Shown piece by piece: positions 1 through 64,000 of a stretch of 64,000 nt of DNA (position 1 is the first letter of the stretch; each line of letters begins with the position of its first letter). The DNA comes from Rhizobium brockwellii (lineage in GTDB: Bacteria > Pseudomonadota > Alphaproteobacteria > Rhizobiales > Rhizobiaceae), in assembly GCF_000769405.2 (NCBI RefSeq), contig NZ_CP053441.1, forward strand, positions 186,001 to 250,000, written 5' to 3'. The notes under the pieces were generated by a model that saw only the letters and a program-made list of their open reading frames with translations, had not been told where the DNA came from and did not search any database. Both the position numbers and the translations under genes were made by a program.

Positions 1-1
1 T

Positions 2-406
2 GGCCTTGCAGCCTTCGTCAAGACATCGGGCGGCAAGGGACTGCATGTGGTGACGCCGCTTGCCCCGAAGGCCGGCTGGGCCGAGGTGAAGGATTTCGCC
101 CACTCGCTTGCCGAAAGCATGTCGGCCGATGCGCCGGAGAAATATCTGGCAACCGCGACCAAGGCGAAACGCGGCGGGCATATTTACATCGATTACCTCC
201 GCAACGGCCGCGGCAACACGGCAGTCGCAGCCTATTCGACGCGGGCACGGCCGGGCGCGCCGGTTTCGATGCCGCTCCATTGGCAGGAGTTGAACCAAGA
301 GATCGGTCCGGCGGCTTTCACGCTCGCCAACGTGCCGCAGCGATTGAAGGCCCAACGAAAGGACCCGTGGGGCGATTTCTTTGATGCCGCGGTGCCTCTG
401 GAATGA
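2..406 (+). CDS. ligD: DNA ligase D, C-terminal polymerase domain (5' partial)
   Basis: The frame is open from the window edge to TGA at 404-406, so only the last 134 residues are seen. They begin with GLAAFVKTSGGKGLHVVTPL, which matches the conserved core of the LigD primase-polymerase domain. Further on, HIYIDYLRNGRGNTAVAAYS and the RARPGAPVSMPLHW segment match the region that carries the catalytic and NTP-binding part of LigD POL. The reading ends a few residues after DPWGDFF, typical of proteins in which POL is the last domain. LigD works with Ku in bacterial non-homologous end joining, filling or adding nucleotides before sealing. The ligase and phosphoesterase domains, if present, lie outside the window. 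Family assignment is firm; whether the full gene is a three-domain LigD or a stand-alone polymerase cannot be seen. Confidence 0.9.
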   Translation, partial: GLAAFVKTSGGKGLHVVTPLAPKAGWAEVKDFAHSLAESMSADAPEKYLATATKAKRGGHIYIDYLRNGRGNTAVAAYSTRARPGAPVSMPLHWQELNQEIGPAAFTLANVPQRLKAQRKDPWGDFFDAAVPLE

Positions 407-418
407 GCGGCGCTTTTC

Positions 419-1150
419 TCATCCCTCGCTATCGAGCGCAGGGTAATGCCGAAAAATCCCCTCTTCGCTGAAGCCGAGGCGGCGCGAAGACTTGAGATAA
501 CGGGCGATGTTCGGCCGCTTTGCCACAGCATCATGCAGGGCGAGGAGGGCGGGATATTCCGCCTTGCGGTTCGCCATGGCTTTCGGAAAGGCGTAGGTCA
601 GGCCCTCGATCACCTGGAAGAGCGAGAGATCGACATAGGTCAGCGCATCGCCGACGATGTGGTCGGGGCCTTTCGGATTCTGTTGTAGCACACGCTCGAA
701 ATAACCGAGGAATTTCGGAATGCGGTCGCGGATGAAGGCGGCGGAGCGGGCTTTTGCCTCTTGCTTCTGGTCCTCGTAGTAGAGCGACATGTCGATCGGG
801 TGGTGCGTGTCGTGCACCTCGGCGACGAAATCGGTGACGGTCAGCTGCAGACCGTTGACGACATAACGAAGGCCTTCATTCTCAGGCGCCAGGCCAAGCT
901 TCGGGCCTAGATAAAACAGGATGTTGGCGACATGCGGGATGATGAGGTCGCCGTCCTTCAGGAAAGGCGGGGCAAAGGGTATGTGCGGTTCGTTCTCGCT
1001 CTCCATGATCTCAAACATGGCGCCAGTGCCGCGCCCGCGGCCAGATTGGCGGGTAATGTCGATATAGTCGGCGCCGGCTTCTTCCAGTGCCAGCCGCACG
1101 AATTCGCCGCGGCCCTGAATGCCGTCCCAGTAATAAAGCTCATATGCCAT
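419..1150 (-). CDS. Glutathione S-transferase family protein
   Basis: The 243-residue product starts MAYELYYWDGIQGRGEFVRL, a thioredoxin-fold N-terminus of the sigma/alpha-like GST type, with a Tyr near position 7 in the place of the catalytic tyrosine. The all-alpha C-terminal domain follows, with a typical VGDALTYVDLSLFQVIEGL segment (N-capping box and hydrophobic staple region). GSTs conjugate or reduce substrates with glutathione in the cytosol; the substrate here is unknown. The domain-1 to domain-2 linker is longer than in small GSTs because of the FAPPFLKDGDLIIPHVANIL segment. It stands alone, convergent with ligD, with a repeat element between it and the hybrid kinase gene upstream. 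Confidence 0.85.
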   Translation of the reverse strand: MAYELYYWDGIQGRGEFVRLALEEAGADYIDITRQSGRGRGTGAMFEIMESENEPHIPFAPPFLKDGDLIIPHVANILFYLGPKLGLAPENEGLRYVVNGLQLTVTDFVAEVHDTHHPIDMSLYYEDQKQEAKARSAAFIRDRIPKFLGYFERVLQQNPKGPDHIVGDALTYVDLSLFQVIEGLTYAFPKAMANRKAEYPALLALHDAVAKRPNIARYLKSSRRLGFSEEGIFRHYPALDSEG

Positions 1151-1213
1151 CAGCGCTTAATCCTTCGATTGACGACCAAAGTCTTTTCGCAATTCGTCCT
1201 TGGCCTTTTCAAG

Positions 1214-1283
1214 GGTGTTGCGAGAAACCGCTTTCGCACTTTGCCTGGGAAAACCGCTTCGCACTTTTCCTGGAATTGCTCTA
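1214..1283 (-). repeat. Rhizobial intergenic repeat, two tandem imperfect units
   Basis: Read on the minus strand this begins AGAGCAATTCCAGGAAAAGT and carries the core GTGCGAAGCGGTTTTCC. A second copy follows at once as GTGCGAAAGCGGTTTCTCG. The same core (CCAGCA-A-AGTGCG-CAGCGGTTTTGCGTCCGG) occurs at 18161-18220 and 58059-58113. It sits between the GST gene and the hybrid kinase gene, touching the 3' end of the latter. Confidence 0.75.
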
Positions 1284-3998
1284 GCCAATAGGCCGCTGTT
1301 GGACGGCGGTCATCACCGCCCGTTCGAGCTCGGTGCTGCTGAACGGTTTTGCCAGCAGCACCGAGCCGGACAGGCGGCTTGCATCCGGCAGGCTGCTGTG
1401 GCCGGTAGCAAAGACCAGGCCGACCGATGGAAAGGCCTCGCGCGCCTTGGCGGCAAAGACCGGACCCGACATGCCGGGCAGGCCGACATCGGCGACGATG
1501 ATGTCGACGATGGTGTGTCCGAGGATTTCCACGCCCCGTTCGCCACTATCAGCTTCGATGACGTCATAGCCGAGATCTTGCAAAAGCTCGGCAGTATCCA
1601 TGCGGATGAAGGCGTCGTCTTCCACAAGCAGCAGCTTCAGCTTTTCAACCGCGATATCGGGATGTTCGGGAACGGGCGCTACGGCATCGCTCGCCCCTTG
1701 GCCGCGTTGCGTCCTGATAGTAAGCACGTGGCGGATCTTGCGGGCGAGCTGCTCGCGCGTATAGGGCTTGGAGAGCAGTTCGAGACCGGGATCGAGCCTG
1801 CCGCCATGGACGATCGAATTTTCCGTATAGCCCGACGTGTAGAGCACGGCGATATCAGGCAGGCGCTCGCGCGCCATGCGCGCAAGCTCCGGGCTCCTCA
1901 ATGGGCCGGGCATGACGACATCGGTAAAGAGCAGGTCGATATGGGCGCCGCTTTCGATTACGGTGAGCGCGCTTTGCGCATCCTTGGCCTTCAGCACGTA
2001 GTAGCCGAGATCCGTCAGCATCTCGACGACAGTCGTGCGCACACCCTCGTCATCCTCGGCGACGAGGATGGTTTCCGCGCCCCCGGTTGCCGGCACACTG
2101 TCGACATTGGTGAAGCGATCCTCGCTCTGGAACGAGCGGGGCAGATAGAGCTTGACGGTCGTGCCTTCGCCGATTTCGCTGTAGATCTTCACGTGGCCGC
2201 CGGACTGCTTGGCGAAGCCATAGACCATGGACAGGCCAAGACCGGTACCCTTGCCTTCCGGCTTGGTCGAGAAGAAGGGCTCGAATGCCTGTTCTATTAC
2301 CTCCTGCATCATGCCGGAGCCGGTATCGGTGACCGCCAGCACGACATATTGGCCGGCGGTGACTTCGGGATGGGTGCGGCTGTAGGAATCGTCGAGGAAG
2401 GCGTTGCCGACCTCGATCGTCAGCTTGCCGGCGCCATCCATCGCGTCGCGGGAGTTGATCGCAAGGTTGAGCAGGGCGTTCTCAATCTGGGTCGGATCGG
2501 CAAAGCTGTTCCATAGACCGCCGGAGACCATGGTCTCGACTTCGATCTCCTCGCCGAGGGCGCGGCGCAGCATGTCGTCCATGCCGGTGACGAGACGGCC
2601 GATATTGACGACCTTGGGCTCCAACGGTTGGCGGCGGCCGAAGGCGAGCAACTGGCTTGCCAGCCGCGAGCCGCGTTCGACGGCGGCAAGCGCGTTGGAA
2701 ATGCGTTCCTTGGCCCGCCCGCTATCTGCCACGTCCTTGCCGAGAAGCTGCAGGTTGCCTGAGATCACCTGCAGCAGATTGTTGAAATCATGGGCGACGC
2801 CACCGGTGAGCTTGCCGATCGATTCCATCTTCTGCGACTGCTGGAGTGCTGCTTCGGCCTGCTGGCGCTCGGCAATCTCGGCGGCGACGCGGACCTCGAG
2901 CATTTCATTGAGTTTCCGCAGCTGATCTTCCATATCGCGGCGCTGGTCGATTTCGACTTTGGCAGCACGGAAGAGCCGGATATTGTCGATCGCGACGGCG
3001 GATTGGCCGGCGAGGCTGACGAGGCTCGCCTCGGCCGCTTGGGAAAAACGACCAGGCTGGGCGTGGCCGAAGAACAAGCCGCCGATGACGCTGCCGTCGC
3101 GTGATTTCACCGGCACGGCAAGATAGCTCCTGACCGGTAGATGCCCTTTGGGCATGCCTGCATGCGGTGCATTCTGCCCGTAGCGCGGGTCGAGCAGGAT
3201 GTCGTCGGAGCGCATAATGCCTTCGCCGTCGAAGGTCGGCGCGAAGACCTTGGTATTGCGCGGCATCGGGAATTTCTCGAAGTTCTTCCGATCGACACCG
3301 GAGAGCGCATAGAGCATGTAGCTGCCGCCCTCGCCATCATCGACATTGTAGAAGAAGGCGCCGAATTCCGCGGCGGTCAGCATCACGCCGGCATCGACGA
3401 CAATCTGGGTGAGGCGTTCGACACTGAGTTCGGCGGTGATCGCCGCACCCGCCTGGTTGACGACCGCAAGCGCCTCCGATTTCACGCGGAGTTCTTCCAG
3501 CGCCATCTCCTCGCCGCGCTTGGCCGACACCTGGTCGGTGACATCAAGGGCCGCACAGAGGATGCCGGCGACGGTGCCGTCATCGTCGCGCAGCGGCGTG
3601 TATGAGAAGGTGAACCAAGTGTCCTCGGTGCGGCCGTCGCGGCGCATCGGGATGAGTAGCTCTTTGAAGAGCTGCGAACTGCCTTCGAGCGTGCTGGCGA
3701 CGATCGGCGAGAACTGTTCCCAAATATCCGCCCAGACCTCGCGGAAGGGTCTTCCAAGTGCGCCGGGATGGCGCTGCGGAAAAACAGGCACGTAGGCGTC
3801 ATTGTAGAGAAAGGCGAGCTCCGGACCCCACGCGACGAATTTGGGCTGGCGGGAATTCAGCACCATTTCGGCGATATGTTTGAGAGAAGCAGGCCAGCTT
3901 TCGACCGGACCGAGCCCGACGGCGTGGAAAGTCGGATGCCGTAACAATTCGCCGATTTCGCCGCCGCCTCTCGGCCAGCCGTTCCCGACGCTTCCCAT
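1281..3998 (-). CDS. Hybrid sensor histidine kinase with PAS, GAF and two receiver domains
   Basis: The 905-residue soluble protein has no membrane segment. A PAS-like sensor (about 30-155, with the RTEDTWFTFSYTPLRDDDG core) is followed by a GAF domain (about 178-345), a coiled-coil linker and a HisKA/HATPase core. The phosphoacceptor is His403 in GGVAHDFNNLLQ; the N box is at NLAINSRDAM (511-520), the G boxes at DTGSGM and GKGTGLGLS. Two receiver domains follow, one at about 643-762 with Asp693 in LLFTDVVMPG, and one at about 787-900 with Asp837 in IIVADVGLPG. No output-domain regulator lies beside it, so signal and targets are unknown. The GAF segment resembles those of bacterial photoreceptor-like or redox kinases, but no chromophore cysteine can be assigned. 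The start chosen is the first ATG of the frame. Confidence 0.88.
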   Translation of the reverse strand: MGSVGNGWPRGGGEIGELLRHPTFHAVGLGPVESWPASLKHIAEMVLNSRQPKFVAWGPELAFLYNDAYVPVFPQRHPGALGRPFREVWADIWEQFSPIVASTLEGSSQLFKELLIPMRRDGRTEDTWFTFSYTPLRDDDGTVAGILCAALDVTDQVSAKRGEEMALEELRVKSEALAVVNQAGAAITAELSVERLTQIVVDAGVMLTAAEFGAFFYNVDDGEGGSYMLYALSGVDRKNFEKFPMPRNTKVFAPTFDGEGIMRSDDILLDPRYGQNAPHAGMPKGHLPVRSYLAVPVKSRDGSVIGGLFFGHAQPGRFSQAAEASLVSLAGQSAVAIDNIRLFRAAKVEIDQRRDMEDQLRKLNEMLEVRVAAEIAERQQAEAALQQSQKMESIGKLTGGVAHDFNNLLQVISGNLQLLGKDVADSGRAKERISNALAAVERGSRLASQLLAFGRRQPLEPKVVNIGRLVTGMDDMLRRALGEEIEVETMVSGGLWNSFADPTQIENALLNLAINSRDAMDGAGKLTIEVGNAFLDDSYSRTHPEVTAGQYVVLAVTDTGSGMMQEVIEQAFEPFFSTKPEGKGTGLGLSMVYGFAKQSGGHVKIYSEIGEGTTVKLYLPRSFQSEDRFTNVDSVPATGGAETILVAEDDEGVRTTVVEMLTDLGYYVLKAKDAQSALTVIESGAHIDLLFTDVVMPGPLRSPELARMARERLPDIAVLYTSGYTENSIVHGGRLDPGLELLSKPYTREQLARKIRHVLTIRTQRGQGASDAVAPVPEHPDIAVEKLKLLLVEDDAFIRMDTAELLQDLGYDVIEADSGERGVEILGHTIVDIIVADVGLPGMSGPVFAAKAREAFPSVGLVFATGHSSLPDASRLSGSVLLAKPFSSTELERAVMTAVQQRPIG

Positions 3999-4171
3999 TC
4001 AAAATCGCTTCCTTGACGTCCGCTGCGCCGATGGGCTGGCCGCCTCGGGGTTCAGCCTTCCAAACCGTCAACATAGAGGCTTCCGATGGGAGGGAAAGGG
4101 CGCGGTCGAAATATCCTTAACTGTCGGACGTTCAACAATTTTGGCAGTCTGCGGACGGCGCCTGCGGGCTG
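3999..4171. other. Intergenic region upstream of the hybrid kinase
   Basis: No gene or clear motif is visible. The stretch must hold the promoter of the hybrid kinase, which is read on the minus strand, but no confident -35/-10 pair was found. Confidence 0.4.
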
Positions 4172-4345
4172 TTATTTTCGATAGAGTTTTTGCGATGCGG
4201 CAAAGGCGCGGCCGATGTAGACGGAAACCAACTGAGCCGGCGCGCGCGGATCGCGGAAAACCAGTCCGACGAGGTTATCGACGACAAGGATGAACCCGAG
4301 CGCGAGACCGAGGTAGAGTAGCGCGGCGATTATGAGGAGCGACAT
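4172..4345 (-). CDS. Small single-pass membrane protein
   Basis: This 57-codon frame is below usual annotation cut-offs. It begins MSLLIIAALLYLGLALGFIL, a clear hydrophobic helix, followed by VVDNLVGLVFRDPRAPAQLV and a short basic tail ending QKLYRK. A good ribosome binding site lies just upstream (GAGGGATGGAG directly before the ATG, minus strand). The composition and codon use match neighbouring genes. No function is recognised. It could be co-transcribed with the hybrid kinase further downstream on the same strand, 173 bp away. Confidence 0.55.
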   Translation of the reverse strand: MSLLIIAALLYLGLALGFILVVDNLVGLVFRDPRAPAQLVSVYIGRAFAASQKLYRK

Positions 4346-4613
4346 CTCCATCCCTCACACGATCGCAGTCGAGGCGCGGTTGTTGGCTAAAAAGAGGATT
4401 TCGGTATGACCGTCGTTCATGGCAACTTCCCCGTTCCACCATAAACAGTCATCGCATCTTCTTGTTCCCGGTTATCTGGCGAGGGCTTAACCTTTTTTGG
4501 AAGCTTCAAAGCTTTCAGCGTCATCCGGCCTCTGTTCACCCCCGCATGGAAGCCCCACCTCTGAAATTCCATAAAGCACAACTAATTCAGGCATATGACA
4601 AAAAGGGATCAAA
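4346..4613. other. Intergenic region without a recognised gene
   Basis: No open frame with a ribosome binding site is visible on either strand. The sequence is less GC-rich than the surroundings. It lies between the small membrane protein and the terminator of the DUF2934 gene and presumably holds the promoter of the former. Confidence 0.4.
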
Positions 4614-4638
4614 GGGCGTCGCGACGACGCCCTTTTTT
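4614..4638 (-). terminator. Rho-independent terminator hairpin
   Basis: An 8-bp perfect stem GGGCGTCG / CGACGCCC with a 3-nt loop is flanked by AAA on one side and TTTTTT on the other. It lies 31 nt beyond the stop of the DUF2934 gene, which reads toward it. On the minus strand the stem is followed by TTTGATCCCTTTTT, a broken but usable U tract; on the plus strand the T run is better, so it may work in both directions. Confidence 0.65.
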
Positions 4639-4663
4639 CTCGACGTGCTCGGTATTTCGGTGT

Positions 4664-4918
4664 TTAGGACGCCGACTTGCGGCTCGCAGTCCGTTTCGGT
4701 GCCGGTGTCACGACGCCGTTCGTCTTGCTGCCCGTCACGCTGCGCTTCGCCTTGGGTTTGACTTCCTTGCCGTCGGAAGACGCAGCTGAGCCCTCGAGCG
4801 TGTCGCGCTCGTGACGTGCCTGTTCCCAATGGATGGAATCTCGCCCTGTCGGATGACCCTCTTCTTCCCAGAGGGAGTATGCACGTTTTTTGATCCACTC
4901 ATCCCGAGTTTCTGCCAT
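4664..4918 (-). CDS. DUF2934 domain protein
   Basis: An 84-residue protein. Residues 6-40 hold the DUF2934 signature: an R.AYSLWEEEGHPTGRD core followed by an HWEQA segment. The C-terminal half is a low-complexity Lys/Thr/Ser/Ala-rich tail ending in PAPKRTASRKSAS, which suggests a nucleic-acid-binding or disordered tail. DUF2934 proteins are common in Rhizobiales, often in several copies, and have no known function. A terminator follows the gene. Confidence 0.8.
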   Translation of the reverse strand: MAETRDEWIKKRAYSLWEEEGHPTGRDSIHWEQARHERDTLEGSAASSDGKEVKPKAKRSVTGSKTNGVVTPAPKRTASRKSAS

Positions 4919-5060
4919 CGCTGATCTCCAGTCATATGATGCCGTCGTTCGAACGCGATACTGCTTGGATGGTTCCAGAGGAGGGGAGCTCTTTCAAGCG
5001 AAATCGCGCCGCAACCGGAAATATTTCGCATCGCAGCATATTAGGGTTGAGAATCGGCAT

Positions 5061-5664
5061 TCACCGAGACCGAAACTCCACCGCCTTGTGCAGATCTGAC
5101 ACGAAATCTTGGCGGTGCCGTTGTCGGTACGCCTTGTCGCGAATGCGCAAGAGATAAGAGGGTGGATGGTGACCAGAGCAGGCGGATGAGTTGTCGGCTG
5201 CAGGATATGGCCGCGCTCCGGCGTCAGCTTTGCTTTCGGGCCAAGCAGCGCATACAGCGCGCTTGCGCCGAGCGTCACGACGAGTTTCGGCTGCAGAATG
5301 TTGAGCTCTGCGCCGAGCCACCAGGCGCACCCCCTGATCTCGCCGGCACTCGGTTTCGAATGCAGCCGCCGTCTGACGCGCGGCGTGATGCTTGACCGCA
5401 TTGGCGACATAACAGCGCTGACGATTGAGCAGCAGGCCGGCGGGCCGACAAAGGGCCTGCCGGTCACATCCTCCTGATCGCCCGGCTGCTCGCCGACGAG
5501 CATGCTCTCGGCTTTCACAGGGCCTTCGCCGAAGACGTTTTGCGTGGCATTCTTGTAGAGTCACAACGGTTCCAGTCTTCGGCCTGATGCCGGAGTTCGG
5601 CAATGCTGTCGGCATCCGCGACCTCGCGCCCCAAGGCGGGACCGACGTTTGCGGCTATGGTCAT
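5061..5664 (-). pseudogene. udgX: UdgX-type uracil-DNA glycosylase, multiply frameshifted
   Basis: Reading from ATG 5664 (minus; GGAGATCGCC upstream) gives MTIAANVGPALGREVADADS and then AELRHQAEDWNRC. After a one-base loss near 5567 another frame continues LYKNATQNVFGEGPVKAESM and then LVGEQPGDQEDVTGRPFVGP. A shift near 5440 gives LLLNRQRCYVANAVKH; a third near 5390 gives RRRLHSKPSAGEI and LQPKLVVTLGASALYALLG; a fourth near 5190 gives SYLLRIRDKAYRQ and DFVSDLHKAVEF before TGA at 5061. GEQPGDQED and the (K/R)RRLHSKP loop are hallmarks of UdgX, the family that forms a covalent link to the abasic sugar through the His of that loop. At least four indels make a functional product unlikely, unless they are sequencing errors. 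The parts are nearly complete and in the right order. Confidence 0.85.
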
Positions 5665-5822
5665 GATGGCGATCTCCTCGGGATCAATCTATCTCTACCG
5701 GCATTGTTCCCGCGGTGAAACGGGCGGTGCCGGCGGCAAAATGGTCACGGCGAAAAATTTCGCGTCATGAGAGAACAGCGGCGTGATTGAACGCCGGCGT
5801 TTCGCGGCTATATTCGCCAGCG

Positions 5823-7286
5823 ATGTTCTATCTCCTGTCGACCTACTGGCCGCATATCCTCTTTGTTGTTTCTGTCGCCATGGGGGCTGCCGCGGCGATC
5901 CATGCCGCCATGACCAAGGAGGAAGTGCGCGCGGCAATCGGCTGGGTCGGTGTCATCATCCTGTCTCCGATCATCGGCGCGGTGCTCTATGCGATTGCCG
6001 GCATCAACCGCATCCGCCGCAAATCGCTGAGCGTCCGTCGCGACGCGCTGCTGCTTGCGGCCGAATTCGACGAGCTGGAGACATTCGATGCCGAGGCCGA
6101 GACGGTGATCAGCCAGTTCGGCCGCCGCTTTGCGGCGCTGCAGACGCTGGGCGACCGGGTGACGCGCAATCCGCTGACGACAGGCAATACGATCGATGTG
6201 CTGGAGACCGGCGACGAGGCCTATGCGGCGATGAAGACCGCCATCGACGAGGCGACGCGCAGCATCCTGCTCGAAACCTATATCTTCGACCGCGATGCTG
6301 TCGGCCTTCGCATCGCCGATGCGCTGATTGCGGCGGCCAGCCGTGGTGTCGAGGTGCGGGTGCTGATCGACGCGGTCGGCGCGCGTTATTCGGTGCCGAG
6401 CATTCTCGGCCATCTCCGGGAAGGTGGCGTCACCGTCGCCGTCTTCAACGGCAATGTCATCATGGGCTTGCGGTTGCCCTACGCCAATCTGCGCACCCAC
6501 CGCAAGATCCTGATCGTCGACGGGAAAATTGCGCTGACGGGCGGGATGAACATCAGGGCGGGCTTCAGCGAGGAGGCAACAGGCGAGAGCTTTGCCCACG
6601 ACACGCATTTCAGCGTCACCGGCCCTGTCGTGGCCGACCTCTTCGACCTCGCCGCCGAAGACTGGCGCTTCTCCACGCAGGAGTTGTTGAACGACGAGCC
6701 CTGGCGCATCGAACCGCCAGAGCGCAGCCCCGGCGATCCCATCCTGATGCGCGTCGTCGCCTCCGGCCCGGATCGCAGCGTCGAGACCAACCATAAGATG
6801 CTGATGGGCGCCTTTTCCGTGGCGCGCCAATCGATCCGCATTATGTCGCCCTATTTCCTGCCGGACCGCGAACTCATCAGCGCCCTGGTGACGGCGGCGC
6901 GGCGCGGCGTCGAAGTCGATATCGTCGTGCCTGCGGTCAACAACCTCGTGCTGGTCGACCGGGCGATGACGGCCCAATTCGACCAGATCCTCAAGAATTA
7001 CTGCCGCATCTGGCGCTCCACCGGCAGCTTCAGCCATTCGAAGCTTCTGACGATCGACGGTACCTGGGCCTATGTCGGCTCTTCCAATCTCGACCCGCGC
7101 TCGCTGCGGCTGAATTTCGAGGTCGATCTCGAAGTGCTGAACGAGGGCTTCGCCGCCGAGATCGACGAGCACATCGAGGAAACCTTGAAAACGGCAACGC
7201 CGGTGACGCTTGAGGGGCTGCAGGCGCGACCCTTTGCGGTGCGGCTGCTCGAGAAGGTGCTATGGCTAGGGTCGCCCTATCTCTGA
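5823..7286 (+). CDS. cls: Cardiolipin synthase, phospholipase D superfamily
   Basis: The 487-residue product starts with two hydrophobic segments (about 3-28 and 38-60), giving an N-terminal membrane anchor. Two PLD catalytic motifs follow: HRK with the lysine at 228 and Asp233, in THRKILIVDGKIALTGGMN, and HSK with His405, Lys407 and Asp412, in SHSKLLTIDGTWAYVGSSN. This matches ClsA/B-type enzymes that join two phosphatidylglycerols or use phosphatidylethanolamine at the inner membrane. The ATG at 5823 is preferred over an upstream TTG (5787), because it begins directly before the first membrane segment. A 20-nt gap leads toward the endonuclease/exonuclease/phosphatase gene, which recalls the ybhP-clsB pair of enterobacteria. 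Confidence 0.9.
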   Translation: MFYLLSTYWPHILFVVSVAMGAAAAIHAAMTKEEVRAAIGWVGVIILSPIIGAVLYAIAGINRIRRKSLSVRRDALLLAAEFDELETFDAEAETVISQFGRRFAALQTLGDRVTRNPLTTGNTIDVLETGDEAYAAMKTAIDEATRSILLETYIFDRDAVGLRIADALIAAASRGVEVRVLIDAVGARYSVPSILGHLREGGVTVAVFNGNVIMGLRLPYANLRTHRKILIVDGKIALTGGMNIRAGFSEEATGESFAHDTHFSVTGPVVADLFDLAAEDWRFSTQELLNDEPWRIEPPERSPGDPILMRVVASGPDRSVETNHKMLMGAFSVARQSIRIMSPYFLPDRELISALVTAARRGVEVDIVVPAVNNLVLVDRAMTAQFDQILKNYCRIWRSTGSFSHSKLLTIDGTWAYVGSSNLDPRSLRLNFEVDLEVLNEGFAAEIDEHIEETLKTATPVTLEGLQARPFAVRLLEKVLWLGSPYL

Positions 7287-7366
7287 AGGATTTTTTGTGA
7301 TCGGACGTGGCAAGTCCGGCTTGCCTGCCTATACTGCTGAGACAAGCCTTCTCGATCAACGGAACA

Positions 7367-8194
7367 ATGCGCCTGCCGATGCACGCCAGAAAAGACAGCC
7401 TTCCCGCCAGCATTCTCGCCTCGATCAGGAGCAGGAAAAAGCGGCTCGACGCAGCCTATACGGAGGCAAGGCCGCGCAGTGCCGGAACGCTGATCGCCTC
7501 CTATAACGTGCACAAATGCATCGGAACCGACCGCCGCTTCGATCCGGAGCGCACCAGCCGGGTCATCCACGAAATCGGCGCCGACGTGATCGCGTTGCAG
7601 GAGGCCGACACGCGCTTCGGCGAGCGCACCGGCATTCTCGATCTCGGGCGGCTGGAGCGGGAGACGGGACTGATCGCGGTGCCGGTTGCCGGCATGGCGA
7701 AGGCGCATGGCTGGCACGGCAATGTCGTGCTCTTCAAGAAGGGGCTGGTGCATGACGTGCATCAGGTCAAGCTGCCGGGGCTGGAGCCGCGCGGCGCGCT
7801 CGTTGCCGAGATCGAACTCGAGAAGGGCGGGGTGCTGCGCATCATCGCCGCGCATTTCGGGCTGCTGCGCCATAGCAGAGCCCAGCAGGCCCGCATGCTG
7901 GTCGAGCTGATCAACGACAGGCACGAGATGCCAACCATCCTGCTCGGCGACCTCAACGAATGGCGGCTCGGCGACCGTTCTTCGCTCAACACCTTCCAAT
8001 CCGCCTTCGGACCGCTGCCGCCCGCCGTCCCGAGTTTCCCCGCCGGCCTGCCGCTTCTGGCGCTCGACCGGATCATCGCCAACCGCAAGGGGATCATCTC
8101 GGAGGTGGAAGCACATGATACGCCACTGGCGCGTATCGCCTCCGACCACCTGCCGATCAAGGCGCTGATCGATCTGGAACCGGTGCCGGGCTGA
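7367..8194 (+). CDS. Endonuclease/exonuclease/phosphatase family protein
   Basis: The frame has an upstream GTG (7307) but ATG codons at 7367 and 7379 are more likely starts; 7367 gives 275 residues. The EEP fold is shown by IASYNVHKC near the N-terminus, the VIALQEAD metal-binding Glu, TILLGDLNEW with the catalytic Asp and Asn, and the C-terminal ASDHLPIKA. Members cleave phosphodiester or phosphate ester bonds in DNA, inositol phosphates or sphingomyelin. The location after cls suggests a link to phospholipid metabolism, as proposed for ybhP beside clsB; this is inference. No signal peptide is clear, although the N-terminus is basic. Confidence 0.82.
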   Translation: MRLPMHARKDSLPASILASIRSRKKRLDAAYTEARPRSAGTLIASYNVHKCIGTDRRFDPERTSRVIHEIGADVIALQEADTRFGERTGILDLGRLERETGLIAVPVAGMAKAHGWHGNVVLFKKGLVHDVHQVKLPGLEPRGALVAEIELEKGGVLRIIAAHFGLLRHSRAQQARMLVELINDRHEMPTILLGDLNEWRLGDRSSLNTFQSAFGPLPPAVPSFPAGLPLLALDRIIANRKGIISEVEAHDTPLARIASDHLPIKALIDLEPVPG

Positions 8195-8315
8195 TGTCAT
8201 GGCGACAATGGGTGCTGTCGCATTTGTCACTTCGGCCGGCGCTTTCACTCAGGCACGGCTGAAACGTCACCAACCGGATGACGTTCAATATGATCTCGAA
8301 TATCCGCTCGCGCAT
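8157..8315 (-). CDS. Possible small protein, weakly supported
   Basis: A 52-codon frame starting MRERIFEIILNVIRLVTFQP has a well-placed AAAGGAGAG ribosome binding site 8 nt before the ATG. The 3' end overlaps the end of the endonuclease/phosphatase gene on the other strand by 38 bp. The first 20 residues could form an amphipathic or membrane helix; the rest is rich in Cys, Ser and Pro and looks non-descript. No family is recognised. It could be a real small gene, or a chance frame behind the promoter of something else. Confidence 0.25.
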   Translation of the reverse strand: MRERIFEIILNVIRLVTFQPCLSESAGRSDKCDSTHCRHDISPAPVPDRSAP

Positions 8316-8404
8316 CGATATCTCTCCTTTGCGATCATATGCCTCCCCTTGCCTCGCGCCTTCAAACGAGCTTATCGTCGGCCTCGAATGACTTGAGGTT
8401 ATGG

Positions 8405-9295
8405 ATGAAGCGTGGACGCCTGCCATTGACGGCTTTGCGGAGTTTCGAGGTCGCCGGCCGCCTCGAAAGCTTCACGCTGGCGGCGCAGGAGCTGTTCATC
8501 TCGCAGGCGGCGGTCAGCCGGCAGATCCGCGAGCTGGAGACGTTGCTGGGCGAAGCGCTCTTCGAGCGCCGGCATCGCAGCGTCCATCTGACCGCCTCAG
8601 GCAACAGGCTGCTGTCGATCATGACGTTATCCTTTGACCGGATCGACGAATGCCTGGAGGAAATCCGCTGCCGACCGGCGACTGCTGGGGTCACGATCAG
8701 CGCGGAACCCTCCTTCGCGGCGTGCTGGCTCGTTCCCCGCCTGCCGGAGTTTCACGAGCAGCATCCCGAGATCGACGTGACGATCGACTCCGATCCGCGC
8801 CTCGTCGAGTTCCGCAGCGGTCAGGCCGAGATCGCCATCCGCCACAGCGCCAGCGTGACCGCCTGGCCAAGGGCCGAGAGCGAACGTCTCGCCGATGTCA
8901 GAATGATAGCGGTCGCAGCGCCTGTCTTGCTCAAGACGGGGCCGGCTATCAAGCAGCCGGAGGACATTCTGCGCCACACGCTGTTGCATGAGGAAAACCG
9001 GGACGTGTGGTCGCGCTGGTTCGAAGCGGCTGATGTCGCCATGCCGCAGACGGCGCGGGGGCCGATCTATGCCGATGGCGGCCTGGTGATGCAGGCGGTC
9101 CTGCGCGGGCAGGGCGTAGCGCTGATGGACGAGATCTTCGCCGAGGAGGAGATCAAAGCGGGCCGGCTGCTTCGGCTCTTCGATCTTGCCATTCCTCACG
9201 GCGCCTACTGGCTCGTTGCGCGGAGTTTCAAACGGCTCGGACCACCTGCCTCGCTCTTCGTCCGTTGGATCGGATCCCGGATTGGGGGATCTTGA
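8405..9295 (+). CDS. LysR-family transcriptional regulator, GcvA-like
   Basis: The protein from ATG 8405 has 296 residues, starts MKRGRLPLTALRSFEVAGRL and has the GcvA/AmpR-type winged helix-turn-helix. FTLAAQELFISQAAVSRQIR is the recognition region, followed by GEALFERRHRSVHLTASG. The effector-binding domain covers about 90-290. GcvA-like members usually act on a neighbouring or divergent operon. Here the neighbour is only the remnant of an esterase gene (9300-9598, opposite strand), so the present target is unclear. An upstream ATG at 8339 is in frame but would add a 22-residue extension not typical of the family. Confidence 0.85.
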   Translation: MKRGRLPLTALRSFEVAGRLESFTLAAQELFISQAAVSRQIRELETLLGEALFERRHRSVHLTASGNRLLSIMTLSFDRIDECLEEIRCRPATAGVTISAEPSFAACWLVPRLPEFHEQHPEIDVTIDSDPRLVEFRSGQAEIAIRHSASVTAWPRAESERLADVRMIAVAAPVLLKTGPAIKQPEDILRHTLLHEENRDVWSRWFEAADVAMPQTARGPIYADGGLVMQAVLRGQGVALMDEIFAEEEIKAGRLLRLFDLAIPHGAYWLVARSFKRLGPPASLFVRWIGSRIGGS

Positions 9296-9299
9296 AGGC

Positions 9300-9598
9300 G
9301 GCAGATGTTGGCGAAGAATAGACGCCTTTGTCGCGGGGCAGGCCGGCGCCGGCTGGATCGGGGGCTCCTTGTCGAGAACCATGGTCAATGGCTTGTCGAT
9401 TGTGCAGGCCGGCCAGTCGGGCAAGCCTTCGGCGCTCGGCTTGCCGTTGCGCGCGAAGTTGACCCAGGCCTGGCTGACCTTCCTGGAAAGCGCGAGGGCG
9501 TCGCTGCCACCGCCTGTCGACGTCTTGACCAGGGTGGCGTTCGCAAACACGTACGGCAAGCCGTCATCGCCGACAGCGCGGATATCAAAGCGCAATAA
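9300..9598 (-). pseudogene. Carboxylesterase type B remnant (C-terminal part)
   Basis: On the minus strand the translation LPYVFANATLVKTS, ALALSRKVSQAWVNFARNGK and then GLPDWPACTIDKPLTMVLDK matches the C-terminal end of para-nitrobenzyl-esterase-like type B carboxylesterases (pattern DKVSQAWINFARTGNPN...LPxWPAY...MVFD). The catalytic Ser and Glu regions, which lie far upstream in the family, are absent, so only about 90 of some 500 residues remain. Just upstream, in another frame, MKRTFCIIAL (about 9595-9626) looks like the first residues of a signal peptide, which would fit a large internal deletion. The remnant lies convergent with the LysR gene. Confidence 0.6.
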
Positions 9599-9626
9599 TG
9601 CAGAACGTCCTTTTCATCAACTTATC

Positions 9627-9994
9627 CTCTTGTCGTTGATTTCGAATTTTCCAAAGCCCGACGGCCGCCATCCTCGACCGTCGTTGACTAACTAGGTCGG
9701 AGCCGACGCCTTTCAGGCCACAGTCAGATGGTTTGCTGGAGAGAGGATCACGCCGGAGGGTTGGACGGGGCTTTTTGCCGACCGGCCTCCAATGAACCAG
9801 GAGATCCGACGCCGCGCGGGCCGCTTCTGCGCGCTTTGCTCCTGCCGGACATCGAGTTTCTTGAGCACGCCTGACGGAATGCCGCTCGGCGCCTGAGTGG
9901 TGGCGATTGGCCAACTATCCGCACAGGTGATCACACGGCGGGATACGCGGAAAATCTCGCCGCTTGCCAGGACCGCGCTAGCGTCCGCCACTTG
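9627..9994. other. Region without a confident gene
   Basis: A minus-strand frame at 9713-9991 is open for 92 codons but has no family match I can recognise and no strong ribosome binding site. Given the esterase remnant next to it, this stretch may be decayed coding sequence. No promoter or RNA signal is evident. Confidence 0.35.
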
Positions 9995-10273
9995 TCAGAA
10001 AGATGACGAAGGGACCACGCCGATCGTTGGGACGAGTGGTTTGTGCTGCGGCATCTTGTTTCCTTGTTCGTCGCCGACACTCAGTGCCTCGCGCACTTCA
10101 TCCTCTTCCCAACCCGCCTCGATGGCGGAAGCCACGAGCGTTTCGATTTTCTCGGTTTCCGAGTTGTGCGAAGTCTCATCGAGGTGGCGTCTGGCGGTCT
10201 CGAGACACTGACGGAGGTTCGAAGCGCGGCTGGCGTTGTTACGGTCGTAGCTTGGCGATGCGACGTAGGTCAT
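9995..10273 (-). CDS. Small hypothetical protein
   Basis: A 92-residue frame starting MTYVASPSYDRNNASRASNL, preceded by AGGGAGC as a ribosome binding site. The middle part, LRQCLETARRHLDETSHNSE followed by ETLVASAIEAGWEEDEVREA, is predicted mostly helical and acidic, like many small rhizobial proteins of unknown function. The C-terminal 20 residues (HKPLVPTIGVVPSSSF region) look different in character. No known domain is recognised. It stands alone between the decayed region and the GntR gene. Confidence 0.5.
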   Translation of the reverse strand: MTYVASPSYDRNNASRASNLRQCLETARRHLDETSHNSETEKIETLVASAIEAGWEEDEVREALSVGDEQGNKMPQHKPLVPTIGVVPSSSF

Positions 10274-10662
10274 TTGAAAGCTCCCTGCTGATCGACAGGA
10301 ACACCTGAAGAGAGAGCCGGTTCCACTGCGTGCCTGCGGTAAGCGCCGCCGGGTGCCGCCTCGTGGACTAGCGGCACCTACTGCCGCTGGTCCGCCTACA
10401 TTCCGCCGCTCCGGATATCAAAGAGACTTCGACTTCGGCGCTATCCGGTAGGCCTGCCACATCCCGTGTCGAGATCTTTTCGTGACCGATGAAGGGATAT
10501 CGGATCAGGTATTTTTGAGACCATTTCGGAGGTGCAGAAGGAATTGTGGAGCGGCGGACCAACCTGAGAACAAACGCCCCTTGACGTCTTTCGCTCTTTG
10601 AGAAATGCTAAGATGTCAGACCAATTCTAAAGGTCGGCTGCCTGATAAGAAAATGGGGAACC
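10274..10662. other. Intergenic region upstream of the GntR regulator
   Basis: About 390 bp without a gene. The last 80 bp hold a possible promoter of the GntR gene, with TTGACG at 10581-10586 and an AT-rich stretch after about 17 bp. Next comes a small dyad GACC-N9-GGTC (10618-10634) that could be an autoregulatory operator. Both signals are weak. Confidence 0.35.
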
Positions 10663-11385
10663 ATGAAGGCAAATAGCAGCGACAGGCCGGTGATCCGGCC
10701 GCTTCCGGTCATGGACCGCGCGCGTCAGGTGACCGATGCGCTGGCGGATTATGTCGAGGAAGCCAGGTTGAAGGCGGGCGACCGTTTGCCGGCCGAGCGC
10801 GAGCTGATGGCAGCCCTTGCCGTCGGACGCTCCACCATTCGCGAAGCGATCCGCCACTTCCAGGCGCTCGGCGTCATTGAGACGCGCAAGGGCAGCGGCA
10901 CCTATCTGCTGAAACCGGTTTCCAGGGCAACGATCCATATGCCGCTGTCGTTCGACACGGTTCATCTGCGCGACGTGCTGCTGCAGACGCTGGAGGTTCG
11001 CCGCGGCATCGAATGCGAGGCGGGCATGGTTGCGGCCCGGCGGCGCACGAGCACGGATCTCGTCGTCATCGAGGAGAAGCTGAACGAGATGGAGCGGGTG
11101 CATATCGAGAAAGGCACCTCCGGGCCGGAGGATCTGGCTTTCCATCTCGCTGTCTACGACGCCACCCACAATCCGCTGTTTCGCCAGCTTCTCGAGCAGA
11201 TGCGCGAGACCTTCGAGCGCTTTTGGGAACATCCCTTCGACCGGCAGGATTTCGCGCGCCGGTCCTTTCCCTTTCACCGTACCCTTTTCAATGCAATCGC
11301 TGCCGGGGATCCCGAGGCGGCGCGCGCCGAAACATTGAAAATTCTCGATATCGTCGAGGAAGACATCAAGGAAATGTCCAAATGA
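10663..11385 (+). CDS. GntR-family (FadR subfamily) transcriptional regulator
   Basis: The 240-residue product has a GntR winged helix at about 20-85, with RLPAERELMAALAVGRSTIR followed by EAIRHFQALGVIETRKGSGT. The C-terminal FCD ligand-binding domain spans about 105-230: FHLAVYDATHNPLF supplies one metal-binding His and FPFHRTLFNAI another. FCD regulators respond to carboxylic acids or sugar acids. Its stop overlaps the start of the PLP enzyme gene by ATGA, so the two are translationally coupled and head a six-gene cassette. It is therefore likely the local repressor, controlled by the transported substrate or a product of the PLP enzyme. Confidence 0.9.
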   Translation: MKANSSDRPVIRPLPVMDRARQVTDALADYVEEARLKAGDRLPAERELMAALAVGRSTIREAIRHFQALGVIETRKGSGTYLLKPVSRATIHMPLSFDTVHLRDVLLQTLEVRRGIECEAGMVAARRRTSTDLVVIEEKLNEMERVHIEKGTSGPEDLAFHLAVYDATHNPLFRQLLEQMRETFERFWEHPFDRQDFARRSFPFHRTLFNAIAAGDPEAARAETLKILDIVEEDIKEMSK

Positions 11386-12554
11386 GCAACGGCTCTGAAC
11401 CGTTCGATCTTGCTTCCCTCATCACCGCGCATGACGAAGGCAACTTCGCCGACGCCGTCGTGCCGCCGATTTTCCAGACGTCGCTTTTCACCTTTTCCGA
11501 TTACGACGAGATGATCGCCTCCTATCGCGGCGAAAAGGTGCGGCCGATCTATACGCGCGGCCTGAACCCGACGGTACGTGCCTTCGAGGAAATGCTCGCC
11601 AAGCTCGAAGGTGCCGAGGATGCGCTGGGTTTTGCCAGCGGCATGGCGGCGATCTCGTCGGCTGTCTTAAGCTTCGTCGAGCCGGGCGACCGCATCGTTG
11701 CCGTCAAGCATGTCTATCCCGATGCCTTTCGCCTGTTCGGCACCATCTTGAAGCGGATGAAGATCGAGGTGACCTATGTCGACGGGCGCGACGAGGAAGC
11801 GGTCGCCAAGGCGCTGCCCGGCGCCAAGCTGTTCTACATGGAAAGCCCGACGAGCTGGGTGATGGAAGCGCATGATGTCGGCGCGCTCGCAGCACTCGCC
11901 AGACAACACGGCGTCGTCTCGATGATCGACAACAGCTGGGCAAGCCCGTTCTTCCAGCGGCCGCTGACGCTCGGCGTCGACCTCGTCATTCATTCGGCAT
12001 CGAAATATCTCGGTGGCCATAGCGATGTGGTGGCGGGCGTCATCGCCGGTTCGAAGGCGATGATTGCGCGCGTCAAGGCCGAGGCCTATCCCTATCTCGG
12101 CGGCAAGCTTTCGCCGTTCGACGCCTGGCTGCTGATCCGCGGGTTGCGGACGCTGCCGCTGCGCATGAGGGCCCACGAGGCATCCGCTCTCGAAATCGCC
12201 AGGCGCCTGCAGAAGCTCGACGTGGTGGAGACAGTCTGCCATCCAGGGCTCGCCAACCGTTTGCCCACTGGCCTCATCGGCACCTCGGGCCTGTTTTCCT
12301 TCATATTCCGCGAAGGCGTCGATATCCGCGCCTTCGCCGATCACCTCAAGCTCTTCAAACTGGGCGTAAGTTGGGGTGGACATGAAAGCCTGATCGTACC
12401 GGGCGAGGTGGTGCTTCAGCAGAAGGCACAGCCGAATTCCGCACATGCCTTCGGCATCCATGCGCGATCCGTACGTCTCCATGTCGGCCTGGAAGGAACC
12501 GAGGCGTTGTGGAGAGACATCGAGGAGGCGCTCGCCGCCGCCTCACAATCCTGA
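11382..12554 (+). CDS. PLP-dependent trans-sulfuration enzyme, cystathionine beta-lyase-like
   Basis: Start ATG 11382 overlaps the GntR stop by 4 bp and gives 390 residues, the usual length of the Cys/Met metabolism PLP family. Tyr57 and Arg59 in PIYTRGLNP contact the PLP phosphate, Tyr112 stacks on the ring, Asp183 in MIDNSWASP pairs with the pyridine nitrogen, and Lys208 in IHSASKYLGGHSD forms the Schiff base. Family members act on cystathionine, methionine, homocysteine or related sulfur amino acids, by beta- or gamma-elimination or replacement. Sequence alone does not tell lyase from synthase; the sequence resembles MetC-type lyases. Its place inside a sugar-type ABC cassette is unusual and suggests a specialised substrate rather than methionine synthesis. 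Confidence 0.85.
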   Translation: MSNGSEPFDLASLITAHDEGNFADAVVPPIFQTSLFTFSDYDEMIASYRGEKVRPIYTRGLNPTVRAFEEMLAKLEGAEDALGFASGMAAISSAVLSFVEPGDRIVAVKHVYPDAFRLFGTILKRMKIEVTYVDGRDEEAVAKALPGAKLFYMESPTSWVMEAHDVGALAALARQHGVVSMIDNSWASPFFQRPLTLGVDLVIHSASKYLGGHSDVVAGVIAGSKAMIARVKAEAYPYLGGKLSPFDAWLLIRGLRTLPLRMRAHEASALEIARRLQKLDVVETVCHPGLANRLPTGLIGTSGLFSFIFREGVDIRAFADHLKLFKLGVSWGGHESLIVPGEVVLQQKAQPNSAHAFGIHARSVRLHVGLEGTEALWRDIEEALAAASQS

Positions 12555-12589
12555 AACCCGAGAGAAACCTAACAAGGGGGAACTGAGCC

Positions 12590-13849
12590 ATGAAAAAACT
12601 AATAATCTCGACGCTCTTTGCTTCGATGATGGCGGGCACGGCCTTTGCCGATACGACGCTGAAGCTTGTCGAAGTCATCACCAGCCCGGAGCGCACCGAA
12701 ACGCTGAAATCGATCGTCGGCAAATTCGAAGCCGCCAATCCCGGCACCAAGGTCGACATCATCTCGCTGCCCTGGAACGAAGCGTTTCAGAAGTTCGCGA
12801 CCATGGTGTCGGCCGGCGACGTGCCCGATGTGATGGAGATGCCCGATACCTGGCTGTCGCTCTATGCCAATAACGGCATGCTCGAGAGCCTGGAGCCCTA
12901 CCTCGAAAAGTGGGAGCATACCAAGGAGCTGACGCCGCGCGCGCTCGAACTCGGCCGCGACGTCAAGAACACCGCCTATATGCTGCCCTACGGATTCTAT
13001 CTGAGGGCGATGTTCTACAACAAGAAGCTGCTTGCCGAAGCCGGCGTCGCCGCGCCACCGAAGACGATGGAAGAATTCACCGCCGCTTCGGAGAAGGTTT
13101 CCAAACTGTCCGGCAAATACGGCTACTGCATGCGCGGCGGAGCGGGCGGCCTCAATGGCTGGATGATCTTCGCCGCCTCGATGGCCGGCTCGAACAAGTA
13201 TTTCAACGACGACGGCACCTCGACGATGAACAGCCCTGGCTGGGCCAAGGGCATCGAATGGATGGTCGATCTCTACAAGAAGGGCTATGCGCCGAAGGAC
13301 AGCGTCAACTGGGGCTTCAACGAAGTCGTCGCCGGCTTCTATTCCGGCACCTGCGCATTCCTCGACCAGGATCCGGATGCGCTGATCGCCATCGCCGAAC
13401 GCATGAAGAAGGAAGATTTCGGCGTCATGCCGCTGCCGAAGGGTCCCGACGGCAAGTCCTTCCCGACGATCGGCTATGGCGGATGGTCGATGTTCACGAC
13501 CAGCAGCAACAAGGATCTCTCCTGGAAGCTGATCGCCACCCTCGAAGGGCCGGAAGGCAATATCGAGTGGAACAAGCGCATCGGCGCCCTGCCGGCCTAT
13601 ACGGCGGCCGAGAAGGATCCCTTCTATGCCGGTGACCAGTTCAAGGGCTGGTTCGAGGAACTGGCGGACCCGAACACGGTACCAACAGTCATGCCGACCT
13701 ATCTCGAGGAATTCGCCTTCTTCAAGGATTCGCTGGCGATCAAGACCTCGCAGCAGGCATTGCTCGGCGATATCTCCGCAAAGGATCTGGCCGACCAGTG
13801 GGCGGAATACCTCACCAAGGCGCAGCAGAAGTTCCTCGCCAAGAAGTAA
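12590..13849 (+). CDS. ABC transporter sugar-type substrate-binding protein
   Basis: The 419-residue product has a Sec signal peptide (MKKLIISTLFASMMAGTAFA, cleavage near residue 20) and a family-1 solute-binding fold: EVITSPERTETLKSIVGKFE at the N-terminal lobe and GYGGWSMFTTSSNKDLSWKL in the typical C-terminal signature. It would bind its ligand in the periplasm and deliver it to the two permeases encoded next. Similar proteins bind oligosaccharides, glycerol-phosphate or polyols. Starts 35 bp after the PLP gene, and is followed by a strong hairpin. Confidence 0.9.
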   Translation: MKKLIISTLFASMMAGTAFADTTLKLVEVITSPERTETLKSIVGKFEAANPGTKVDIISLPWNEAFQKFATMVSAGDVPDVMEMPDTWLSLYANNGMLESLEPYLEKWEHTKELTPRALELGRDVKNTAYMLPYGFYLRAMFYNKKLLAEAGVAAPPKTMEEFTAASEKVSKLSGKYGYCMRGGAGGLNGWMIFAASMAGSNKYFNDDGTSTMNSPGWAKGIEWMVDLYKKGYAPKDSVNWGFNEVVAGFYSGTCAFLDQDPDALIAIAERMKKEDFGVMPLPKGPDGKSFPTIGYGGWSMFTTSSNKDLSWKLIATLEGPEGNIEWNKRIGALPAYTAAEKDPFYAGDQFKGWFEELADPNTVPTVMPTYLEEFAFFKDSLAIKTSQQALLGDISAKDLADQWAEYLTKAQQKFLAKK

Positions 13850-13859
13850 GCAACGGACT

Positions 13860-13891
13860 GACGGCGGCGGCCTTTCGACGGGGCCGCCGTC
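13860..13891 (+). promoter_or_regulatory. Stem-loop after the binding-protein gene
   Basis: GACGGCGGC at 13860-13868 can pair with GCCGCCGTC at 13883-13891 around a short loop. There is no T run, and the operon continues, so this is more likely an mRNA-stabilising or partial-termination hairpin. Such a hairpin would raise binding-protein over permease expression, as seen in many ABC operons. Confidence 0.55.
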
Positions 13892-13916
13892 GCTACTTTG
13901 ATGACACAGACGGCGC

Positions 13917-14882
13917 ATGAACGCCGCGAACGGGAACTCTTGGCTGATGACTATTTCCGCCGATACGCTCGACATGCGTCGCGACCGCAGGCCATGGCTG
14001 CGTCGCGTTGCCGATGCTTCGGAGCCCTATCTCTACAGCGCGCCGTCGCTGATCCTGATCATCGCGGTCATGCTGGTGCCGCTGACGGTCGGGATTTCCT
14101 ACGCCTTCCGCGATATCCAGCTGCTCAATCCGTTTTCCGGCGGCTTCATCGGGCTCGATCATTTCCGCGAGCTTTCAGGCGATGCCGCCTTCTATGGCGC
14201 GTTGCGGAATACGCTCTGGTGGACCGGCGCCTCCGTCGTCCTGCAGTTCGTTTTCGGGCTCATCCTGGCGCTGTTGCTCGACAAGCCGTTTAAGGGCCGG
14301 GCAATCGCGCAGGCGCTGGTCTTCCTGCCCTGGGCCGTGCCGTCCTTTCTTGCTGGCCTCAACTGGGCCTGGCTGTTCAATCCCGTCATCGGGCCGATCC
14401 CGCACTGGCTCTTCGCCCTAGGGCTGATGCATGAGCCGGGCAATATCCTTTCCGACCCCAATTATGCGATGTGGGGGCCGATCGTCGCCAATGTCTGGTG
14501 GGGAATTCCCTTCTTCGCCATTACCCTGCTCGCCGCCTTGCAGGCGATCCCGCGCGATCTCTATGAGGCGGCGTCGATCGACGGCGCCGGCTGGTTCCAG
14601 CGTTTCCGCTCGATCACCCTGCCGTTTCTGGCGCCAACGATCGCCATCACCGTGCTGCTGCGCACCGTGTGGATTTCCAATTTCGCCGATCTCATCGTCG
14701 TCATGACTAATGGCGGGCCGGCAGACCGAACGCAGATCGTCGCCAGCTACATCTTCACGACAGCCTTCAGGCGGCTCGATTTCGGTTATGCCTCGGCGAT
14801 CGCGCTGGTGCTGCTCGTGCTGCTGCTTGCCTATTCGATGCTGATCATCCTGCTCCGGCAGACGCTGCTGAACAAGGATTGA
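13917..14882 (+). CDS. ABC transporter permease, MalF/UgpA type
   Basis: A 321-residue inner-membrane protein with six predicted helices, the first at about 38-60 (YLYSAPSLILIIAVMLVPLT). The cytoplasmic EAA loop that docks the ATPase is EAASIDGAGWFQRFRSITLP. A second ATG at 13947 would remove ten residues and is an alternative start. It pairs with the next gene as a heterodimeric channel. The starts and stops in this cassette are only a few bases apart, which supports one transcript. Confidence 0.9.
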   Translation: MNAANGNSWLMTISADTLDMRRDRRPWLRRVADASEPYLYSAPSLILIIAVMLVPLTVGISYAFRDIQLLNPFSGGFIGLDHFRELSGDAAFYGALRNTLWWTGASVVLQFVFGLILALLLDKPFKGRAIAQALVFLPWAVPSFLAGLNWAWLFNPVIGPIPHWLFALGLMHEPGNILSDPNYAMWGPIVANVWWGIPFFAITLLAALQAIPRDLYEAASIDGAGWFQRFRSITLPFLAPTIAITVLLRTVWISNFADLIVVMTNGGPADRTQIVASYIFTTAFRRLDFGYASAIALVLLVLLLAYSMLIILLRQTLLNKD

Positions 14883-14886
14883 GATC

Positions 14887-15717
14887 ATGAGACGATCCGT
14901 CATTCCCACCATCGCACACCGTCTGGCGATCCTCTGCTACATCGCCTTCGCGCTCTTTCCGCTGTTCTGGCTGCTCAAGGTCTCGGTGACGCCGAACGAC
15001 CTGCTCTATAGCGAGGGCGTGCGCATGTGGCCGTCGCGCACGACATGGGATCACTATGCCTTCGTGCTGCGGCACAGCGCCTTTCCGACCTTCTTCAAGA
15101 ACAGCCTGATCGTCTCGGCCTCGACGGCCGTCACCGTGACGATCTGCGCCTCGTTATCGGGATATGCGCTGTCGCGCTTCAATTTCCGGGCAAAATACTG
15201 GATCGTCGCCCTGATGCTGCTGACCCAGATGTTCCCACTCGTCATGCTGGTGGCGCCGATCTTCAAGATCCTGTCTCCTCTGCATCTGACCAACAGCCTG
15301 ACCGGGCTCGTCATCGTTTACACCGCCTTCAACGTGCCTTTCGCCACCTTCCTGATGCAGTCCTTCTTCGACGGCATTCCGAGGGATCTCGAAGAGGCGG
15401 CGAAGATCGACGGGGCGACGCAGTTCACGGCGTTTCGCCAGATCATCCTGCCGCTGACGCTGCCGGGTATCGCCGCCACACTCGGCTTCGTTTTCACTGC
15501 CGCCTGGAGCGAGCTGCTCTTCGCGCTGATGCTGATCAACGGCAATGACGCGGCGACCTTCCCGGTCGGCCTTCTCACCTTCGTTTCGAAATTCTCGGTG
15601 GACTTCGGGCAGATGATGGCGGCGGGCGTCATGGCGCTCATTCCGGCCGGCCTCTTCTTCCTGCTCATCCAGCGCTATCTCGTCCAGGGCCTGACGGCCG
15701 GCGCGGTCAAGGGTTAA
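14887..15717 (+). CDS. ABC transporter permease, MalG/UgpE type
   Basis: 276 residues, six predicted membrane helices, with the EAA loop EEAAKIDGATQFTAFRQIIL. The first helix is near residues 12-33 (ILCYIAFALFPLFWLLKVSV). It begins 4 bp after the stop of the partner permease and is the second half of the transmembrane channel for the sugar-like substrate. Confidence 0.9.
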   Translation: MRRSVIPTIAHRLAILCYIAFALFPLFWLLKVSVTPNDLLYSEGVRMWPSRTTWDHYAFVLRHSAFPTFFKNSLIVSASTAVTVTICASLSGYALSRFNFRAKYWIVALMLLTQMFPLVMLVAPIFKILSPLHLTNSLTGLVIVYTAFNVPFATFLMQSFFDGIPRDLEEAAKIDGATQFTAFRQIILPLTLPGIAATLGFVFTAAWSELLFALMLINGNDAATFPVGLLTFVSKFSVDFGQMMAAGVMALIPAGLFFLLIQRYLVQGLTAGAVKG

Positions 15718-15721
15718 ACAA

Positions 15722-16780
15722 ATGGCATCGATCGATATCCGGAATATCCGCAAAGCCTATGGCCATGTGCAGGTGCTGCACGGCGTCGACCTCGAAATCC
15801 GGGACGGCGAATTCGTCGTGCTCGTCGGCCCGTCCGGCTGCGGCAAGTCCACGCTGCTGCGCATGATCGCCGGGCTGGAGGAGGTCACAGCAGGCGAGAT
15901 CCGCATCGCCGGCAATAGGGTAAACGAGCTGCATCCCAAGGATCGCGACATCGCCATGGTGTTCCAGTCCTATGCACTTTACCCGCATATGAACGTCGCC
16001 GGCAATATGAGCTACAGCCTCAGGCTGCGGAAGGTGGCGAAGGAGAAGATTGCAAGCGCGGTGGCTGCGGCCGCCGCCAAGCTCGGCCTCGATCCGCTGC
16101 TCGAACGCAGGCCGAAGGCGCTTTCCGGCGGCCAGCGACAGCGCGTCGCCATGGGCCGCGCCATCGTGCGCCAGCCGAAGGCCTTCCTGTTCGACGAACC
16201 GCTGTCCAACCTCGATGCGCGACTGCGCGAGCAGATGCGCGCCGAAATCAAGAAACTGCATGGCGACCTGAAGGCGACCTCGATCTACGTGACCCACGAC
16301 CAGATCGAGGCAATGACGCTGGCGGACCGGATCGTCGCCATGCATGGCGGGGTGGTCCAGCAGGTCGGCAGTCCCCTGGAGCTCTACGACCGCCCCGCCA
16401 ATCTCTTCGTTGCCGGCTTCATCGGATCGCCGGGGATGAATTTCCTCGAGGCCAGCTATGATGCAGGCGGCGTGAAGCTGAAGGACGGCACGATCGTGCC
16501 GCTTGCAAAGCCTCTGCCGCTTTCAGACGGCGCAAAGGTGACGCTCGGCATCCGGCCGGAGCATGTTGTGATGAGCGACGGCGGGGCGGGGCTTTCCGCG
16601 GATGTGGAACTCGTCGAACCGACAGGCTTCGGCATCATCCTGCACCTTGCCCTGCATGGCCTGCCGTTCAAGATCTTCACGCTGAACCGCGACGCGCTGA
16701 AGGCGGGTCCGAAAGTCAATGTGGCCTTCCCGGCCCAGTATCTGCATGTGTTCGACGGTGAAGGAAAACGCGTCGACTGA
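15722..16780 (+). CDS. ABC transporter ATP-binding protein, UgpC/MsmK type
   Basis: 352 residues. Walker A is GPSGCGKST, the Q-loop is FQSYALYPHM, the signature is LSGGQRQRVAMGRA, Walker B is AFLFDEPLSNLDARLR, and the H-loop is TSIYVTHDQIEAM. The C-terminal OB-fold (TOBE) domain from about 240 includes a LGIRPEHVVMSDGG segment and is the regulatory domain typical of MalK/UgpC. It powers the two permeases encoded just upstream and ends the cassette. TOBE-containing ATPases can be shared between importers. Confidence 0.92.
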   Translation: MASIDIRNIRKAYGHVQVLHGVDLEIRDGEFVVLVGPSGCGKSTLLRMIAGLEEVTAGEIRIAGNRVNELHPKDRDIAMVFQSYALYPHMNVAGNMSYSLRLRKVAKEKIASAVAAAAAKLGLDPLLERRPKALSGGQRQRVAMGRAIVRQPKAFLFDEPLSNLDARLREQMRAEIKKLHGDLKATSIYVTHDQIEAMTLADRIVAMHGGVVQQVGSPLELYDRPANLFVAGFIGSPGMNFLEASYDAGGVKLKDGTIVPLAKPLPLSDGAKVTLGIRPEHVVMSDGGAGLSADVELVEPTGFGIILHLALHGLPFKIFTLNRDALKAGPKVNVAFPAQYLHVFDGEGKRVD

Positions 16781-16926
16781 GTGGTTGAGGTAGCTTGCTC
16801 GCCGCCGCGTGATGGCTGAAAGACGGATTGAATGGCGAAACCCTCACGTGCTGCGAGCGGAAAAACCTTTTGCCGCATCGTCCGGGAGGGCTATATCGTT
16901 CGTGTGATCTTGCTGGATTGGATGCC

Positions 16927-18159
16927 ATGACCGACACTGTTCTCGACCGCTTTCTCCGTTATGTCGTTATCGACACGCAATCCGACCCTGCCTCGTCGAC
17001 GCAGCCGACCACCGGCAAGCAGAAGGATCTGGGCCGGGTTTTGGTCGATGAACTGCTGAAGATCGGTCTTGCCGACGCGCATCTCGATGAACACGGCTAT
17101 GTCTACGCGACCATTCCGGCCAATAGCGACAAGACGGTGCCGGTCATCTGTTTCTGCTCGCACATGGATACGGCGCCCGATTTCAACGGCACTGATGTCA
17201 AGCCGCAGATCGTCAGGAATTATGCCGGCGGGGATATCAAGCTTGCCGGCGACACGGGTCGGGTGATCCGCGTCAGCGATCATCCCGAGCTGAAGAACCA
17301 GATCGGCAACGACATCGTCACGACCGATGGAACGACATTGCTCGGCGCCGACGACAAGGCCGGACTGGCTGAGATCATGACCGCGGCTCAGATCCTCGTC
17401 GACAATCCTGATATCAGGCACGGGACGATCAAGATCCTGTTCACCCCCGACGAAGAAGTCGGGCGCGGCGTCAACAAGGTCGACCTGAAGAAACTCGGTG
17501 CCGACTTCGCCTATACGATGGACGGCGAGACGGCCGGCCATATCGAGGATGAGACCTTCTCGGCCGACGGCGTCGAAATCAGCATTTCAGGTGTGGCGAT
17601 CCATCCCGGTTTCGCCAAGGACCGCATGGAAAACGCCATCAAGATCGCCGGCGCCATCATCGACCGGCTGCCGAGGGATATTGCCCCCGAGACCACGGAA
17701 GGCCAGCAGGGCTTCATCCATCCGATCGGCGTCACCGGCTCGATGGAGAAGGCTGCGCTGAGCTTCATCATCCGTGACTTCACCGACACGGGGTTGACGG
17801 AAAAGGAAACGATGCTCGAAGCCATCGTCAAGGACGTCATATCAGCCTATCCCGGCTCGACCTATCATTTCCAGGTCAAGGAGCAGTATCGCAACATGAA
17901 GGTGGTGCTCGATCGTCACCCGGAGATCGTCGAGAACGCGATCGAGGCGGTGCGCCGGGCCGGCATGACGCCGCTGCGCGGTAGCATCCGCGGCGGCACC
18001 GACGGCTCGCGCCTTTCCTTCATGGGGCTGCCGTGCCCGAACATCTTCGCCGGCGGTCATGCTTTCCACTCGCCGCTCGAATGGGTGAGCCGTCAGGATA
18101 TGGAAAAGGCGGTCAAAACGATCGTGGAACTGGCGAGGGTCTGGGAAGAGCGCGCCTAA
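16927..18159 (+). CDS. pepT: Peptidase T (tripeptide aminopeptidase)
   Basis: ATG 16927 gives MTDTVLDRFLRYVVIDTQSD, the usual PepT N-terminus, and 410 residues. The co-catalytic zinc ligands of the M20 family are seen: His79 and Asp81 in CSHMDTAPD, LGADDKAG, PDEEVGRG with the catalytic Glu, and a C-terminal GGHAFHSPLEWV carrying the last His. It removes the N-terminal residue of tripeptides in the cytosol. The frame is open upstream to 16828 but the added residues do not match the family. It stands as a single gene. Confidence 0.93.
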   Translation: MTDTVLDRFLRYVVIDTQSDPASSTQPTTGKQKDLGRVLVDELLKIGLADAHLDEHGYVYATIPANSDKTVPVICFCSHMDTAPDFNGTDVKPQIVRNYAGGDIKLAGDTGRVIRVSDHPELKNQIGNDIVTTDGTTLLGADDKAGLAEIMTAAQILVDNPDIRHGTIKILFTPDEEVGRGVNKVDLKKLGADFAYTMDGETAGHIEDETFSADGVEISISGVAIHPGFAKDRMENAIKIAGAIIDRLPRDIAPETTEGQQGFIHPIGVTGSMEKAALSFIIRDFTDTGLTEKETMLEAIVKDVISAYPGSTYHFQVKEQYRNMKVVLDRHPEIVENAIEAVRRAGMTPLRGSIRGGTDGSRLSFMGLPCPNIFAGGHAFHSPLEWVSRQDMEKAVKTIVELARVWEERA

Positions 18160-18160
18160 G

Positions 18161-18220
18161 CCAAGTCCAGCAAAAGTGCGCCGCAGTTTTGCGTCCGGAA
18201 TTGCGCGGCAACAAAACGCG
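18161..18220 (+). repeat. Rhizobial intergenic repeat (same family as 1214 and 58059)
   Basis: CCAGCAAAAGTGCGCCGCAG followed by TTTTGCGTCCGGAATTGCGC, directly after the pepT stop. The copy at 58059 shares CCAGCA, AGTGCG and GTTTTGCGTCCGGA. It lies between two convergent genes, where it could fold and act as a transcript end. Confidence 0.7.
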
Positions 18221-18252
18221 CTTCGACCTAACTCTTAAACCAGAAGGGCGGT

Positions 18253-19089
18253 TTAACCGCCGTTCGCCGGAAGGCTTTCACGCAGCATCACGCTGTCATA
18301 GGCGGGGCGTGGAATAGGGATCGCAATGGGCATTCCCGGCTCGGGCTCGACCGATGTTACCGGTGATGTCTCCGGCGCGGTCACCGGCGCCGTGATCCGC
18401 ATCTGCCCCGTGCTCGCCGTCGCCATGGGGTCCGGAGCCGGGAGAGGAACGGGAACCGCCGAGGGAATCAGGGCCTCGAATTGCGGCGGCAGCATGCTTT
18501 CGCCGGGCACATAGTTCATCGCCACCTCGTAGGAGGGCAGCGGCGGCGGCGTTTCAAGCATGCCGTTGGAGTCGCGCTTTTCGTAGAAGGCGTTGCCGCC
18601 GGCAACCGTCACATAGTGCATATTGTCGTAGGGGAATTTTAGCCCATCGGTGTGGAAGAACATCGCGTCCTTCACCGCAGGATGGCGTGCGCCTTTAACA
18701 AGGATTGCATCGGCCGCGCTGGCAAGCTCGGTTTCTGCCTGCGGCTTGACTTCACGCGTCATCACGCCGGGCGCGAACTGCTTTTTCTGGGCCACCACGC
18801 CGCAGATCGATGTGGGATAGGCGCCGGAGGTGAGCCTGTTCATTACGACGGTCCCGACAGCCATGTAGCCGTCCTCGTCCGAATGCAGCGATTCGAAATA
18901 CATCGCGCGCTGCAGGCACTCGCGGTCTTTGGCCGTATAATTGAACGTGACTTTCGCCGCTTGGCCCTGCTTCGTCTTGGTGTTCCCCGCCGTTGCCGCC
19001 GGTTTCGATGTCGTCGTGCAGCTAGCAGCTGCCAGTCCTACGAACAAAATCCCGATCAGGGATTTTCCAAAGGAAATCTCCGCCCTCAA
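18253..19089 (-). CDS. Cell-wall hydrolase, SleB-like lipoprotein
   Basis: 278 residues. The N-terminus MRAEISFGKSLIGILFVGLA is followed by a lipobox (LAAASC, Cys24), so the protein should be lipid-anchored in the periplasm. The Hydrolase_2 (SleB) catalytic domain spans about 50-170: RECLQRAMYFESLHSDEDGY contains the catalytic Glu, followed by AVGTVVMNRLTSGAYPTSIC and VAQKKQFAP. SleB-type enzymes cleave peptidoglycan glycan strands, acting as lytic transglycosylases. The C-terminal 80 residues are Pro/Val/Thr-rich and likely disordered. It is convergent with pepT. Confidence 0.85.
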   Translation of the reverse strand: MRAEISFGKSLIGILFVGLAAASCTTTSKPAATAGNTKTKQGQAAKVTFNYTAKDRECLQRAMYFESLHSDEDGYMAVGTVVMNRLTSGAYPTSICGVVAQKKQFAPGVMTREVKPQAETELASAADAILVKGARHPAVKDAMFFHTDGLKFPYDNMHYVTVAGGNAFYEKRDSNGMLETPPPLPSYEVAMNYVPGESMLPPQFEALIPSAVPVPLPAPDPMATASTGQMRITAPVTAPETSPVTSVEPEPGMPIAIPIPRPAYDSVMLRESLPANGG

Positions 19090-19233
19090 CGTCAGGTGCC
19101 TCCTATTGGGATTTAGTCCAGCCCTTTATGATTAGCGAAAACGTTTTTACTCGTCATGTGACCGAAATACAAACAACCGTAGATCACAAAAAGACCGATG
19201 AATGCTCGCGATATACGATTCCGGCGATGGCCT

Positions 19234-19283
19234 CCTGCATAATTCCCTAAATCGGAATCGGTTTAGGGATAAAATTATGCAGG
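19234..19283. repeat. Rhizobial palindromic element
   Basis: A 50-bp nested palindrome: CCTGCATAATT at 19234-19244 pairs with AATTATGCAGG at 19273-19283, and CCCTAAA at 19245-19251 pairs with TTTAGGG at 19262-19268. It is followed by AATTCAAGGTGTTGCAGCGTCC, another conserved-looking part. It lies just downstream of cysA and between the cysA and sleB-like genes. Confidence 0.75.
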
Positions 19284-19314
19284 AATTCAAGGTGTTGCAG
19301 CGTCCCGATCTCCA

Positions 19315-20355
19315 TCAGCTGCGAAACAGCTTCCAGCGGGTCGGCTTGAAAGACACCCGGTTGCGGTCGAGCCTGTCGGCCTCGCTCGGCGGCAATTCGA
19401 TCTCGATATGCGGGCGATCGTTGCCGATATCCAATTCGATATGGCGGGTGCCTGCCACGCGGCGGCTGGAGACCGGCTGGCCTGCGATACAGTTTTCGGC
19501 CGATTCGCAGAGCCTGACGTCATGCGGGCGGAAATAGAGCTGCGCCGTGCCATCCGGCTCGCCTTCGGCATTGAGGCCGAGCGAGCGGCCTTCGAAGCGA
19601 ATGTCGCCGTCTGATATCTCGACCTGCAGGCAGTTCGACTGGCCGATGAAGCCGAAGACGAAGGGAGAATTCGGATTGTCGTAGACCTGGTCCGGCGTGC
19701 CGACCTGTTCGATCGCGCCCTGGCTCATGACGACAACGCGGTCGGCAAGCTCCAGCGCCTCATCCTGGTCGTGGGTGACGAAGACGGTGGTGTGTCCGGT
19801 GCGGTCGTGGATATCGCGCAGCCATTTGCGCAGGTCCTTGCGCACCTGGGCGTCGAGCGCGCCGAAGGGTTCGTCGAGCAGCAGCACGTTCGGCTCGACC
19901 GCCATGGCGCGGGCGAGCGCCACACGCTGGCGCTGGCCGCCGGAAAGCTGGGCCGGGTAACGCTTTTCGAGACCGGAAAGCTGGACGAGGTCGAGCAGTT
20001 CCAGCGCCCGCCTGCGGATATCGGCCTTCGGCGGCCGCCGCGCGCTGTTTCTGACCTTCAGGCCGAAGGAGACGTTTTCGAGCACCGTCATGTAGCGGAA
20101 GAGAGCATAGTGCTGGAAGACGAAGCCGATATTGCGCTGCTGCACTGATTTCTTCGAGGCATCCTCGTCGCCGAAGAAGATCAGCCCCTCCGTCGGGCTT
20201 TCAAGGCCGGCAATCAGCCGCAGCAACGTCGTCTTGCCGGAGCCCGAGGGGCCCAGCAGTGCGATCAGCTCGCCGGAGCGGATGTCGAGCGAGACATCGT
20301 GCAGCGCCGGAAAACGATCGAATTCCTTGCGAATGTTTTGAACGCGTACTTCCAT
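19315..20355 (-). CDS. cysA: Sulfate/thiosulfate ABC transporter ATP-binding protein
   Basis: 346 residues. Walker A GPSGSGKTT, signature LSGGQRQRVALARA, Walker B VLLLDEPFGALDAQVRKDLR and the H-loop TVFVTHDQDEALE are all intact. DAQVRKDLRKWLRDIHDRTG is typical of CysA. A shorter C-terminal TOBE-like region follows from about 240. It powers import of sulfate (and probably thiosulfate) by CysT/CysW. Last gene of the sbp-cysT-cysW-cysA operon, with 10 bp to cysW. Confidence 0.94.
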   Translation of the reverse strand: MEVRVQNIRKEFDRFPALHDVSLDIRSGELIALLGPSGSGKTTLLRLIAGLESPTEGLIFFGDEDASKKSVQQRNIGFVFQHYALFRYMTVLENVSFGLKVRNSARRPPKADIRRRALELLDLVQLSGLEKRYPAQLSGGQRQRVALARAMAVEPNVLLLDEPFGALDAQVRKDLRKWLRDIHDRTGHTTVFVTHDQDEALELADRVVVMSQGAIEQVGTPDQVYDNPNSPFVFGFIGQSNCLQVEISDGDIRFEGRSLGLNAEGEPDGTAQLYFRPHDVRLCESAENCIAGQPVSSRRVAGTRHIELDIGNDRPHIEIELPPSEADRLDRNRVSFKPTRWKLFRS

Positions 20356-20365
20356 TCCAAATCCT

Positions 20366-21238
20366 TCAGTGCCGTCGGCTGGCGGCGATTTCGGCGCTAT
20401 AGCGCATTTCCAGCAGCGTCTTCAAAACAAGAGTTACGAGCGCGAGCAAGGCCAAAAGCGTGGCGACCGCAAAAGCGCCGGTGAAATTATACTCGTTATA
20501 GAGAATTTCCACCTGCAGCGGCATGGTGTTCGTCTGGCCGCGGATGTGGCCTGATACCACCGAGACGGCGCCGAATTCGCCCATGGCGCGGGCGTTGCAG
20601 AGAAGCACGCCGTAGAGCAGGCCCCATTTGATATTTGGCAGCGTCACGTGCCAGAAGGTCTGCCAGCCGCTGGCGCCCAGCGAAAGGGCTGCCTCCTCGT
20701 CGGCCGTTCCCTGTTCCTGCATCAGCGGGATCAGTTCGCGGGCGACGAAGGGGAAGGTGACGAACATGGTGGCGAGGATCAACCCCGGCACGGCGAACAG
20801 GATCTTGATGTCGTGAGCGCTGAACCACTGGCCGAGCCAGGTATTGGCGCCGAACAGCAGAACGAAGACCAGGCCCGATATGACGGGCGAGACCGAGAAC
20901 GGCAGGTCGATCAGCGTCGTCAGGAAAGCCTTGCCCTTGAACTCGAACTTGGCGACCGCCCAGGCGGCGGCGACCCCGAAGACGAGGTTGAGAGGCACGC
21001 TGACGCCGGCAACGATCAGCGTCAGCCGGATCGCCGAGAAAGTCTCGGCGTCTGCGAGCGCTTGAAAGAAGGGGCCGGCGCCCTTGCGGAAGGCCTCGAC
21101 GAAGACGGCTGCGAGCGGCAGAAGCAGGATCAGCAGCAGGAAGACGAGCGAGAGGATGATCAGGCTGAAGCGCGCGATCCTGTTTTCGGTGGTCACCGAA
21201 CGCAGCTTCGTTGGTTGAGCGGTCGCATCAAGCGCCAT
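20366..21238 (-). CDS. cysW: Sulfate ABC transporter permease CysW
   Basis: 290 residues with six predicted inner-membrane helices; the EAA loop is [40 protein letters not shown] is a conserved CysW/CysT signature, as is the C-terminal [20 protein letters not shown]. It forms the channel with CysT. The start overlaps the end of cysT by 11 bp. Confidence 0.94.
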
Positions 21239-22085
21239 AGCCGTACCTCCGCCTGCTCCAGCTCTGAATGAGATTGATGACGAGCAGCATGGCGAACGAG
21301 ATGATCAGCATGATCGCCGCAATGCCGGTCGCTGCCGCATAATTATACTCTTCGAGTTTGATGATGATCAGCAGCGGCGCGATCTCCGATTTGAACGGCA
21401 GGTTACCGGCGATGAAGATGACCGAGCCGTATTCGCCGACGCCGCGGGCAAAGGCGAGCGCAAAGCCGGTGAGCACGGCGGGCGCCAGCCCCGGCAGCAG
21501 CACGCGGAAAATCGTCTGGAAGCGGTTGGCACCAAGCGTTGCCGCAGCTTCCTCCACTTCCTTGTCGATTTCCTCCATGACCGGCTGCACGGTGCGCACC
21601 ACGAAGGGCAGGCCGACGAAGATCAGCGCCACGACGATGCCGGCGGGGGTGAAGGCGATCTTGATGCCGAGCGGCGTCAGGAACTGGCCGATCCAGCCGT
21701 TCGGCGCATAGAGCGTCGTCAGTGCGATGCCGGCAACGGCGGTCGGCAGCGCGAAGGGCAGGTCGACCATGGCATCGATGATGCGCTTGCCGGGGAAGCG
21801 GTAACGCACCAGGACCCAGGCGAGAATGATACCGAAGACGGCATTGACGATCGCGGCGATGAAGGCGCTGCCGAAGCTGATGCGCAGCGCGTTCAGCGTG
21901 CGCGGATCGAGCGCGATCGACCAGAATTTCTCCCAGCCGAGCGCGCTCGACCGGACGGCAAGGCCCGAGAGCGGGATGAGGATCAGAAGGGTGAGCCAGG
22001 TCAAGGTAAGGCCGAGCGCCATTCCGAAACCCGGAATGACGCTCGGCCGCTTGAACCGCCACCGCGTGGGGCTATGTGCTTTCAT
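21228..22085 (-). CDS. cysT: Sulfate ABC transporter permease CysT
   Basis: 285 residues, six predicted helices. The start [20 protein letters not shown] is followed by a first helix [20 protein letters not shown]. The EAA loop is [20 protein letters not shown], and [20 protein letters not shown] is the CysT signature. It also carries the family segment [20 protein letters not shown]. Also called cysU. It is encoded 8 bp after the binding protein. Confidence 0.94.
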
Positions 22086-22093
22086 GAAGTCTA

Positions 22094-23119
22094 TTATTGG
22101 GCCGGCTTGTAGATTTGGTCAAATACGCCGCCGTCGCCGAAGAATTTAGGCTGTGCGCTCTTCCAGCCGCCGAAGTCGTCGATGGTCGCCAGCGTCAGCT
22201 TCGGGAAGCGGGCGATGTCAGCCGGATCGGCGGCTTCCGGCTTGATCGGCCGATAATAGTGCTTGGCGGCGATCTTCTGGCCTTCGTCCGAATAGAGGTA
22301 GTTGAGATAGGCTTCGGCGACCTTGCGCGTACCCTTCTTGTCGACATTGCCGTCGACGATGGCGACTGGCGGGTCGGCGCGGATGGAGAAAGCCGGGGTC
22401 ACGATCTCGAACTGGTCGGGACCGAGCTCTTCGAGCGAAAGATAGGCTTCGTTTTCCCAGGCGAGCAGCACATCGCCGAGGCCGCGCTGGACGAAAGTGG
22501 TCGTGGCGCCGCGAGCGCCGGTGTCGAGAACCGGAACATGCTGCAGCAGTTTCGCAACGTATTCCTGCGCCTTGGGTTCGTCGCCGCCGTTCGCCTGCTT
22601 GGCCCATGCCCAGGCGGCCAGGAAGTTCCAGCGGGCGCCGCCCGAGGTCTTCGGGTTCGGCGTGATGACTTGCACGTCGTCCTTGACCAGGTCGCCCCAA
22701 TCCTTGATGCCTTTCGGGTTGCCCTTGCGGACGAGGAAGACGATCGTCGACGTATAGGGCGTCGAATTGTTGGGGAATTTGGTCTTCCAGTCGGCCGGGA
22801 TCTTGCCGGTCGCCTTGGCGATGGCGTCGATATCGCCTTCGAGGGCAAGTGTCACGACATCGGCGTCGAGACCGTCGATGACGGATCGGGCCTGGGCGCC
22901 GGAACCGCCATGCGAAGCCTGGATCGTCACGGTTTCACCGTTGTCCTTTTGCCACTTGGCGGCAAAGGCGGCATTGAAATCCTTATACAATTCACGGGTC
23001 GGATCGTATGAAACGTTAAGAAGCGTCTGATCCGCGAATGCCGGAGCAATGCTTCCGATCGCGAAGCTGCCTGCCATGACCGCCGCCGCGAGGAGCCGGG
23101 TGAGCCGTTGTGTCTGCAT
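22094..23119 (-). CDS. sbp: Periplasmic sulfate-binding protein
   Basis: ATG 23119 with AGGAGGG just upstream is the likely start, giving 341 residues with a signal peptide ([20 protein letters not shown] through PAFA). The mature part starts with [20 protein letters not shown]. Further sulfate-binding signatures are [39 protein letters not shown] and [10 protein letters not shown]. It binds sulfate in the periplasm for CysTWA. A longer reading to 23476 exists but adds a non-homologous stretch. As the first gene of the operon it should be controlled by sulfur supply; no operator was recognised. Confidence 0.93.
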
Positions 23120-23481
23120 GGGGAACCCTCCTGTTTTCTGGCTTAACTCTATCAACTCGGTCGTATAATGAAACGAAGGTTCTTCCGGTTCCGGCATGGC
23201 TGTTAGAATGCCATTCCATTTAAGGGGCAATTTGGAAATGGACGTGCCGAAGTTGGCCGCGGCCAATTGGTCGCCGGGCGCTCCCCGCCGCAGGGCCGTG
23301 TTTTTTTGGCCACAGTTCCTCCACGAAAACGACATGGTGATGCAGATTTTTGCCAAGATTTTGCCGCGATGGCACTTGCGGATTCCTATATGGCTCCCGT
23401 GCGGTCGTATTCGCCGACTGCTACGCGGGGGCAACCCTTGAAGTGCGCCTCGCATTCCAAACCTGTTAAGGGCCATTCAAA
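23120..23481. other. Divergent promoter region between sbp and the porin
   Basis: About 360 bp with no gene. It includes GAATGCCATTC (near 23205-23217), a near-perfect dyad, and a run of T followed by GGCCACAG. These are weak signals. Promoters for both sbp (minus) and the porin (plus) must lie here. Confidence 0.4.
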
Positions 23482-24498
23482 ATGAATATCAGAACTATCC
23501 TTTTTGCCTCCGTCGCCGCCCTTGCCGCGGCTTCCGGAGCCCGCGCAGCCGACGCCATCGTGGCGGCGGAACCCGAGCCCGTGGAATATGTTCGCGTTTG
23601 CGACGCCTACGGTACCGGCTATTTTTATATTCCGGGGACGGAAACATGCCTTTCGATCGGCGGTTACATCCGAACCGAAGTGCGCTTCGGTGAGCAGATC
23701 TCCGGCGATTCCGACGTAAACTTCTGGACTCGTGGTCAGGTCACCTTCCAGACCAAGAACGACACCGAGTACGGTACGCTCACCGGCGTCATCACGCTGC
23801 GTTACAATGCCGACAATGCCTCCGATCAGGAAGCTTTGCTGGATGAGGGCTATCTCGACATTGCCGGTTTCCGCGCCGGTAAGCTGTACAGCTGGTGGGA
23901 TGACGACATGAGCGGCGAGACCGATACGCTCGCCAGCAACGAGACGACCCATAACTCGATCCGCTATCAGTACGAGAATGGCGCTTTCGCGGCCGGCATC
24001 TCGGTCGACGAACTGGAAGAAGACTACGCCACCAAGCCGGGCGAAGGCCCGAACAACTTCGGTGTCGCAGGCCAGGTCTCCTACAAGGCCGGCGCCATCA
24101 GCGCTTACCTGCTTGCCGGTTATGACACCGACACCAGCGAAGTCGCTGTCCGCGGTATCGTCTATGCCGACATCGGCCCCGGCACGCTCGGCATTGCCGG
24201 CGTATGGGCAAGCGGCGCCAACTACTACTACGAAGAGTCCGAATGGACGATCGCAGCAGAGTATGCCTTGAAGATCAACGACAAGTGGTCGGTCACCCCG
24301 GGCTTCCAGTACTTCGAGAACATCGCTCTCGAGGCTGACGGCAACGGCTTCACCGGCGGCAGCGCCTACACGACCGGTGTCACCATCGACTACCAGATCG
24401 TCGAAGACCTGCGTTCGAAGCTCAGCGTGCAATATCACGATGAGGACGAAGGCGACGACGAAGTGTTCGGCTTCCTGCGCTTCCAGCGCGATTTCTAA
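23482..24498 (+). CDS. Outer-membrane porin, Rhizobiales RopA/Omp2 type
   Basis: 338 residues with a signal peptide (MNIRTILFASVAALAAASGA, cleavage near ARA-AD at about 22). The mature start has the family motif VEYVRVCDAYGTGYFYIPGT and ETCLSIGGYIRTEVRFGEQ, with two cysteines. Alternating beta strands follow, and the protein ends in GFLRFQRDF, the aromatic C-terminus needed for outer-membrane assembly. It is acidic, as general porins of Rhizobiales are, and forms a 16-stranded passive channel. The gene is followed by a clear terminator. Confidence 0.92.
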   Translation: MNIRTILFASVAALAAASGARAADAIVAAEPEPVEYVRVCDAYGTGYFYIPGTETCLSIGGYIRTEVRFGEQISGDSDVNFWTRGQVTFQTKNDTEYGTLTGVITLRYNADNASDQEALLDEGYLDIAGFRAGKLYSWWDDDMSGETDTLASNETTHNSIRYQYENGAFAAGISVDELEEDYATKPGEGPNNFGVAGQVSYKAGAISAYLLAGYDTDTSEVAVRGIVYADIGPGTLGIAGVWASGANYYYEESEWTIAAEYALKINDKWSVTPGFQYFENIALEADGNGFTGGSAYTTGVTIDYQIVEDLRSKLSVQYHDEDEGDDEVFGFLRFQRDF

Positions 24499-24521
24499 GA
24501 TAGTCTGATTGCAGACGAGCG

Positions 24522-24549
24522 GGCGCGACCTTCGGGCCGCGCCTTTTTT
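24522..24549 (+). terminator. Rho-independent terminator of the porin gene
   Basis: GGCGCGACC (24522-24530), loop TTCG, GGCCGCGCC (24535-24543), then TTTTTT. The stem has one A-C mismatch. Located 24 nt after the porin stop. Confidence 0.88.
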
Positions 24550-24594
24550 ATGATGCCGAAAAGTGTGAGCGATTTTCGGGCGACATCATGCTCT
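24550..24594. repeat. Short rhizobial repeat, copy 1 of 2 in the window
   Basis: ATGATGCCGAAAAGTGTGAG followed by CGATTTTCGGGCGACATCATGCTCT. The arms GATG(C)CGAAAA and TTTTCGGGCGACATC are partly self-complementary, so it can fold. The second copy is at 39356-39401. It lies directly after the porin terminator. Confidence 0.75.
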
Positions 24595-24612
24595 CGCTAT
24601 TGAATTTGGACG

Positions 24613-25068
24613 TCACACCCGTGAATCGGCGATGAAATCGGAATAGAATTCGTCGACCGTCCTTGCCTTGCGCATGGCGACAATCACGCCGTCCGATTGC
24701 AGCCGCCTGGCGATGGCGGAAAGCACGTTCAGATATTCGCCGCGATTGTTTTCCCCGAAGAGCAGCACGAAGGCGATGTCGGTCGGGATATCGTCGATCG
24801 CCTCGAAATCCAGCGGTTGGGCAAAGCGGATGAGAAGGCCGCGCGGGCTGGTCATGCCGTCGATTGCCGCATGCGGGATGGCAATGCCGTTGCCGATGCC
24901 GGTGGAGCCGAGCTTCTCACGCGCTTCGAGCGCCTTCAGGATGGTCTGGCCATCGACGGAGAAAGCTTTTGCGGCCTTGTCGGCGATGGTCTGCAACGCG
25001 CGCCATTTGGTCGGCGCCGACACGCCGATGAAGGTGTGTTCCGGCCGGATGATGTTGGGAAGGTTCAT
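24613..25068 (-). CDS. ptsN: PtsN-like EIIA protein of the nitrogen PTS
   Basis: 151 residues, the length of EIIA-Ntr. The phosphorylated histidine is His66 in GIGNGIAIPHAAID; LGSTGIGNGIAIPH and the AFVLLFGENNRGEYLNVLSA stretch are typical. EIIA-Ntr takes phosphate from PtsP-PtsO and acts as a regulator instead of a sugar carrier. In E. coli the dephospho form binds the sensor kinase KdpD and stimulates it. Here the gene is placed 57 bp after kdpE at the end of the kdp cluster, so a role in KdpD control is a strong inference. It is likely a second ptsN, since rhizobia usually carry one near rpoN. Confidence 0.9.
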   Translation of the reverse strand: MNLPNIIRPEHTFIGVSAPTKWRALQTIADKAAKAFSVDGQTILKALEAREKLGSTGIGNGIAIPHAAIDGMTSPRGLLIRFAQPLDFEAIDDIPTDIAFVLLFGENNRGEYLNVLSAIARRLQSDGVIVAMRKARTVDEFYSDFIADSRV

Positions 25069-25125
25069 GTCATTCTCGATGCTGTTCGGGCTCGATACTG
25101 TTCGGGCAGCGGGAGGGAAGGGAGG

Positions 25126-25818
25126 TCAATCCGGTTCCCTGAGCCGGTAGCCGACGCCGGTCTCGGTGGTGATATAGTGCGGCTGGTCTGGAAGCTGCTC
25201 GACCTTTTGCCGCAGCTGCCTGATATAGACGCGCAGATACTGCACATCCGCCGCCGGCCCCCATACCTGCTTGAGAAGAAACTGGTGTGTCAGCACCTTG
25301 CCGGCATGCTGGGCGAGCACGCGCAGGATGTCGTATTCCTTCGGCGACAGCTTTATTTCCGTGCCGTCGACCTTGACGATGCGCTTGACGAGATCGATCG
25401 ACAGCCCACCGGTCTGGAAGATCGCCTTTTCGCCCTGCTGCTGCAGGCGGTGGCGCAGCGCCACGCGGATGCGAGCGCCGAGCTCGTTGATGCCGAAGGG
25501 CTTGGTGACGTAATCGTCGGCGCCGCTTTCCAGCGCCTTGACGATACCGGCCTCGTCGGTGCGGCTGGACAGAATGACGACCGGCATGGAAAGCCCTTCA
25601 TCGCGCCACGCCTGCAGCAGGTCGTGGCCTGATGTGTCGGGCAGGCCGAGGTCTAGCACGATGAGATCGGGCATATCGTCGGCGACCGACTGCCGGGCGG
25701 TGCTGGCGTTTGGCGCCTCGCGCACCTCGTAGCCCTGAGCGGTCAGGCCGACGCGGAGCAGCTTGCGGATCGGAGGCTCGTCGTCGACGACGAGGATTTT
25801 GACGGCTGAACCGGTCAT
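25126..25818 (-). CDS. kdpE: Response regulator KdpE
   Basis: 230 residues. The receiver domain has the acidic pair VVDDE, phosphoacceptor Asp56 in LIVLDLGLPDTSG and the conserved Lys in DDYVTKPFG. The OmpR-type winged helix (about 130-225) ends VEQLPDQPHYITTETGVGYR and then LREPD, characteristic of KdpE. Phosphorylated KdpE activates the kdpFABC promoter at low potassium or under osmotic stress. The start overlaps the end of kdpD by 4 bp. Confidence 0.95.
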   Translation of the reverse strand: MTGSAVKILVVDDEPPIRKLLRVGLTAQGYEVREAPNASTARQSVADDMPDLIVLDLGLPDTSGHDLLQAWRDEGLSMPVVILSSRTDEAGIVKALESGADDYVTKPFGINELGARIRVALRHRLQQQGEKAIFQTGGLSIDLVKRIVKVDGTEIKLSPKEYDILRVLAQHAGKVLTHQFLLKQVWGPAADVQYLRVYIRQLRQKVEQLPDQPHYITTETGVGYRLREPD

Positions 25819-28523
25819 CTGAGTTCATCCAGTTTCGGAATGTCGTTGGGTTTCGGCAGGCGGATGGTGAAGACTGCGCCCGGACGGCCCATCCGGTTGC
25901 CGGCGGTGATCGTGCCGCCCATCGCCTCGATGAAGCCGCGGCAGATGGAAAGGCCAAGACCGGTGCCGGCGCGCACCTGATCGCCCTTGCGCACGCGGTA
26001 GAAGGTATCGAAGACGCGGTTAAGATCAGTCGGCGGAATGCCTGGGCCTTCGTCCGAAATCTGCACGACGACGTTGTCGGCATCGGCCCAGCCCTCGATA
26101 TGGATCACCGATCCCTCGGGCGCGTATTTCGCGGCATTGTCGAGCAGATTGAAGATCACTTGCTCGAACAGGACAGGATCGACGCGCACCATCGGCAGGT
26201 CGGCGGGAATGCTCATCTCGGTCTTGTGGGCGTCGAGGATCTTTGCGGCACGGCGAAGTGCGCTGCCGACAATATCGCCGGCATAATGCAGCGCATAGTT
26301 CGGCTCCATCGCGCCGGATTCGATCTTGGTCATGTCGAGCAGGTTGGCGATGAAGCGGTTGAGGCGTTCGGATTCGTCGACGACGGTCGACAGGAGGTCG
26401 CTGCGGTCCGCCTCCGGCATCGAGGCGAAATAATCGCGCAGCGTGCCGGCGGCGCCGAGGATGGCGGCAAGCGGTGTCTTCAGGTCGTGCGAGATCGAAG
26501 TCAGTAGGGCCGAGCGCAACCGGTCTGCTTCGGCCCCAAGTCTTGCTCGGTCGACATCGGCGACGAGCTGGACGCGTTCGATGGCAAGGGCCGCCTGGTC
26601 GGCCAGCGCATCGAGCAGGCGCTGTTGCTCAGGCGTCAGCAGCGGTCCGTCGCGGCGGTCACTGTCGAGGCCGATGACACCGACGGCGGTGCGCCCGGTT
26701 CTCAGCGGCACATAGAGGCGTTTGGCGCCGGGCAGGGTATCGGCGCCGCGGCCGGCGGCGTGATTGTGCTCCCAGGCCCAGCGGGCGGCGGCGATATCGG
26801 CATCGTCGAGCGTATCATCAGGCGGATAACCGGCCTTGACGGCGATGCTGCCCTCTTCCGGCAGCAGCAGCACGACGCGGACCTTCAGCATCGAGGCAAG
26901 CTGGAAGGCGGTTGCCCAGAGAACGTCGTCGAGCGTGCCGGTGCCGGCGAGCTTTTTCGAGAAGAGATAAAGGTCTTCGGTCGTGCGCGCCCGCTGGCGG
27001 GCGGCGGCGGCCTGGCGCTGCACGGTTGCGGTCAGGTTGCTGGCGATGATGGCGACGCCCAGGAAGAAGAAGAGCGCAAGCACGCTTTCCGGATCGCTGA
27101 TCGTCAACGTGTAGCGGGGCGGCAGGAAGAAGAAGTTGAAGGACAGCGCGCTGAGGATGCAGCTGTAAAGGGCCGGCCGCAGGCCGTGGAGGACGGCCGA
27201 GGTCAGCACCGCCATCAGGAAGACGAGGGCGAGGTTGCGCACGTCGAGCACCTGGTCGAGCACGACGCTGACGCCGAGCGCGATAGCGACATAGCCGGTC
27301 GCCAGCAGGTAGGCCCTGAAATCCAGTGGCGGCGCGGTGACGGCGGCCTTGACGCCGCGCGTGGTGGTGCCGTCCTTCTCGTTGCCTGAAATGACGTGGA
27401 CGCTGATCTCTCCGGCCCTGCGGATCAGCTCGTCGGTGATCGAGCGGCTCCACCAGTCTCGCCATGTCGGCTTCTTCGGGGCGCCGATGACGATGTGGGT
27501 GACGTTGTTGGCGGTGGCGTGACCGACGAGCTCTTCGGCGACCTCGCGGCCGGGAAGGGTGATCGCCTCGCCGCCGAGCTGCTCGGCAAGGCGCAGCGTC
27601 GATGCGACCGTGTCACGCTCGGCCTCGCTCAGATTGATCGAGCGGTTGGTCTCGATATAGACGGCGGCCCAAGGCGCGCGCAGGCGCGAGGCCATGCGGG
27701 CGGCGTAGCGCACCAGTGACGCTGAGCGCGGATGGTGGTCGACCGAGACAAGAACGCGCTCGCTCGCCGCCCAGGGGCCTGATATGGCATGGGCCTGCAT
27801 GTGGGTGAGCAACTGATCGTCGACGCGCTGGGCAGTTTTGCGCAGTGCGAGTTCCCTCAGCGCCGTCAGGTTGCCAGGGGTGAAGTAGTTGGTGAGCGCC
27901 CGCTCGGCCGTGCGCGCCATATAGACCTTGCCGTCATGCAGCCGCTTGATGAGATCATCCGGCGTCAGATCGATGATCTCGACGTCGTCGGCAAGGTCAA
28001 TGATTGAGTCCGGCACCGTCTCGCGCACACGGATGCGGGTAATCTGTGAAACGACGTCGTTCAGGCTTTCGACGTGCTGGATGTTCAGCGTCGTATAGAC
28101 GTCGATGCCGCGATCGAGCAATTCTTTGACGTCGAGATAGCGCTTCGGATGGCGGCTGCCCTCTGCATTGGTGTGGGCGAGTTCGTCGACCAGCACGAGA
28201 TCCGGCCTGCGGGCGAGGATGCCGTCGAGGTCCATTTCCTCGAGCGGCCGGCCCTTGTAGCTGATTTCGACGCGGGGGATGATCTCGAAGCCGGCGACGA
28301 GCGCCTCGGTCTCCTTGCGGCCGTGGGTCTCGACGACGCCGATGACGACGTCGAGACCGTCGGCGATCTTCGCACGGCCGGAGACGAGCATCTCGTAGGT
28401 CTTACCGACGCCGGGGGCGGCACCCAGAAAGATCTTCAGACGGCCCCGCGACTCCGCCCGGGCTTTTTCGAGAAGCGCATCGGGCGAGGGCCTGCCGGCC
28501 TGGTCGCGATTGTCGTCTGGCAT
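25815..28523 (-). CDS. kdpD: Sensor histidine kinase KdpD
   Basis: 902 residues in full-length KdpD order. First the KdpD domain with Walker A GAAPGVGKT (34-42) and VDELAHTNAEGSRHPKRYLD, then a Usp domain near 255-380, then four membrane helices at about 405-500 (including VLHGLRPALYSCILSALSFN), then a GAF segment near 515-650 and a HisKA/HATPase kinase with His679 in SISHDLKTPLAAILGA. It senses potassium, ionic strength and turgor and phosphorylates KdpE. No truncation is seen. A 300-bp gap holding a palindromic repeat separates it from kdpC, so it may have partly separate expression. Confidence 0.96.
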   Translation of the reverse strand: MPDDNRDQAGRPSPDALLEKARAESRGRLKIFLGAAPGVGKTYEMLVSGRAKIADGLDVVIGVVETHGRKETEALVAGFEIIPRVEISYKGRPLEEMDLDGILARRPDLVLVDELAHTNAEGSRHPKRYLDVKELLDRGIDVYTTLNIQHVESLNDVVSQITRIRVRETVPDSIIDLADDVEIIDLTPDDLIKRLHDGKVYMARTAERALTNYFTPGNLTALRELALRKTAQRVDDQLLTHMQAHAISGPWAASERVLVSVDHHPRSASLVRYAARMASRLRAPWAAVYIETNRSINLSEAERDTVASTLRLAEQLGGEAITLPGREVAEELVGHATANNVTHIVIGAPKKPTWRDWWSRSITDELIRRAGEISVHVISGNEKDGTTTRGVKAAVTAPPLDFRAYLLATGYVAIALGVSVVLDQVLDVRNLALVFLMAVLTSAVLHGLRPALYSCILSALSFNFFFLPPRYTLTISDPESVLALFFFLGVAIIASNLTATVQRQAAAARQRARTTEDLYLFSKKLAGTGTLDDVLWATAFQLASMLKVRVVLLLPEEGSIAVKAGYPPDDTLDDADIAAARWAWEHNHAAGRGADTLPGAKRLYVPLRTGRTAVGVIGLDSDRRDGPLLTPEQQRLLDALADQAALAIERVQLVADVDRARLGAEADRLRSALLTSISHDLKTPLAAILGAAGTLRDYFASMPEADRSDLLSTVVDESERLNRFIANLLDMTKIESGAMEPNYALHYAGDIVGSALRRAAKILDAHKTEMSIPADLPMVRVDPVLFEQVIFNLLDNAAKYAPEGSVIHIEGWADADNVVVQISDEGPGIPPTDLNRVFDTFYRVRKGDQVRAGTGLGLSICRGFIEAMGGTITAGNRMGRPGAVFTIRLPKPNDIPKLDELR

Positions 28524-28681
28524 GTAGTTCGGTCTTTCTGTAGATGGCTCCCGAGGACGGGCGCTAGTCTTCCCGGTCCCTCATCAAGTCAGTTCGGCCG
28601 AGGGGCCGGCATTGTTTGATTTAGCTGACGCATGGCATTCCTGACACGGGCGTCTGCTCCGTGAGTGGCTCCTTCCGTCAG

Positions 28682-28788
28682 CCCCGCCCTCCGTCATGCT
28701 CGGGCTTGACCCGAGCATCCAAGCCGCATCCGTCAGCAGCCACGGGCATGGATCCTCGGGTCAAGCCCGAGGATGACGGAGAGCGGGG
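28682..28788. repeat. Long inverted repeat inside the kdp cluster
   Basis: CTCCGTCATGCTCGGGCTTG running on as ACCCGAGCATCC at 28689-28720 is inverted at 28750-28781 as GGATCCTCGGGTCAAGCCCG then AGGATGACGGAG, with only a few mismatches over 32 bp and a 29-bp loop. Each arm also contains its own small palindrome (CTCGGGCTTGACCCGAG). Elements with CGGGCTTGACCCG are widespread between genes of alphaproteobacteria. Confidence 0.8.
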
Positions 28789-28826
28789 TTGGCCTTTTCG
28801 CCAAACTCGTCCCCAGCCTGCCAGGG

Positions 28827-29396
28827 TCACTGAGTCATAGAAGCATCAAGGCTCTGATTCAACGCCAGAACATTGACTGTGGATTCGCCGAGAATGCCGA
28901 GTTCGCGGCCTTGAACGGCACCGTCGACCAGCGCCTTGACCTTGGCCTCGTCCAGGCTTCGCGCCTTGGCGACGCGCGCCACCTGGAAGTAAGCGGCCTC
29001 CGGGGAGATATGCGGATCGAGGCCGCTGCCCGATGCGGTGACGAGGTCTGCGGGCACGTCAGCCGTCGGGTTCGCCGCCTTGGCTGCCTCGTAGTCACCC
29101 TTGACGCGGTCGATCAGCTTCTGGCTGGTCGGGCCGAGGTTTGAGCCGCTGGAGGCAGTCGCATTGTAGCCGTCGCCGGCGGCCGAGGGGCGGCCGTGGA
29201 AATATTTGTCGCTGGTGAAGGCCTGGCCGATCAGCGTCGAGCCGATCACCTGGCCGTTGTTCTCGATCAGGCTGCCGTTCGCCTGGGTCGGGAAGAGGGC
29301 CTGGGCAGCACCCGTCATGGCGAGCGGATAGAGAAGGCCTGTTATGGCCGTGGTGGCGACGATCATGACGATTGCCGGACGAAGTTCTTTCAACAT
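28827..29396 (-). CDS. kdpC: Potassium-transporting ATPase subunit KdpC
   Basis: 189 residues. One N-terminal membrane helix ([24 protein letters not shown], about 10-30) is followed by a periplasmic domain with the KdpC signatures [20 protein letters not shown] and [20 protein letters not shown]. KdpC is needed for assembly and function of the KdpFABC complex. It lies 75 bp after kdpB. Confidence 0.95.
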
Positions 29397-29471
29397 TGTC
29401 TTACTCCTTGGAGTGTTCTTTTGCGAAGAGCTCCGGTTCCGATCCTCTCGGAACCGGGATGACTCCAGGCC

Positions 29472-31532
29472 TTAGGCGAGGCCGAGGGCTGCGACAGCCA
29501 TGTCGATCGCCTTGATGCCGATGAAGGGGACGATGATGCCACCGAGGCCGTAGATGAGCAGGTTGCGGCTGAGCAGCGCGCCAGCGCCGATCGGACGGTA
29601 GCGGACACCCTTCAATGACAGCGGGATCAACGCGATGATGATCAGCGCATTGAAGATGATTGCCGAGAGGATGGCGCTTTGCGGCGTCGACAATCCCATG
29701 ATGTTGAGCACGCCGAGCTGCGGGTAGAAGGTCAGGAACATCGCCGGGATGATGGCGAAGTACTTGGCAATGTCGTTGGCGATCGAAAACGTCGTCAGCG
29801 CGCCGCGTGTCATCAGGAGCTGCTTGCCGATCTCGACGATCTCGATGAGCTTCGTCGGATCGCTATCGAGATCGACCATGTTGCCGGCCTCGCGGGCGGC
29901 GACGGTGCCGGTGTTCATGGCGACGCCGACATCGGCCTGGGCAAGCGCCGGCGCATCGTTGGTGCCGTCGCCGCACATGGCGACGAGCTTGCCCTTCGAC
30001 TGTTCCTCGCGCATCAGCGCCAGCTTCATCTCCGGCGTTGCCTGGGCGAGGAAGTCGTCGACGCCGGCTTCGGCTGCGATGGCGGCTGCCGTCAGCGGGT
30101 TATCGCCGGTGATCATCACGGTGCGGATGCCCATGCGGCGCAGCTCGGTGAAGCGCTCGCGGATGCCACCCTTGACGATATCCTTCAGCTGGATGATGCC
30201 GAGCAGCCTGCCGTCGCGAGCAACGGCCAGCGGCGTGCCGCCCGATTTGGCGACCTCGTCGGCGATCGACTGCAGTTCACGCACGACCTCGCTGCCGTTC
30301 TTCGGGGATGCGTCGCCGTTGACATAGGTCAGCACGGCATCGACGGCACCCTTGCGGATCGAAGCGCCTTCGAGATCGACGCCGCTCATGCGGGTCTGGG
30401 CGGTAAACGACACGAAGGTGGCCTTCAGGCTTGCCATGTCACGGCCGCGGATCGCGTATTTCTCCTTGGCGAGCACGACGATGGAGCGGCCTTCCGGCGT
30501 TTCGTCGGCAAGCGAGGCGAGCTGGGCGGCATCGGCAAGATCCTGTTCGGAAACGCCGCGGACCGGACGGAAGGTCGTCGCCTGGCGATTGCCGAGTGTG
30601 ATCGTGCCCGTCTTGTCGAGCAGCAGTGTGTCGACGTCGCCGGCGGCTTCGACCGCGCGGCCGGACATGGCAAGCACGTTGAAGCGAACGAGGCGGTCCA
30701 TGCCGGCAATGCCGATTGCCGACAGCAGCGCGCCGATCGTTGTCGGGATCAGGGTGACGAAGAGGGCGACGAGCACGATGATCGGGATCGAGCCGCCGGC
30801 ATAGATAGCAAAGCTCGGGATCGTCGCGGTGGCGAGCACGAAGATCAGCGTCATGCCGGCGAGCAGGATGTTAAGCGCGATCTCGTTCGGCGTCTTCTGG
30901 CGTTCGGCGCCTTCGACGAGCGCAATCATCCGGTCGATGAAGGTCGAGCCAGCAGCCGCGGTGATGCGCACGCGGATCCAGTCGGACAGCACCTGCGTCC
31001 CGCCGGTGACGGCCGAGCGGTCGCCGCCGGATTCGCGGATAACAGGGGCGGATTCGCCGGTGATCGCCGCTTCGTTGACGGAGGCGACGCCTTCGATGAC
31101 TTCGCCATCTGACGGGATGATGTCGCCTGCATCGACGATCACAACATCGCCGACCTTGAGGCTAGTGCCGGGCACCAACTTGAACTGGGTGCGGTCCGTA
31201 CCGGTTAAAAGCTTCGCCTGGGTTTCGGTGCGCGCTTTGCGCAGCGAATCCGCCTGCGCCTTGCCGCGGCCTTCGGCGACGGCTTCGGCGAAATTGGCGA
31301 AGAGGACGGTGAACCAGAGCCAGAGATTGATCTGGAACGAGAAGCCGAGATTGCCGTTGCCTGCTACGAGATCGCGCAGGAAGAGGACGGTGGTCAGCAC
31401 CGAGACCGTGGCCACGACGAACATGACCGGGTTTCTGGCAAGCGCCCGTGGGTTCAGCTTCTTGAAAGCGGCGCCCACGGCCGGAATGAGGATGCGAGAA
31501 TCCATGATGCTCGCGGATTTTGCCTGGCTCAT
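29472..31532 (-). CDS. kdpB: Potassium-transporting P-type ATPase subunit KdpB
   Basis: 686 residues with all P-type ATPase motifs. The actuator TGES is at 158-161, the phosphorylated Asp306 is in [16 protein letters not shown], the hinge is [20 protein letters not shown] and the nucleotide-binding domain lies between. The serine of TGES is the site through which high potassium inhibits E. coli KdpB by phosphorylation, and it is kept here. KdpB hydrolyses ATP to drive potassium through KdpA. Complete and undisturbed. Confidence 0.97.
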
Positions 31533-31576
31533 AAGAGACTCCAGCTTTGAAACGAGGATGGCGAACCGGCGGCCGG

Positions 31577-31732
31577 TCAGCCCTGTAAGATCTTGAATGC
31601 GGCGGCGATGACGAGGAGGCCTGCCATCATCACCAGGATGATGTCGGAGGCGCGGGCCATCGGGCCATTTCCACGTCCCGGCGTACCGGGACGTGGATGG
31701 AGGGCTTTGCGGAGCCTATGACGGAGGATCAT
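31577..31732 (-). CDS. Small putative membrane peptide between kdpA and kdpB
   Basis: A 51-codon frame begins 9 bp after the kdpA stop with GAGGT as a ribosome binding site, and ends 44 bp before kdpB. The second half, [20 protein letters not shown] and then AFKILQG, is a clear single membrane helix of about 27 residues and may be the true product (internal ATG at 31660). The first half ([11 protein letters not shown]) is encoded by a perfect DNA hairpin at 31671-31696, which suggests the 5' part was created by insertion of that element. Its size recalls KdpF. No family is recognised. Confidence 0.5.
31671..31696. repeat. Perfect 11-bp inverted repeat between kdpA and kdpB
   Basis: CCACGTCCCGG, loop CGTA, CCGGGACGTGG. 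It would form a very stable hairpin in the kdp message, within or upstream of the small peptide gene, and could reduce read-through from kdpA to kdpB or protect the message. There is no T run. Confidence 0.75.
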
Positions 31733-31741
31733 GACATTACC

Positions 31742-33445
31742 TCAGAAGGTCTGCCCCGCGATCGCAACCAGGTGTTCGACGATCGGGCCGAGCGCCAGTG
31801 CCGGGAAGAAAGTCAGACCGCCGACGATCAGGATCGTGCCGACGAGAAGGCCGACGAAGAGCGGACCGTCCGTCGGGAAGGTGCCCGCCGAGGCTGGGAC
31901 CGTCTTCTTGGCGATCAGCGAGCCGGCGATGGCAAGCGCCGGGATGATGACCAGGAAGCGGCCAGCGAGCATGCCGATGCCGAGAGTGATGTTGTACCAG
32001 GGCGTATTGCCGGTCAGGCCGCCGAACGCCGAGCCGTTGTTGGCCGCAGCCGACGTATAGGCGTAGAGAATCTCGGAGAAACCGTGCGGGCCGGCGGTGC
32101 CGACGGAGGCGACGGCGGAAGGCAGCACGGTGGCGATCGCGGTGAAGACGAGCATGGCGAGCGGCAGGCAGAGGATGGCGAGAACGGCCATTTTCATTTC
32201 CTTCGCCTCGATCTTCTTGCCGAGATATTCCGGCGTGCGGCCGACCATCAGGCCGGCGACGAAGACGGCGACGATGATGAACAGCAGGATGCCGTAGAAA
32301 CCTGCGCCGACACCGCCGACGATGATTTCGCCGAGTTGCATGTTAATCAGCGGGATGAGGCCGCCAAGCGCGGTGAAACTGCCATGCATGGCGTTGACCG
32401 CGCCGCACGAGGCCGCCGTGGTGATGACCGCAAAGAGCGAGGACAGGGCGACGCCGAAGCGGACTTCCTTGCCTTCCATATTGCCGCCACCCAGACCGAA
32501 AGCATGCATCAGCGGATTGCCGGCAGCTTCCGCCCAATAGGTGATGATGACGCCTGCGAGGAACAGCACGCCCATCGTGGCCAGGATCGCCCAGCCCTGG
32601 CGCTGGTTGCCGACCATGCGGCCGAAGACGTTGGTTAAAGCCGCACCGATCGCGAAGATCGACACCATCTGGATGAGATTGGAGATCGCGTCGGGATTTT
32701 CGAACGGATGGGCCGAATTGGCGTTGAAGAAGCCGCCGCCGTTGGTGCCAAGCATCTTGATCGCAAGCTGCGAGGCTACGGGGCCGACGGCAATCGTCTG
32801 CTGCGCGCCTTCGAGCGTGGTCGCATTGACATAGGGCCCAAGCGTCTGCGGCACGCCGAGATAGACGTAGACGATGGTCAGCACGATGCAGATCGGCAAC
32901 AGGATGTAGAACGTGCCGCGGATCATATCGACCCAGAAATTGCCGATCGCCTTGCCCGACGCCCGTGCGAAGGCACGGATGAAGGCGACAGCGATCGCCA
33001 TGCCGGTCGCGGCGGACAGAAAGTTCTGCACCGTGAAGCCGGCCATCTGGGTCAGGTACGACATGGTGCTTTCGCCGCCGTAATTCTGCCAGTTGGTGTT
33101 TGTGGGAAAGCTGACGGCGGTGTTGAACGAAAGCTCCGGCGGGACGGCGGCCATGCCGGCCGGATTATAGGGCAGGATGTCCTGCAGGCGCAGGAGCGCG
33201 TAGAGGACGAGCACGCCGAGCAGGTTGAACATCAGCATCGCGAAGGCATAGGAGGTCCAATGCTGCTCCTCGCGCTCGCTGGTGCCTGCAATACGGTAAA
33301 GCCCCCGTTCGATCGGAACGAGGACCGGGGAGAGGAATGTGCGCTCGCCATTGTAGACACGCGTCATGTAACCGCCGAGCGGTTTGACGAGCACGAGGAC
33401 GATCCCGCAATAAAGCAGGATCTGAAGCCATCCGTTGAGGGTCAT
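31742..33445 (-). CDS. kdpA: Potassium-transporting ATPase subunit KdpA
   Basis: 567 residues, about ten membrane helices. The selectivity-filter-like repeats of the SKT superfamily are visible, such as [59 protein letters not shown] and [20 protein letters not shown]. KdpA is the potassium-selecting channel subunit of the Kdp pump in the inner membrane. It starts 69 bp after kdpF. Confidence 0.97.
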
Positions 33446-33514
33446 TTGGGGTAACTTTCAATACCCGGCTGCTTCTCGGTCGCGCATGCGCGACCTCAGA
33501 AGCGCCAGTTCTCT

Positions 33515-33604
33515 TCAAAAGCGTTCTGGGCGAAGGAGAGCGTAGGTGAGGTAAACGGTGAGAAACACGGTTACGGCACCGCTCAAGACATAATCGAGGG
33601 TCAT
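33515..33604 (-). CDS. kdpF: KdpF small membrane subunit
   Basis: 29 codons, MTLDYVLSGAVTVFLTVYLT then YALLRPERF. The length, single helix and the C-terminal YALLRPERF are characteristic of KdpF, a lipid-like stabiliser of the KdpABC complex. A ribosome binding site (AGGAG) precedes the ATG. It sits directly upstream of kdpA, as in E. coli. Confidence 0.93.
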   Translation of the reverse strand: MTLDYVLSGAVTVFLTVYLTYALLRPERF

Positions 33605-33618
33605 CGTCGCTTCTCCTG

Positions 33619-33702
33619 TCAAAGCCTGTCGCAGGCTCGGGTGTAGGCAAAGCACAGCGCGAAGAATATGATCGCGGTGCCGAGTAGAATGATATCCATC
33701 AT
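33619..33702 (-). CDS. Very small membrane peptide upstream of kdpF
   Basis: 27 codons: MMDIILLGTAIIFFALCFAY then TRACDRL. A good AGGAGTC ribosome binding site lies upstream and the stop is 14 bp before kdpF. A nearly full-length hydrophobic helix with a short polar tail (Cys, Asp, Arg) is seen. I recall similar FALCFAYxRxCDRL peptides ahead of kdpF in other proteobacteria, though I cannot search for them here. It is probably the first gene of the kdp message. Function unknown; a role in Kdp assembly or control is inference. Confidence 0.7.
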   Translation of the reverse strand: MMDIILLGTAIIFFALCFAYTRACDRL

Positions 33703-34095
33703 GATCGTGACTCCTGTTGTTCTTCTTGGAGTCAGACAAGACAAAGGGCGCCGGGAGGCCGCCTTTCATGCTTTCTGGCGTGGAGATGATCTTTTCGATC
33801 TCTCGGCCATCAATATGGAGCCGAAGCGCATAAAGGTTCGAGACGGACGACAGGCCATCTATATAAAAATCTTATAAATGCCCTTCCGAGGCTGCTCGCC
33901 GTCAGACCAGGCTGGCGCTGTTTCCCGACGGACCGTTGCCGGCACAGAACCTCGGCAAGTCCGAGTGAGCATTTTTTCATTTGTTGAGCAAAAGCCTTCG
34001 CAATCTGGTTGAATTGGGAAGGCTTCGGGCTTTATAGTCGGCTTCGACGCTGCCCGATGGAGTCATGGGCAAGCCACTAGGGAAGGAAACCGACG
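33703..34095. other. Divergent control region of kdp and the polyol dehydrogenase
   Basis: About 390 bp without a gene. An AT-rich stretch (CTATATAAAAATCTTATAAA, 33850-33876 area) is the best candidate for the kdp promoter, where phospho-KdpE would bind. No sharp direct repeat of the KdpE type could be identified with confidence. AGGGAAGGAAAC close to 34080 is the ribosome binding site of the next gene. Confidence 0.4.
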
Positions 34096-35139
34096 ATGAC
34101 CAAAGTCCGCGCGCTTGTCCTCGAGCGCCAGCATGAGCTTGCGCTTCGCGATATCGATCTGCCGCTCGAAACCGGCCCCGGCGAGGTGAAGATCAGGATC
34201 CACACCGTCGGCGTGTGCGGTTCGGACGTGCATTATTACACCCACGGCAAGATCGGCCCCTTCGTCGTCAACGCGCCGATGGTGCTCGGCCATGAGGCGG
34301 CAGGCACGGTGGTCGAGGTCGGGGCCGGCGTCACGCATCTGAAAGTCGGCGACCGCGTCTGCATGGAGCCCGGCATTCCGGATCCGAATTCCAAGGCAAG
34401 CCGGCTCGGCATGTACAATATCGACCCGGCCGTCACCTTCTGGGCGACCCCGCCGATTCACGGCGTGCTGACGCCGGAGGTCGTGCATCCCGCCAATTAC
34501 ACCTTCAAGCTGCCTGACAATGTCAGCTTTGCCGAAGGCGCCATGGTCGAGCCCTTCGCCGTCGGTATGCAGGCGGCCACCAAGGCGAAGATTACGCCTG
34601 GTGATACTGCCGTCGTCCTCGGCGCCGGGCCGATCGGCACGATGGTGGCGATCGCGGCCCTTGCCGGCGGCTGCGCCCGCGCGATCGTCGCCGATCTTGC
34701 CCAGCCGAAGCTCGATATCGCCGCGCAGTACCAGGGCGTCATTGCGGTGAATATCCGCGAGAAGAACCTGGCCGAAGAGGTCGGCCGGCTGACCGACGGC
34801 TGGGGCGCCGATGTCGTCTTCGAATGCTCGGGTTCGCCGAAGGCCTGGGAAACGATCATGGCGCTGCCGCGCCCGGGCGGCGTCATCGTCGTCGTTGGAC
34901 TGCCGGTCAACCCGATCGGCTTCGACGTCTCGACGGCATCCACCAAGGAAATCCGCATCGAGACGGTGTTCCGCTACGCGCACCAATATGAGCGTTCGAT
35001 CGCGCTGCTCGGCTCGGGACGCGTGGATCTGAAGCCGCTGATTTCCGAGACCTTCAAATTCGAGGATTCGATCAAGGCGTTTGATCGCGCGGTCGAGGCT
35101 CGGCCGAGCGACGTGAAGCTGCAAATCGTGATGGAATAG
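34096..35139 (+). CDS. Zinc-dependent polyol (xylitol/sorbitol-type) dehydrogenase
   Basis: 347 residues of the medium-chain dehydrogenase family. The catalytic zinc ligands are Cys41 (in [19 protein letters not shown]) and His66/Glu67 (in [10 protein letters not shown]). The NAD-binding motif is [16 protein letters not shown]. The structural zinc loop of alcohol dehydrogenases is lacking its Cys cluster ([20 protein letters not shown]), as in sorbitol and xylitol dehydrogenases. It would oxidise a polyol to a ketose in the cytosol. Xylitol is the best guess from sequence style, but the exact substrate cannot be told. Confidence 0.85.
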
Positions 35140-35153
35140 GCGCTACAGCGCTT

Positions 35154-35723
35154 CTATGAGGGCCGGGCTCTCAGTTTCATTTTGCGAAAGACAAGAGCCG
35201 CGCCTGCGACGACAGCCGCGGCTCCGACTGCGATCAGCAGATGGCGATGAAGGGGAAGGTGGCCCAATGTCTGTTGGATGCCGTGCCCGAACAAGTAACC
35301 GAGCGCCGTGAAAAGCTGCCCCCACACCAGCGCGGCCGCAACATTCAGGATGATGAATTTACCCGTCGCTATTCGCGTCGTCCCGATGACGATCGGGCTG
35401 ATCGTCCGCAGGCCGACCAGAAAACGAAACGCAAGGATGAAGCCTGTGGGATATCTTTCCAGAAGCCGGGTGGCGCGCGCCAGCGCCGGTCTTTCCATCA
35501 GCCGGCGGACGAGACCCCATCGAGCCGCGTAACGGCCGGCGAAGAACCAGAACTGATCGCCGGCGAAAGATCCCGCCGTTGCTGCCAGCGACGCCGACCA
35601 ATAGGTCAGCAGCCCGCGGTGAGAAATGACGCCGCCAAGGAAGGCGGCTGTTTCGCCTTCGAAGGCCGCACCCAGAAATATCGCCAACAGGCCGTATTGC
35701 TCGATCAGCAGTTCGATAGACAC
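35154..35723 (-). CDS. DedA-family inner-membrane protein
   Basis: 189 residues, four to five predicted helices. The conserved FEGETAAFLGGVIS (N-terminal) and AGSFAGDQFWFFAGRYAAR motifs, plus FLVGLRTISPIVIGTTRIAT, are the DedA/VTT signature. Members flip lipids such as undecaprenyl phosphate or phosphatidylethanolamine and affect envelope stress tolerance. It is convergent with the polyol dehydrogenase gene, with only 14 bp between stops. Confidence 0.88.
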   Translation of the reverse strand: MSIELLIEQYGLLAIFLGAAFEGETAAFLGGVISHRGLLTYWSASLAATAGSFAGDQFWFFAGRYAARWGLVRRLMERPALARATRLLERYPTGFILAFRFLVGLRTISPIVIGTTRIATGKFIILNVAAALVWGQLFTALGYLFGHGIQQTLGHLPLHRHLLIAVGAAAVVAGAALVFRKMKLRARPS

Positions 35724-35753
35724 GCAGCTGTCCTCGGCTCAGGGTTTGTACAG

Positions 35754-37115
35754 CTAAACCGGCTTCAGATCCCCAAGCAGCGTCGGGATCAGCTCCGACA
35801 CTGTCGGATGGATCGGCACCGACCATTGCAAAGCGGGATAGGTCGTTCCTGCATTCATCGCGTCGATGATGCCGTGGATCACCTCGTCGCCCTCGATGCC
35901 CAGGATCGCAGCGCCGAGGATTTTTTTGGTCTCGGCGTCGGCGATCACCTTCATGAAGCCCTTGGTCTCGCCGCGCTCGTTGGCGCGGCCGACGCGGCTC
36001 ATCGGCCGGGTCGAGATCATGATCTTGCGTCCCGAGGCGCGTGCCTGCTTCTCCGTCATGCCGACACGGCCGAGCGGCGGGTCGATGTAGAGCGCATAGG
36101 CCGGGATGCGGCTCGAGAGTTTGCGGTCGGCGCCGTCGAGCAGATTGGCGGCGGCGATCTCGAAATCATTGTAGGAGGTGTGGGTGAAGGCGCCGTGGCC
36201 GTTGCAGTCGCCGAGCGCCCAGATGCCGTCGACATTGGTGGCAAGGCTGTCATTGACGGTGATATAACCGTGCTTGTCGGTGATGACGCCGGCGGCATCG
36301 AGGCCCAGATCGTCGGTGTTCGGCTTGCGGCCGGTGGCGATCAGCACATGGCTCGCATCGATCCTCGCTGAATCGGTGGCGACCGTTATTCCGTCGCTGC
36401 TCCTGGCGAAGGCGATGTCGCTGACGCCGGTATGAATGTCGATGCCCTCCGAGCGCAGGACATCGGCGATCGCGTCTGAAATATCCTCGTCCTCGCGCGA
36501 TGCGAGCTTCGGGCCATGCTCGATGACGCTGACTTCGGCGCCGAAGCGGCGATACATCTGCGCGAATTCCAGCCCGATATAACTGCCGCCGATGACGGCC
36601 AGATGCCGGGGCAGCGTATCGAGATGGATAATCGAAGTGCTGGTGAGGTAATCGATATCCTTGATCCCCGGCAGGTCGGGGATGACCGGCCGCGCTCCGA
36701 CATTGAGGAAGATGCGCGGTGCGGTCAGCGTCTCGCCGTTGACGCTGACGGTCTTCGGGTCCTCGAAACGGGCGTGGCCGTAGATCACGGTCATGCCGTC
36801 CATGCCGGCGAACCAGCCGATCAGGCCGTTGCGGGCGTTCATGGTCACGGTTTCGGCACGGGCCCTCACCACCTTCATGTCGATGGCGATCTCGCCCGGA
36901 ATATTGACGCCGTAAACGGCGCCGTTTCTCGCGACATGGGCGGCGCGGGCGCTGGCGACCAGCGTCTTCGTCGGCATGCAGCCGGCATTGACGCAGGTGC
37001 CGCCGAGGAACTTGCGCTCGATCAGCGCCACCTTCATGCCCTTTTCGACCATGCGGGCGGCGAGGAAGGGGCCGGCCTGGCCGCCCCCGATGACGATGGC
37101 GTCGAAGCTCTTCAT
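35754..37115 (-). CDS. Flavin disulfide oxidoreductase (mercuric-reductase/E3-like)
   Basis: ATG 37115 gives 453 residues; it overlaps the upstream gene by 4 bp. The N-terminal FAD motif is AIVIGGGQAGPFLA, the redox-active disulfide is Cys41/Cys46 in GGTCVNAGCMPTKTLV, the NAD(P) site is LAVIGGSYIGLEFAQM, and IWALGDCNGHGAFTHTSY closes the FAD domain. The C-terminal active-site base is in VPIHPTVSELIPTLL (His-Glu pair). It belongs to class I pyridine nucleotide-disulfide reductases but is not an obvious lipoamide dehydrogenase, because no dehydrogenase complex genes are near. A quinone, thiol or metal-ion substrate is possible. Confidence 0.85.
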   Translation of the reverse strand: MKSFDAIVIGGGQAGPFLAARMVEKGMKVALIERKFLGGTCVNAGCMPTKTLVASARAAHVARNGAVYGVNIPGEIAIDMKVVRARAETVTMNARNGLIGWFAGMDGMTVIYGHARFEDPKTVSVNGETLTAPRIFLNVGARPVIPDLPGIKDIDYLTSTSIIHLDTLPRHLAVIGGSYIGLEFAQMYRRFGAEVSVIEHGPKLASREDEDISDAIADVLRSEGIDIHTGVSDIAFARSSDGITVATDSARIDASHVLIATGRKPNTDDLGLDAAGVITDKHGYITVNDSLATNVDGIWALGDCNGHGAFTHTSYNDFEIAAANLLDGADRKLSSRIPAYALYIDPPLGRVGMTEKQARASGRKIMISTRPMSRVGRANERGETKGFMKVIADAETKKILGAAILGIEGDEVIHGIIDAMNAGTTYPALQWSVPIHPTVSELIPTLLGDLKPV

Positions 37116-37570
37116 GACAAGGCCACGATCAATAGCGCGCCGATGACGGCGACGGCATCCTCGATGAGAGCGGCCGGCAGATCCTTGCCGAAGGAGGCAG
37201 CAAGCCTGCCGCGGAGGGCGGCGCCTCCATATGTGCCGATGACGGCGCCGATCACCCCGGCGATCAACCCGCCGAACAGCAGGCCGCTGGCGGCACCGAT
37301 CGTGGCGCCGGCCAGCGCGCCGGTGACAATGCGGGCGCCGAACTGCACCGGCACCTTGCGCGACGGCGTGGACGGCAGCTGGTCGGTGATCAGTTCGACG
37401 ACGGCGAGAAGCGTGAAGATCCACGGCGTCCATTGATAACCCATGAAGGCCAGCGGCGTCTGCAAGACATCAAACCAGCCAAGCGCCGCGCCCCAGGCGA
37501 CGGCGGCCGGCGCCGTCATGGCGCGAAGCCCTGATATGACACCAATCAGCAATGCAAGAAGCAGAAACAT
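37112..37570 (-). CDS. DUF4126 membrane protein
   Basis: The frame is open from 37621, but ATG 37570 (after GGGGGATCG) matches the family start MFLLLALLIGVISGLRAMTA. 152 residues with four hydrophobic segments; GLRAMTAPAAVAWGAALGWF is the characteristic DUF4126 motif, and ITDQLPSTPSRKVPVQFGAR lies between helices. Its stop overlaps the start of the flavin oxidoreductase gene, so the two are one transcript. Function unknown. Confidence 0.82.
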   Translation of the reverse strand: MFLLLALLIGVISGLRAMTAPAAVAWGAALGWFDVLQTPLAFMGYQWTPWIFTLLAVVELITDQLPSTPSRKVPVQFGARIVTGALAGATIGAASGLLFGGLIAGVIGAVIGTYGGAALRGRLAASFGKDLPAALIEDAVAVIGALLIVALS

Positions 37571-37662
37571 GCGGCGATCCCCCTTTTTGCCGGCTCTTGC
37601 CGTCGTCAGGGAAGGTTGCACATTGTCAGGCGCGTGGCAATTCGCCTTCCCCGGCAGCCGGC

Positions 37663-38850
37663 CTAGTTTGCAAAGGCGGCGATGCCGGTGATCCCCCGGC
37701 CGATGATCAGCGCGTGGATGTCGTGCGTGCCCTCATAGGTGTTGACCACTTCGAGGTTGACGAGATGCCGGGCGATGCCGAATTCGTCGGAGATGCCGTT
37801 GCCGCCGAGCATGTCGCGGGCCGCACGCGCGATCTCCAGCGCCTTGCCGCAGCTGTTGCGCTTGAGGATCGAGGTCAGCTCCACCGGTGGATGGCCTTCC
37901 TCCTTCATGCGGCCGAGCCGCAGGCAGCCCTGAAGACCGAGCGAGATCTCCGCCAACATATCGGCGAGCTTCTTCTGGATCAGCTGGTTGGCGGCGAGCG
38001 GCCGGCCGAACTGCTTGCGCTCCAGCGTATATTGCCGGGCTCTGGCATAACAATCCTCGGCAGCACCGAGCGCGCCCCAGGCGATGCCGAAACGGGCCGA
38101 GTTGAGGCAGGTGAATGGTCCCTTGAGGCCGGTCACATCAGGCAGAAGGTTTTCTTCAGGCACGAAGACCCCGTCCATCACGACTTCGCCGGTGATCGAG
38201 GCACGCAAGCCCACCTTGCCGTGGATCGCGGGCGCCGAAAGTCCTTTCCAGCCCTTTTCGAGGATGAAGCCGCGGATGAGGCCATCCTCGGTCTTTGCCC
38301 AGACGACGAAGACATCGGCGATCGGCGCGTTGGAGATCCAGGTCTTCGAGCCGGTGAGGCTGTAGCCGCCGTCGACCTTCTTGGCGCGTGTTGCCATCGA
38401 GCCGGGGTCGGAGCCATGATCGGGTTCGGTCAGGCCGAAGCAGCCGATCCATTCGCCGGTGGCGAGTTTCGGCAGGTATTTCAGCTTCTGCGCCTCGGAG
38501 CCGAAGGTTTCGATCGGAACCATCACCAGTGAGGACTGGACGCTCATCATCGAACGATAGCCACTGTCGACCCTTTCGACCTCGCGGGCGATCAGGCCGT
38601 AGGCCACATAACCGAGGCCGGCGCCACCATAATCCGGCGAGATCGTCGGGCCGAGCAGGCCGAGTTCGCCCATTTCGCGGAAGATCTCAGGATCGGTTTT
38701 TTCATTGCGGAAGGCGTCGAGAACGCGGGGAGCAAGCTTTTCCTGCGCATAGGCGTGGGCGGTGTCCTGCACCATGCGCTCTTCGCTGGTCAGTTGCTCT
38801 ACCAGGCGGAACGGATCGGCCCAGTCGAAAACTTCGCGCGTATGCTGCAT
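37663..38850 (-). CDS. gcdH: Glutaryl-CoA dehydrogenase
   Basis: 395 residues of the acyl-CoA dehydrogenase fold. [20 protein letters not shown] is the flavin/substrate loop; the C-terminal [20 protein letters not shown] carries the catalytic base Glu in the position typical of glutaryl-CoA dehydrogenase. IEKVDSGYRS-like [20 protein letters not shown] is also GCDH-type. It oxidises and decarboxylates glutaryl-CoA to crotonyl-CoA in lysine, tryptophan and hydroxylysine breakdown. Electron acceptor is ETF. No CaiB-type transferase is next to it. Confidence 0.93.
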
Positions 38851-39013
38851 GGCGGTGTCTCCTCAGCTTGCCTCGCTCAAGTTGGCCATAGACCCGCCAG
38901 CCCACCGCGTCAACAGAAGGCGGCAGTCTCGAAAAGACCGGCCGCGCCATCTTTTCAAAAGCGTCGGCATGATCCACTTTGCCCGCGATCGATTCTGGAA
39001 CGAGGAGGCGGAA

Positions 39014-39352
39014 ATGTCGTCAAGCGATCTGTTCGTATCGGCCGAAGGCGCCGAATGGGTCAATCCCGAGCCCGGCGTCGTCAGGCGTATCATGACCTAT
39101 CTGCCCGAGATGATGATGGTGGAAGTGGCTTTCGAAAGCGGCGCCGTGGGCGCGGCCCATTCGCATCCGCACATCCAGGCCAGCTACGTGGCCGAAGGCA
39201 GTTTCGAAGTGACGATCGATGGCCGAACCGAGGTGCTCAAGCAGGGCGGCAGCTTCATCGTACCCCCCAATCTGATCCATGGCGTCAAGGCGCTGGAAAA
39301 GGGCCGGCTGATCGATGCATTCACGCCGCACCGGGCCGAATTCCTGAAGTAA
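39014..39352 (+). CDS. Cupin-domain protein
   Basis: ATG 39014 with GAGGAGG upstream gives 112 residues, MSSSDLFVSAEGAEWVNPEP. The cupin-1 motif is GAVGAAHSHPHIQASYVAEG and cupin-2 is GGSFIVPPNLIHGVKALEKG, so metal ligands (two or three His and Glu) are conserved. KdgF-type small cupins act in uronate metabolism or as metal sensors; the exact role here is not known. It is divergent from gcdH. A longer reading from 38762 lacks homology. Confidence 0.82.
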   Translation: MSSSDLFVSAEGAEWVNPEPGVVRRIMTYLPEMMMVEVAFESGAVGAAHSHPHIQASYVAEGSFEVTIDGRTEVLKQGGSFIVPPNLIHGVKALEKGRLIDAFTPHRAEFLK

Positions 39353-39355
39353 CCA

Positions 39356-39401
39356 GAGCATGATGCCGAAAAGTGTGAACGGTTTTCGCACGACACTCAT
39401 G
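39356..39401. repeat. Short rhizobial repeat, copy 2 of 2
   Basis: AGAGCATGATGCCGAAAAGT followed by GTGAACGGTTTTCGCACGACACTCATGGTCT. It shares GATGCCGAAAAGTGTGA with 24550-24594. The end is degenerate compared with that copy. It separates the convergent cupin and LysR genes. Confidence 0.7.
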
Positions 39402-39407
39402 GTCTAA

Positions 39408-40361
39408 TTAAATGTCCGTTCTTGTCCGGCGCGCCGGGCCGGCGGCCGTGACATAGGGCGGCACGAAGCGCGCATCTTCGCCGCGCACCGCCTCGCGCAG
39501 GAAATCGATAACGGCGCGTACGCGTGGCGCCTGTTTGAGGTCGCGATGACAGGTGATCCAGTAATGGCGCTTGAGGTCGATCTCGTCTGGCAGCACGCGC
39601 ACGAGTTCGGGATAACGGCTGGCGAAGAAATAGGGTAGGATGCAGAGGCCGAGACCGTTTCTGGTGGCGGTGAGCTGTGCGAAGATGCTGGAGCTTTGGA
39701 ACTGCGGCTTGATGCGCGGGTGCACATCGCCGAGGTAATCCAGGCCCGGCGCGAAAATCATCTCCTCGATATAGCTGACGAAGGGATGCTCAAGCAGGTC
39801 TTCGCGGCAAGTGATGGGCGCGGCCTTCGCCAGATAGTCGCGCGAGCCATAGATCTGCAGATGATAGTCGGTCAGCTTCTCGGCGAAGTAAGGCCCGCCC
39901 TTCGGCTCGTCGAGCACGACGGAAAGATCGGCCTCCTTGCGCGACAACGACATGATCTGCTGAATCGTCACCAGTTCGAGCGAGAGATGCGGATGCTGCG
40001 CGGCAAACTGCGGCAGCACGGTCGCGAAGAAGAAATTGGCAAAACCCTCCGGCGCGCTGAGCCGCACGAGGCCGCGCTGCGCCATCGAGCCGTCGGCGAG
40101 GTCGGCGCGCAGCCGCTCGGTCTCCTGCTCCATCCTTTCGGCGGTCTCGACGAAGCGCGTGCCCATGGCAGTCAGCACGTAGCCGCGCGGATTGCGCTCG
40201 AACAGCTTGACCTTGAGGGTGAACTCCAGCCGGTCGATGCGGCGCGAGACGGTGGCATGGCTGGAGCGCAGCTGGCGCGCTGCCGTCGATAGCTGTCCAG
40301 TGCGGGCGACGGCTAGAAAAAACTGCAGATCGTCCCAAGTAAACTGCGGTGGATTGTTCAT
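39408..40361 (-). CDS. LysR-family regulator of the adjacent liv-type operon
   Basis: 317 residues: winged helix at 5-65 with LSTAARQLRSSHATVSRRID, and effector domain to about 300. The start MNNPPQFTWDDLQFFLAVAR is typical of the LrhA/GcvA-like group. It is divergent from the binding-protein gene of the ABC operon (174 bp between starts), the normal layout of a LysR regulator and its target. A dyad next to its start codon (40373-40398) is the likely operator. Confidence 0.88.
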   Translation of the reverse strand: MNNPPQFTWDDLQFFLAVARTGQLSTAARQLRSSHATVSRRIDRLEFTLKVKLFERNPRGYVLTAMGTRFVETAERMEQETERLRADLADGSMAQRGLVRLSAPEGFANFFFATVLPQFAAQHPHLSLELVTIQQIMSLSRKEADLSVVLDEPKGGPYFAEKLTDYHLQIYGSRDYLAKAAPITCREDLLEHPFVSYIEEMIFAPGLDYLGDVHPRIKPQFQSSSIFAQLTATRNGLGLCILPYFFASRYPELVRVLPDEIDLKRHYWITCHRDLKQAPRVRAVIDFLREAVRGEDARFVPPYVTAAGPARRTRTDI

Positions 40362-40372
40362 CGCGATCCCCT

Positions 40373-40398
40373 CTGTTCAAAAACGAACAGATACTGTT
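40373..40398. promoter_or_regulatory. Candidate LysR operator with three half-sites
   Basis: CTGTTC at 40373 pairs with GAACAG at 40385 (spacer AAAAAC). The same GAACAG continues with ATA and CTGTT at 40394, making a second, overlapping dyad AACAG-ATA-CTGTT. It lies 11 bp before the LysR start and about 140 bp before the binding-protein gene, between the divergent genes. Confidence 0.65.
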
Positions 40399-40535
40399 TG
40401 GAATTAGTTGTAAATCACCCGTTGCCTCAGGGCGGAATTTCCGTGATCGTAAGGTGAGGGTCCGTCGTTCTGAGGAGTGCGGCTGGCCAAATTTGAACAG
40501 ATCCGCAATCTGGCCAATCTCTGGGAGGAGATCAT

Positions 40536-41741
40536 ATGCGAAAGAATCTCATTGCATCAGTTGCATTTCTGCTTGCAAGCAGCACAGCGGTGCTCGCGCA
40601 GAGCGCGACCGACGGCAAGGTCAAGATCGGCATCCTGAACGACCAGTCGGGTGTCTATGCCGATTTTGGCGGCAAGTCCTCCGTCGAAGCCGCCAAGATG
40701 GCGGTCGAGGATTTCGGTGGCAAGGTCCTGGGTGTACCGGTCGAGATCGTCGATGCCGACCACCAGAACAAGCCTGATATCGCCTCCAACATCGCTCGCC
40801 AGTGGTACGACACCGAGCAGGTGGATGCGATCATGGAACTGACGACCTCGTCGGTGGCGCTCGCCGTACAGGCGATCGGCAAGGAAAAGAAGAAGATCGA
40901 CATCGTCACCGGTGCGGCGACGACGGATCTCACCGGCAAGGCCTGCTCGCCTTATGGCTTCCATTGGGCCTACGATACGCATGCATTGGCCGTCGGCACC
41001 GGCGGCGCGCTCGTCAAGCAGGGCGGCGACAGCTGGTTCTTCCTGACCGCCGACTATGCCTTCGGCTATTCGCTGGAGCAGCAGACCAGCGATTATGTCA
41101 AGGCGAGCGGCGGCAAGCTTGTCGGCGCTGTCCGCCATCCGCTGTCGACCCAGGACTTCTCGTCCTTCCTGCTACAGGCGCAATCGTCCGGCGCCAAGGT
41201 GATCGGCCTTGCCAATGCCGGCCTCGACACCTCGAACGCCATCAAGCAGGCGGCCGAATTCGGTATCACCCAGGGCGGCCAGCATCTGGCGGCGCTGCTC
41301 TTCACGCTCGCCGAAGTCCACGGCCTCGGCCTCGAAGCGGCTCAAGGGTTGACCCTGACGGAAGGTTTTTACTGGAATCGCGACGACGAAAGCCGCGCCT
41401 TCGCCAAGAAGTTCTTCGCCCGCACCGGCAAGATGCCGAACATGATCCACACCGGCACCTATTCGGCAGTGACGCAATATCTGAAGGCGGTGGAGAAGGC
41501 CGGTACCGACGAGACGGAAGCCGTCGCCAAGCAGTTGCATGAAATGCCGGTCGATGACGTCTTCGGCCGCGGCGGCACGGTCGGCGCCAATGGCCGCATG
41601 ATCCACGACATGTACCTGCTGCAGGTCAAGAAGCCTGCCGAAAGCAAGGAGCCGTGGGATTACTTCAACGTGCTCGCCACCATTCCCGGCAAGGAAGCCT
41701 ATATCGATCCCGCCAAGAGCGGCTGCGATCTGGTGAAGTAA
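40536..41741 (+). CDS. ABC substrate-binding protein, branched-chain amino acid/amide type
   Basis: 401 residues with a signal peptide (MRKNLIASVAFLLASSTAVL, cleavage near LAQ-SATD). The mature part is of the periplasmic binding fold type I: VKIGILNDQSGVYADFGGKS is the family start, with PVEIVDADHQNKPDIASNIA and GFHWAYDTHALAVGTG further on. The ligand is not clear: LivK-type proteins bind amino acids, but HAAP-family members also bind urea, amides or aromatic acids. GGAGGAGATCAT is the ribosome binding site. First gene of the operon. Confidence 0.88.
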   Translation: MRKNLIASVAFLLASSTAVLAQSATDGKVKIGILNDQSGVYADFGGKSSVEAAKMAVEDFGGKVLGVPVEIVDADHQNKPDIASNIARQWYDTEQVDAIMELTTSSVALAVQAIGKEKKKIDIVTGAATTDLTGKACSPYGFHWAYDTHALAVGTGGALVKQGGDSWFFLTADYAFGYSLEQQTSDYVKASGGKLVGAVRHPLSTQDFSSFLLQAQSSGAKVIGLANAGLDTSNAIKQAAEFGITQGGQHLAALLFTLAEVHGLGLEAAQGLTLTEGFYWNRDDESRAFAKKFFARTGKMPNMIHTGTYSAVTQYLKAVEKAGTDETEAVAKQLHEMPVDDVFGRGGTVGANGRMIHDMYLLQVKKPAESKEPWDYFNVLATIPGKEAYIDPAKSGCDLVK

Positions 41742-41746
41742 GCGCG

Positions 41747-42529
41747 ATGGCGGTTTCCGCAATTGAAACTCTGGAAAAGCCGCGGGTGGTGTTGTCCGCC
41801 CGCGGCCTGCGTCGTGATTTCGGCGGCTTTACGGCCGTCAAGAACGTCGATCTCGACGTGCATGATGCAAGCGTGCATGCGCTGATCGGCCCTAATGGAG
41901 CCGGCAAGACGACTGTCTTCAACCTGCTGACCAAGTTCCTGCAGCCGACCTCAGGCACCATCAGCCTGATGGGCGTCGACATCACCAAGACGCCACCCGA
42001 CAAGGTGGCGCGCATGGGGCTGGTACGCTCTTTCCAAATCTCCGCGGTCTTCCCGCACCTGAGCGTTCTCGACAATGTGCGTGTGGCGCTGCAGCGGCCG
42101 AACAATCTTTCCACGCAGTTCTGGCGGCCGATTTCGGCGCTCGACCGGCTGAACGAGCGCGCCGAGCAACTGCTCGCCAGCGTCGGGCTTTCCATGGAGC
42201 GCGATCATATCGCCGCCGATCTTTCCTATGGCCGCAAGCGCGTGCTGGAGATCGCCACCACGCTGGCGCTTGATCCCAAGGTGCTGCTGCTTGACGAGCC
42301 GATGGCCGGCATGGGGCAGGAGGATGTCGGCGTCGTCTCATCCATCATCCGCGAGGTCGCCCGCGAGCGGGCGGTGCTGATGGTCGAGCACAATCTCTCC
42401 GTCGTCGCCAATATCTGCCAGCATGTCACGGTGCTGCAGCGTGGCGAGATCCTCGCCGAGGGCGATTATGCCACAGTCAGCCAGGACGAGCGCGTACGCG
42501 TGGCCTATATGGGCACGGAGGAGCATTGA
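41747..42529 (+). CDS. ABC transporter ATP-binding protein, LivG type
   Basis: 260 residues from ATG 41747. Walker A GPNGAGKTT, signature LSYGRKRVLEIATTLA, Walker B VLLLDEPMAGMGQEDVGVVS and H-loop VLMVEHNLSVVANI are present. The signature is LSYG instead of LSGG, as is common in LivG proteins. It pairs with the LivF-type ATPase encoded next and starts 5 bp after the binding protein gene. A longer reading from 41654 overlaps that gene and is not needed. Confidence 0.9.
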   Translation: MAVSAIETLEKPRVVLSARGLRRDFGGFTAVKNVDLDVHDASVHALIGPNGAGKTTVFNLLTKFLQPTSGTISLMGVDITKTPPDKVARMGLVRSFQISAVFPHLSVLDNVRVALQRPNNLSTQFWRPISALDRLNERAEQLLASVGLSMERDHIAADLSYGRKRVLEIATTLALDPKVLLLDEPMAGMGQEDVGVVSSIIREVARERAVLMVEHNLSVVANICQHVTVLQRGEILAEGDYATVSQDERVRVAYMGTEEH

Positions 42530-43230
42530 TGGCCGCTCTCCTCGAAGTCCAAAGTCTCAATGCCTGGTACGGCGAAAGCCATGTCCTGCACGGCGTCGAT
42601 ATGCACGTCGGTGAAGGCGAGACGATCACCATTCTCGGCCGCAACGGCGTCGGCAAGACGACGACGCTGCGCACCATCACCGGCATCGTGCGTGCCCGTA
42701 AGGGCAAGATCAGCTTTGCCGGCAGCGATATGATGGAGGTGCCGCTGCACAAGACGGCGCATCGGGGCATCGGCTTCGTGCCGGAGGAGCGCGGCATCTT
42801 CTCGACGCTCACCGTCTCGGAAAATCTGCTGCTGCCGCCTGTCGTGGCAGGAGGTGGGATGACGCTCGACGAGATCTACGAGCTCTTCCCCAATCTCTAC
42901 GAGCGCCGTGGCAGTCCGGGCACCAAACTCTCAGGCGGCGAGCAGCAGATGCTGGCGATCGCGCGAATCCTACGCACCGGCGTCAGGCTGCTTATTCTCG
43001 ACGAACCGACGGAAGGGCTTGCCCCCGTGATCGTCCAGCGCATCGGCGAGGTGCTGAAGACCCTGAAGGAGCGCGGCATGACGATCCTGCTCGTCGAGCA
43101 GAACTTCCGTTTCGCCAGCCGTATTGCCGATCGCTTCTATCTGATGGATCATGGGCAGATGGTGTCGGAATTCCCGGTCGGTGAACTGCCGCAGCGCATG
43201 GATACGCTGCACAAGGTTCTGGGAGTATGA
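42529..43230 (+). CDS. ABC transporter ATP-binding protein, LivF type
   Basis: 233 residues; ATG shares a base with the stop TGA of the LivG-like gene. Walker A GRNGVGKTT, GFVPEERGIFSTLTVSENL, signature LSGGEQQMLAIARIL, Walker B LLILDEPTEGLAPVIVQRIG and H-loop ILLVEQNFRFASRI are typical LivF. GIGFVPEERG is the Q-loop region. It is the second ATPase of the importer. Confidence 0.92.
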   Translation: MAALLEVQSLNAWYGESHVLHGVDMHVGEGETITILGRNGVGKTTTLRTITGIVRARKGKISFAGSDMMEVPLHKTAHRGIGFVPEERGIFSTLTVSENLLLPPVVAGGGMTLDEIYELFPNLYERRGSPGTKLSGGEQQMLAIARILRTGVRLLILDEPTEGLAPVIVQRIGEVLKTLKERGMTILLVEQNFRFASRIADRFYLMDHGQMVSEFPVGELPQRMDTLHKVLGV

Positions 43231-43234
43231 CCAG

Positions 43235-44122
43235 ATGACGATGATCTTCGGCATTCCCCTGCAGGCGTTGTTCGGCCAGCTGCTGATCGGCCTGATCAAC
43301 GGCTCGTTCTATGCGCTGCTCAGCCTCGGCCTCGCCATCATCTTCGGCCTGCTCCGGGTGATCAACTTCGCCCATGGCGCGCAATATATGCTCGGCGCCT
43401 TCGTCGCCTACCTGCTGCTGACCTATGCCGGCATCGGCTACTGGCCGTCGCTGATCCTGGCGCCTGTTATCGTCGGCCTTGCCGGTGCCGTCATCGAGCG
43501 ACTGTTCCTGCGCCGGCTCTATGATCTCGATCCGCTCTACGGCCTGCTCTTCACCTTCGGGCTGGCACTCGCGGTCGAGGGCACCTTCCGTTACCTCTAC
43601 GGCTCTTCCGGCCAGCCCTATGCGACGCCGGCGGCGCTCGCCGGCGGGGCCAACCTCGGCTTCATGTTCCTGCCGATCTATCGCGGCTGGGTGGTGGTCG
43701 TCTCGCTTGTCGTCTGCCTCGGTACCTGGCTGCTGATCGAGAAGACCAAACTTGGGGCCTATCTCAGGGCCGCCACGGAAAACGCCGTGCTGGTGCAGGT
43801 CTTCGGCGTCAACGTGCCGGTGCTCCTGACGCTCACATACGCGCTCGGCGCGGGTCTTGCCGCCTTTGCCGGCGTGCTGGCAGCGCCGATCTACCAGGTC
43901 TCGCCGCTGATGGGATCGAACATGATCATCGTCGTCTTCGCGGTCGTCGTCGTCGGCGGCATGGGATCGATCATGGGCGCGATCATCACCGGTTATATGC
44001 TCGGCATCGCCGAGGGCCTGACCAAGGTCTTCTATCCCGAGGCTTCCAACATCGTGATCTTCGTCATCATGGCGATCGTGCTTCTCATCAGGCCCGCTGG
44101 CCTCTTCGGACGGGATGCTTGA
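43235..44122 (+). CDS. ABC transporter permease, LivH type
   Basis: ATG 43235 gives MTMIFGIPLQALFGQLLIGL, 295 residues, eight predicted membrane segments. LINGSFYALLSLGLAIIFGL and then RVINFAHGAQYMLGAF are the LivH start. VGGMGSIMGAIITGYMLGIA is the EAA-like docking loop. It begins 5 bp after the LivF stop and overlaps nothing. Confidence 0.92.
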   Translation: MTMIFGIPLQALFGQLLIGLINGSFYALLSLGLAIIFGLLRVINFAHGAQYMLGAFVAYLLLTYAGIGYWPSLILAPVIVGLAGAVIERLFLRRLYDLDPLYGLLFTFGLALAVEGTFRYLYGSSGQPYATPAALAGGANLGFMFLPIYRGWVVVVSLVVCLGTWLLIEKTKLGAYLRAATENAVLVQVFGVNVPVLLTLTYALGAGLAAFAGVLAAPIYQVSPLMGSNMIIVVFAVVVVGGMGSIMGAIITGYMLGIAEGLTKVFYPEASNIVIFVIMAIVLLIRPAGLFGRDA

Positions 44123-44123
44123 C

Positions 44124-45113
44124 ATGGCTGACATCACCGAAACCATCCGAACGGAAAAAAACCGAACCGCCCTTTCGGTGCAGGCGGGATTTCTGCTGGC
44201 GGGGCTGCTGCTCCTGCTGCTGGCGCCGTTTTTCTTCTATCCGATCTTCCTGATGAAGCTGCTCTGCTTCGCGCTCTTTGCCTGCGCCTTCAACCTGCTG
44301 CTCGGCTATACCGGCCTGCTTTCCTTCGGCCACGCCACCTTCTTCGGGGGAGCGGCCTATTTCACCGCCTATACGGTGAAGACATGGGGCCTGCCGCCGG
44401 AACTCGGCATCCTGATTGGGGTGGTGGGTGCGGCGTTTCTCGGCCTCGTCATGGGCTTCTTCGCCATCCGCCGCCAGGGCATTTATTTCGCGATGATCAC
44501 GCTGGCGCTGTCGCAGATGTTCTTCTTCTTCTGCCTGCAGGCGAAGTTCACCGAAGGCGAGGATGGCATCCAGTCTGTGCCGCGCGGCCACCTCTTCGGC
44601 TTCATCGATCTGAACAGCTCGACCAACATGTATTATTTCGTGCTGGCTGTTTTCATCGTCGGCGTCTTGATCATCTGGCGCTTTATCAATTCGCCCTTCG
44701 GCATGATCCTGAAATCGATTCGCGAAAATGAGCAGCGGGCAATCTCTCTCGGTTATTCCGTAGCGCGCTACAAACTCGGCGCTTTCGTCATGTCGGCAGC
44801 GCTTGCGGGGCTCGCGGGTGCTGTGAAATCGATCGTCTTCCAGTTTGCGACGCTGACCGATGTCGCCTGGCAGATGTCGGGCGAGGTGATCCTGATGACG
44901 CTGCTTGGCGGCATCGGCACGCTGATCGGCCCGCTCTTCGGCGCCGGGCTGGTGGTGGCGCTGGAAAATTACCTGGCCACCTCGGAATTTCCGGTGACGA
45001 TCATCACCGGCATCGTCTTCATGGTCTGCGTGCTGATCTTCCGCCGCGGCATCATCGGCGAATTTTACGCCTCGCGGCTGGGGCGGAAACTGGGCTTCGT
45101 CTATCGCCGCTGA
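44124..45113 (+). CDS. ABC transporter permease, LivM type
   Basis: 329 residues from ATG 44124; an upstream ATG at 44115 would overlap livH by 8 bp and is an alternative. About ten hydrophobic segments, with CAFNLLLGYTGLLSFGHATF, then FFGGAAYFTAYT, the LivM hallmark, and MTLLGGIGTLIGPLFGAGLV as the docking loop. It completes the ABC importer. Confidence 0.92.
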   Translation: MADITETIRTEKNRTALSVQAGFLLAGLLLLLLAPFFFYPIFLMKLLCFALFACAFNLLLGYTGLLSFGHATFFGGAAYFTAYTVKTWGLPPELGILIGVVGAAFLGLVMGFFAIRRQGIYFAMITLALSQMFFFFCLQAKFTEGEDGIQSVPRGHLFGFIDLNSSTNMYYFVLAVFIVGVLIIWRFINSPFGMILKSIRENEQRAISLGYSVARYKLGAFVMSAALAGLAGAVKSIVFQFATLTDVAWQMSGEVILMTLLGGIGTLIGPLFGAGLVVALENYLATSEFPVTIITGIVFMVCVLIFRRGIIGEFYASRLGRKLGFVYRR

Positions 45114-45127
45114 ACGGGCGGACCTGT

Positions 45128-45219
45128 CTTTTTCCAGGAAAGAACCGCTCTTTCCCGGGAAAGGAGACGGGCGGCGGCGCTGCGACTCTTCCTCTCCCCG
45201 TGCTGCGGGGAGGGGGAAG
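45128..45219. repeat. Two hairpin elements between the permease and GMC genes
   Basis: CTTTCCCGGGAAAG at 45150-45163 is a perfect 14-bp palindrome, preceded by TTTCC-A-GGAAA. A second hairpin, CTTCCTCTCCCCG at 45188-45200 with CGGGGAGGGGGAAG at 45206-45219, is of the CCTCTCCCC type found between many alphaproteobacterial genes. No T run follows, so read-through to the next gene is possible. Confidence 0.65.
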
Positions 45220-45239
45220 CGGCAAGCATCTGGAGTCTC

Positions 45240-46844
45240 ATGCGGGGCATGGATCGTTACGACTACATCATCATCGGGGCAGGCAGCGCCGGCTGCGTGC
45301 TCGCCAACCGGCTGTCCGCCGATGGCCGGAGCCGCGTACTGCTGCTCGAAGCCGGCGGCAGCGACAACTACCACTGGATCCATATTCCGGTCGGTTATCT
45401 CTATTGCATCAACAATCCGCGCACTGACTGGTGTTTCACCACGGCGCCGGAAGCGGGGCTGAACGGCCGGGCGCTGAGCTATCCGCGCGGCAAGGTTCTC
45501 GGCGGCTGTTCGTCGATCAACGGCATGATCTACATGCGCGGCCAGGCGCGTGATTATGACCTCTGGCGGCAGATGGGCTGCACCGGCTGGGGCTGGGACG
45601 ATGTTCTGCCGTTCTTCCGCAAGTCCGAGGATTTTTATCGCGGCGAAGACGAGATGCATGGTGCCGGCGGCGAATGGCGCATCGAGAAAGCGCGGGTGCG
45701 CTGGGCGGTGCTCGATGCCTTCCAGCAGGCGGCCAAGGAAGCCGGCATTCCGGAGACCGCGGATTTCAACCGCGGCAGCAACGAGGGTTCCGGCTATTTC
45801 GACGTCAATCAGCGTTCCGGCATTCGCTGGAACACGTCGAAGGCCTTCCTACGCCCGGCGATGAAGCGCTCCAACCTGACCGTGCTGACCAAGGCGCAGG
45901 TCCGGCGGCTGCTGGTGGAGGAGGGCGCCGTTGCTGGCGTCGAATTCCAGCATCGGGGCGTGGCGAAACGCGCCTATGCGGCGAAAGAAACCGTCCTTTC
46001 GGCCGGTTCGATCGGTTCGCCGCATATCCTGGAACTATCAGGCATCGGCAGGGGGGAGGTTCTCCAGCGGGCCGGCGTCGATGTCGTCACCGAGGTGAAG
46101 GGTGTCGGCGAAAACCTGCAGGACCATCTGCAACTGCGTCTGGCCTATAAGGTCACGGGCGTTCCAACGCTGAACGAGAAGGCGACCAAGCTGATCGGCA
46201 AGGCGGCGATCGGGCTCGAATATCTCGTCCGCCGCTCCGGGCCGATGGCGATGGCGCCGAGCCAGCTCGGCATCTTCACCCGATCAGGCCCGGATCGGGA
46301 AACGCCTGATCTGCAATATCACGTGCAGCCGGTATCGCTGGAGAAGTTCGGCGATCCCGTACATCCTTTCCCGGCGATCACCGCGAGCGTCTGCAATCTG
46401 AGGCCAGAAAGCCGCGGTTCGGTCCACCTGTCGAGCCCGGATTTCGCCGCCCAGCCGACGATCAGCCCGAAATACCTCTCGACGCAGCGCGATCGTGACA
46501 TAGCTGTCCGTTCAATACGGTTGACGCGCAGGATCGTCGCGCAGCCTTCATTTGCCCGCTTCAGGCCGGAGGAATTCAAGCCGGGGCCCGCCTATCAGAC
46601 GGAGGCCGATCTGGAGCAGGCGGCGGGTGATATCGGCACGACGATCTTCCATCCCGTCGGTACCTGCCGCATGGGCGCCGACAGGGACAGCGTCGTCGAT
46701 CCCAGGCTGAGATTCCGGGCGCTCGGCAAGCTGAGGATCGCCGACGCCTCGGTGATGCCGTCGATCACCTCGGGCAACACCAATTCGCCGACGATCATGA
46801 TCGCCGAAAAAGCGGCAGCAATGATCCTCGAAGACAATCGATAG
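45240..46844 (+). CDS. GMC-family oxidoreductase (choline-dehydrogenase-like)
   Basis: 534 residues. FAD motif [20 protein letters not shown], the GMC-1 signature [23 protein letters not shown]-2 [15 protein letters not shown], and the C-terminal catalytic pair in [11 protein letters not shown] (His) and [16 protein letters not shown] (Asn). It oxidises an alcohol group with FAD. ATG 45240 has GGAG at a good distance; 45249 (MDRYDY) is an alternative start. Being placed after the liv-type ABC genes and before the next dehydrogenase suggests it acts on the imported compound. Confidence 0.9.
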
Positions 46845-46853
46845 GAGAAGACC

Positions 46854-47735
46854 ATGGCAAGGATCGCATTCATCGGGCTTGGCAACATGGGCGGGCCGAT
46901 GGCGGCCAATCTGGTCAAATCAGGTCATGAAGTCTTTGGCTTCGATCTCGCTGCGTCGGTGCTGAAGGCGGCCGAGGAGAGCGGCGTCAAGCCGGCAAGT
47001 CATGCCAGCCAGGCGGTCAAGGACGCGGAGATCATCATCACCATGCTGCCGCAGGGCAAACATGTGCTGACGGCCTGGACCGATATCCTGCAGTCGGCGG
47101 CGCAAGGCACGCTGGTCATCGATTGCTCGACCATTGACGTCGACAGCAGCCGCAAGGCGCATGAGATGGCCAATGCGGCAAGCTGCCTGTCGCTCGACGC
47201 CCCCGTCTCCGGCGGCACGGGCGGGGCGACCGCGGGCACGCTGACCTTCATGGCCGGCGGCACGGAAGACGCCTTCGCCAGGGCGAAACCAATCCTGGAG
47301 GCCATGGGAAAGAAGATCGTCCATTGCGGCGAGGCCGGCGCCGGCCAAGCGGCGAAGATCTGCAACAATATGATATTAGGCATTTCGATGGTGGGCGTCT
47401 GCGAGGCCTTCGTGCTCGCTGAAAAGCTCGGGCTCTCGCATCAGGCGCTGTTCGACGTCGCCTCGACCTCGTCAGGCCAGTGCTGGTCGATCAATACCTA
47501 TTGTCCGGTGCCCGGACCGGTCCCGACCTCGCCTGCGAATAATGACTACAAACCGGGCTTTGCCGCAGCCCTGATGCTAAAGGATCTCAGGCTTTCGCAG
47601 GAGGCGGCACTGACCAGCGGCGCCTCCACACCGCTCGGCGCGGAAGCAGCACAGCTTTTCGCGCTCTTCGAAAAGCAGGGCAATGGCGGAAGGGACTTTT
47701 CCGCCATTATCGAGATGTTTCGCGAGAAGGCGTAG
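46854..47735 (+). CDS. 3-Hydroxyisobutyrate-dehydrogenase-like oxidoreductase
   Basis: 293 residues. NAD-binding IAFIGLGNMGGPMAANLVKS, substrate-binding DAPVSGGTGGATAGTLTFMA and the catalytic Lys in GQAAKICNNMILGISMVGVC are all present. These match MmsB (3-hydroxyisobutyrate dehydrogenase, valine breakdown), also close to other beta-hydroxyacid dehydrogenases. Ten bp after the GMC gene, hence probably the same transcript. With the GMC enzyme it would give two oxidation steps on a hydroxy-compound imported by the LivFGHM-type system. Confidence 0.88.
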   Translation: MARIAFIGLGNMGGPMAANLVKSGHEVFGFDLAASVLKAAEESGVKPASHASQAVKDAEIIITMLPQGKHVLTAWTDILQSAAQGTLVIDCSTIDVDSSRKAHEMANAASCLSLDAPVSGGTGGATAGTLTFMAGGTEDAFARAKPILEAMGKKIVHCGEAGAGQAAKICNNMILGISMVGVCEAFVLAEKLGLSHQALFDVASTSSGQCWSINTYCPVPGPVPTSPANNDYKPGFAAALMLKDLRLSQEAALTSGASTPLGAEAAQLFALFEKQGNGGRDFSAIIEMFREKA

Positions 47736-47751
47736 GCACCGCGGCGTCAAA

Positions 47752-48510
47752 TCAACCCTTCGACACCGAGAAGCTGAGCCTGCTATTGCCGAGTTCGATG
47801 TCGATCTCGCCGGGTTCGGTCAGTTCGATCGCGCCGCTCAACGTGCCTGTGGTGATGAGCGCACCCGTCTTCAGCGATGTCTCGGGGCGCAAGCCGTCAT
47901 TGGCGTAATCGACCAGCCAGGTGAGGACATCGCCTTTCGGATGCTGTGCGGGACCATCATAGATCGTGCGGCCGGCATGGGTGACCTTGAGCGGCGTTCC
48001 GCCGACGGTGTCGACGACGCTCTTTTCGAGCTTCGGGCCGAGCACATAGCCGCTATTGCCGAGACGGTCGGCGACGAACAGCAGAAACGAAACACTGCCG
48101 CTTTCCTTCACGGCGCTGACCAGCAGCTCGGCGCCGAGATAGACAGCGGAAATCGCCTCCACCACCTCAGTGCGGCTGTAGGGAATGCCCGCGCGGACCG
48201 GCAGATCGCTGCCGAGACGGACGGCGATCTCGGTCTCGAATTTCAGGCCCGGATACCACGGAATGGCGGCGCCCGAGACGGCTTCGGCATAGGGATGCAG
48301 AGGAGCGGTGACCGCCAGGCCCTGCGGCGAGACAGTCACCTTCCAGGCGTTGCTGGAAATGCCGTCCGCAGCGGCAAGCAGATCCTGCGCCTGCATCGCC
48401 TGATAGAGATCGGCGGGCAGCGCGAAAGTGTCCGTGGCCTCCTGCAGGCAGGCCTGGCGCAGGCTATGAAGCCGGGCGGCAAGGGCGCGCGGATCGAATG
48501 TCTCTGTCAT
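47752..48510 (-). CDS. 2-Keto-4-pentenoate hydratase-like protein
   Basis: 252 residues with the fumarylacetoacetase-C-like fold seen in MhpD/DmpE hydratases and decarboxylases. Metal-binding acidic residues are around LKFETEIAVRLGSDLPVRAG; WLVDYANDGLRPETSLKTGA and LITTGTLSGAIELTEPGEID form the C-terminal active site region. The reaction is hydration or decarboxylation of a 2-keto acid. It is convergent with the previous operon and 78 bp downstream of rhaK on the same strand. The link to rhamnose is not established. Confidence 0.8.
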   Translation of the reverse strand: MTETFDPRALAARLHSLRQACLQEATDTFALPADLYQAMQAQDLLAAADGISSNAWKVTVSPQGLAVTAPLHPYAEAVSGAAIPWYPGLKFETEIAVRLGSDLPVRAGIPYSRTEVVEAISAVYLGAELLVSAVKESGSVSFLLFVADRLGNSGYVLGPKLEKSVVDTVGGTPLKVTHAGRTIYDGPAQHPKGDVLTWLVDYANDGLRPETSLKTGALITTGTLSGAIELTEPGEIDIELGNSRLSFSVSKG

Positions 48511-48588
48511 GCTATCTCCTCGACATGATTTTGGAGTGCCACACTAGCGAGAAGGCAGGGACGAACAAGGCCGCTTTTGGAAAGACTC

Positions 48589-49968
48589 CTATTCCATCGC
48601 CGCGTACCAGCGGGTGCGATAGGCGGTCAGTCCGGGGATATCGGTCGGCGGAACATGCGTCTCGGCACCCGACACCGGCCGGATGCCGGTGAGAAGGGCA
48701 GCCCCCTGGCTGGTGCCGGTCGAGCCCGGAAGGGCCATGACCTCGCGGCCGGTCAGGGCGGCAAGCAGCTTGAGATAGTTCCCATTCAGCGCAAAAGGCC
48801 CTTCGACGATAACCAGGCCCCTGGCGCTGATCAGTCCGAGGCAGGCATCGGTCATCAAAGCGAGATAGAGACAGGCAGCGGCAGAGCGCTCCTCGCGGCT
48901 TGCCTCTTCGGCGCCGATCCAGCCGCTTGTCTTTCCCGGAAAGGGCCCGGAACCCGGCGCGATATTGGGCAGCAGCATCGTGCCCTTGTCGATGACCGGG
49001 CCGATTGCCGTCTGAGTGGCTTTTTCGTCGACAGGGCCGATCTCGGCCGACAGGATCTCGAATTCCCGCCCACCCATAAAACGGGAAGAGGGGACGGCCC
49101 GGCCATAGGCGTCGACATTGGCGAGCGTATCGCGTTTCGGATCGAGATGATCGAGATTGCCGCCGACGCCGAAATTAATGACCCATGTGCCGGTGGAGAC
49201 GACGGCGAAGGGCGCTTCGCGATGCACCAGATGCGGCAGCAGCGAGGCATTGGAATCATGAATGCCGCAATAGACCGGCACCGCTGCGGCAAGGCCGAGT
49301 TCAGCGGCGATATCCGGCAGGACCGGGCCGAGTGCATCGAAAGCGGAACGGATCGGCGCCATGAGGCCGCGAATGCCAAGCTTGTCGACGAGCGAGGAAT
49401 AGTGGCCCTCCCTCGGGTTCCAGAGGTCGGTGTGGCAGCCGAGCGAGGTCAGCTCATTGGCGGCGATACCCGTCAGCCGCGCCGTCCAGTATTGGGCATA
49501 GGTGAGAATGGTCGCGACCTTGGTGAATTCCTCGGGAAAGGCGGTCTTCTGGTAGTGCAGCTGTGCGCCGACGTTGAGGCCCATCGCGAGGCGCGGCGAG
49601 AAGGTTTCGTCGAAGGAGGGGCGTAGCCGCGTATAGGCGTCGCGGATTTCCTGCGGATATTCGTGTTCATAGTCGATGACAGGCATGGCAAGCGCGCCGT
49701 CCCGGCCAAGCAGTGCTGCGGAGGCGCCATGGGTGGTGATCGAAATGGCGTCGAAGCCGGGCTCGCGCGCAAGGCTCTTCAGCGCATCGAGCGCAAAGGA
49801 CCAGAGAGCCTCTACGTCGTAATGCGGATAGAGACCGGTTTTGATCGCGGTATTCGGCCGTTTCAACACGGCGATCTCGGCGCTGGTCTCGCTGTCGAGT
49901 ACGACGACCTTGGCATTGGTCTTGCCGATATCGAGGACGGCGATGCGGCGATAGGAGGTGGCGCTCAT
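48589..49968 (-). CDS. rhaK: Rhamnose kinase, FGGY family
   Basis: 459 residues. [19 protein letters not shown] is the N-terminal ATPase loop of FGGY kinases, and [13 protein letters not shown] with [11 protein letters not shown] give the second domain signature. [15 protein letters not shown] is close to the C-terminus. It phosphorylates the sugar that enters through RhaSTPQ. In R. leguminosarum RhaK was reported to be needed for rhamnose transport itself, besides kinase activity. It overlaps rhaU by 4 bp. The sequence is closer to rhizobial RhaK than to enteric RhaB. Confidence 0.92.
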
Positions 49969-50285
49969 GGCATGTGGAAGACGGTGACCAGGTCGCTCTG
50001 GACCGGTGAATTATCGGGATTGGTCGCCATGATATCGGCCATGTGCGCCCACCATTTTTTCACGACCGGATGGTCCGGCAGGCTCGCCATCGTGTGGTCG
50101 GCGGGCCGCGTCAACACGCCGAACAGCGTGTTGGTCTCGCGGTCGAGATGGATGGAATAGTCGCTGGCCCCTGATTTATGCAGGAGATCGACCAGTTCCG
50201 GCCAGATCTCGTCATGCCGCCTGCGGTATTCGGCTTCCATGCCGGGATTGAGCTGCATTTTGAAGGCGTGTTTTTCTAAAGTCAT
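49965..50285 (-). CDS. rhaU: L-Rhamnose mutarotase
   Basis: 106 residues, the standard length. The core [20 protein letters not shown] contains the Tyr and His of the active site; [20 protein letters not shown] is the other family signature. It interconverts alpha and beta anomers of L-rhamnose. It overlaps both neighbours by 4 bp, which makes coupled translation likely. Confidence 0.94.
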
Positions 50286-51289
50286 CGGGAGCTCATGACC
50301 TTGATGCGACGGGCGATGATCGGGATGGCGATGGTGATGATTAGAAGCAGGCCGATGAAGATCGACATGACGATGCCGGGCACGTTCAGCAGGCCGAGGC
50401 CGAAGGTGACGAGGCCCATGACGAAGGCGGCGATGACGACGCCGACGATCGTGCCGGAACCTCCGAGGATCGAGATGCCGCCGAGCACGACCATGGTGAC
50501 GACCTCGAGTTCCCAGCCCTGGGCGATCGACGGCCGGGTCGAGCCGAGGCGTGAGGTCAGGCAGACGGCGGCAACGCCGCTCATGACGCCGGTCAACAGG
50601 AAGAGGATGAATTTGACGCGTTCGACCGGAATGCCGGAGAAGCGGGCGGCGAAGTCATTGTTGCCGATTGCATAGACCTGCCGGCCGAAATTCGTCGCAT
50701 GCAGGAGGATGGCGAAGAGGATCGCCAGCACGATGAAGAGCACGAATTCGAAGGAGAATACCCAGACGACATAGCCCTGGCCGAAATAGGCGAAATCAGC
50801 CGGGTATTTGCCATAGGCCTGGTCGCCGAGGACGATATAGGAAATGCCGCGGAAAAGGCTCATCGTGCCGATGGTGACGACGATCGACGGCAGTTTCAGC
50901 ACTGAGACCAGTACGCCATTGAAGATGCCGCAGGCAAGGCCGGTGCCGATGCCGATCGCCACCAGGCCCGGTGTGCCGATGCCGACCTGGGCTGCCGCGC
51001 CCATTGCCGTCGAGGCGAGCGCGATGATCGCCGCGACCGAGAGGTCGATCTCGCCTGATATGACGAGCAGCGCCATGGCGAACGCGATCATTGCCTTTTC
51101 GGTGAAATTGAAGGTGGCGTCCGAAAGGTTCCAGGCATCGAGGAAATAGGGCGAGGCGAGCGAATTGAAGATGAAGATCAGCACGGCGACGGCAAAGAGC
51201 AGCACTTCCCAGCTCGCGAAGATACGGCGGAAGGGTGTGCCGAGGCGGTCGGGAATGATCCGCTTTTCGTGTGTGGACACGGTGCTCAT
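50282..51289 (-). CDS. rhaQ: Rhamnose ABC transporter permease RhaQ
   Basis: 335 residues of the RbsC/XylH type with eight to ten membrane helices. [20 protein letters not shown] and the [20 protein letters not shown] motif are typical of carbohydrate-uptake transporter 2 permeases. It forms the channel with RhaP. It overlaps rhaP and rhaU by 4 bp each. Confidence 0.92.
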
Positions 51290-52287
51290 GCTGCGGCCTC
51301 CGTTCTGATCTCGGCTGCGGCGCGGTCGCGCAGGATGATGCGGCCGCGGTTGCGCTCACGCCTGGCGTTGAAGGCAACGGCGAGAATGATGACGGTTCCG
51401 GAGATCGCCATCTGCGTGAAGGGCGAAATACCGATCACCGGCAGCGCATTCTTGATGACGCCGAGGAAAAGCGCGCCGAGCACGGTGCCGGCGACCGAGC
51501 CGACGCCGCCGGCAATCGAGATGCCGCCGATGACGCAGGCCGCGACGCTGTCGAGTTCGAAGCCGTTGGCGATATCGACATAGGCAACAGCATAACGCGA
51601 CACCCAGAGATAGCTCGCAAGGCCGGCGAGCGCGCCCGACAGAACGAAGGCCAAAAATTTCGTCCAGCCCGTATCGATGCCGGCATAGACGGCCGCGGTC
51701 GGATTGCCGCCGGTCGCATAGGTCGAGCGGCCGAACTGGGTGTATCTGAGCAGGACATACATCAGAAGCACGATGACGATGCCCACCCAGCCGAGAACCG
51801 GCAGGCCGAGGATCGGCGTGCGCGGCACCGATAGAAAGACCGGCGTCATCTGGTGAGCGTTGACCCACGCCCCGCCCGAGAGCACGAAGGCCATGCCGCG
51901 ATAGATGGTGAGCGTGCCGAGTGTCACGACGATCGGCGGGATTTCGAGGGCCCAGACGAGAAAGCCGTTGATGGCGCCGAGGCAGGCGCCGATGACGATC
52001 GCGGCAAGGATGAGCACGACGAGCGGCAGGTCGGGATAGGCGGCATTCATCATCGCGATCGCCATGCCGGTGAAGGCGAGGTTGGCGGCGACCGACAGGT
52101 CGATCGATTTGGTCAGGATAACCGTCATCTGCGCGAGCGCCAGGATGATCAGGATGGAGGTATCGTTGAAAATGCCGGCGAGATTCTCCGGCGTTGCGAA
52201 ATCTGCAGCGCGCGTCGAAAAGATCGCGATCATCACGACGATGATGAGGAACAGCAGGGTTTCGCGTTTTCTGATCAATCTTGCCAT
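51286..52287 (-). CDS. rhaP: Rhamnose ABC transporter permease RhaP
   Basis: 333 residues of the same family as RhaQ. Key motifs are TKSIDLSVAANLAFTGMAIA and GGISIAGGVGSVAGTVLGAL; VTLGTLTIYRGMAFVLSGGA is typical. 9 bp after rhaT. The paired permeases make a heterodimer. Confidence 0.92.
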   Translation of the reverse strand: MARLIRKRETLLFLIIVVMIAIFSTRAADFATPENLAGIFNDTSILIILALAQMTVILTKSIDLSVAANLAFTGMAIAMMNAAYPDLPLVVLILAAIVIGACLGAINGFLVWALEIPPIVVTLGTLTIYRGMAFVLSGGAWVNAHQMTPVFLSVPRTPILGLPVLGWVGIVIVLLMYVLLRYTQFGRSTYATGGNPTAAVYAGIDTGWTKFLAFVLSGALAGLASYLWVSRYAVAYVDIANGFELDSVAACVIGGISIAGGVGSVAGTVLGALFLGVIKNALPVIGISPFTQMAISGTVIILAVAFNARRERNRGRIILRDRAAAEIRTEAAA

Positions 52288-52296
52288 GCTCTTACC

Positions 52297-53832
52297 TTAT
52301 GCATTGCCGGTGGCGGCGCGCACCAGCGCTTCCGGCGACAACTCGGCGCGGTCGAAAATTCCGGCGGCGAGACCTTCCTTCATCACCAGGACGCGGTCCG
52401 ACATGCCGATGATTTCGGGCAGTTCGGACGAGACCATGATGATCGACAGGCCCTCGGCGGCGAGTTCACTGATGAAGCCGTGCACGGCCGCCTTCGAGCC
52501 GATGTCGATGCCCTTTGTGGGCTCATCGAGGATGATGACCTTCGGCGCCGTCGCCAGCCATTTGCCGATGACGACCTTCTGCTGGTTTCCGCCGGAGAGC
52601 GTGCCGACCGGGACGGAAAGGGCCGCGGCGCGTAGGTCCAGCCGCTCGGCATATTTGCGGGCGAGCGCGAATTCTTCTGCCGCCCTGAGGAAGCCACGGC
52701 GCGAGGTGCGGGTAAGCGAAGGCAGCGTCATGTTCTGGAAGATCGGCATCGGCAGCGCCAGCCCGTGGCGGCCGCGTTCTTCCGGCACATAGACGATGCC
52801 GGCGCGGATCGCATCCTGCGGCGAATGGATGGTGATCTCGCGGCCTTCGAGCATCATGGTGCCCGAGAGCGGCCTGGTGATGCCGAAAAGCGATTGGGAC
52901 AGTTCCGAACGCCCGGCGCCGATCAGACCGTAAATGCCGAGAATCTCGCCCTGGCGCAGGGTGAAGGAGATGTCGCGGAATTCGGTGCGATGGCTGTAGT
53001 TGCGGATCTCCAGAACCGGGCCGCCGATGGCGACGTCGACCTTCGGAAAAGCGTTCTCGACGTCGCGGCCGACCATCATGCGGACGATCTCGTCCTGCGG
53101 CGTTTCCTTGAGCCGGCCCTGGCCGACGGCGCGGCCGTCGCGGAAGACGACGAAATCGTCGGCGATCTCGTAGACCTCGTCGAACTTGTGGCTGATGAAG
53201 AGGATCGCCTTGCCCTTTTCCTTCAGGCCCCGGACGATGCGGAAGAGATCGTCGATCTCCTTGCGGGAAAGCGCTGCCGTCGGTTCGTCCATGATGACGA
53301 TGCGGGCCTCGATCGACAGAGCGCGCGCAATTGCCACCAGATGGCGCTGCGCGATCGAGAGGTCCTTGAGCCGGATCGTCGGATCGATATTGCTTTCGAG
53401 CGCGGTCAGCAGCGCCTTGGCGCGGCTGTTCATCGCCTGCCAGTCGATGGTGCGCAAACGTGTGCGCGGCGCATGGCCAAGGAAAATATTTTCGGCAACC
53501 GTCAGCTCGTCGAACAGCACGGTTTCCTGATGGATGGCGGTGACGCCGGCATCAATCGCGGCCTGGGCGCTGGCAAATGTCACCGGCTGGCCATCGACGA
53601 GGATTTCGCCTTCGTTCGGTCTGTAGATGCCGGTCAGGATCTTGACGAGCGTCGACTTACCCGCGCCGTTTTCGCCGATGAGCGCGGTTACCGTGCCGGG
53701 ATGCAGCGCGATGCTGACATTGTCGAGCGCCTTCACGCCGGGAAAGATCTGGGAAATGCCGCGCATTTCCAGAATGGCGGGCGCGTCACCGGCTTTGCTG
53801 TCCGTGGCGGTTTGTTGAAAGGCAGCGTTCAT
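52297..53832 (-). CDS. rhaT: Rhamnose ABC transporter ATP-binding protein, two ATPase domains
   Basis: ATG 53832 gives MNAAFQQTATDSKAGDAPAI and 511 residues, the length of RbsA/XylG-type double ATPases. Domain 1 has Walker A GENGAGKST and IVIMDEPTAALSRKEIDDLF; domain 2 has a degenerate Walker A (GLIGAGRSELSQSL), signature LSGGNQQKVVIGKWLA and VIILDEPTKGIDIGSKAAVH. Only one site is likely to be fully active. The signature of domain 1 is replaced by LSIAQRHLVAIARAL. A longer frame to 53943 is not needed. Confidence 0.93.
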   Translation of the reverse strand: MNAAFQQTATDSKAGDAPAILEMRGISQIFPGVKALDNVSIALHPGTVTALIGENGAGKSTLVKILTGIYRPNEGEILVDGQPVTFASAQAAIDAGVTAIHQETVLFDELTVAENIFLGHAPRTRLRTIDWQAMNSRAKALLTALESNIDPTIRLKDLSIAQRHLVAIARALSIEARIVIMDEPTAALSRKEIDDLFRIVRGLKEKGKAILFISHKFDEVYEIADDFVVFRDGRAVGQGRLKETPQDEIVRMMVGRDVENAFPKVDVAIGGPVLEIRNYSHRTEFRDISFTLRQGEILGIYGLIGAGRSELSQSLFGITRPLSGTMMLEGREITIHSPQDAIRAGIVYVPEERGRHGLALPMPIFQNMTLPSLTRTSRRGFLRAAEEFALARKYAERLDLRAAALSVPVGTLSGGNQQKVVIGKWLATAPKVIILDEPTKGIDIGSKAAVHGFISELAAEGLSIIMVSSELPEIIGMSDRVLVMKEGLAAGIFDRAELSPEALVRAATGNA

Positions 53833-53860
53833 CAAGCTTCTACCAGTGTCGAATGAGAAT

Positions 53861-53884
53861 CCCGGCGGCCATCGAGCCGCCGGG
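53861..53884 (-). promoter_or_regulatory. Hairpin after rhaS
   Basis: CCCGGCGGC and GCCGCCGGG, loop of 6 nt, between the rhaS stop and the rhaT start. There is no T run in the direction of transcription. Like the hairpin after the binding-protein gene at 13860, it probably stabilises the rhaS message or dampens read-through to rhaT. Confidence 0.6.
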
Positions 53885-53905
53885 CTTTTATGCGGCGGTT
53901 CCGGA

Positions 53906-54901
53906 TCAGAAGACCTTGGAGAACTGGTCGATGTTCGAAGCATTGTAGACGAAGGGATCGGCCATGGCGGCTTCGCCGTTGTCGCCGACCTTGATCTTGC
54001 CCATGCGGCCGACTTCTATCTCGCTGCCCGGCTTGCCGTCGGTCTCGCCCTTGACGAGGCGATAGGCGATCTGCGTTGCGGAGTAGCCGAGATCGATCGG
54101 GTTCCAGATGGCGAATTCCTTCGTCGCGCCCGACTTGATCGCGCCGGCCATTTCGGACGGCAAGCCGAGACCGGTGACGTAGACCTTGCCGACCAGGCCC
54201 TTGTCTTCGACGACCTTGGAAGCGGCGAGAACGCCGACGGTCGTCGGAGCCACGATGACCTTGATGTTCGGGTTCGCCTTCAAGAGGCCCTCGGCCTCAC
54301 GATAGGACTTGTCCGAGAGGTCGTCGCCATAGACTGTGGTGACGAGGTTGAGGCCCGGGAAATCCTTGAGCTGCTTCTTCATCTGGTCGATCCAGATGTT
54401 CTGGTTGGTCGAGGTGGTCGTGGCCGACAGGATGGCGAAGTCGCCCTTGCCGCCGTCGAGATGGTCCTTGACGAGCGTCAGGCACATCTTGCCGATCAAC
54501 TCGTTGGACGACGGGTTGAGCTGAAGGATACGGCCTTCAGGTGCGACGCCGGAATCCCAGGAGATAACCTTGATGCCGCGCTGTGTAGCCTTCTTCAGCG
54601 CCGGAACGAGCGCGTCGGGATCGTTGGCCGAAACGGCGATGGCGCTGACGCCCTGGGCGATCAGCGAGTTGATGACTTCGATCTGGCCTTCGGCCGTCGT
54701 TGTCGTCGGGCCGGTATAGATGACCTCGACGCCGCCGAGTTCCTTGGCAGCTTCCTGCGCGCCCTTGTTGGCGGCATCGAAGAAGCCGTTGCCGAGCGAC
54801 TTGACGACGAGACCGATCTTGATGTCGGCAGCGCTGGCCGTGCCGGCCATCATGGCGACGGCAAATGCCACGCCGATTGCGAGTTTCTTTGCGAGTTTCA
54901 T
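53906..54901 (-). CDS. rhaS: Periplasmic L-rhamnose-binding protein
   Basis: ATG 54901 gives a 331-residue protein with a signal peptide (MKLAKKLAIGVAFAVAMMAG to SAA) and the periplasmic binding fold of the RbsB/XylF kind: IKIGLVVKSLGNGFFDAANK near the mature start and VSAIAVSANDPDALVPALKK for the sugar-binding cleft. It delivers L-rhamnose to RhaPQT. RhaS here is the rhizobial binding-protein name, not the E. coli AraC-type regulator. Confidence 0.92.
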   Translation of the reverse strand: MKLAKKLAIGVAFAVAMMAGTASAADIKIGLVVKSLGNGFFDAANKGAQEAAKELGGVEVIYTGPTTTTAEGQIEVINSLIAQGVSAIAVSANDPDALVPALKKATQRGIKVISWDSGVAPEGRILQLNPSSNELIGKMCLTLVKDHLDGGKGDFAILSATTTSTNQNIWIDQMKKQLKDFPGLNLVTTVYGDDLSDKSYREAEGLLKANPNIKVIVAPTTVGVLAASKVVEDKGLVGKVYVTGLGLPSEMAGAIKSGATKEFAIWNPIDLGYSATQIAYRLVKGETDGKPGSEIEVGRMGKIKVGDNGEAAMADPFVYNASNIDQFSKVF

Positions 54902-54949
54902 GCTTTCATCCTCCCACTTGATTGACACTCTTCACACCTCCCCGGCGCC

Positions 54950-55762
54950 TTATGCGACCGACGAGGAATCCTCCTTGATTGCCTGGGCGACCGGGCTCGC
55001 AACGATGAGCCTGATGCCGGCATTCTCGATCATCCTGACGGCTTCCTCTGGAATGCCGTCATCGGTGATGATTGTAGACACACGCTCGAGCGGGCACAGA
55101 ATGAGGCTCGACCGGCGATGGAACTTGCTGGAATCGGCCATGACGACCAGTTCGTCGGCCTGATGCATCAGCTTCTGTTCGCTTTGAATAATCAGCGCGT
55201 CGGCTTCCATGATGCCGAGCGGGCCGATGCCCTGTGCGCCGATGAAGAATCGGCGGGCGTAGAAATTGCGAATCGCGTCATTGTCGAAGGGAGAGAGGAT
55301 CAGGCTCTGCTCGCGATAGATCGCCCCACCCGGCACCGTCACCGTATTCTTCGAATGCTTGACCAGATGTTCGGCGATCGCGAAAGAATTGGTCATCACC
55401 TGCAGGCGGTGCGCCGCCATGAAATGCACCATCTGGAAGGTGGTCGTGCCGCCATTGATGATGATCGCATCGCCCGGATCGCAAAGCTCGACCGCCTGGC
55501 GTGCGATTGCGCGCTTCTTATCGATATTGACCGATTCCGAAACGCGGAAGGGGCGCCCGGCGAGATTGCCGAGCTGCGGCGGATGCACCGCCTCGGCGCC
55601 GCCGCGCACACGCCGGATCTTGCCCTGAACATGAAGAGCCGCGATGTCGCGCCGGATCGTCGCCTCGGAAGCCTCGGTCAGTTCGGAAATATCCTGAACC
55701 GTCACGACGGACTTTTCCTGAACAGCGCTCAGAATGATGCGATGGCGTTCGCGTTCGTGCAT
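54950..55762 (-). CDS. rhaR: DeoR-family repressor of the rhamnose locus
   Basis: ATG 55762 gives 270 residues. The DeoR N-terminal helix-turn-helix is MHERERHRIILSAVQEKSVV followed by SEATIRRDIAALHVQGKIRR and VRGGA. The C-terminal sugar-binding domain has PGDAIIINGGTTTFQMVHFM (effector loop) and HQADELVVMADSSKFHRR. It should repress rhaSTPQUK and rhaDI until a rhamnose-derived phosphate is present. It is first gene of the leftward operon and divergent from rhaD. Confidence 0.92.
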   Translation of the reverse strand: MHERERHRIILSAVQEKSVVTVQDISELTEASEATIRRDIAALHVQGKIRRVRGGAEAVHPPQLGNLAGRPFRVSESVNIDKKRAIARQAVELCDPGDAIIINGGTTTFQMVHFMAAHRLQVMTNSFAIAEHLVKHSKNTVTVPGGAIYREQSLILSPFDNDAIRNFYARRFFIGAQGIGPLGIMEADALIIQSEQKLMHQADELVVMADSSKFHRRSSLILCPLERVSTIITDDGIPEEAVRMIENAGIRLIVASPVAQAIKEDSSSVA

Positions 55763-55804
55763 GGGGCTCCTCCTTCGATCGTTTATTTCGCACATATGAC
55801 AATG

Positions 55805-55877
55805 TGTCAATCAAAAACGATCATAAATATTCATATTGCGCTGCACAATAATCGAATTTGATCGTTTTCGATTGACA
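55805..55877. promoter_or_regulatory. Divergent rhaR/rhaD promoters with paired RhaR operator boxes
   Basis: Two 19-bp boxes TGATCGTTTTYGATTGACA are present in opposite orientation: 55859-55877 on plus and 55805-55823 on minus, with 18 of 19 positions equal. Each ends in TTGACA, which serves as a -35. On plus, the -10 candidate CGATAC follows after 17 bp; on minus, AATAAA follows after 17 bp. The boxes lie 35 bp apart. Confidence 0.75.
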
Positions 55878-55960
55878 AGCTCGGTTTTGATGAGCGATAC
55901 CGTCTGCGAAAAGGGGCGCGAACTTTGCGCTCCGATGATGATTTCATATGGGAGGATGAC

Positions 55961-58057
55961 ATGGCGGCGAACGTCCGGCTTCTGGAAAACCGGTGGGATG
56001 ATGCTTACGCGGCAGGCCTCGATGAGCCTGGCAAGCTGCTCTATCGTTCCAACCTGCTCGGCGCCGACAAGCGCATCACCAATTACGGCGGCGGCAACAC
56101 CTCGGCGAAGGTGCTGGAAACCGATCCGCTGACCGGCGGCAAGGTGAAGATACTCTGGGTCAAGGGCTCGGGCGGCGACGTCGGCACGATCAAGCTCGAC
56201 GGTTTCGCGACGCTCTACCAGGACAAGCTGGAATCGCTGAAGAGCATCTACAAGGGCGTCGAGGACGAGGACCGCATGGTCGGCTTTCTGCCGCACTGCA
56301 CCTTCAACCTGAACGCCCGTGCCGCCTCGATCGACACGCCGCTGCATGGTTTCGTGCCTTTCACCCATGTCGACCACATGCATCCCGACGCGATCATCGC
56401 GATCGCCGCGTCGAAGAATTCGAAGGAATTGACGCAGCAGATTTTCGGCGATGAGATCGGCTGGCTGCCCTGGCGCCGCCCGGGCTTCCAGCTCGGCCTC
56501 GACCTCGGCGCATTCGTGGCCGCAAATCCGAATGCCAAGGGCGTCGTGCTCGAGAGCCACGGCCTCTTCACCTGGGCGAACGATGCCAAGGCCTGCTACG
56601 AGCTGACGCTCGATATCATCAACAAGGCGATCGTCTGGTTCGCCGAAAAGACCGAAGGCAAGACCATTTTCGGCGGCGCGGTCGCACAGAGCTTGGCCGT
56701 TGCCGAACGCCGCGCCATCGCCGCCCGGCTGATGCCGGAGATCCGTGGCCGCATCGGCAAGCAGGAGCGTAAGCTCGGACATTTCGACGATCAGGACGCC
56801 GTGCTCGAATTCGTCAACTCCAGCGATCTGCGTCCGCTCGGCGCGCTCGGCACCAGCTGCCCGGATCATTTCCTGCGCACCAAGATCCGTCCGCTGATCG
56901 TCGATTTCGACCCGGCCAAGCCGGATGTCGACGCGATCGTCGCCGGTCTCGACAAGGCGCTGGAGGATTATCGCGCCGACTACGCCCGCTATTACAACGA
57001 CTGCAAGCATGACAATTCGCCCGCCATGCGCGACGCCAATCCCGTCATTTTCCTGGTGCCCGGCGTCGGCATGCTGTCCTTTGCCCGCGACAAGGCGACG
57101 GCCCGCATCGCCAGCGAATTCTACGTCAACGCCATCAACGTCATGCGCGGCGCCTCGACGGTCTCCGAGTATCAGGGCCTGCCCGAGCAGGAAGCTTTCG
57201 ATATCGAATATTGGCTGCTTGAAGAGGCCAAGCTGCAGCGCATGCCGAAGCCAAAGAGCCTTGCCGGCCGCGTCGCCTTCGTCACCGGCGGCGCCGGCGG
57301 CATCGGCCGGGCGACGGCCGCACGCCTCGTCGGCGAAGGCGCCTGCGTGGTGCTTGCCGATATCGACCAGGCAGCGCTCGAAGGCACCGAAGCCGATTTC
57401 GTCAAGAAGTTCGGCGCTGACGCCGTGCGCAGCGTCCGGCTTGATGTCACCAAGGAGGATGCGGTGATCGCCTCCTTCGCGGAAGCCTGCGTCGAATTCG
57501 GCGGTATCGATATCCTCGTCTCGAATGCCGGCATTGCCTCCTCCGCGCCGATCGAATTGACCGAGCTTGCGACGTGGAACCGCAATATCGATATTCTGGC
57601 GACCGGTTATTTCCTCGTCTCGCGCGAAGCATTCCGCCTGTTTCGCCGTCAGGTGCTCGGCGGCAACGTCATCTTCGTCGCTTCGAAAAACGGTCTTGCC
57701 GCCTCGCCGAATGCATCTGCTTATTGCACGGCAAAGGCTGCCGAAATCCATCTTGCCCGCTGCCTGGCGCTGGAAGGCGCGGATGCCGGCATCCGCGTCA
57801 ACACGGTCAATCCGGACGCGGTCCTGCGCGGTTCGAAGATCTGGAGCGGTGAATGGCGCGAGCAGCGCGCCGCCTCGTCCAAGATCGAGGTGGACGATCT
57901 CGAGGAACATTACCGCAAGCGTTCGATGCTGAAACTCAACGTGTTTCCGGAAGATATCGCCGAGGCGATCTATTTCCTCGCCTCGGACCTTTCGGCGAAA
58001 TCGACCGGCAACATCATCAACGTCGATGCCGGCAACGTGCAGAGTTTTACGCGCTAG
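55961..58057 (+). CDS. rhaD: Bifunctional rhamnulose-phosphate aldolase / lactaldehyde dehydrogenase-type SDR
   Basis: ATG 55961 has GGGAGGATG upstream and gives 698 residues. Residues 1-410 are the class II aldolase/adducin-like domain with VKGSGGDVGTIKLDGFATLY, the metal-site histidines His136, His139 and His141 in FTHVDHMHPDA, and His200 in LESHGLFTW. Residues 430-698 are an SDR domain: TGGAGGIG at 442-449, NAGIASS, Tyr588 and Lys592 in ASAYCTAKAAE. The rhizobial protein cleaves rhamnulose-1-phosphate to DHAP and L-lactaldehyde and oxidises the aldehyde. Fusion of the two steps in one chain is normal in this family. Confidence 0.94.
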   Translation: MAANVRLLENRWDDAYAAGLDEPGKLLYRSNLLGADKRITNYGGGNTSAKVLETDPLTGGKVKILWVKGSGGDVGTIKLDGFATLYQDKLESLKSIYKGVEDEDRMVGFLPHCTFNLNARAASIDTPLHGFVPFTHVDHMHPDAIIAIAASKNSKELTQQIFGDEIGWLPWRRPGFQLGLDLGAFVAANPNAKGVVLESHGLFTWANDAKACYELTLDIINKAIVWFAEKTEGKTIFGGAVAQSLAVAERRAIAARLMPEIRGRIGKQERKLGHFDDQDAVLEFVNSSDLRPLGALGTSCPDHFLRTKIRPLIVDFDPAKPDVDAIVAGLDKALEDYRADYARYYNDCKHDNSPAMRDANPVIFLVPGVGMLSFARDKATARIASEFYVNAINVMRGASTVSEYQGLPEQEAFDIEYWLLEEAKLQRMPKPKSLAGRVAFVTGGAGGIGRATAARLVGEGACVVLADIDQAALEGTEADFVKKFGADAVRSVRLDVTKEDAVIASFAEACVEFGGIDILVSNAGIASSAPIELTELATWNRNIDILATGYFLVSREAFRLFRRQVLGGNVIFVASKNGLAASPNASAYCTAKAAEIHLARCLALEGADAGIRVNTVNPDAVLRGSKIWSGEWREQRAASSKIEVDDLEEHYRKRSMLKLNVFPEDIAEAIYFLASDLSAKSTGNIINVDAGNVQSFTR

Positions 58058-58058
58058 G

Positions 58059-58113
58059 GCAATTCCAGCAGCAGTGCGCAGCGGTTTTGCGTCCGGAGCG
58101 CGTAAAGCAAACG
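58059..58113 (+). repeat. Rhizobial intergenic repeat (third copy)
   Basis: GCAATTCCAGCAGCAGTGCG then CAGCGGTTTTGCGTCCGGAG, right after the rhaD stop. Same family as 1214-1283 and 18161-18220. It lies between rhaD and the antisense small membrane protein gene. Confidence 0.72.
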
Positions 58114-58120
58114 GATAGAG

Positions 58121-58279
58121 CTATTTCCGGAGGATCACCCATATTGCGTGGATGATTCCCGGCAGATAGCCGCAGAGTGTCAGCAATATATTGAGCCAGA
58201 AGTGCAGGCCGATCCCGACCTGCAAGAATACGCCAAGGGGCGGCAGGATGATCGCAAGAAGAATGCGGACAACGTCCAT
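58121..58279 (-). CDS. YqaE/Pmp3-family membrane peptide
   Basis: ATG 58279 with AAGGAGCTACG upstream gives 52 residues, MDVVRILLAIILPPLGVFLQ and then VGIGLHFWLNILLTLCGYLP. The LAIILPPLGVFLQ-GLHFWLNILLTL-GYLPGIIHAIWVI pattern is the Pmp3/YqaE/Ric1 signature of two-helix membrane proteins made under salt or membrane-potential stress. It is encoded antisense within the rhaD-rhaI interval, so it splits what is otherwise one rha transcript. An extra upstream ATG (58303) is less likely. Confidence 0.9.
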   Translation of the reverse strand: MDVVRILLAIILPPLGVFLQVGIGLHFWLNILLTLCGYLPGIIHAIWVILRK

Positions 58280-58357
58280 CGTAGCTCCTTCGTTTGAAGA
58301 CATGTAAGCGTTTGAACGCGAACCATGCCCCTATGGTTCGCGACCAGGGAGGAATAG

Positions 58358-59650
58358 ATGACAGATTCCAGGATTGCGCCAGATCTGGTCGCGACTGACA
58401 ACGACAAGCGGGCAACCGCTCTGAAAGCCGATTACGAGGCGCTGGGCGCGACGCTTGCCCGTCGCGGCGTCGATATCGAGGCGGTCACCCGGAAGGTTGC
58501 GGAATTCTTCGTTGCCGTTCCCTCCTGGGGCGTCGGCACCGGCGGCACGCGTTTTGCCCGCTTCCCCGGTACCGGCGAGCCGCGCGGCATCTTCGACAAA
58601 CTCGACGATTGCGCCGTCATCAACCAGCTGACGCAGGCAACCCCGAACGTCTCGCTGCATATTCCCTGGGACAAGGCGGATGCTAGCGAATTGAAGGCCA
58701 AGGGTAACGCGCTCGGCCTTGGCTTCGATGCGATGAATTCGAACACCTTTTCCGATGCGCCGGGCCAAGCCCATTCCTATAAATACGGCTCGCTCAGCCA
58801 CACCGATGCGGCGACGCGGGCGCAGGCGGTCGAGCACAATCTCGAATGCATCGAGATCGGCAAGGCGCTCGGCTCCAAGGCGCTGACAGTCTGGATCGGC
58901 GACGGCTCGAATTTCCCCGGCCAGAGCCATTTCACCAAGGCTTTCGAGCGTTACCTTGCCTCGATGGCGGATATCTACAAGGCGCTGCCCGACGATTGGA
59001 AGCTGTTCTCCGAGCACAAGATGTACGAGCCGGCCTTCTATTCGACCATCGTGCAGGATTGGGGCACCAACTACCTGATCGCCCAGACGCTCGGCCCCAA
59101 GGCCTATTGCCTCGTCGATCTCGGCCACCACGCGCCGAATACCAATATCGAGATGATCGTCGCCCGGCTGATCCAGTTCGGCAAGCTCGGCGGTTTCCAC
59201 TTCAACGATTCGAAATATGGCGATGACGATCTCGACGCCGGCGCGATCGATCCCTACCGGCTGTTCCTCGTTTTCAACGAATTGGTCGACGCCGAGCAGC
59301 GCGGCGTCAACGACTTCAACCCGGCCCATATGATCGACCAGTCGCACAATGTCACCGACCCGATCGAAAGCCTGATCAACAGCGCCAACGAAATCCGCCG
59401 TGCCTATGCGCAGGCACTGCTCGTCGACCGCAAGGCGCTCTCCGGCTACCAGGACGATAACGACGCGCTGATGGCGTCGGAAACGCTGAAGCGCGCCTAT
59501 CGCGCCGATGTCGAACCGATTCTGGCGGAAGCCCGCCGCAGGGCCGGCGGCGCGATCGACCCGATCGCCGTCTACCGCGCCAGCGGTTATCGCAGACAAG
59601 TGGCGGCCGAGCGCCCGGCATCCGCTGCCGGCGGCGGCGGCATCATCTGA
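58358..59650 (+). CDS. rhaI: L-Rhamnose isomerase
   Basis: 430 residues of the rhizobial/Pseudomonas-type rhamnose isomerase family (xylose-isomerase-like TIM barrel). Metal and substrate residues are in KLFSEHKMYEPAFYSTIVQD, VDLGHHAPNTNIEMIVARLI and GGFHFNDSKYGDDDLDAGAI. It converts L-rhamnose to L-rhamnulose before phosphorylation. GGGAGGAATAG is the ribosome binding site. It starts 300 bp after rhaD; because the Pmp3-like gene lies between, it may have its own promoter. Confidence 0.92.
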   Translation: MTDSRIAPDLVATDNDKRATALKADYEALGATLARRGVDIEAVTRKVAEFFVAVPSWGVGTGGTRFARFPGTGEPRGIFDKLDDCAVINQLTQATPNVSLHIPWDKADASELKAKGNALGLGFDAMNSNTFSDAPGQAHSYKYGSLSHTDAATRAQAVEHNLECIEIGKALGSKALTVWIGDGSNFPGQSHFTKAFERYLASMADIYKALPDDWKLFSEHKMYEPAFYSTIVQDWGTNYLIAQTLGPKAYCLVDLGHHAPNTNIEMIVARLIQFGKLGGFHFNDSKYGDDDLDAGAIDPYRLFLVFNELVDAEQRGVNDFNPAHMIDQSHNVTDPIESLINSANEIRRAYAQALLVDRKALSGYQDDNDALMASETLKRAYRADVEPILAEARRRAGGAIDPIAVYRASGYRRQVAAERPASAAGGGGII

Positions 59651-59698
59651 ACGACCGATAGTCTCGCACGGCCTGAAGCCATGCTGATTAGAGATGAT

Positions 59699-59737
59699 GG
59701 TTGCCGGCAGCACAGGCTTGACGCGCTGCCGGCAACC
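59699..59737. terminator. Strong stem-loop between convergent genes
   Basis: GGTTGCCGGCAGC at 59699-59711 pairs perfectly over 13 bp with GCTGCCGGCAACC at 59725-59737, loop of 13 nt. It is placed between rhaI and the convergent CMD-like gene, so it can end both transcripts. There is no strong T tract, so factor-dependent termination or mRNA protection is possible. Confidence 0.7.
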
Positions 59738-59744
59738 TCGCTGT

Positions 59745-60203
59745 TCACGGCTTCCATTGCCCCGCGACCTGTCGGGTGGCGACGTTCAGCCGGTTCCAGA
59801 CATTGATGTTGGCGATGGCGATGACGAGTGCCGCAAGGCTCTTGCCGTCATAATGCCGGGTCGCCTCATCCCAGATATCATCCGGCACCGGATCCGCCCG
59901 ATCGCTAAGGCGGGTGATCGCCTCGGTGAGCCCAAGCGCGGCGCGTTCAGCATCGCTATAATAGGGGGCGTCGCGCCAGCCAGCGACGGCAAAGAGCCGC
60001 TCATCGGTCTCGCCGTGTTTGCGGGCAATGCGCCAATGACCATCGATGCAGACGCTGCAGCCGTTGATCTGGCTGGCGCGCAGATTGACAAGTTCGAGCA
60101 GCTTTGGCGAAAGGCCGGTTTCGGTCGGCACCTTGCTGAGTGCATTAAGCGCCTGCATGGCCGCGGGAAGGACGAGGGCAGGATTTCCCATTCTCTCCTG
60201 CAT
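59745..60203 (-). CDS. Carboxymuconolactone decarboxylase-like (AhpD-like) protein
   Basis: 152 residues. LLELVNLRASQINGCSVCID is the CMD/AhpD core with the redox pair CSVC, followed by HWRIARKHGETDERLFAVAG. The CxxC...H layout indicates a peroxidase-like disulfide activity. It is divergent from the ECF41-type sigma gene, and the intergenic DNA has an exact ECF41-type promoter directed at this gene. In the ECF41 group, the sigma factor gene is typically next to a carboxymuconolactone decarboxylase, oxidoreductase or epimerase gene; this is the CMD case. Confidence 0.9.
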   Translation of the reverse strand: MQERMGNPALVLPAAMQALNALSKVPTETGLSPKLLELVNLRASQINGCSVCIDGHWRIARKHGETDERLFAVAGWRDAPYYSDAERAALGLTEAITRLSDRADPVPDDIWDEATRHYDGKSLAALVIAIANINVWNRLNVATRQVAGQWKP

Positions 60204-60247
60204 GATATGTCTCCTTATACGTTTCGTGTTCGACGATCCGCCGGCGC

Positions 60248-60274
60248 TGTCACATCGGCCGGGTTTTATTCGTC
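60248..60274 (+). promoter_or_regulatory. ECF41-type promoter for the sigma factor gene
   Basis: TGTCACA at 60248-60254, 16 bp, CGTC at 60271-60274. This is the reported ECF41 target motif. Transcription toward the sigma gene at 60311 would leave a leader of about 30 nt, implying autoregulation. Confidence 0.85.
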
Positions 60275-60282
60275 ATGGCTTT

Positions 60283-60309
60283 GACGGAACGCAGCGGAGG
60301 AATGTGACA
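60283..60309 (-). promoter_or_regulatory. ECF41-type promoter for the CMD-like gene
   Basis: On the minus strand TGTCACA at 60309-60303, 16 bp, CGTC at 60286-60283. It is the same motif with the same spacing as the plus-strand promoter. Its -35 lies between the ribosome binding site and ATG of the sigma gene. Confidence 0.85.
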
Positions 60310-60310
60310 A

Positions 60311-61180
60311 ATGGACGAGAAAAAGTGGCTGACTGAAGAATTCGAGGCGAACAGAGCGCATCTCAGGGCCGCAGCCTTTCGCATGCTCGGCTCGCGCAGC
60401 GAGGCGGAGGATGCCGTTCAGGAGGCCTGGCTGCGGCTTAGCCGCACCAATACGACAGGGGTCGGCAATCTCGGCGGCTGGCTGACGACGGTGGTGGCAC
60501 GCATCTGCCTCGACATGCTGCGCGCCCGCAAGACCCGGCGCGAGGAGCCGCTGGAGGTGCCCGACCATGGCGGGATCGCCGATCCGGCGAACGATCCCGA
60601 GCGCGAAGCCGCCTTCGCCGATTCGGTCGGTCTGGCGCTGCTCGTCGTGCTGCAGACGCTGGCGCCCGCCGAACGTGTCGCCTTCGTGCTTCACGACATG
60701 TTCGATCTGCCCTTCGACGAGATCGCGCCGATCATCGGCCGTTCGTCCGCCGCCACCCGCCAGCTTGCAAGCCGCGCCCGCCGTCGGGTACAGGGGGTGG
60801 ACGAAGCGCCTGATGTCGATTTCGGCAGCAAGCGGACGATCGCCGAGGCCTTTCTGACGGCGTCGCGCAATGGCGATCTGGAGGGATTGATCGCGGTGCT
60901 TGCCCCTGACGTCGTCTTCCGGCCGGATGCGACGGCGGCCCGCTTCGGCACCATAGGCGAAATGCGCGGCGCGGCTCACGTGGCCGAAGCCTTCAAGGGT
61001 CGGGCGCAGGCAGCCGAAATCGCCATCGTCGGCGGTGAGCTCGGATTCGTCGTGGAGATTAAGGGCCAGCTCCGCGTCGTCGTGGCGCTGACGATCAGCG
61101 ATGGCAGGATCGCCGCGATCGACGCCATCGCTGATCCGGAGCACCTGGAAAGGCTCGACTATTCGATCCTTGAGGATTGA
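60311..61180 (+). CDS. ECF41-type RNA polymerase sigma factor with SnoaL-like C-terminal domain
   Basis: 289 residues. Region 2 is RMLGSRSEAEDAVQEAWLRL (about 25-60), region 4 is TLAPAERVAFVLHDMFDLPF and EIAPIIGRSSAATRQLASRA (about 115-160). A C-terminal SnoaL-like domain (about 175-289) follows, which in ECF41 sigma factors controls activity in place of an anti-sigma factor. The conserved DGGGK motif near the start of this domain appears as FRPDATAARFG, so the key glycines and lysine are missing; the NPDKL-like end is ADPEHLERL. No anti-sigma gene is near. GGAGG lies 10 bp before the ATG. Confidence 0.88.
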   Translation: MDEKKWLTEEFEANRAHLRAAAFRMLGSRSEAEDAVQEAWLRLSRTNTTGVGNLGGWLTTVVARICLDMLRARKTRREEPLEVPDHGGIADPANDPEREAAFADSVGLALLVVLQTLAPAERVAFVLHDMFDLPFDEIAPIIGRSSAATRQLASRARRRVQGVDEAPDVDFGSKRTIAEAFLTASRNGDLEGLIAVLAPDVVFRPDATAARFGTIGEMRGAAHVAEAFKGRAQAAEIAIVGGELGFVVEIKGQLRVVVALTISDGRIAAIDAIADPEHLERLDYSILED

Positions 61181-61376
61181 AAATAAATGCGAATTTATCG
61201 GCTCTTCGAAGAAGCGCGCCGCTGCCATTTCCTGAGCGGTGTCGGCCGCGTCATTTGTCTTGACAGCGACATCCTCGGCTTTATTCTATTATAAAGATTT
61301 ATATAGCATAATTATGGAACTAAGACGAATGACCGAGGAGCGCTCGCGGTCCAAGACTTCGAAAGGAATGCATGTC

Positions 61377-62585
61377 ATGCCCGGCGACCAGGCGAAGAAG
61401 CCGCTTCTCCTCACCAATGTCAAACCGATGGCTTTCGGTTCTGGCCCATCCGAGGGGGCAACCGACATTCTCGTCAATGCCGACGGCAGGATCGCCGAGA
61501 TCGGTTCGTCGCTTTCCGTCTCGCAGGATGTGACGCGCATCGACGGCAAGGGCGCCTTCATTTCGCCGGGCTGGGTCGACCTGCACGTGCATATCTGGCA
61601 CGGCGGTACCGATATTTCCATCCGCCCGTCCGAATGCGGTGTCGAGCGCGGCGTCACTACGCTGGTCGATGCCGGTTCGGCCGGTGAGGCGAATTTCCAT
61701 GGCTTCCGGGAATATATCATCGAGCCGTCGCGCGAACGCATCAAGGCCTTCCTCAATCTCGGCTCGATCGGCCTCGTCGCCTGCAACCGCGTCGCGGAAT
61801 TGCGGGATATCCGCGATATAGATCTCGACCGGATTCTCGAAGTCTATGCCGAAAACAGCGAGCACATCGTCGGCATCAAGGTGCGCGCCAGCCATGTCAT
61901 CACCGGATCCTGGGGCGTCACGCCAGTCAAGCTCGGCAAGAAGATCGCCAAGATTTTGAAAGTGCCGATGATGGTGCATGTCGGCGAGCCGCCGGCGCTC
62001 TATGACGAAGTGCTGGAGATCCTCGGACCCGGCGACGTCGTCACCCACTGCTTCAACGGCAAGGCCGGGTCGAGCATCATGGAGGACGAGGACCTCTTCA
62101 ATCTCGCCGAGCGCTGCGCTTCGGAGGGCATCCGTCTCGACATCGGCCATGGCGGCGCCTCCTTCTCCTTCAAGGTCGCGGAAGCGGCGATCGCGCGCGG
62201 GCTTCTGCCGTTCTCGATCTCGACCGACCTGCACGGCCATTCGATGAACTTCCCCGTCTGGGACCTGGCGACGACGATGTCGAAGCTGCTCAGCGTCGGC
62301 ATGCCTTTCGACAAGGTTGTGGAAGCCGTCACCCATGCGCCGGCATCCGTCATCAAGCTGTCGATGGAGAACCGGCTAGCGGTCGGCTCGCAAGCGGAAT
62401 TCACCATTTTCGATCTGGTCGATTCCGACCTCGAGGCGACGGATTCCAACGGCGACGTTTCGGTCCTCAAGAAGCTGTTCGAGCCGCGCTATGCGGTGAT
62501 GGGCGCCGATGCCTTCACCGCCAGCCGCTATGTGCCGCGGGCGCGCAAGCTGGTGCGCCACAGCCACGGCTATTCCTACAGGTAG
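61377..62585 (+). CDS. Amidohydrolase/deacetylase-family metallohydrolase
   Basis: ATG 61377 with AAGGA 9 bp upstream gives 402 residues (61368 and 61329 are alternatives). Metal site: His70 and His72 in GWVDLHVHIWHGG, Lys168 in HIVGIKVRASH (carbamylated in the family), His201 in MVHVGEPP, His224 in VVTHCFNGKAGSS and Asp283 in STDLHGHSMN. The type is close to the dihydroorotase-like amidohydrolases of the AHA_3915/EF_0837 group, which act on N-acyl amino-acid or sugar-acid derivatives. The exact substrate is unknown. It is convergent with an IclR gene, which may control it. Confidence 0.85.
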   Translation: MPGDQAKKPLLLTNVKPMAFGSGPSEGATDILVNADGRIAEIGSSLSVSQDVTRIDGKGAFISPGWVDLHVHIWHGGTDISIRPSECGVERGVTTLVDAGSAGEANFHGFREYIIEPSRERIKAFLNLGSIGLVACNRVAELRDIRDIDLDRILEVYAENSEHIVGIKVRASHVITGSWGVTPVKLGKKIAKILKVPMMVHVGEPPALYDEVLEILGPGDVVTHCFNGKAGSSIMEDEDLFNLAERCASEGIRLDIGHGGASFSFKVAEAAIARGLLPFSISTDLHGHSMNFPVWDLATTMSKLLSVGMPFDKVVEAVTHAPASVIKLSMENRLAVGSQAEFTIFDLVDSDLEATDSNGDVSVLKKLFEPRYAVMGADAFTASRYVPRARKLVRHSHGYSYR

Positions 62586-62607
62586 GATCCGCGGAAGGGC
62601 GCAATGC

Positions 62608-63447
62608 TCAGCGGTTGCGCCAGCCCATCAGCTTTTCGATCCGTTCCGCTGAACTGCGCACATGCGCCGTATAGTGGTTCTCGTCGGAAAACGCCTTCTG
62701 TTCCGGCAGCACGATGGAAATGGTGGCGACGCACTGGCCGTCGCGATCGCAGATCGGCGAGGCGATGCAGGCAACCGCATAATCCGATTCCCCTGCCTGG
62801 ATCGACAGCCGCGATTCGAAGGCATTGCCGGCGGCTTCCGACAGCGTGCCCGGATCGATCTCGGCGCGGCCGGTCGGCGATGAGCGGGCACAGCGCTTGA
62901 ACAGTTCGATGCGCTCCTCCTCGGCCAGGTGGCCGACGAGCAGGCGGCCGGAGGCCGTCCAGTTCAGCGGCACCCTTGTGCCGACGCGGGACGCCACCTG
63001 AAAATGGCTCGGGCCGTCGGCCATGGCCAGCACCAGCATATAGTCGCCGTCACGGCCGCAGACCTGCACGGTTTCGCCGGCTTGGCGGCAGAGATCGTGC
63101 ATTTCGTGGGTAGCGATGCTCATGAAATCCAGCGACCTGGCATAGGCGAGGCCGTAATGGTAGAGCCGCGCGCCGAGCCAGATCGAGCCGTCGGCCTGGC
63201 GCGTCAGCATGTTCTTCTCGACGAGATCGTCGACGATAACGTAAACGGTCGACAGCGGCGCCTTCACCGCCTTGGCGATAGCATAGACGCCGGCGGGCGA
63301 TCCGGTCTCGTAAAGATGATCGATCACCTGAAGCGCCCGGTCGATGCCGCTGACGCGCGCGCGACGCGCGCTCTTGCCACCGGTCTCGCCGGCAACGCCC
63401 TCATCTTCGGAATAAACTGCGGATGATGTCTTTCCGTCCAATTCCAC
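62608..63447 (-). CDS. IclR-family transcriptional regulator
   Basis: 279 residues. Winged helix from about 33 to 95: VSGIDRALQVIDHLYETGSP followed by VYAIAKAVKAPLSTVYVIVD. Effector-binding domain from about 110 to 275: MVLAMADGPSHFQVASRVGT, LNWTASGRLLVGHLAEEERI and VACIASPICDRDGQCVATIS, the usual IclR C-terminal signature. The N-terminal tail (about 25 residues, MELDGKTSSAVYSEDEGVAG) is polar and disordered. It lies convergent to the amidohydrolase gene; it may be the regulator, but no operator was found. Confidence 0.88.
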   Translation of the reverse strand: MELDGKTSSAVYSEDEGVAGETGGKSARRARVSGIDRALQVIDHLYETGSPAGVYAIAKAVKAPLSTVYVIVDDLVEKNMLTRQADGSIWLGARLYHYGLAYARSLDFMSIATHEMHDLCRQAGETVQVCGRDGDYMLVLAMADGPSHFQVASRVGTRVPLNWTASGRLLVGHLAEEERIELFKRCARSSPTGRAEIDPGTLSEAAGNAFESRLSIQAGESDYAVACIASPICDRDGQCVATISIVLPEQKAFSDENHYTAHVRSSAERIEKLMGWRNR

Positions 63448-63677
63448 GCACCTCTGAAAACTGCGATCATGTTACATTACTATGGCATAGCTGTCGCTGT
63501 GGCAAATGGCAACATTTCGCGGGTTGCTAGTCGGATTGAGCCGACCAGATGAGGTTCTGTTTTCAATATCACCGGAAATTCAGGATGTGGCGACGGCCGT
63601 GAGCGTGCTCAGCGCGAGCGGTTGCTCGAGAAGTCATTCCGCCGCGAGACTGGAACAACAAGCATCAGCCCGAGTTT
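63448..63677. other. Intergenic region between the IclR and SDR genes
   Basis: About 230 bp with no gene. It carries the promoters of the divergent IclR and SDR genes. No distinct motif was recognised. Confidence 0.35.
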
Positions 63678-63699
63678 GACCTCCTGAACCCAGGAGGTC
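63678..63699 (+). promoter_or_regulatory. Hairpin masking the Shine-Dalgarno of the SDR gene
   Basis: GACCTCCTG at 63678-63686, loop AACC, CAGGAGGTC at 63691-63699, a perfect 9-bp stem. It includes the entire AGGAGGT Shine-Dalgarno sequence of the SDR gene, whose ATG is at 63703. Confidence 0.7.
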
Positions 63700-63702
63700 A
63701 CG

Positions 63703-64000
63703 ATGCCGAATTATCCCACACCGCCTTTCCCATCCCAGAAACAGCCGATGCCAGGTTTTACCGCGCAGATGGACCCTGTTCCCGACCATGGCGAAAAGAG
63801 CTATCGCGGTTCCGAGCGGCTGAAGGGCAAGCGGGCGATCATCACCGGCGGCGATAGCGGCATTGGCCGGGCTGTGGCAATCGCCTATGCCAGGGAAGGT
63901 GCCGATCTGGTGCTCTCCTATCTTGACGAGGATGAGGATGCCGATGAGACGAAACGGCTCGTCGAGCAGGCCGGCCGCAAGGCTATCCTCGTCAGCGGCG
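63703..64000 (+). CDS. SDR-family oxidoreductase, YghA/stress-protein-39 type (3' partial)
   Basis: ATG 63703 starts [20 protein letters not shown]. The leader with proline-rich sequence and [20 protein letters not shown] precedes the Rossmann motif [20 protein letters not shown]. The window ends 99 codons in, so the catalytic Tyr and Lys are not seen. The extended N-terminus is characteristic of general-stress SDRs such as YghA and YdaD/GspA39. An RBS hairpin precedes it. Only family-level confidence. Confidence 0.85.

Follow-up and report, generated by a model that had tools for sequence, protein, structure and literature searches.

A promoter motif with TGTCACA as -35 and CGTC as -10 element has been reported for loci of ECF41 sigma factors, on which its activity depends, and divergent loci often carry the motif in front of both the sigma gene and the neighbouring COE gene (Wecke et al. 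2012; PMC3426412). Table 4 of that study covers 55 divergent loci of the arrangement <ECF< >COE>, with the promoter found before the ECF gene in 36 and before the COE gene in 41. Promoters of the TGTCACA/CGTC type respond to ECF41 sigmas, and in two species other than S. meliloti the transcript starts at a G (PMC3426412). In S. meliloti, the motif is reported to lie 9 nt upstream of the start of the RpoE9 operon (PMC6180224, PMC3616915).

Promoters firing in both directions have been described for sigma70. These bidirectional promoters are defined by opposite-strand starts 7–25 bp apart, with reciprocal overlap of -10 element and start, and their two-way activity is traced to the symmetry of the housekeeping -10 element; a start spacing of 18 bp is the commonest, and 10 and 23 bp are also common (Warman and Grainger; PMC12825309, PMC10268837). 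Polymerase is bound in one orientation at a time, and the two directions compete only when transcription is substantially activated (PMC12825309, PMC10268837).

The locus described here was found in the window, the whole 64-kb stretch of Rhizobium brockwellii DNA that was analysed. It consists of a gene for an ECF41-like sigma factor (60311..61180, plus strand, 289 aa) with the domains sigma2 and sigma4 and a C-terminal SnoaL_2-like extension, and of its divergent partner and predicted target, a gene for a CMD/AhpD-type protein (59745..60203, minus strand, 152 aa) with a CxxC motif (CSVC, from the translation). The space between the two genes comprises 107 bp (60204–60310), as given in the initial annotation. 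Next to the pair, at positions 54950–59650, lies what looks from its sequence like an L-rhamnose catabolic cluster, with putative genes for a DeoR-type regulator, an aldolase/short-chain dehydrogenase fusion and a sugar isomerase; the sigma gene is presumably followed by genes for an amidohydrolase-like protein and an IclR-type regulator (61239–63447).

The intergenic space contains a mirror-image element of 62 bp, TGTCACA-N16-CGTC-N8-GACG-N16-TGTGACA (60248..60309, both strands), identified by motif match and by the same geometry elsewhere. The sigma-directed promoter consists of the -35 element TGTCACA at 60248..60254 and the -10 element CGTC at 60271..60274 on the plus strand, and the CMD-directed promoter of the same elements at 60303..60309 and 60283..60286 on the minus strand; all four assignments rest on the motif and on the loci of the genus Rhizobium described below. 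A pattern search of the window recovered both full motifs with their 16-bp spacers, TGTCACATCGGCCGGGTTTTATTCGTC at 60248–60274 (plus strand) and TGTCACATTCCTCCGCTGCGTTCCGTC at 60309–60283 (minus strand), in agreement with the initial annotation. No further match to TGTCACA-N14-18-CGTC occurs in the 64 kb (2 found, 0.09 expected), and none of 100 shuffled sequences reached two. The arrangement had been described as back-to-back and is in fact face-to-face: the -35 elements are outermost and the two CGTC elements point inward with 8 bp between them, so that the two promoters overlap completely. The minus-strand -35 element lies, as had been noted, between the likely Shine-Dalgarno sequence of the sigma gene (GGAGG, 60296..60300, plus strand, within the spacer of the CMD-directed promoter) and the ATG at 60311. 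In the middle of the element, a symmetric core CGTCA-N6-TGACG (60271..60286) holds both -10 elements and both predicted starts and represents the DNA that either polymerase would melt; its pseudo-symmetry is evident from the comparison of CGTCATGGCTTTGACG with its complement CGTCAAAGCCATGACG.

A genome-wide search for TGTCACA-N15-17-CGTC had been proposed as a way to define the regulon. It yielded seven matches in the 7.1-Mb genome against five for a reversed control, so that only the pair in the window stands out, the remaining five sites are at control level and a wider regulon was rejected. Four of these five sites overlap open frames of at least 90 aa (L004 only at the edge) and one (L003) overlaps none. 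Two of the matches on the own chromosome (L002, 1501–1528, and L003, 1501–1528) are 28-base stretches that differ at two bases only, which suggests repeated sequence rather than promoters.

The sigma factor was initially assigned to the ECF41 type. Its domain content is sigma2 (PF04542, 46.9 bits, cutoff 24) and sigma4 (PF08281, 40.2 bits, cutoff 25.7) only, as in ECF sigmas, followed by a SnoaL-type C-terminal extension of about 100 aa (SnoaL_2, 25.3 bits, slightly below the cutoff of 27). The protein aligns to SigJ of M. tuberculosis (5xe7) across residues 9–278, and its scores for NCBIfam models are below the thresholds (PRK09636 SigJ, 243.3 of 271; SigX4, 205.6 of 323.25; SigI, 205.8 of 317). 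The partner has the COE identity expected for an ECF41 neighbour (CMD, PF02627, 75.2 bits, cutoff 23; AhpD core, TIGR00778, 60.5 bits, cutoff 27.8), and the ECF41 target motif TGTCACA-N16(±1)-CGTC is present at the locus. The WLPEP linker is given as characteristic of ECF41 (PMC3426412), and a literature passage describes NPDKL as a conserved C-terminal motif of these sigmas. In the window sigma, WLPEP is absent between sigma2 and sigma4, according to a motif check and the SigJ alignment, and ADPEHL stands at the place of NPDKL. DGGG, a further conserved C-terminal motif of ECF41 sigmas, is missing as well. Hence, the initial assignment holds for the domains, the extension, the COE neighbour and the target motif and fails for the linker and the C-terminal motifs, and the protein is called ECF41-like rather than ECF41. 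It may belong to another of the SnoaL groups named in reviews (ECF294, ECF295, ECF205 or ECF56).

This deviation is shared by the relatives of the window sigma. Among 110 sigmas labelled as having facing promoters (the window counted, a doubtful frame, L083, included, and some loci from the same genome represented twice), WLPEP is missing in 109, and WLPEP together with the C-terminal motifs in 108. In contrast, 18 of the 19 sigmas labelled operon-type from the alphaproteobacterial order of the window's genome have WLPEP, and 18 retain all three motifs. In a tree of 87 sigmas, which also includes L083, 15 of 16 operon-type sequences grouped apart on one well-supported side.

To sample loci by protein rather than by motif, relatives of the sigma were collected in the genus Rhizobium (122 of 148 genomes at E ≤ 1e-40), and 90 of the 127 matches were read. 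These loci share ancestry; in all 90, the promoter towards the sigma gene is present and deviates from the consensus at no more than one base, and all 76 with a divergent CMD gene have the facing promoter with a gap of 8 bp and 16 bp in both spacers. The laboratory Rhizobium strain 3841 has this element as well, on pRL11 (L053). The CMD-directed half carries one consensus mismatch in 41 of the 76 and the sigma-directed half in 1 of the 76, and thus the two directions may differ in strength; in ten loci inspected, the CMD-directed half deviates at the first T of its -35 element. The other 14 loci, without CMD in the 1.1 kb upstream, all retain the sigma-directed promoter and lack the facing one: its -35 is lost, the TGA is shifted by one base in 12 of the 14, and minus-strand matches are weak (9 of 11 bases in four loci, 10 of 11 in L167) and at other spacings. 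The proposal that the sigma drives both its own gene and that of CMD thus gains strong comparative support, while the arrangement, the sigma class and the start distance that came with it are corrected here. The CMD-less loci (L167–L180) form one clade of the genus, which probably reflects a single loss event. In three of them (L167, L172 and L178), the upstream divergent gene looks HAD-type, phosphatase-like, as judged by eye from the sequence.

In the alphaproteobacterial order of the window's genome, the sigma was matched in 24 of 219 genomes. The five loci beyond the genus that are closest to the window sigma (L218–L222) have the facing pair with a gap of 8 bp, with the first base of one or both -35 elements changed. 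A more distant sample came from the actinobacterial order of Kribbella (G151): of its 120 sigma matches, 90 were read, and a promoter was scored when at least 10 of the 11 consensus bases agreed. There, 65 of the 90 loci lack a facing pair at this threshold; 33 have only the sigma-directed promoter, two only the opposite one, one a back-to-back pair and 29 none. The remaining 25 have facing pairs, 21 with gap 8 and four with gap 9 (counting L245, which is filed under another pairing, -48; L252 has a second pairing with a gap of 22). In two of the pairs with gap 8, one spacer is 15 bp long instead of 16, and these few cases suggest that the distance between the -10 elements is held and not that between the -35 elements. 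In an even draw of 296 genomes from the actinobacterial phylum, three genomes had back-to-back pairs (spacings 24, 16 and 11). One had a facing pair; this was the seed genome, which had been picked for having it. At L310, a related sigma gene is preceded by a back-to-back pair with 58 bp between the -35 elements and one mismatch per half, a natural non-overlapping control.

A scan of a genome collection for facing pairs with 0–30 bp between the -10 elements matched at least 119 stretches. In the 119 matches listed, the gap is 8 in 114, 9 in three, 11 in one and 12 in one; with near-copies removed, it is 8 in 66 of 71. The five facing pairs with gaps of 9, 11 or 12 (L040, L137, L054, L080 and L133) represent natural register variants, L137 being a Nitrospirota locus with gap 12. 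All 119 adjoin a related gene according to tblastn, namely an outward-reading sigma in 114 and CMD in the other five, and 57 are flanked by both on opposite sides. Hosts of gap-8 elements among the matches listed affiliate with Actinomycetota, Pseudomonadota, Acidobacteriota, Chloroflexota, Verrucomicrobiota and candidate division FCPU426, with the reservation that several host labels stem from metagenome bins and may be wrong. Divergent partner frames at 85 loci, some of them probably mis-chosen, were assigned by Pfam to CMD (34), NAD(P)-binding/NmrA-like (17) and PNPOx (4) proteins and a few single families, the rest being unmatched. All three of these named groups are within the COE set of Wecke et al. 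(PMC3426412). The layout appears to be kept over large evolutionary distances and is hence probably of functional value. A layout generic to ECF sigmas was considered and rejected: in a small sample of 57 genomes, a facing GGAAC-type promoter occurred in five, with scattered gaps, and in two for the reversed control.

The position of the element relative to the sigma gene was compared at 86 loci. In 31 of them, the first ATG of the sigma gene starts 1 nt past the element, and in ten it lies 3–9 nt further on; in 19 the last A of the element is also the A of the ATG, in eight the two adjoin, and 18 have no ATG within 12 nt. At many loci, therefore, the partner-directed -35 element is part of the sigma leader, beside the start codon.

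The transcript starts were initially expected 6–8 nt after CGTC. The RpoE9 start of S. meliloti and a conserved G both point to 9 nt, and +1 was accordingly set on the ninth base after CGTC, which is a G in 27 of 32 single promoters of the Kribbella order and in 13 of 16 of the alphaproteobacterial order. On these grounds, the sigma transcript is predicted to begin with the G at 60283 (plus strand), at the base pair of the last C of the opposite -10 element, and the CMD transcript with the G at 60274 (minus strand), at that of the last C of the sigma-directed -10. Each predicted start would thus coincide with the end base pair of the opposing -10 element, with a predicted start separation of 9 bp and reciprocal overlap of -10 and start. 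An open complex in either direction would occupy the same stretch of melted DNA, so that the two could not coexist.

The single promoters of the Kribbella order offer an explanation for the value of eight. In 32 of the 33 (L330 was left out; many are near-copies), CGTC is followed by A (31/32), six bases, and T (27/32), G (27/32) and A (26/32). CGTCA is the reverse complement of TGACG, which makes such a promoter nearly mirror-symmetric in its core, and a -10 element on the opposite strand fits at a gap of 8. A second -35 element would turn such a near-palindromic single promoter into a two-way promoter. Of these start-region bases, the 16 single promoters from the alphaproteobacterial order retain the G alone (13/16), and none has GACG; they derive from the 19 loci labelled as operons (L223–L241), of which L233 and L240 have no motif at the threshold and L241 a distant one, with the COE gene placed between promoter and sigma gene by distance. 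Fifteen of the 16 have a WLPEP-type sigma, L223 being the one without WLPEP, which suggests that the TGA start region is a feature of the branch of the window sigma. Some single promoters may be relics of two-way promoters: among the 32, TGTGACA is matched at five or more of seven bases at the place of the opposite -35 in five (5/32, against 3.6% in shuffles), and GACG at three or four of four in 25. As a full explanation of the TGA start region, such descent was rejected, because the -35 excess is small and the start region seems conserved beyond it.

We consider it rather likely that the 62 bp act as one bidirectional promoter of the ECF41-like sigma with mutually exclusive orientations. TGACG would serve as the start region of one promoter and, read on the other strand, as the CGTCA -10 of the other, and a TGTCACA -35 at either end would let the holoenzyme bind both ways round. 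One orientation would yield sigma mRNA from 60283 and the other CMD mRNA from 60274. With the same base pairs melted either way, each firing would go to the sigma or to the enzyme, never to both. At low sigma activity, the two directions would be nearly independent; at high activity they would compete, which would cap positive autoregulation and leave the ratio of sigma to enzyme to be set by the two half-promoters. A toy steady-state model with equal halves and arbitrary constants, an illustration and not evidence, showed no effect of exclusion at low activity and an almost twofold cap at high activity. The competition might be negligible in nature, since strong activation is needed before bidirectional promoters of E. 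coli show it, and the published promoter tests concern canonical ECF41 sigmas rather than the branch of the window sigma.

Alternatively, two ordinary sigma-dependent promoters may simply be tightly packed, both being used, with an overlap of no regulatory effect and a gap that reflects only the position of the start base. We regard this as possible, yet rather improbable. The CGTCA/TGA symmetry of the single promoters would account for the gap without any coupling, and the two directions of bidirectional promoters in E. coli do not compete at basal levels of activity (PMC12825309). Against it, other gaps between 0 and 30 bp are nearly absent among the scan matches listed, which is beyond what packing needs. 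Furthermore, fully overlapping facing promoters cannot be occupied from both sides together, as known polymerase footprints bar simultaneous binding at such an overlap.

An unlikely explanation is that one orientation is mainly regulatory, the holoenzyme bound in the CMD direction repressing the sigma gene by negative autogenous control, or the reverse. Such a role is known for RNAP-HrpL, which at the divergent hrpJ promoter represses hrpL (PMC5263251), and would agree with the more frequent mismatches in the CMD-directed half; hrpL itself, however, is sigma54-dependent, and both half-sites of the present element match the consensus of the same sigma. Moreover, the CMD-side promoter is missing where CMD is missing, even though the three such loci that were read have a divergent HAD-type gene, and this pattern agrees with a promoter serving CMD. 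We give very little credit to a third reading, in which a dimeric regulator uses the palindrome as its operator and the promoter likeness is secondary. A long inverted repeat of a size fixed in most cases would suit an operator, but half-elements stand alone upstream of sigma genes in 33 of 90 loci of the Kribbella order and 14 of 90 of the genus Rhizobium, the gap remains 8 in the two loci with one 15-bp spacer, and the half-site is a tested promoter in other species (PMC3426412); the lone half-elements and the constant gap led us to set the operator aside. Chance co-occurrence of two consensus matches is practically negligible, given the excess over expectation in the window, and is refuted by the gap-8 scan matches in several phyla and the Rhizobium loci.

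In its widest form, the bidirectional-promoter reading states that a deep ECF41-like branch spread over several phyla uses the 62-bp palindromic promoter, with its one shared bubble, as a dose divider between sigma and enzyme that caps autoregulation and fixes their ratio, the 8-bp register being its mark; for this broader proposal, we see the prospects as evenly balanced. The presence of the motif before both genes at divergent loci has been known since 2012, and the fixed mirror geometry is the part for which no report was found. A word search of the main text of Wecke et al. (PMC3426412) returned no statement that the two promoters overlap, face each other or stand at a fixed distance of 8 bp, and the literature search gave no title, abstract or passage with a fixed facing geometry; an earlier mention is possible in the supplement of that study, the ECF reclassification, the 2019 work on ECF41/ECF42 or the 2021 paper on bidirectional promoters. 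For its own mRNA and that of its target, an alternative sigma appears to rely here on a two-sided promoter whose geometry is fixed, which offers a compact and testable example of competing orientations within an autoregulatory loop. The element also provides a sequence signature for finding sigma/target pairs in unannotated genomes and a possible part for balanced two-gene output.

Similar to the ECF41/COE loci in the main text of Wecke et al. (PMC3426412), the window locus combines the same motif and spacer with a CMD (COE) partner containing CxxC and a SnoaL-type extension of the sigma, and differs from them by the missing WLPEP linker. The pair RpoE9 (ECF41)/SMb20029 of S. meliloti shares the motif, the start 9 nt after it and CMD as the single target found, but there CMD and sigma are encoded in one operon with one promoter (PMC6180224, PMC3616915), whereas the window pair is divergent. 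In Pseudomonas syringae, an ECF holoenzyme at the divergent hrpJ target promoter feeds back on the sigma gene hrpL by occlusion, a precedent for feedback through a shared region; in that system, hrpL is transcribed from a sigma54-dependent promoter whose activator sites become occluded, and the passages compared describe no mirror-image ECF promoter (PMC5263251). As in the sigma70 bidirectional promoters (PMC12825309, PMC10268837), sequence symmetry would permit two binding orientations with closely spaced starts on opposite strands and with competition at high activity. In contrast to these, the symmetry in the window is between an ECF -10 element (CGTCA) and a start region (TGACG), full -35 elements are present on both sides, the starts are predicted 9 bp apart, and the sigma that presumably reads the promoter is itself one of the two products.
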